Part shown: in pieces, positions 1 to 13,727 of the stretch
Layout of the letters: every line of letters begins with the position of its first letter
Position numbering within the stretch: position 1 is the stretch's first letter
Assembly (NCBI GenBank): GCA_001598975.1
Contig: BBXU01002318.1
Span: 1 to 13,727, forward strand
DNA: 13,727 bases
Direction of reading: 5' to 3'
From: Parachlorella kessleri
Lineage: Eukaryota > Chlorophyta > Trebouxiophyceae > Chlorellales > Chlorellaceae
Program-made: the position numbers and the translations under genes
Notes under the pieces: generated by a model
The model's database searches: none
Told to the model about the DNA's origin: nothing
What the model saw: only the letters and a program-made list of their open reading frames with translations

Positions 1-2
1 CC

Positions 3-856
3 AACCCCTTGCTACCCCAGGTCTATGAGGAGCATCTGAAGCAGCTAGACCTGAGCGGGGCCAGACGGCAGCAGCAGGACAAAATGATCGCTGGGGGCGG
101 CTCGCGGGTTGCCTTCAATTGGCTAAGTGCTTGTGCTATGAAGGACACATGGAGAAGCTTGGTGGGATAGACCTTTGGTTGTGTTTTCTGTTGGTTTCCC
201 CGTCCGGACGGGGTGGTGCATGCCATTAAGAATTGGTACTTGGATCTTGTGGTTTGTGGGCATAGTACATCCTGGCTTTTTGTTGGCCCCATTTGGGGGA
301 CTCACGGCAGCATGGTCAGGTGGCGGTACGCTGTTAGACTAGACTAGACTACACAGCCCTGGCTGAATAGTGCCAGCAGCTGGCGAGCTCTGAGAGGCGA
401 TTGCTAGGACTCCCACGCTGTGGCTTTAACCGGCGGCAGGTAGCGCAGCACCAGGAGAGGTCGCCATAAACTGAATGCAGTCAATGCAAGGCATGAGGCA
501 TGCTCTGGGCTGGGCTATCTTGCACAATGCATCTGGGGCAGTGAAAGCAGGTTTGAGACCTTGGCAAGCCCACTTTGGGAGTCACACAAAAGCTAGCCTA
601 GGGTCCAAGGTAGGAACTAGTTGTTCCTACCTTGGAGCAGCCCTCCGTCAGCTTATGAAGGAAGTCTTGCTGGTGTACTGGATTATGCCTCCTACTGACT
701 CTGCATTGTCACCTGCAGAAGCGTGCCGTGCCGGAACTGCGCCAACCTCGGCAGGTGGCCACAACAGACGAGAGTGTGACTGGCCATGGTAAATCACAGC
801 AGCGCTTGCCATCCTTTCCCATGCAGGCCCAGGCAACCTGTGTCCAAGAAGGCTGA
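3..856 (+). CDS. Possible 3' end of an unidentified gene (partial)
   Basis: I do not recognise this gene. A reading frame enters the window at position 3 and stays open to TAG at 168-170. Its best part, after a possible acceptor at 20, begins VYEEHLKQLDLSGARRQQQ, which is charged and protein-like. A second protein-like stretch runs 719-856. It follows a pyrimidine-rich tract and a good acceptor (cacctgcag), begins KRAVPELRQPRQ, and ends at TGA 854-856 after 45 codons. The two join in phase if exon 1 ends at 107 (CGG|GTTGCC), giving a 611-bp intron, but that donor is weak. Either the frame ends at 170, or it splices to 719. A TGTAA, the usual chlorophyte polyadenylation signal, lies at 1268-1272, rather far downstream. 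The 5' part lies outside the window. The coding call is inferred only from composition and splice signals. Confidence 0.33.
335..354. repeat. TAGAC microsatellite
   Basis: Three perfect TAGAC units are followed by one variant TACAC unit. It lies in the possible intron of the partial gene at the left edge. Confidence 0.7.
604..636. repeat. Perfect 14-bp hairpin
   Basis: TCCAAGGTAGGAAC (604-617) and GTTCCTACCTTGGA (623-636) are perfect inverted copies around the 5-base loop TAGTT. It lies about 80 bp before the acceptor at 718, in the possible intron of the left-edge gene. It could be a foldback remnant or a structured RNA. It has no match to a family I know. Confidence 0.75.
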
Positions 857-2097
857 GCAGGCCGGAAGTGGCTCTTCCAGCTGACCAGCCCAGCGGGGGA
901 GGGATTGTGAGTCAGTGGGGGTATAGTGGGCAGTGTTTGTGTTAGGAAAGACCTGGGGTGCGGAGATTTTATGTCTAAGCGACCCAGAACGATTGGTGAC
1001 ATCCAAGGGAACATACTTCAGGACTAATGGATGGCTTGTTACCAATGGATTGCGGCCAGTACGCCTTTGCAAAGCCTGTTTGTGCGCTGGCCAATGAACA
1101 TGCCCCAGGTGCTGCTCCTGCTACAGCCCTGCTGCCAGGGTTGAAGTGGTAGCACTGGCCAGGGGTCCTGCGGCTGCTGAGGCACATGCGAGGCACCTTG
1201 CCTCGGCCTGTCAGGACTGTTGCACCGCTGGAAGGCTGCCACAAGGGCAAGCTTTGCCTGGATGGCTTGTAAGGTAGTAAAATGGATAAATTATTAGGCT
1301 TGCCCACCATATAGCTATAATGCAGGTGACAACAGGGGTCAGATAGCAGTTTGAAGGGTGCAAGTCTCCCAAATTGTAGCCCAAGCCGCACACCAGCCCT
1401 ACGTCACCCGCCAGCAGCGCGACCAAAAAGGCTATGCTCCGACTGCAGACAATCAGCACAGCACTGAGAACCATGGGACTCAGATAGGCTACCATTAGCG
1501 TAGTGTCACAACCCAACCAAAATCCCACCTTAAAGCACTGTACAGGGCACTGACAACCTGCTTCTGCCGCAATGTCACCAGGGCAACAGCATTTACGCCA
1601 CCGTGTTCCTGCCATAAGCTTGGGGCATAACCTAGACATAGGATGCACAGCGCCAGCCCATACAGCAGGGTAGTTTTGCCCAGGGCGGCCCTCATATTGC
1701 TAGGAGGAGAGCCGTGGACACTCCTCAGCATTTCACAAGGGTTGGAGGCGGCCCGAAACTGTTGTCTGCACGTTCGAAGCTAGAAGTGGTTGGTGCAATA
1801 GAAGGACACACCAGGGGCACAAGAAATGAGTGCGGGGCAGCCACAGGCAAGGGAGCTGGTCATCAGGTGTAACAGACTAAGAATTAGAGCCAAATAAGAA
1901 AGTAATAGAAGCAAGGCACAGCACTACTCTCAACAGTTAGACACCGTCCCCGCACTGCTTGAAAGCCACACAGTCAACTAACTGCAAGGTGGCCTGCCTG
2001 CCTGTCAACTGGGCAACATCGACGCCAGTCTGTTAATGTACCCGTCACATGGCACCCACAGGTGGTCATGACAAATAATTCAATATTCCAGAGGGGT
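857..2097. other. Stretch without a convincing gene
   Basis: No exon chain with good splice sites was found here. The minus strand has overlapping frames at 1211-1731 with hydrophobic runs, such as LLYGLALCILCLGYAP near 1640-1690 and a long apolar stretch read near 1350-1500. The frames shift relative to each other and no family is recognisable. No tRNA, rRNA or mobile-element protein was seen. The right end (2040-2097) is the downstream flank of the H2B 3' hairpin. Confidence 0.5.
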
Positions 2098-2113
2098 GGT
2101 GTTTAATAACACC
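2098..2113 (-). terminator. Histone-type 3' hairpin of H2B
   Basis: Read on the H2B strand, this is GGTGTT-ATTA-AACACC: a perfect 6-bp stem with a 4-base loop, 41 bp after the stop codon. It has the geometry (6-bp stem, 4-base loop) of the hairpin that ends replication-dependent histone mRNAs in animals, though the bases differ. It is followed by ACC, four bases, then TGGAA, as at the other three histone genes. Its function is inferred from position and from its recurrence at all four genes. Confidence 0.88.
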
Positions 2114-2154
2114 GTGGCTTGTTGGGGGTTCAGGCAGAAGCAAGGCCCGTGAGC

Positions 2155-2715
2155 TTAGGCGGAGGTAAACTTGGTCACGGCCTTGGTGCCCTCGGACACT
2201 GCGTGCTTGGCCAGCTCGCCGGGCAGCACCAGGCGCACGGCAGTCTGAATCTCGCGGGAGGTCAGGGTGGGCTTCTTGTTCACGCGGGCCAGCTGGGCGG
2301 CCTGGGTGGCGATCTTCTCAAACTGGTCAGCAATGAACGAGTTCAGGATGGCCATAGCCTGCACATGGGTCAAGTGCAGGAAGTGATCAGTACTGGTTCC
2401 ACTGCCAAGTTAAGATTCAGCCATCATGGTTGCATGCCATCATACAAGCACAGCGTTCCAAAAAGATGAAGGCAGGCATACAGCAGCCAACCCGATGCCC
2501 CGACTCGTGCTGGTCAGCAGCAGGCCCACCTTGCTGGAGATGCCGGTGTCCGGGTGGACCTGCTTGAGGACCTTGAAGATGTAGATCTTGTAGGACTCGA
2601 CGCCCTTGGGCTTGCCGCCCTTCTTCTTCTTGTCGCCGGTCTTCTCGGCCTTGCCCTTGGCTGCGGCCTTGGCAGGGGCCTTGCTCTCGGGCTTGGTCTC
2701 AGCCTTGGGAGCCAT
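2155..2715 (-). CDS. Histone H2B
   Basis: This is a core histone, the partner of H2A in the nucleosome. There are two exons on the minus strand: 2715-2530 (62 codons) and 2358-2155 (67 codons plus TAA), giving 129 residues. The intron (2529-2359, 171 bp) starts GTGGGC, ends TGCAG and falls between codons after GISSK. The Lys/Ala-rich tail covers about residues 1-38, and the histone fold starts at [20 protein letters not shown]. Exon 2 carries [37 protein letters not shown] and the C-terminal helix [20 protein letters not shown]. The lysine in AVTKFTSA corresponds to the conserved ubiquitination site. The start is the ATG in the context CACCATGGC, and an N-terminal MAPKAE is typical. The gene diverges from H2A across a 299-bp spacer, and a TACAAAACCC box lies 65 bp upstream. 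The tail is shorter than I remember for Chlamydomonas H2B. Confidence 0.97.
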
Positions 2716-3014
2716 GGTGCTGAGGATTATTGCGTGGGAGAGAGGAGCAAAAGCTGAGTTGATGGTAGGCTGGGAGGATGAGGGTTTTGTAGTGCTGGCT
2801 GGATGGGGCACGCCAGCAGTGGACTCAGCCTGCAAGAGGGCTGGATAGGTCCGCACCATCCAACTCAGCCACGCGCACCCATCTGCCCTTCCTCCGACCC
2901 TGGCCAGCACCTGGAGAGTGCTTGGGACGTTGCTTCGTACAAAGGCCGGGCCTCTCACCCATCTCCTCACCTATCTCCCCTGCTTCCCCTCGCATCATCA
3001 ACAGCCAAGCAACG
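2716..3014. promoter_or_regulatory. Divergent H2B-H2A promoter
   Basis: This 299-bp spacer separates the two start codons and must drive both genes. Visible elements are: ACAAAACCCT on the H2B strand (2790-2781, 65 bp before the H2B ATG); TACAAAGGCC on the plus strand (2938-2947, about 67 bp before the H2A ATG); GCGCACCCA at 2873-2881, also found in the H3-H4 promoter; and the palindrome CTGGCCAG at 2900-2907. Read on the minus strand, that palindrome continues as GGTCGGAGG. The first two are candidate TATA-type boxes. The roles are inferred. Confidence 0.75.
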
Positions 3015-3576
3015 ATGAGCGGCCGTGGCAAGGGCAAGACCGCCGGCAAGAAGGCTGTGAGCAAGTCCACCAAGGCTGGGCTGCAGTTCCCCGTGGGCCG
3101 CATTGCCCGCTACCTGAAGAAGGGCCGCTACGCTGGTGCGTCCTGGGGAAGGTTGGAGACAGGCAGCACCTTGTGATCACGGTGTTCACACCAGGCTGCA
3201 GATGGCTGTGCTGCCACGTGCAAGACTCTATGGTGCTTGCTAGACTTATGACCCCCCCCCCCCCCAACCCCCCTTCAAACCTCACAAACCCTGCCTGTTT
3301 ATGCCTGCTGCAGAGCGCATCGGTGCTGGTGCCCCCGTGTACCTGGCTGCCGTGCTGGAGTACCTGGCCGCTGAGGTGCTGGAGCTGGCTGGCAACGCCG
3401 CCCGTGACAACAAGAAGACCCGGATCGTCCCTCGCCACATCCAGCTGGCTGTGCGCAATGATGAGGAGCTGTCCAAGCTGCTGGCCGGCGTGACTATCGT
3501 CGAGGGTGGTGTGCTGCCCAACATCCACTCCGTGCTGCTGCCCAAGAAGTCCGGCAAGAAGGAGGCTGCTGAGTAA
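3015..3576 (+). CDS. Histone H2A (canonical type)
   Basis: This is a core histone that pairs with H2B and carries the nucleosome acidic patch. Exons are 3015-3135 and 3314-3576 (TAA), for 127 residues. The 178-bp intron (GTGCGT...GCTGCAG) splits a Glu codon, giving [20 protein letters not shown]. The sequence shows the tail [20 protein letters not shown], the start of the fold at [20 protein letters not shown], the acidic-patch residues in [10 protein letters not shown] and NDEEL, and the docking region [15 protein letters not shown]. The C-terminus is SGKKEAAE, with no SQ(E/D)-hydrophobic motif, so it is not H2A.X. It does not have H2A.Z features. The intron contains a run of 14 C at 3252-3265. 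The start was chosen because MSGRGKGK matches the family. Confidence 0.97.
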
Positions 3577-3610
3577 CCGCATCCCTACCAAGCATCCCGT
3601 AAAACAAACT

Positions 3611-3626
3611 GGTGTAATTAAACACC
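3611..3626 (+). terminator. Histone-type 3' hairpin of H2A (variant)
   Basis: GGTGTA-ATTA-AACACC begins 34 bp after the stop codon. The sixth stem base is A where the other three genes have T, so the loop-closing pair becomes A-A. A flanking T3610-A3627 pair can lengthen the stem at its base. The change also creates TGTAA (3613-3617), the chlorophyte polyadenylation signal. It is followed by ACC, four bases and TGGAG. Confidence 0.83.
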
Positions 3627-3640
3627 ACCATTATGGAGAG

Positions 3641-4585
3641 AGCTTGCTGCACTCACTCTCAGGCTGACTAAACTGTGCCATTTATCTCTATGCCTGAACT
3701 TCTCTGACGATATTGATACAGGTTGGCCCACTGAACTTGCTGGCAGAGACCGGTGAGCAGCAAGGCTGTGTCACAGCCTTGTATCACTTGCTGGGCACAC
3801 TATCACTCAAGTCTTTGATACGTAATATCTTCTGGTGTAGACCACCTAAGCTGGTTGTCCCTGTCGTCCAGCAGCTTGCTCAAATAGGCGGAGCAGAAGC
3901 AAGTCTTGGCTGCCACACCTTGCCCCCAAGCAAGGGCCAAGGCTGTCTAAACCGCCTCACACACCACCCTTGATGGGTTGCAGGCAAGTGCAAACAGTCA
4001 ATCCTAGGATACTCTCTAAGACAGTACACAGGAGCCCTTGCAAAAGCACTGACAGCTTCAAGCTTGACTCAAGCCCATTGCTCTGATTCTCAACCTCGGT
4101 TTGGATTATGTGTCACAGTCAACAAGGAAATAGCCAGGAATGGTTGGGTAGCCAAGACCATAAACCGGGTGGGGTTGTATGCCAGCATAGCTGGGGAAGC
4201 TTTTATACAGACGTCTACTCTAGTCGTTGCACGAAGAGGTCTCCCTGTGTGTAGCAGGTGACCCTGATAGCGCATAACACTCATGTGTGGACAGAGAAAT
4301 TGCCTCAGCGTAACTAGGACCAGGCAAAAAGTCTCCAGATACTGCCACTTCAACTGGCAGCTGACCCGGTGAAACCTGCAAATGAGCATCGTTGAAGACT
4401 TCACTTCCCCGTCATGTAAAACTCGCGAAGAGACTCACTGTCACAAGGGCGGACTCTTGGCAAGCGTTGCTCCAGGCGCTGGCGCTCGGATTATCCCGCC
4501 AGGTAAGCCGGGCTTCAATCAAGCCCCTCCCACCTTCCCACGCAATTCTGCACCTCTGCTATCTACGGCCAGCTGTGATGTGGCC
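3641..4585. other. Spacer between H2A and the mTERF gene
   Basis: No gene was recognised. It should contain the promoter and 5' UTR of the mTERF-family gene. A frame in phase with exon 1 of that gene opens at an ATG at 4382, but residues before 4586 look non-coding. A possible 5' splice site (CAG|GTAAGC) lies near 4501-4508, so a 5'-UTR intron cannot be excluded. A perfect hairpin, AAGGCTGTG-T-CACAGCCTT, lies at 3762-3780. Confidence 0.5.
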
Positions 4586-7500
4586 ATGGCAAGGTCCCTA
4601 TTGAGGGCGCGACCCGTGTCCTCTCCGAAGCGCTGCTCTTGCCCTTGGCAGGCCCTTGTCCGCAGCACAGCATGGTCAGCTTCACACCGTAACGGGTCCA
4701 GGGCCGTGGCGTGCGCTGCGGAGGTGCATGACCCTCCTGGTGCCCATCCGCCACAAGAGCTTGCTATAGCCAGCAGCAGCAGCGCCCCAAGCGCCACTGC
4801 TGAAGCAGCAGCCGTCACAGGGGAGAAAGACGCGGAGGAGGACAACCTTGAGCCTGCTAAGGACCTGGTTGACTGGCTGTGCCAGGCTTACTCTATCACA
4901 GAGAAGCGGAGGGTGCGAGGGCCGCTGCGCAGGGCGCAGGCTGCGCTGCGGGCAGAGGACCCCGGAAGGGGGAGGCTCTCGCTGGAGAGGGACATCCTGC
5001 CCAAGCTGGAGGTGCGGTGGTCGGGGGTGGGGGGCCGCGCTGTGCTGTGCTGTGTCGTGCTGGGTGGTGAAGTGCGACGCTCAGTTGCAAGTCTCAAGCT
5101 GGAGGTGTGTAGCGTCATCTCTAAAAGGAAAGAAGGAGGTGGGAGTTGTCTGGATGGGCCGTGCCATGTTCGGCTAAAGCTAGGTGGAGCGGTAGCCCTA
5201 GAAGTGCTTGGAACCCTGGAGGTGGCACTGTCGAGTGCTGCAATGCTGTGCTGTGGTGGAGATTGATAAGTGGCGTGCGGCCGACCCTAGCAGTGGGTTG
5301 GCAGGCCGCGTGCCTGTGCTGTAGTGCTGTGCTGAGGGGAGGGAGCAGGTGGTGGCGGGCGGGGCCCCTTTTTTCAAGGCAAAATACTCTCGTGCCTAGG
5401 CTCCAGAGCGTAAGGTCCCAGCCTGGGTGGTGTGTGCGGGCTGTCTGCAAGCTGCTGCCCTTGCGACGTGCAGTTGTGGACTGCTTCTGACACTCTGTGT
5501 GCACTGCTGCAGCTGCTGGAGTCGTTAAGTGAGGGCCTGGGCTGGAAGGTGTTTGCCCGATACCCTGAGGAACTCATCCACCCGTATGCGACCGAGTACT
5601 GGGGCATCCTGGCCGCCTATCTCTTCACCACGGGGTTCTCCCCAGACAAGGTGAGCATCTTGCCTCTCACTCACCCAGAGGCTGAACCCTCCCCCAGACC
5701 TCCTTCCGTGTCAGGCTGTGGTGAGCTCGTGCAGCCAGCGCCCTGCCCAGGAAGCTGCGTTGAAGCGCTCACATTCTCCTTGCTCCCCCTTGCTTACACC
5801 CTCCATCCCGCCCGCCCTTCCCCTTCCCTCTCCTTTCACCCACGCTTGCCTCCCTTTCGCACAGAACCTCAGGCGGCACCTGTCCAGTCTTACATCCCGA
5901 TGTGCGCTCTGTTCCCAAGCAGACATTATGTCTCTATCTGCCCAAGTGCTGCGCTTCCTTTACCAAGGCAGCCACCCCTCCTGCCCCCCCTCGCTCCCTC
6001 GCAGATCTCCACCCTCTTCTCCCGCCACCCCTGCCTGTTTGGCCACGTGGTGCGCTCCCCCGACAACCTGCGCCGCCTGTTTGGCTGGCTGCGGGAGCTG
6101 GGGCTGGGCCAGGGGGACGTCCTGCGTCTGGTCGACCGCCTGCCGCTGCTGCTGCAGACAGATGTAGAGGCAGGTGGGTGGCGGCGCGGCGGGCATCGGG
6201 GTGGGAGGGGGGGCGCAAACGTGTACAGCTGCTTGCAGGCATGGTCGGTTGGGCGCTGGGGTGATGGTCTTAGAGGGGGATGCTGTGGGTGGCTGGTGGG
6301 CATTGCTCCAGTAGCTGACAGGGGATGCGACGGCTGTTGTTGGCTATTGGAGTGTAAGCGGCAGCAGGCACGCGGGGCAATGACATGCGGGGCTTAGGCT
6401 GTCGCCGCCGCCGCTGTTGCGTTCACCATCCAGGCAGTGTCACTTACACAAGCCGTTTCAGGACCCAGCGCACTTCTCTCCCCGGCTCCCCGTTGTTGTT
6501 TTGGTTGCTGCTGCGCTGCTGAATCCCCCCGGCTGGGCCCCAAGTGGGGTTGTCGCCGGCCTCTGCTCTTCTGTGGGGAAAATCAAACTCATAGGTAAAG
6601 TGCCGCTCTTTACGGTCCCTGGCGAGACTGCTCCAGCCCGGCAGGAACCTGCACCAACCGTAGAGTTGTCCTACGCATCTTGCGGCAATCTCCCAAGTAG
6701 CCTCCTCACCATCTTGCTGTGCAGTGCTCAAGCCGAGGGTGGGCGCCCTGGTGGGGCTGGGGCTGCCCCTGCCTAAGGTGGTGACAGCGGTGAAGAGGCA
6801 GCCGGAGCTTCTTGGGGTGGACTCGGAGGTTGTACAATTGCGGGTTGACTACCTGGAAGGGTGAGTATGGTAGCTAGTCGAATACCGCAAGCCTGGGAGG
6901 GCTTGCTGGCCCGCCTGCGGGCAGGTTCCACGTGAAGGGGAGTGGGACTAGTTTATAAACTCCGGTTATGATATGAGGTGATGCCGCTGAGGCTTGGCCG
7001 TTTGAGAGGGTAAGCCCATGGTGCCTGAGGGAGGACTGGGGTAGGTTTGTGAAGGCTGGCGGGCGGGCATGCGAAAGGGTGAGGGGTTTGGGAGCTTTAG
7101 AGGCTCACATCAACTAGGTCACAGCTGAGGAAGGACGCTGCCTGGGTAGGTAATGTTTGTGCGGGGCTTGTGGGTCTTGTGCTTTAATAAGGAAGTTGGG
7201 TGAGTCAAGGGTGCAGTGTCGGCACCCAGCAGCAAAAGTCTCCAAGGTATCCTGTAGAGGAATCTACGCCTCTCAGATATTTGGACTACCTTGTACGGCG
7301 AGAAGCAGGTCTTCGTCCCGCCCACGCGCAGCATGAGTATTTTTGGGTTGTGTGCCCCCAGGTAATTGATGTGGCCCCTGCAAACTGGGCCGCCAGAGCC
7401 GGCCCAAGGTCTTTCATACTGGTGTGGGAACACAGTGCTTGCATTTCTCACTATGCTCAGCTGTACACTAAACGGGTGCTGCCCCTCTGTGCCCGCAGGC

Positions 7501-9467
7501 TGGGCCTGAGCCGCCGCGATGTGTGTCGCCTGCTGGCCTCCGACCCCGCCCTCTTTGTGATGAGCCCCCAGGACAAGTTTGGCCCCATGGTGGATTTCTT
7601 ACGCCACGAGCTGGGCTGTGGCGACCCTCTCCTGCGAAAGCTGGTGCGGGCCGGGCTCCTGGGGCGGCGAGTGGACACCCTGCGGGTAGGTGTGCACCTT
7701 GTGGAGAGGGTGACGACTGAGACCCACCTCCCAGAGCTTCATCCCATGCTGGGGTCGCACCCCGCCTGCTGGCCGGCTTGTGTCTGCCAATTTTTCCCAC
7801 AGCCGCCTCTCTCAACTGCTCGCCTCCTGCCCTCTGGTAACCCATGCAAAGTGAAGCAGCGCCAAGTGGACCCCACTGACCCCCTTCCCCATGCCCTGCT
7901 GCAGGCTTCACCAAGTCCAAAAGTCCAAAGGTCATGCATTAAACTACCTGTATGTACAACCGGCTGCAGGCGCGGGCTGACTGCTGGCGGCAGATGGGTT
8001 TCTCTCCGGACCAGCTGCTGCGCATGCTGTCCTCCTGCCCCCGCCTGCTGCTGTACCCCGTCCAGCAGCCGCAGTACCAGGCCAAGCTGCGGTACCTGAC
8101 GGAGGTACTGCTGAGGCCGCTGTCCAGCCTGGAGTCCTTCCCACAGGTACTGCTGGGGGTACCGCCTGCTAAGCAAGACACCGTTGAGGTTGCTGGCATG
8201 CTCACACCAAGAGTGAGCCAAAGGTCGGGGTTGTGATGGCCGCTGGTGTGTGTGTGTGGGGGGGGGGTCAGCGCCAAGCTAAGCCATGGTCCCTGGCTTT
8301 CGCCCTGCGGCAGGCGACGGGCGGACTCTGCCCTGCTAGCGGCCAACCCAGACCTCCTTCCCTTGTGCCGATATGGCTGCGTCATGCGTGGGGTTGAGTG
8401 ATCGGGGAGTTCCCACCTCGCTGCATGGGGCTGCATGTGAGTGGCAGTGGCAGATTGTGTGAGCCACTGGGCGGAGTTGCATTTCTTTACACTTGGGGCT
8501 GGCAGGGCAGGGTAGCTACTGCCTGCTCCTAGTGCGGCTGGCAGATTCTACCACATCTAGGGTTTGGTATGCTACTATTGATACTTGGGGCTGGCAGGGC
8601 AGGGTAGCCAACTGCCGCTGCCTGCCGTGCTGCTGCAGTACATCTCGTACTCGCTGGAGGACCGAATCAAGCTGCGGGCAGCGGCGGCTGCACAGCTGGC
8701 AGGGCAGAGGATCGGGTTGTCAGAGTTGGCCAAGTCAGGTGGGTGCAGCATGCTGTTGTGATTGTACATGGTCGATAGAGGGGATTCCTGCGTCATGCAT
8801 GTGGGGACCGCAGGAGCGGGGGGTCTGCTCATGGTCTGCACCTTTCGGCTGGGCGTGTGGGTTGCTCAGCCCCTGACACCCTCAGGGCCTGTCTGGGTAG
8901 TTGCATTCTTGTTGTTGGTGGCAGGCTGTAAGGGTGTGTTCCTCAGACCCCAAGATGCTGGGTAGATGTTCGTTTTTATTTGCTGGGGGCAGACGGTGGG
9001 AGTTCGGAGAGAACTGTACGAGCAGGGCTGGATGCAGGGTGGCTCGCCTGACTCTTCTCTCCTCTCTCATAGCACAGCACTGCGAAGCCAGCCTAGGTGA
9101 CTGATGATACCCTGCTGCCGCTGCCTTAGATGAGGCCTTCTGCCGGGGCCAAGGCATCGCTGTGGAGGCCTACGGCAAGTTTGTGGCGGCCTGGGAGGGA
9201 CGGCACGGCACAGCGCAGCACAGCACAGCGGGTGCACCAGAGGAGGCTGCTGGGGCTGGAGCTGCCACACTTGAAGGCTATTGTGAAGGAGGCAGTGCGG
9301 CAGCGGCGGCTGAGGCGGCGGCAGCACCGGGCCTAGCCTGGCAACACGGCGTGGGGAGTGCTCCAGCGGGCGAGGCGGCGGCGGCAGCTGCTTCGATGGA
9401 TGGGAGTAGCTCAGGACCTCAGCAGATGCGGCGAGGGCAGCAGCGGCGGCAGCAGCAGCAGCAGTGA
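4586..9467 (+). CDS. mTERF-family protein, probably chloroplast-targeted
   Basis: Family members bind organelle nucleic acid through tandem helical mTERF repeats and act in organelle transcription, termination or RNA processing. Exons supported by phase and splice sites: 4586-5011, 5513-5650, 6005-6173, 6725-6860, 7499-7685, 7970-8146, 8639-8738 and 9130-9467 (TGA). A small exon near 7803-7836 (RLSQLLASCPL) fits the repeat pattern and its donor, but not the phase of the exon before it. The product is about 565 residues. The N-terminus MARSLLRARPVSSPKRC... reaches SRAVACAAEV, a chloroplast-type cleavage context. Repeat signatures follow: GLGLPLPKVVTAVKRQPELL, GLSRRDVCRLLASDPALF, then GFSPDQLLRMLSSCPRLLLY. 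The family's C-terminal block spans exons as ESFPQ + YISYSLEDRIKLR and ELAKS + DEAF. The tail (about the last 80 residues) is Ala/Gln low-complexity. The start is the ATG in GCCATGGC; an in-frame ATG at 4382 is possible but less likely. The exact member is not identifiable. Confidence 0.87.
7686..7969 (+). other. Unresolved exon region of the mTERF gene
   Basis: The exon ending CTGCGG|GTAGGT at 7685 ends in phase 0. The next protein-like segment, RLSQLLASCPL (7804-7836), follows acceptor CACAG at 7798-7802 and donor GTAACC at 7837, but its frame needs phase 2 before it. It joins in phase to the exon at 7970. The expected product, by analogy with LKPRVGALVGLGL earlier in the protein, would read close to TLRPRLSQLL. 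Explanations are an unusual splice site, a one-base error, or a true frameshift. A second possible segment, HQVQKSKGHALNYLY near 7907-7953, is also out of phase. Confidence 0.6.
8491..8608. repeat. 26-bp direct repeat in an mTERF intron
   Basis: A 26-bp sequence beginning ACTTGGGGCTGGCAGGGCAG occurs exactly at 8491-8516 and 8583-8608, 92 bp apart. The second copy ends 30 bp before the exon that starts at 8639. Both lie in the intron 8147-8638. Confidence 0.85.
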
Positions 9468-9833
9468 TGATGATACCTAATCTGAAGGCTTTGCGTTGCA
9501 CAGTTGGGTACTATGTATGGCTGGGAGATGGTGGCGGAGAGGCAACAACTGCGAAATGAAGTGTGGGTTGCCACCCTAACTTAGAACTGGCCCCTGCAGT
9601 CATCTGCTCGAAACACGTTAGTACATCCTCTTATACTACATACCGCAAGTGCCCACTATGCCCACCAAGTTTATTGACTTAGGCATACTATGCCAACAAA
9701 AGATTTTTGCATGCCTGGCTTTCCGAACTGTGAACCGTTCCTCTCCGCAATACATCCTAAGGAGAGACCAACTGGATCAGATCTCAGGCAAGACACACAG
9801 CATAACTGCATCCCAGCCCAGCCCTAGTACAGC

Positions 9834-9925
9834 GATATTAGCATGGGTGGCAGGTAGTGCGCACAGGGTGTGAGAGTTGAGCTGTACGTACAGGACAGGT
9901 GCAGAGTGCGCCTGAGTTCTGAGCC
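9834..9925 (-). repeat. Dispersed repeat, inverted copy
   Basis: Read on the minus strand it has the same order of blocks as the copy at 10034-10137: CTCAG...CTGCAC...CAGCTC...CACCCTGTGCGCACTACCTGCCACCCATGCTAATATC. It abuts a partial plus-strand copy (9781-9830, CTCAGGCAAGAC...CATCCCAGCCC), so the two form a head-to-head arrangement. Confidence 0.65.
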
Positions 9926-10033
9926 AGTAGTTCTCTCCCCAAGCTAAGGCCACTGGAAGAGTAAATATATCCTATCTCCACTCTGTTCGCACTACCTGCC
10001 AAACTTATGCCATCATAACCAGACAATATCACT

Positions 10034-10137
10034 ATAACTCAGGCAAGACTCAGGCTCATTCTGCATCCAGCCCTGTCAGTCCAGTCCAGCCCAGCTCTAT
10101 TCCCTGTTTCCATTACCTGCCACCCTTGCTAATATCA
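10034..10137 (+). repeat. Dispersed repeat, direct copy
   Basis: It shares GGCAAGACTC, then TGCATCCAGCCCTGTCAG (18 bp exact), then CCCTGT...TACCTGCCACCCTT with the copy at 12434-12528. The family is about 90-105 bp and does not code for protein. Confidence 0.7.
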
Positions 10138-10582
10138 ACCTATGGGATCTGAAATCAGGCAAGATCCAGAGTACACCTAGCCCCAAGGCCGTGGCTGTTC
10201 ACATTCACCTCTCCTCCGCTGCAGTTGCCTGCCACCATCAACAAACACAATACATTTACTTGCACCCAAGCCTATCAGTTGACAGCTCCGCAACCCCCTA
10301 TTCTTACCTGCTGCTCGTGCCTACGAGGCCCTAGCTTTACCTGGTACCCCGGAAAGATTGCTGGCTAATGCATCATGGTGACATGTATGAAGCATCCCAT
10401 GAATGGCCTCGAGGCCCAGCTCCCGCAATCAGAGTGCACTGCGTGCTGCATCAACATGTGCAATACAAAAAGGCCACCTGTGACAGACACGCCACCAATT
10501 TGGGCTACGCATTTTGCACCCTTACCACATAGCCTGCCTTTGGAGGCTGCTGACAGAGTAAGGCATGATGCAGGTTGATTGC

Positions 10583-10598
10583 GGTGTTGAAGAACACA
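10583..10598 (-). other. Degenerate second histone-type hairpin 3' of H4
   Basis: Read on the H4 strand: TGTGTT-CTTC-AACACC. It matches the histone hairpin except for the outermost 5' base (T for G) and the loop. It lies about 60 bp beyond the proper H4 hairpin. It could be a decayed duplicate or chance. Confidence 0.45.
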
Positions 10599-10659
10599 GC
10601 AGCTGGTTCATACAAGCTAAAGGCGGTAAAGATTTTACACGTGTGCATTCCAAATAGGT

Positions 10660-10675
10660 GGTGTTGAATAACACC
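10660..10675 (-). terminator. Histone-type 3' hairpin of H4
   Basis: On the H4 strand it reads GGTGTT-ATTC-AACACC: a perfect 6-bp stem with loop ATTC, where H2A, H2B and H3 have ATTA. It lies 53 bp after the stop codon. It is followed by ACC, four bases and TGGAATG, nearly the same as at H2B. Confidence 0.88.
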
Positions 10676-10728
10676 GGTGTGGGTTGGCTGCCGCTGGGGA
10701 GCCAGCAGTTGTGCAGGCAGGTGGCTGC

Positions 10729-12239
<1,511 letters not shown>

Positions 12240-12296
12240 GCGCCTGCACTGCTGCCTACCAAGCCGGTGGGCGGGCAGGCAGCACAAACCCCAACT

Positions 12297-12312
12297 GGTG
12301 TTATTAAACACC
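12297..12312 (+). terminator. Histone-type 3' hairpin of H3
   Basis: GGTGTT-ATTA-AACACC, with an extra flanking T-A pair, gives a 7-bp stem. It lies 57 bp after the stop codon. ACC, three bases and TGGAT follow. The five bases before the stem (AACTG, 12293-12297 overlapping its first G) match those at H2A. Confidence 0.88.
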
Positions 12313-13018
12313 ACCTCTTGGATAAAATGTCGCCTTACAACCCATGCTTCAAAGGTAGTCTGCCCATGCAAGGCATCCAGCCCTGTTACTTCACAGCTAC
12401 CTTTTCCAGTTGCACACTCTTGCCATCGTGCGCAAAACTCCGGCAAGACTCGGAACGTTCTGCATCCAGCCCTGTCAGCACAGCTCACTTCTCACTCCCT
12501 GTCTGCACTACCTGCCACCCTTACTAAAGTTGCCTGGATTCCTGCTAACGCAGTCTCTGTCAAGGGAGGGTGTCTGGACCATGACAGTGTCCAAAGTTGC
12601 TGGTTTCAATTTTTTATGTCAACAGTAGCGCGATGTTTGCAGTGGTTGCTACACGTTATGCTAGACACGTAGCATACGTAGTTGTGGAGGAACAGGGTAG
12701 CTCTGAGCTGGGGCCTGCTTAGGGACCCGGGGTGATCAAGCCCGTTCTCTCTGAGCCGCGGCCCTGACTCACCACTGCTCGTACCAAAGCGTCCTACAAG
12801 GCCGGCCCATGGCAACTCTCGGACGGATATCGCCAGTAGACCTTGGCCTACCCGGGGTAGAACCTTATCAGAGAATATACTAGGTCCAGCTCAACTCTAG
12901 CTGCACCGGTAACTGTGGGCAAGGAAGCGAGGATACTTCCCAAGGGGCATGCCAAGGGGGCCTGACTAGACCGGTCGCCACCAAAGGTATTCGTTCCTCC
13001 CTTTTATAACACGGAGTC
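12313..13018. other. Intergenic region 3' of H3
   Basis: No gene was recognised. The first 220 bases hold two tandem copies of the dispersed repeat also found beyond H4. The remainder (12530-13018) has no feature I can name. A TTTTATAA sequence occurs at 13002-13009. Confidence 0.5.
12369..12528 (+). repeat. Dispersed repeat, two tandem copies
   Basis: GCATCCAGCCCTGT occurs at 12373 and again at 12462, a period of 89 bp. The second copy (12434-12528) is closest to the one at 10034-10137; the first is more diverged (CTTCACAGCTACC for CAGCACAGCTCAC). Confidence 0.65.
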
Positions 13019-13231
13019 ATGGGGCGACTATTACGGAAACTGTTCAAGGCAGCGGAGGACCACCTGGTCGGGCCACAGCAGCCAGCCGTCCAGCCGGCAG
13101 CCTCGTCAGACCCCACCAAGGAGACCGAGTACACTAAGGACCATGAAGCACAGAAGGATATGCCTCCGGGCGGCGAAAGGTGGGTCTGCCTCCTGCAGGC
13201 TGCGGACTCCGTAACTTGCGAGCAGTGCTGA
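13019..13231 (+). CDS. Doubtful small ORF or first exon
   Basis: This is an open frame of 70 codons beginning MGRLLRKLFKAAEDHLVG and then rich in Pro, Glu and Lys. The first part looks like an amphipathic helix. A donor-like GTGGGT follows GGCGAAAG at about 13180, so it could be a first exon that continues beyond the window. The only TATA-like sequence (13002-13009) is too close to this ATG to serve it. No family was recognised. Confidence 0.2.
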   Translation: MGRLLRKLFKAAEDHLVGPQQPAVQPAASSDPTKETEYTKDHEAQKDMPPGGERWVCLLQAADSVTCEQC

Positions 13232-13544
13232 CAAGTTTGAGTGTGACGTGCAGTGTGGGCCACGGTGGGCGAAGGAAGCAGAACCTAATTGGAGGTGAGG
13301 CCAGAGCGGCTGCCAACTTTAATGTGCTAGTTGCAGTGGCTCCCTAGCATAGTGACTCCTAGTCACAATGGGCGCAGTGTGAGAAGTCCAGCAAACTTCA
13401 CTCTCAGCACTGGGGAATCAGTTGACAAGAGTTGCTACTTTTTTTTCAAGCTGGGTACCCCCTATTAAGAAGGGAGGGGTGGGGGTGCAGTGGGGGATGG
13501 GGTGGCGGGGGGTACCACCACCGGCCGCACAACTCTATGTTCAA
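13232..13544. other. Non-coding stretch with a G-rich tract
   Basis: No gene was seen. 13472-13513 has six runs of three or more G on the plus strand (quadruplex-prone). It is flanked by the inverted pair GGTACCCCC (13454-13462) and GGGGGTACC (13508-13516). Confidence 0.6.
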
Positions 13545-13636
13545 CTATGCAGCATAGGTTGTATGAACATTTGAGGACATCAGAAGGCAGCTATGCAGCA
13601 TAGGTTGTATGAGCGTCTGGGGAAATCAGAAGGCCG
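13545..13636. repeat. 46-bp tandem duplication
   Basis: Two adjacent copies, 13545-13590 and 13591-13636, agree at 40 of 46 positions with no gaps. The first 22 bases are identical. Each copy begins with the near-palindrome CTATGC-A-GCATAG. ATGTTCA before copy 1 and TGAACAT inside it form a wider inverted pair. Confidence 0.88.
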
Positions 13637-13679
13637 TCTGCACTGGATGTGCATTCTCACAGAGCCTGCCATCGAAACG

Positions 13680-13692
13680 CCCCCCCCCCCCC
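13680..13692. repeat. Poly-C run
   Basis: There are thirteen C in a row near the right edge. The region after the tandem duplication holds nothing else recognisable. Confidence 0.8.
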
Positions 13693-13727
13693 TTCGCCCG
13701 TCAAATGCAGCCTGCAAATGCACCCCG

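Follow-up and report, generated by a model that had tools for sequence, protein, structure and literature searches.

The window, which is the whole 13,727-nt stretch of Parachlorella kessleri DNA analysed here, lies within contig C1242 and carries four histone genes, each followed by a hairpin, the trinucleotide ACC and, a few bases further on, TGGA. The ends of the H2B, H2A and H3 genes were read by eye, and the H4 gene is named from our reading of its frame, which matches the Pfam Histone model at 19.9 bits, under the Pfam cut-off. The features are as follows.

2155..2715, minus strand: histone H2B gene, intron-containing
2098..2113, minus strand: H2B 3' hairpin, GGTGTTATTAAACACC (Rfam Histone3, 26.3 bits, under the gathering score of 34)
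2095..2097, minus strand: ACC 3' of the H2B hairpin
2086..2090, minus strand: proposed H2B downstream element TGGAA (full reading ACC-CCTC-TGGAA, 2097-2086)
3015..3576, plus strand: histone H2A gene, intron-containing
3611..3626, plus strand: H2A 3' hairpin, GGTGTAATTAAACACC, with a single A.A mismatch in the stem
3627..3629, plus strand: H2A ACC
3634..3638, plus strand: proposed H2A downstream element TGGAG (full reading ACC-ATTA-TGGAG, 3627-3638)
10729..11259, minus strand: histone H4 gene, intron-containing
10660..10675, minus strand: H4 3' hairpin, GGTGTTATTCAACACC (Rfam match under the gathering score)
10657..10659, minus strand: H4 ACC
10648..10652, minus strand: proposed H4 downstream element TGGAA (full reading ACC-TATT-TGGAA, 10659-10648)
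11662..12239, plus strand: histone H3 gene, intron-containing
12297..12312, plus strand: H3 3' hairpin, GGTGTTATTAAACACC (Rfam match under the gathering score)
12313..12315, plus strand: H3 ACC
12319..12323, plus strand: proposed H3 downstream element TGGAT, at a spacing of 3 (full reading ACC-TCT-TGGAT, 12313-12323)

The hairpins have the histone form of a 6-bp stem, a 4-nt loop and an ACC-type 3' flank, with one stem mismatch in that of H2A. Three of them score 24.8-26.3 bits with the Rfam model RF00032, under its gathering score of 34, and the H2A hairpin was not reported at E<=1. When the sequence was re-read, the four sites proved to be as an earlier, sequence-only reading had written them, with four bases between ACC and TGGA in H2B, H4 and H2A, and three in H3.

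We note three other features of the window. By our reading of interrupted reading frames, all four histone genes have introns, unlike animal replication-dependent histone genes, which are usually intronless. Reading frames on the plus strand at about 5500-9460 resemble, again by our reading, an mTERF-type gene; three pieces of this region searched against Pfam gave no matches. Finally, a dispersed repeat (CATCCAGCCCTGTCAG ... CCTGCCACCC) was recognised by eye at 10064-10125 and 12460-12520, and also at a locus elsewhere (L397).

Histone hairpins and their 3' flanks across the genome

Our survey of histone 3' ends covered one genome, that of the window (50,861,048 bases in 1642 contigs), using two hairpin patterns, the first of which gave 48 exact places and the second, looser one 66 places without mismatch. 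We read 53 hairpins, namely 52 of the 66 found with the looser pattern (14 with unlike loops were left out) and one found with the first pattern. Forty-eight of the 53 lie downstream of histone genes (12 H2A, 12 H3, 12 H4, 10 H2B and two H1, the last two unclassed at first and later read as H1); these 48 do not coincide with the 48 places given by the first pattern, and they form an exact-pattern set that genes with more diverged hairpins would escape. The five non-histone hairpins (L028, L029, L037, L038 and L039) were excluded from the counts.

The sequence-only reading had held that it would be contradicted if TGGA were not conserved at this distance in the genome's other histone genes; we found the opposite. 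All 48 histone hairpins have ACC directly after the stem, and all 48 have GGA after ACC at a spacing of 3-5 plus one base. The spacing is 4 in 39 cases, 5 in seven and 3 in two. The H3 gene of the window, with a spacing of 3, is an outlier beside its 11 H3 paralogues, which have 4 (seven genes) or 5 (four genes). With the spacing allowed to vary, GGAA is present in 43 of the 48 flanks and TGGA in 37; the invariant core of the element is thus GGA, which refines the TGGA(A) originally proposed. Read in a fixed register from the stem, C predominates at +4 (34 of the 48 flanks) and at +5 (33 flanks), and the element itself appears as T at +8 (36/48), G at +9 (44/48), G at +10 (46/48), A at +11 (40/48) and A at +12 (45/48). 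We detected no conservation beyond +12 in the 48 histone flanks, the information being at most 0.21 bits at every position from +13 onward.

The controls gave far lower counts. Elsewhere in these flanks, a 3-base window holds GGA in a mean of 0.98 of the 48, and in three at most. The exact hairpin pattern had no matches in viral contigs; the looser pattern matched at least 120 stretches there, and a hairpin scan of genome contigs gave at least 120. From 240 viral and bacterial stretches, which we assumed to be chance matches and used as background only, we obtained 204 distinct control hairpins after removing repeats and cut-off ends, of which seven have GGA at the position of the element and three have GGAA. 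Among the five non-histone hairpins of the same genome, GGA stands at the element's place in one, L028. This hairpin, at 938 on the minus strand of its stretch, is of histone type, with GGA at the usual distance, and no histone gene was found in the 700 bases upstream of it; it may perhaps belong to a decayed histone gene, or to another gene with such an end. Conversely, six histone-family stretches (L031-L036) are without such a hairpin: an H3 gene on C1279, H3-like frames on C824 and C1487, and further matches on C64, C54 and C717. Of the 13 strong H3 C-terminal exons, 12 have the hairpin, the exception being that on C1279.

The 48 genes are paralogues and many are clustered, as would be expected if the hairpin and GGAA had spread jointly by duplication or gene conversion and GGAA had no function of its own. 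We compared the flanks with one another to assess this. Grouping them at 0.70 identity, a threshold above the 99% level of shuffled flanks (0.674; median 0.587, 95% level 0.652), yields 34 groups. Lower thresholds of 0.55-0.65 merge nearly all flanks, into 1, 1 and 4 groups; the four groups are those at 0.65, a level that 5% of shuffles reach. Moreover, positions +4 to +8 and those from +13 onward vary between genes, and the element is common to five histone gene types. Joint copying thus seems to us barely credible. Given GGA in 48 of 48 flanks, the low control counts and the 34 flank groups, it is most likely that the element is kept by selection rather than carried along through copying. 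Judged by this conservation, the histone genes have a genuine, if very short, downstream element, (T)GGAA at +8 to +12.

We considered what might read such an element. The animal histone downstream element (HDE) is likewise found downstream of the hairpin and its short ACC-type tail, and likewise has a purine core; the ACC of the alga fits the position of that tail, making it a putative site of cleavage. The sea urchin element, CAAGAAAGA, occupies a similar position. The algal element differs from the animal HDE in that it has only 4-5 bases (GGAA/TGGAA) at a nearly fixed spacing, and no longer purine tract. These same differences would suit recognition of GGAA by a protein, either a cleavage factor or an extended footprint of SLBP or of the exonuclease, with any U7-type proteins serving another RNA; we regard this as the main rival to a U7-type mechanism, and as unlikely. 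A further alternative is that GGAA, downstream of histone genes, helps to terminate transcription or serves as a binding site in the DNA. The element does lie beyond the likely mRNA end, and we infer, rather than observe, that it acts at the RNA level; nonetheless, its strand and its distance to the hairpin are nearly fixed in 48 of 48 cases, which a DNA site would not need, and we consider a DNA-level role improbable.

Genes for SLBP and probable U7-type Sm proteins

Two exons on C291 match PF15247 separately (7.9e-13 and 4.5e-12), and when they are joined the SLBP RNA-binding domain is matched at 9.9e-30, which identifies, at the level of protein similarity, an SLBP gene in the same genome as the element. 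There are also 14 LSM matches in the genome, and for one of these, a gene on C144 (L289), the best PDB match is LSm11 of U7 snRNP structures (4e-10, versus 1.1e-5 for SmD2). A profile built from L289 and 11 relatives again favours LSm11 (6e-18, versus 2.6e-11 for SmD2). The relatives of L289 number 17 proteins, one of them, from Chlorella sorokiniana, named U7 snRNA-associated Sm LSm11. With an Sm domain of the LSm11 kind, L289 is by homology an LSm11 gene.

Similarity to LSm11 may extend beyond the Sm domain. The Chlorella protein (P0007) also aligns with the N-terminus of LSm11 over chain residues 24-58, or about 13-47 of the full-length protein by an offset of 11 between chains, although this is a weak match (15.9 bits, i-Evalue 0.088). 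The aligned stretch overlaps residues 20-50, through which, according to PMC7026596, animal LSm11 binds FLASH and thereby docks the histone cleavage complex. A similar N-terminal motif lies upstream in L289 and is common to L289 and four relatives; the precomputed domain of the relatives is PF28412. That the LSm11 family of the alga seems to keep, if weakly, a stretch resembling the FLASH-binding one argues against recognition of GGAA by a protein.

A second Sm-type gene, on C899 (L286), has LSm10 as its best match (3.1e-9), with LSm2 close behind (1.1e-8). For a close relative of L286 the values are 1.5e-11 for LSm10 and 1e-8 for LSm2, and a profile of L286 with 17 of its 21 relatives gives 2.3e-15 for LSm10 and 4.7e-14 for LSm2. 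The names given to relatives by their sources are divided: P0034, a close relative left out of the profile, is named LSm2, and P0038, from Tetrabaena socialis, is named LSm10, yet scores slightly better with LSm2. In favour of LSm10, the nearest alternatives, LSm2 (9.1e-27), SmD1 (6.9e-30) and SmD3 (2.9e-11), are encoded by separate genes in this genome. L286 is probably LSm10, an assignment that we make with good but not full confidence given the narrow margin over LSm2.

A homologue of LSm11 and a probable LSm10 in one genome are points of likeness to the U7 snRNP, as may be the N-terminal motif of the LSm11 family, weak match though it is. Strict conservation in 48 of 48 genes (as the GGA core), alongside genes for SLBP, LSm11 and probably LSm10, provides good support for the original suggestion of TGGA(A) as the algal equivalent of the animal downstream element.

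The search for a U7-like RNA

The sequence-only reading had also called for a small RNA complementary to TGGAA, and the search gave one candidate, on C1173, which has UUCCA at its predicted start and no Rfam U7 match. Searching the genome with the Rfam U7 model RF00066 (65 of 5463 candidates scored) gave four weak matches, none over the cut-off, the best having 24.3 bits versus the 34 required; 12 of 14 control genomes also gave matches. The combination of UUCC with a U7-type Sm site was no commoner than in reversed controls (10 vs 14 and 37 vs 56), and when the flanks of all 47 such matches were scanned, none had both a promoter element at the expected distance and a good hairpin. Three loci were considered and rejected as U7 candidates. 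L303 has a promoter element with one mismatch, but this lies 98 bases before TTCC; L306 looks plastid by a psbT match; and L302, the 5' part of which resembles animal U7 by eye, is without a promoter element and without a C-rich flank.

The promoter element just mentioned comes from the snRNA genes of the genome itself. There are seven matches to U1, U2 and U5, three of them (U1) just under the Rfam cut-off. Six of the seven (L308, L309, L311, L312, L313 and L314, covering U1, U2 and U5) have CCCATAAC[CT]C upstream, with CCATAA at -67 to -69; the remaining match, to a U2 on C1025 whose 5' end is divergent, does not appear among the motif sites. The same six genes are followed by C-rich DNA, with 0.65-0.90 C in the best 20 bases (at least 0.70 in five and 0.65 in one). 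CCCATAAC[CT]C is apparently the algal snRNA promoter element. The U1 and U2 genes L308, L309 and L312-L314 have Sm-like sites that read AATCTTTG or ATTCTTTG, instead of AATTTTTG.

As MCCCATAACYC, the motif has 94 sites in the genome, six of which are the known snRNA genes, versus 88 in reversed controls, so that most of the sites are chance. Of the 88 others, we tested 85, setting aside one at the end of C1024 and two shortened by contig ends. TTCC stands at the expected RNA start in eight of the 85, and TTCC with an Sm-like site in one, where 0.27 would be expected from shuffles. A C-rich flank of at least 0.70 follows four of the 85, the highest value, 0.85, being that of the candidate on C1173. 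Elsewhere among the motif sites, L440 and L441 (with contig-end copies L327 and L388) share the promoter element, with partial conservation of a stretch further downstream; compared with Rfam, they gave chance-level matches only, and we list them as a candidate small RNA or repeat family.

At the C1173 site (L378/L439), the single one of the 85 that combines TTCC with an Sm-like site, the promoter element is at the right distance from TTCCA, which stands at the expected RNA start and is followed by AAATTTCTTACTG, a GCAGG/CCTGC hairpin and the C-rich flank. The predicted RNA would thus have UUCCA, AAUUUCU and a 3' hairpin with a 5-bp stem; it would be short, at about 42-45 nt. The -67 rule puts its predicted start at or inside UUCC; the predicted 5' end lies at or near UUCCAAAUUUCUUACUGCAG. 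Like the animal U7 RNA, it has a 5' arm beside an Sm-like site and a 3' hairpin. Unlike animal U7, it is shorter, has the Sm-like sequence AAUUUCUUA instead of the U7-type AAUUUGUCU, and gave no match to RF00066 at E<=10. Ranked by element-specific pairing, the candidate comes first among the 85 sites, which is not an independent test because TTCC had drawn attention to the site. Against the 48 flanks, its pairing energy averages -6.9 kcal/mol, a value that none of 200 shuffles of the 5' end reach (best shuffle, -6.8). This combination of features is suggestive only, because the criteria were in part set after the candidate had been seen, and we therefore treat the C1173 RNA as a candidate U7-like RNA. 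For the main rival, in which a protein reads GGAA, the two results of this search pull in opposite directions: the lack of an Rfam U7 match, in the genome or for the candidate, is in its favour, and the existence of a candidate whose expected 5' end carries UUCCA counts against it.

A possible mechanism and its age

In our judgement, the best explanation of these observations, and a fairly probable one, is that a U7-type snRNP recognises a minimal histone downstream element. We propose that SLBP would bind the hairpin of the histone pre-mRNA, and that a U7-type snRNP, with LSm10 and LSm11 replacing SmD1 and SmD2 in its ring, would be anchored beside the hairpin by pairing of 4-5 bases, UGGAA with UUCCA at the 5' end of the snRNA. 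The polyadenylation endonuclease would then be brought in via the N-terminus of LSm11, and the cut would fall between ACC and GGAA, as in animals. What the sequence itself shows is the element with its strict position, the genes for SLBP and LSm11 and the probable LSm10 gene; we infer from there to the pairing, the choice of the C1173 RNA, the cleavage site and the part of the polyadenylation enzyme. Counting against this mechanism are the lack of an Rfam U7 match, the control-level frequency of UUCC with a U7-type Sm site, the shortness of the candidate and its 5-bp stem, the weak N-terminal match of LSm11 and the slim margin of LSm10 over LSm2; pairing over 5 bases is also weak beside that of animal U7, which pairs through a 5' stretch of about 15 nt (PMC7026596). 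If the RNA starts near UUCC, its pairing arm would barely exceed the element in length, and this would account for the conservation of UGGAA alone. The sequence-only reading, taken as a whole, is partly supported.

PMC7026596 calls the U7 snRNP metazoan-specific. By contrast, the element and the U7 protein parts described here suggest that the U7 machine is older than animals. Indeed, we lean slightly towards the view that U7-directed histone processing is no animal invention, and that green algae have a minimal form of it, consisting of LSm10, LSm11, SLBP and a U7-like RNA, about 43 nt long, with a 5' arm of little more than UUCCA ahead of the Sm site. If this is true, U7 processing would already have existed in the ancestor that plants and animals share, and land plants would have lost it, and a short UUCCA arm before the Sm site would explain an element of 4-5 bases.

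Davila Lopez and Samuelsson (RNA, 2008) reportedly surveyed early histone 3'-end processing, and their work may hold part of this finding. Among the matches listed in our literature search, we recognised no report of an algal U7 or downstream element; subscription papers were mostly outside its scope, and such a report may have been published. Nor did the literature searched offer an explanation of the machine that forms hairpin histone mRNA ends in green algae. PMC6827988 gives Volvox and Chlamydomonas as exceptions among plants in having hairpin histone mRNAs (citing Muller et al., 1990 and Fabry et al., 1995); the histone genes of the alga studied here likewise carry a hairpin, which would stand in for polyadenylation. 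An LSm11 of Chlorella and an LSm10 of Tetrabaena are already named as such in public records. Finding the element in a chlorophyte that also has LSm11, SLBP and a probable LSm10 makes it possible to test directly, for instance in Chlamydomonas, whether U7 has a deep origin, and our analysis names both a candidate RNA and the exact bases of the element.
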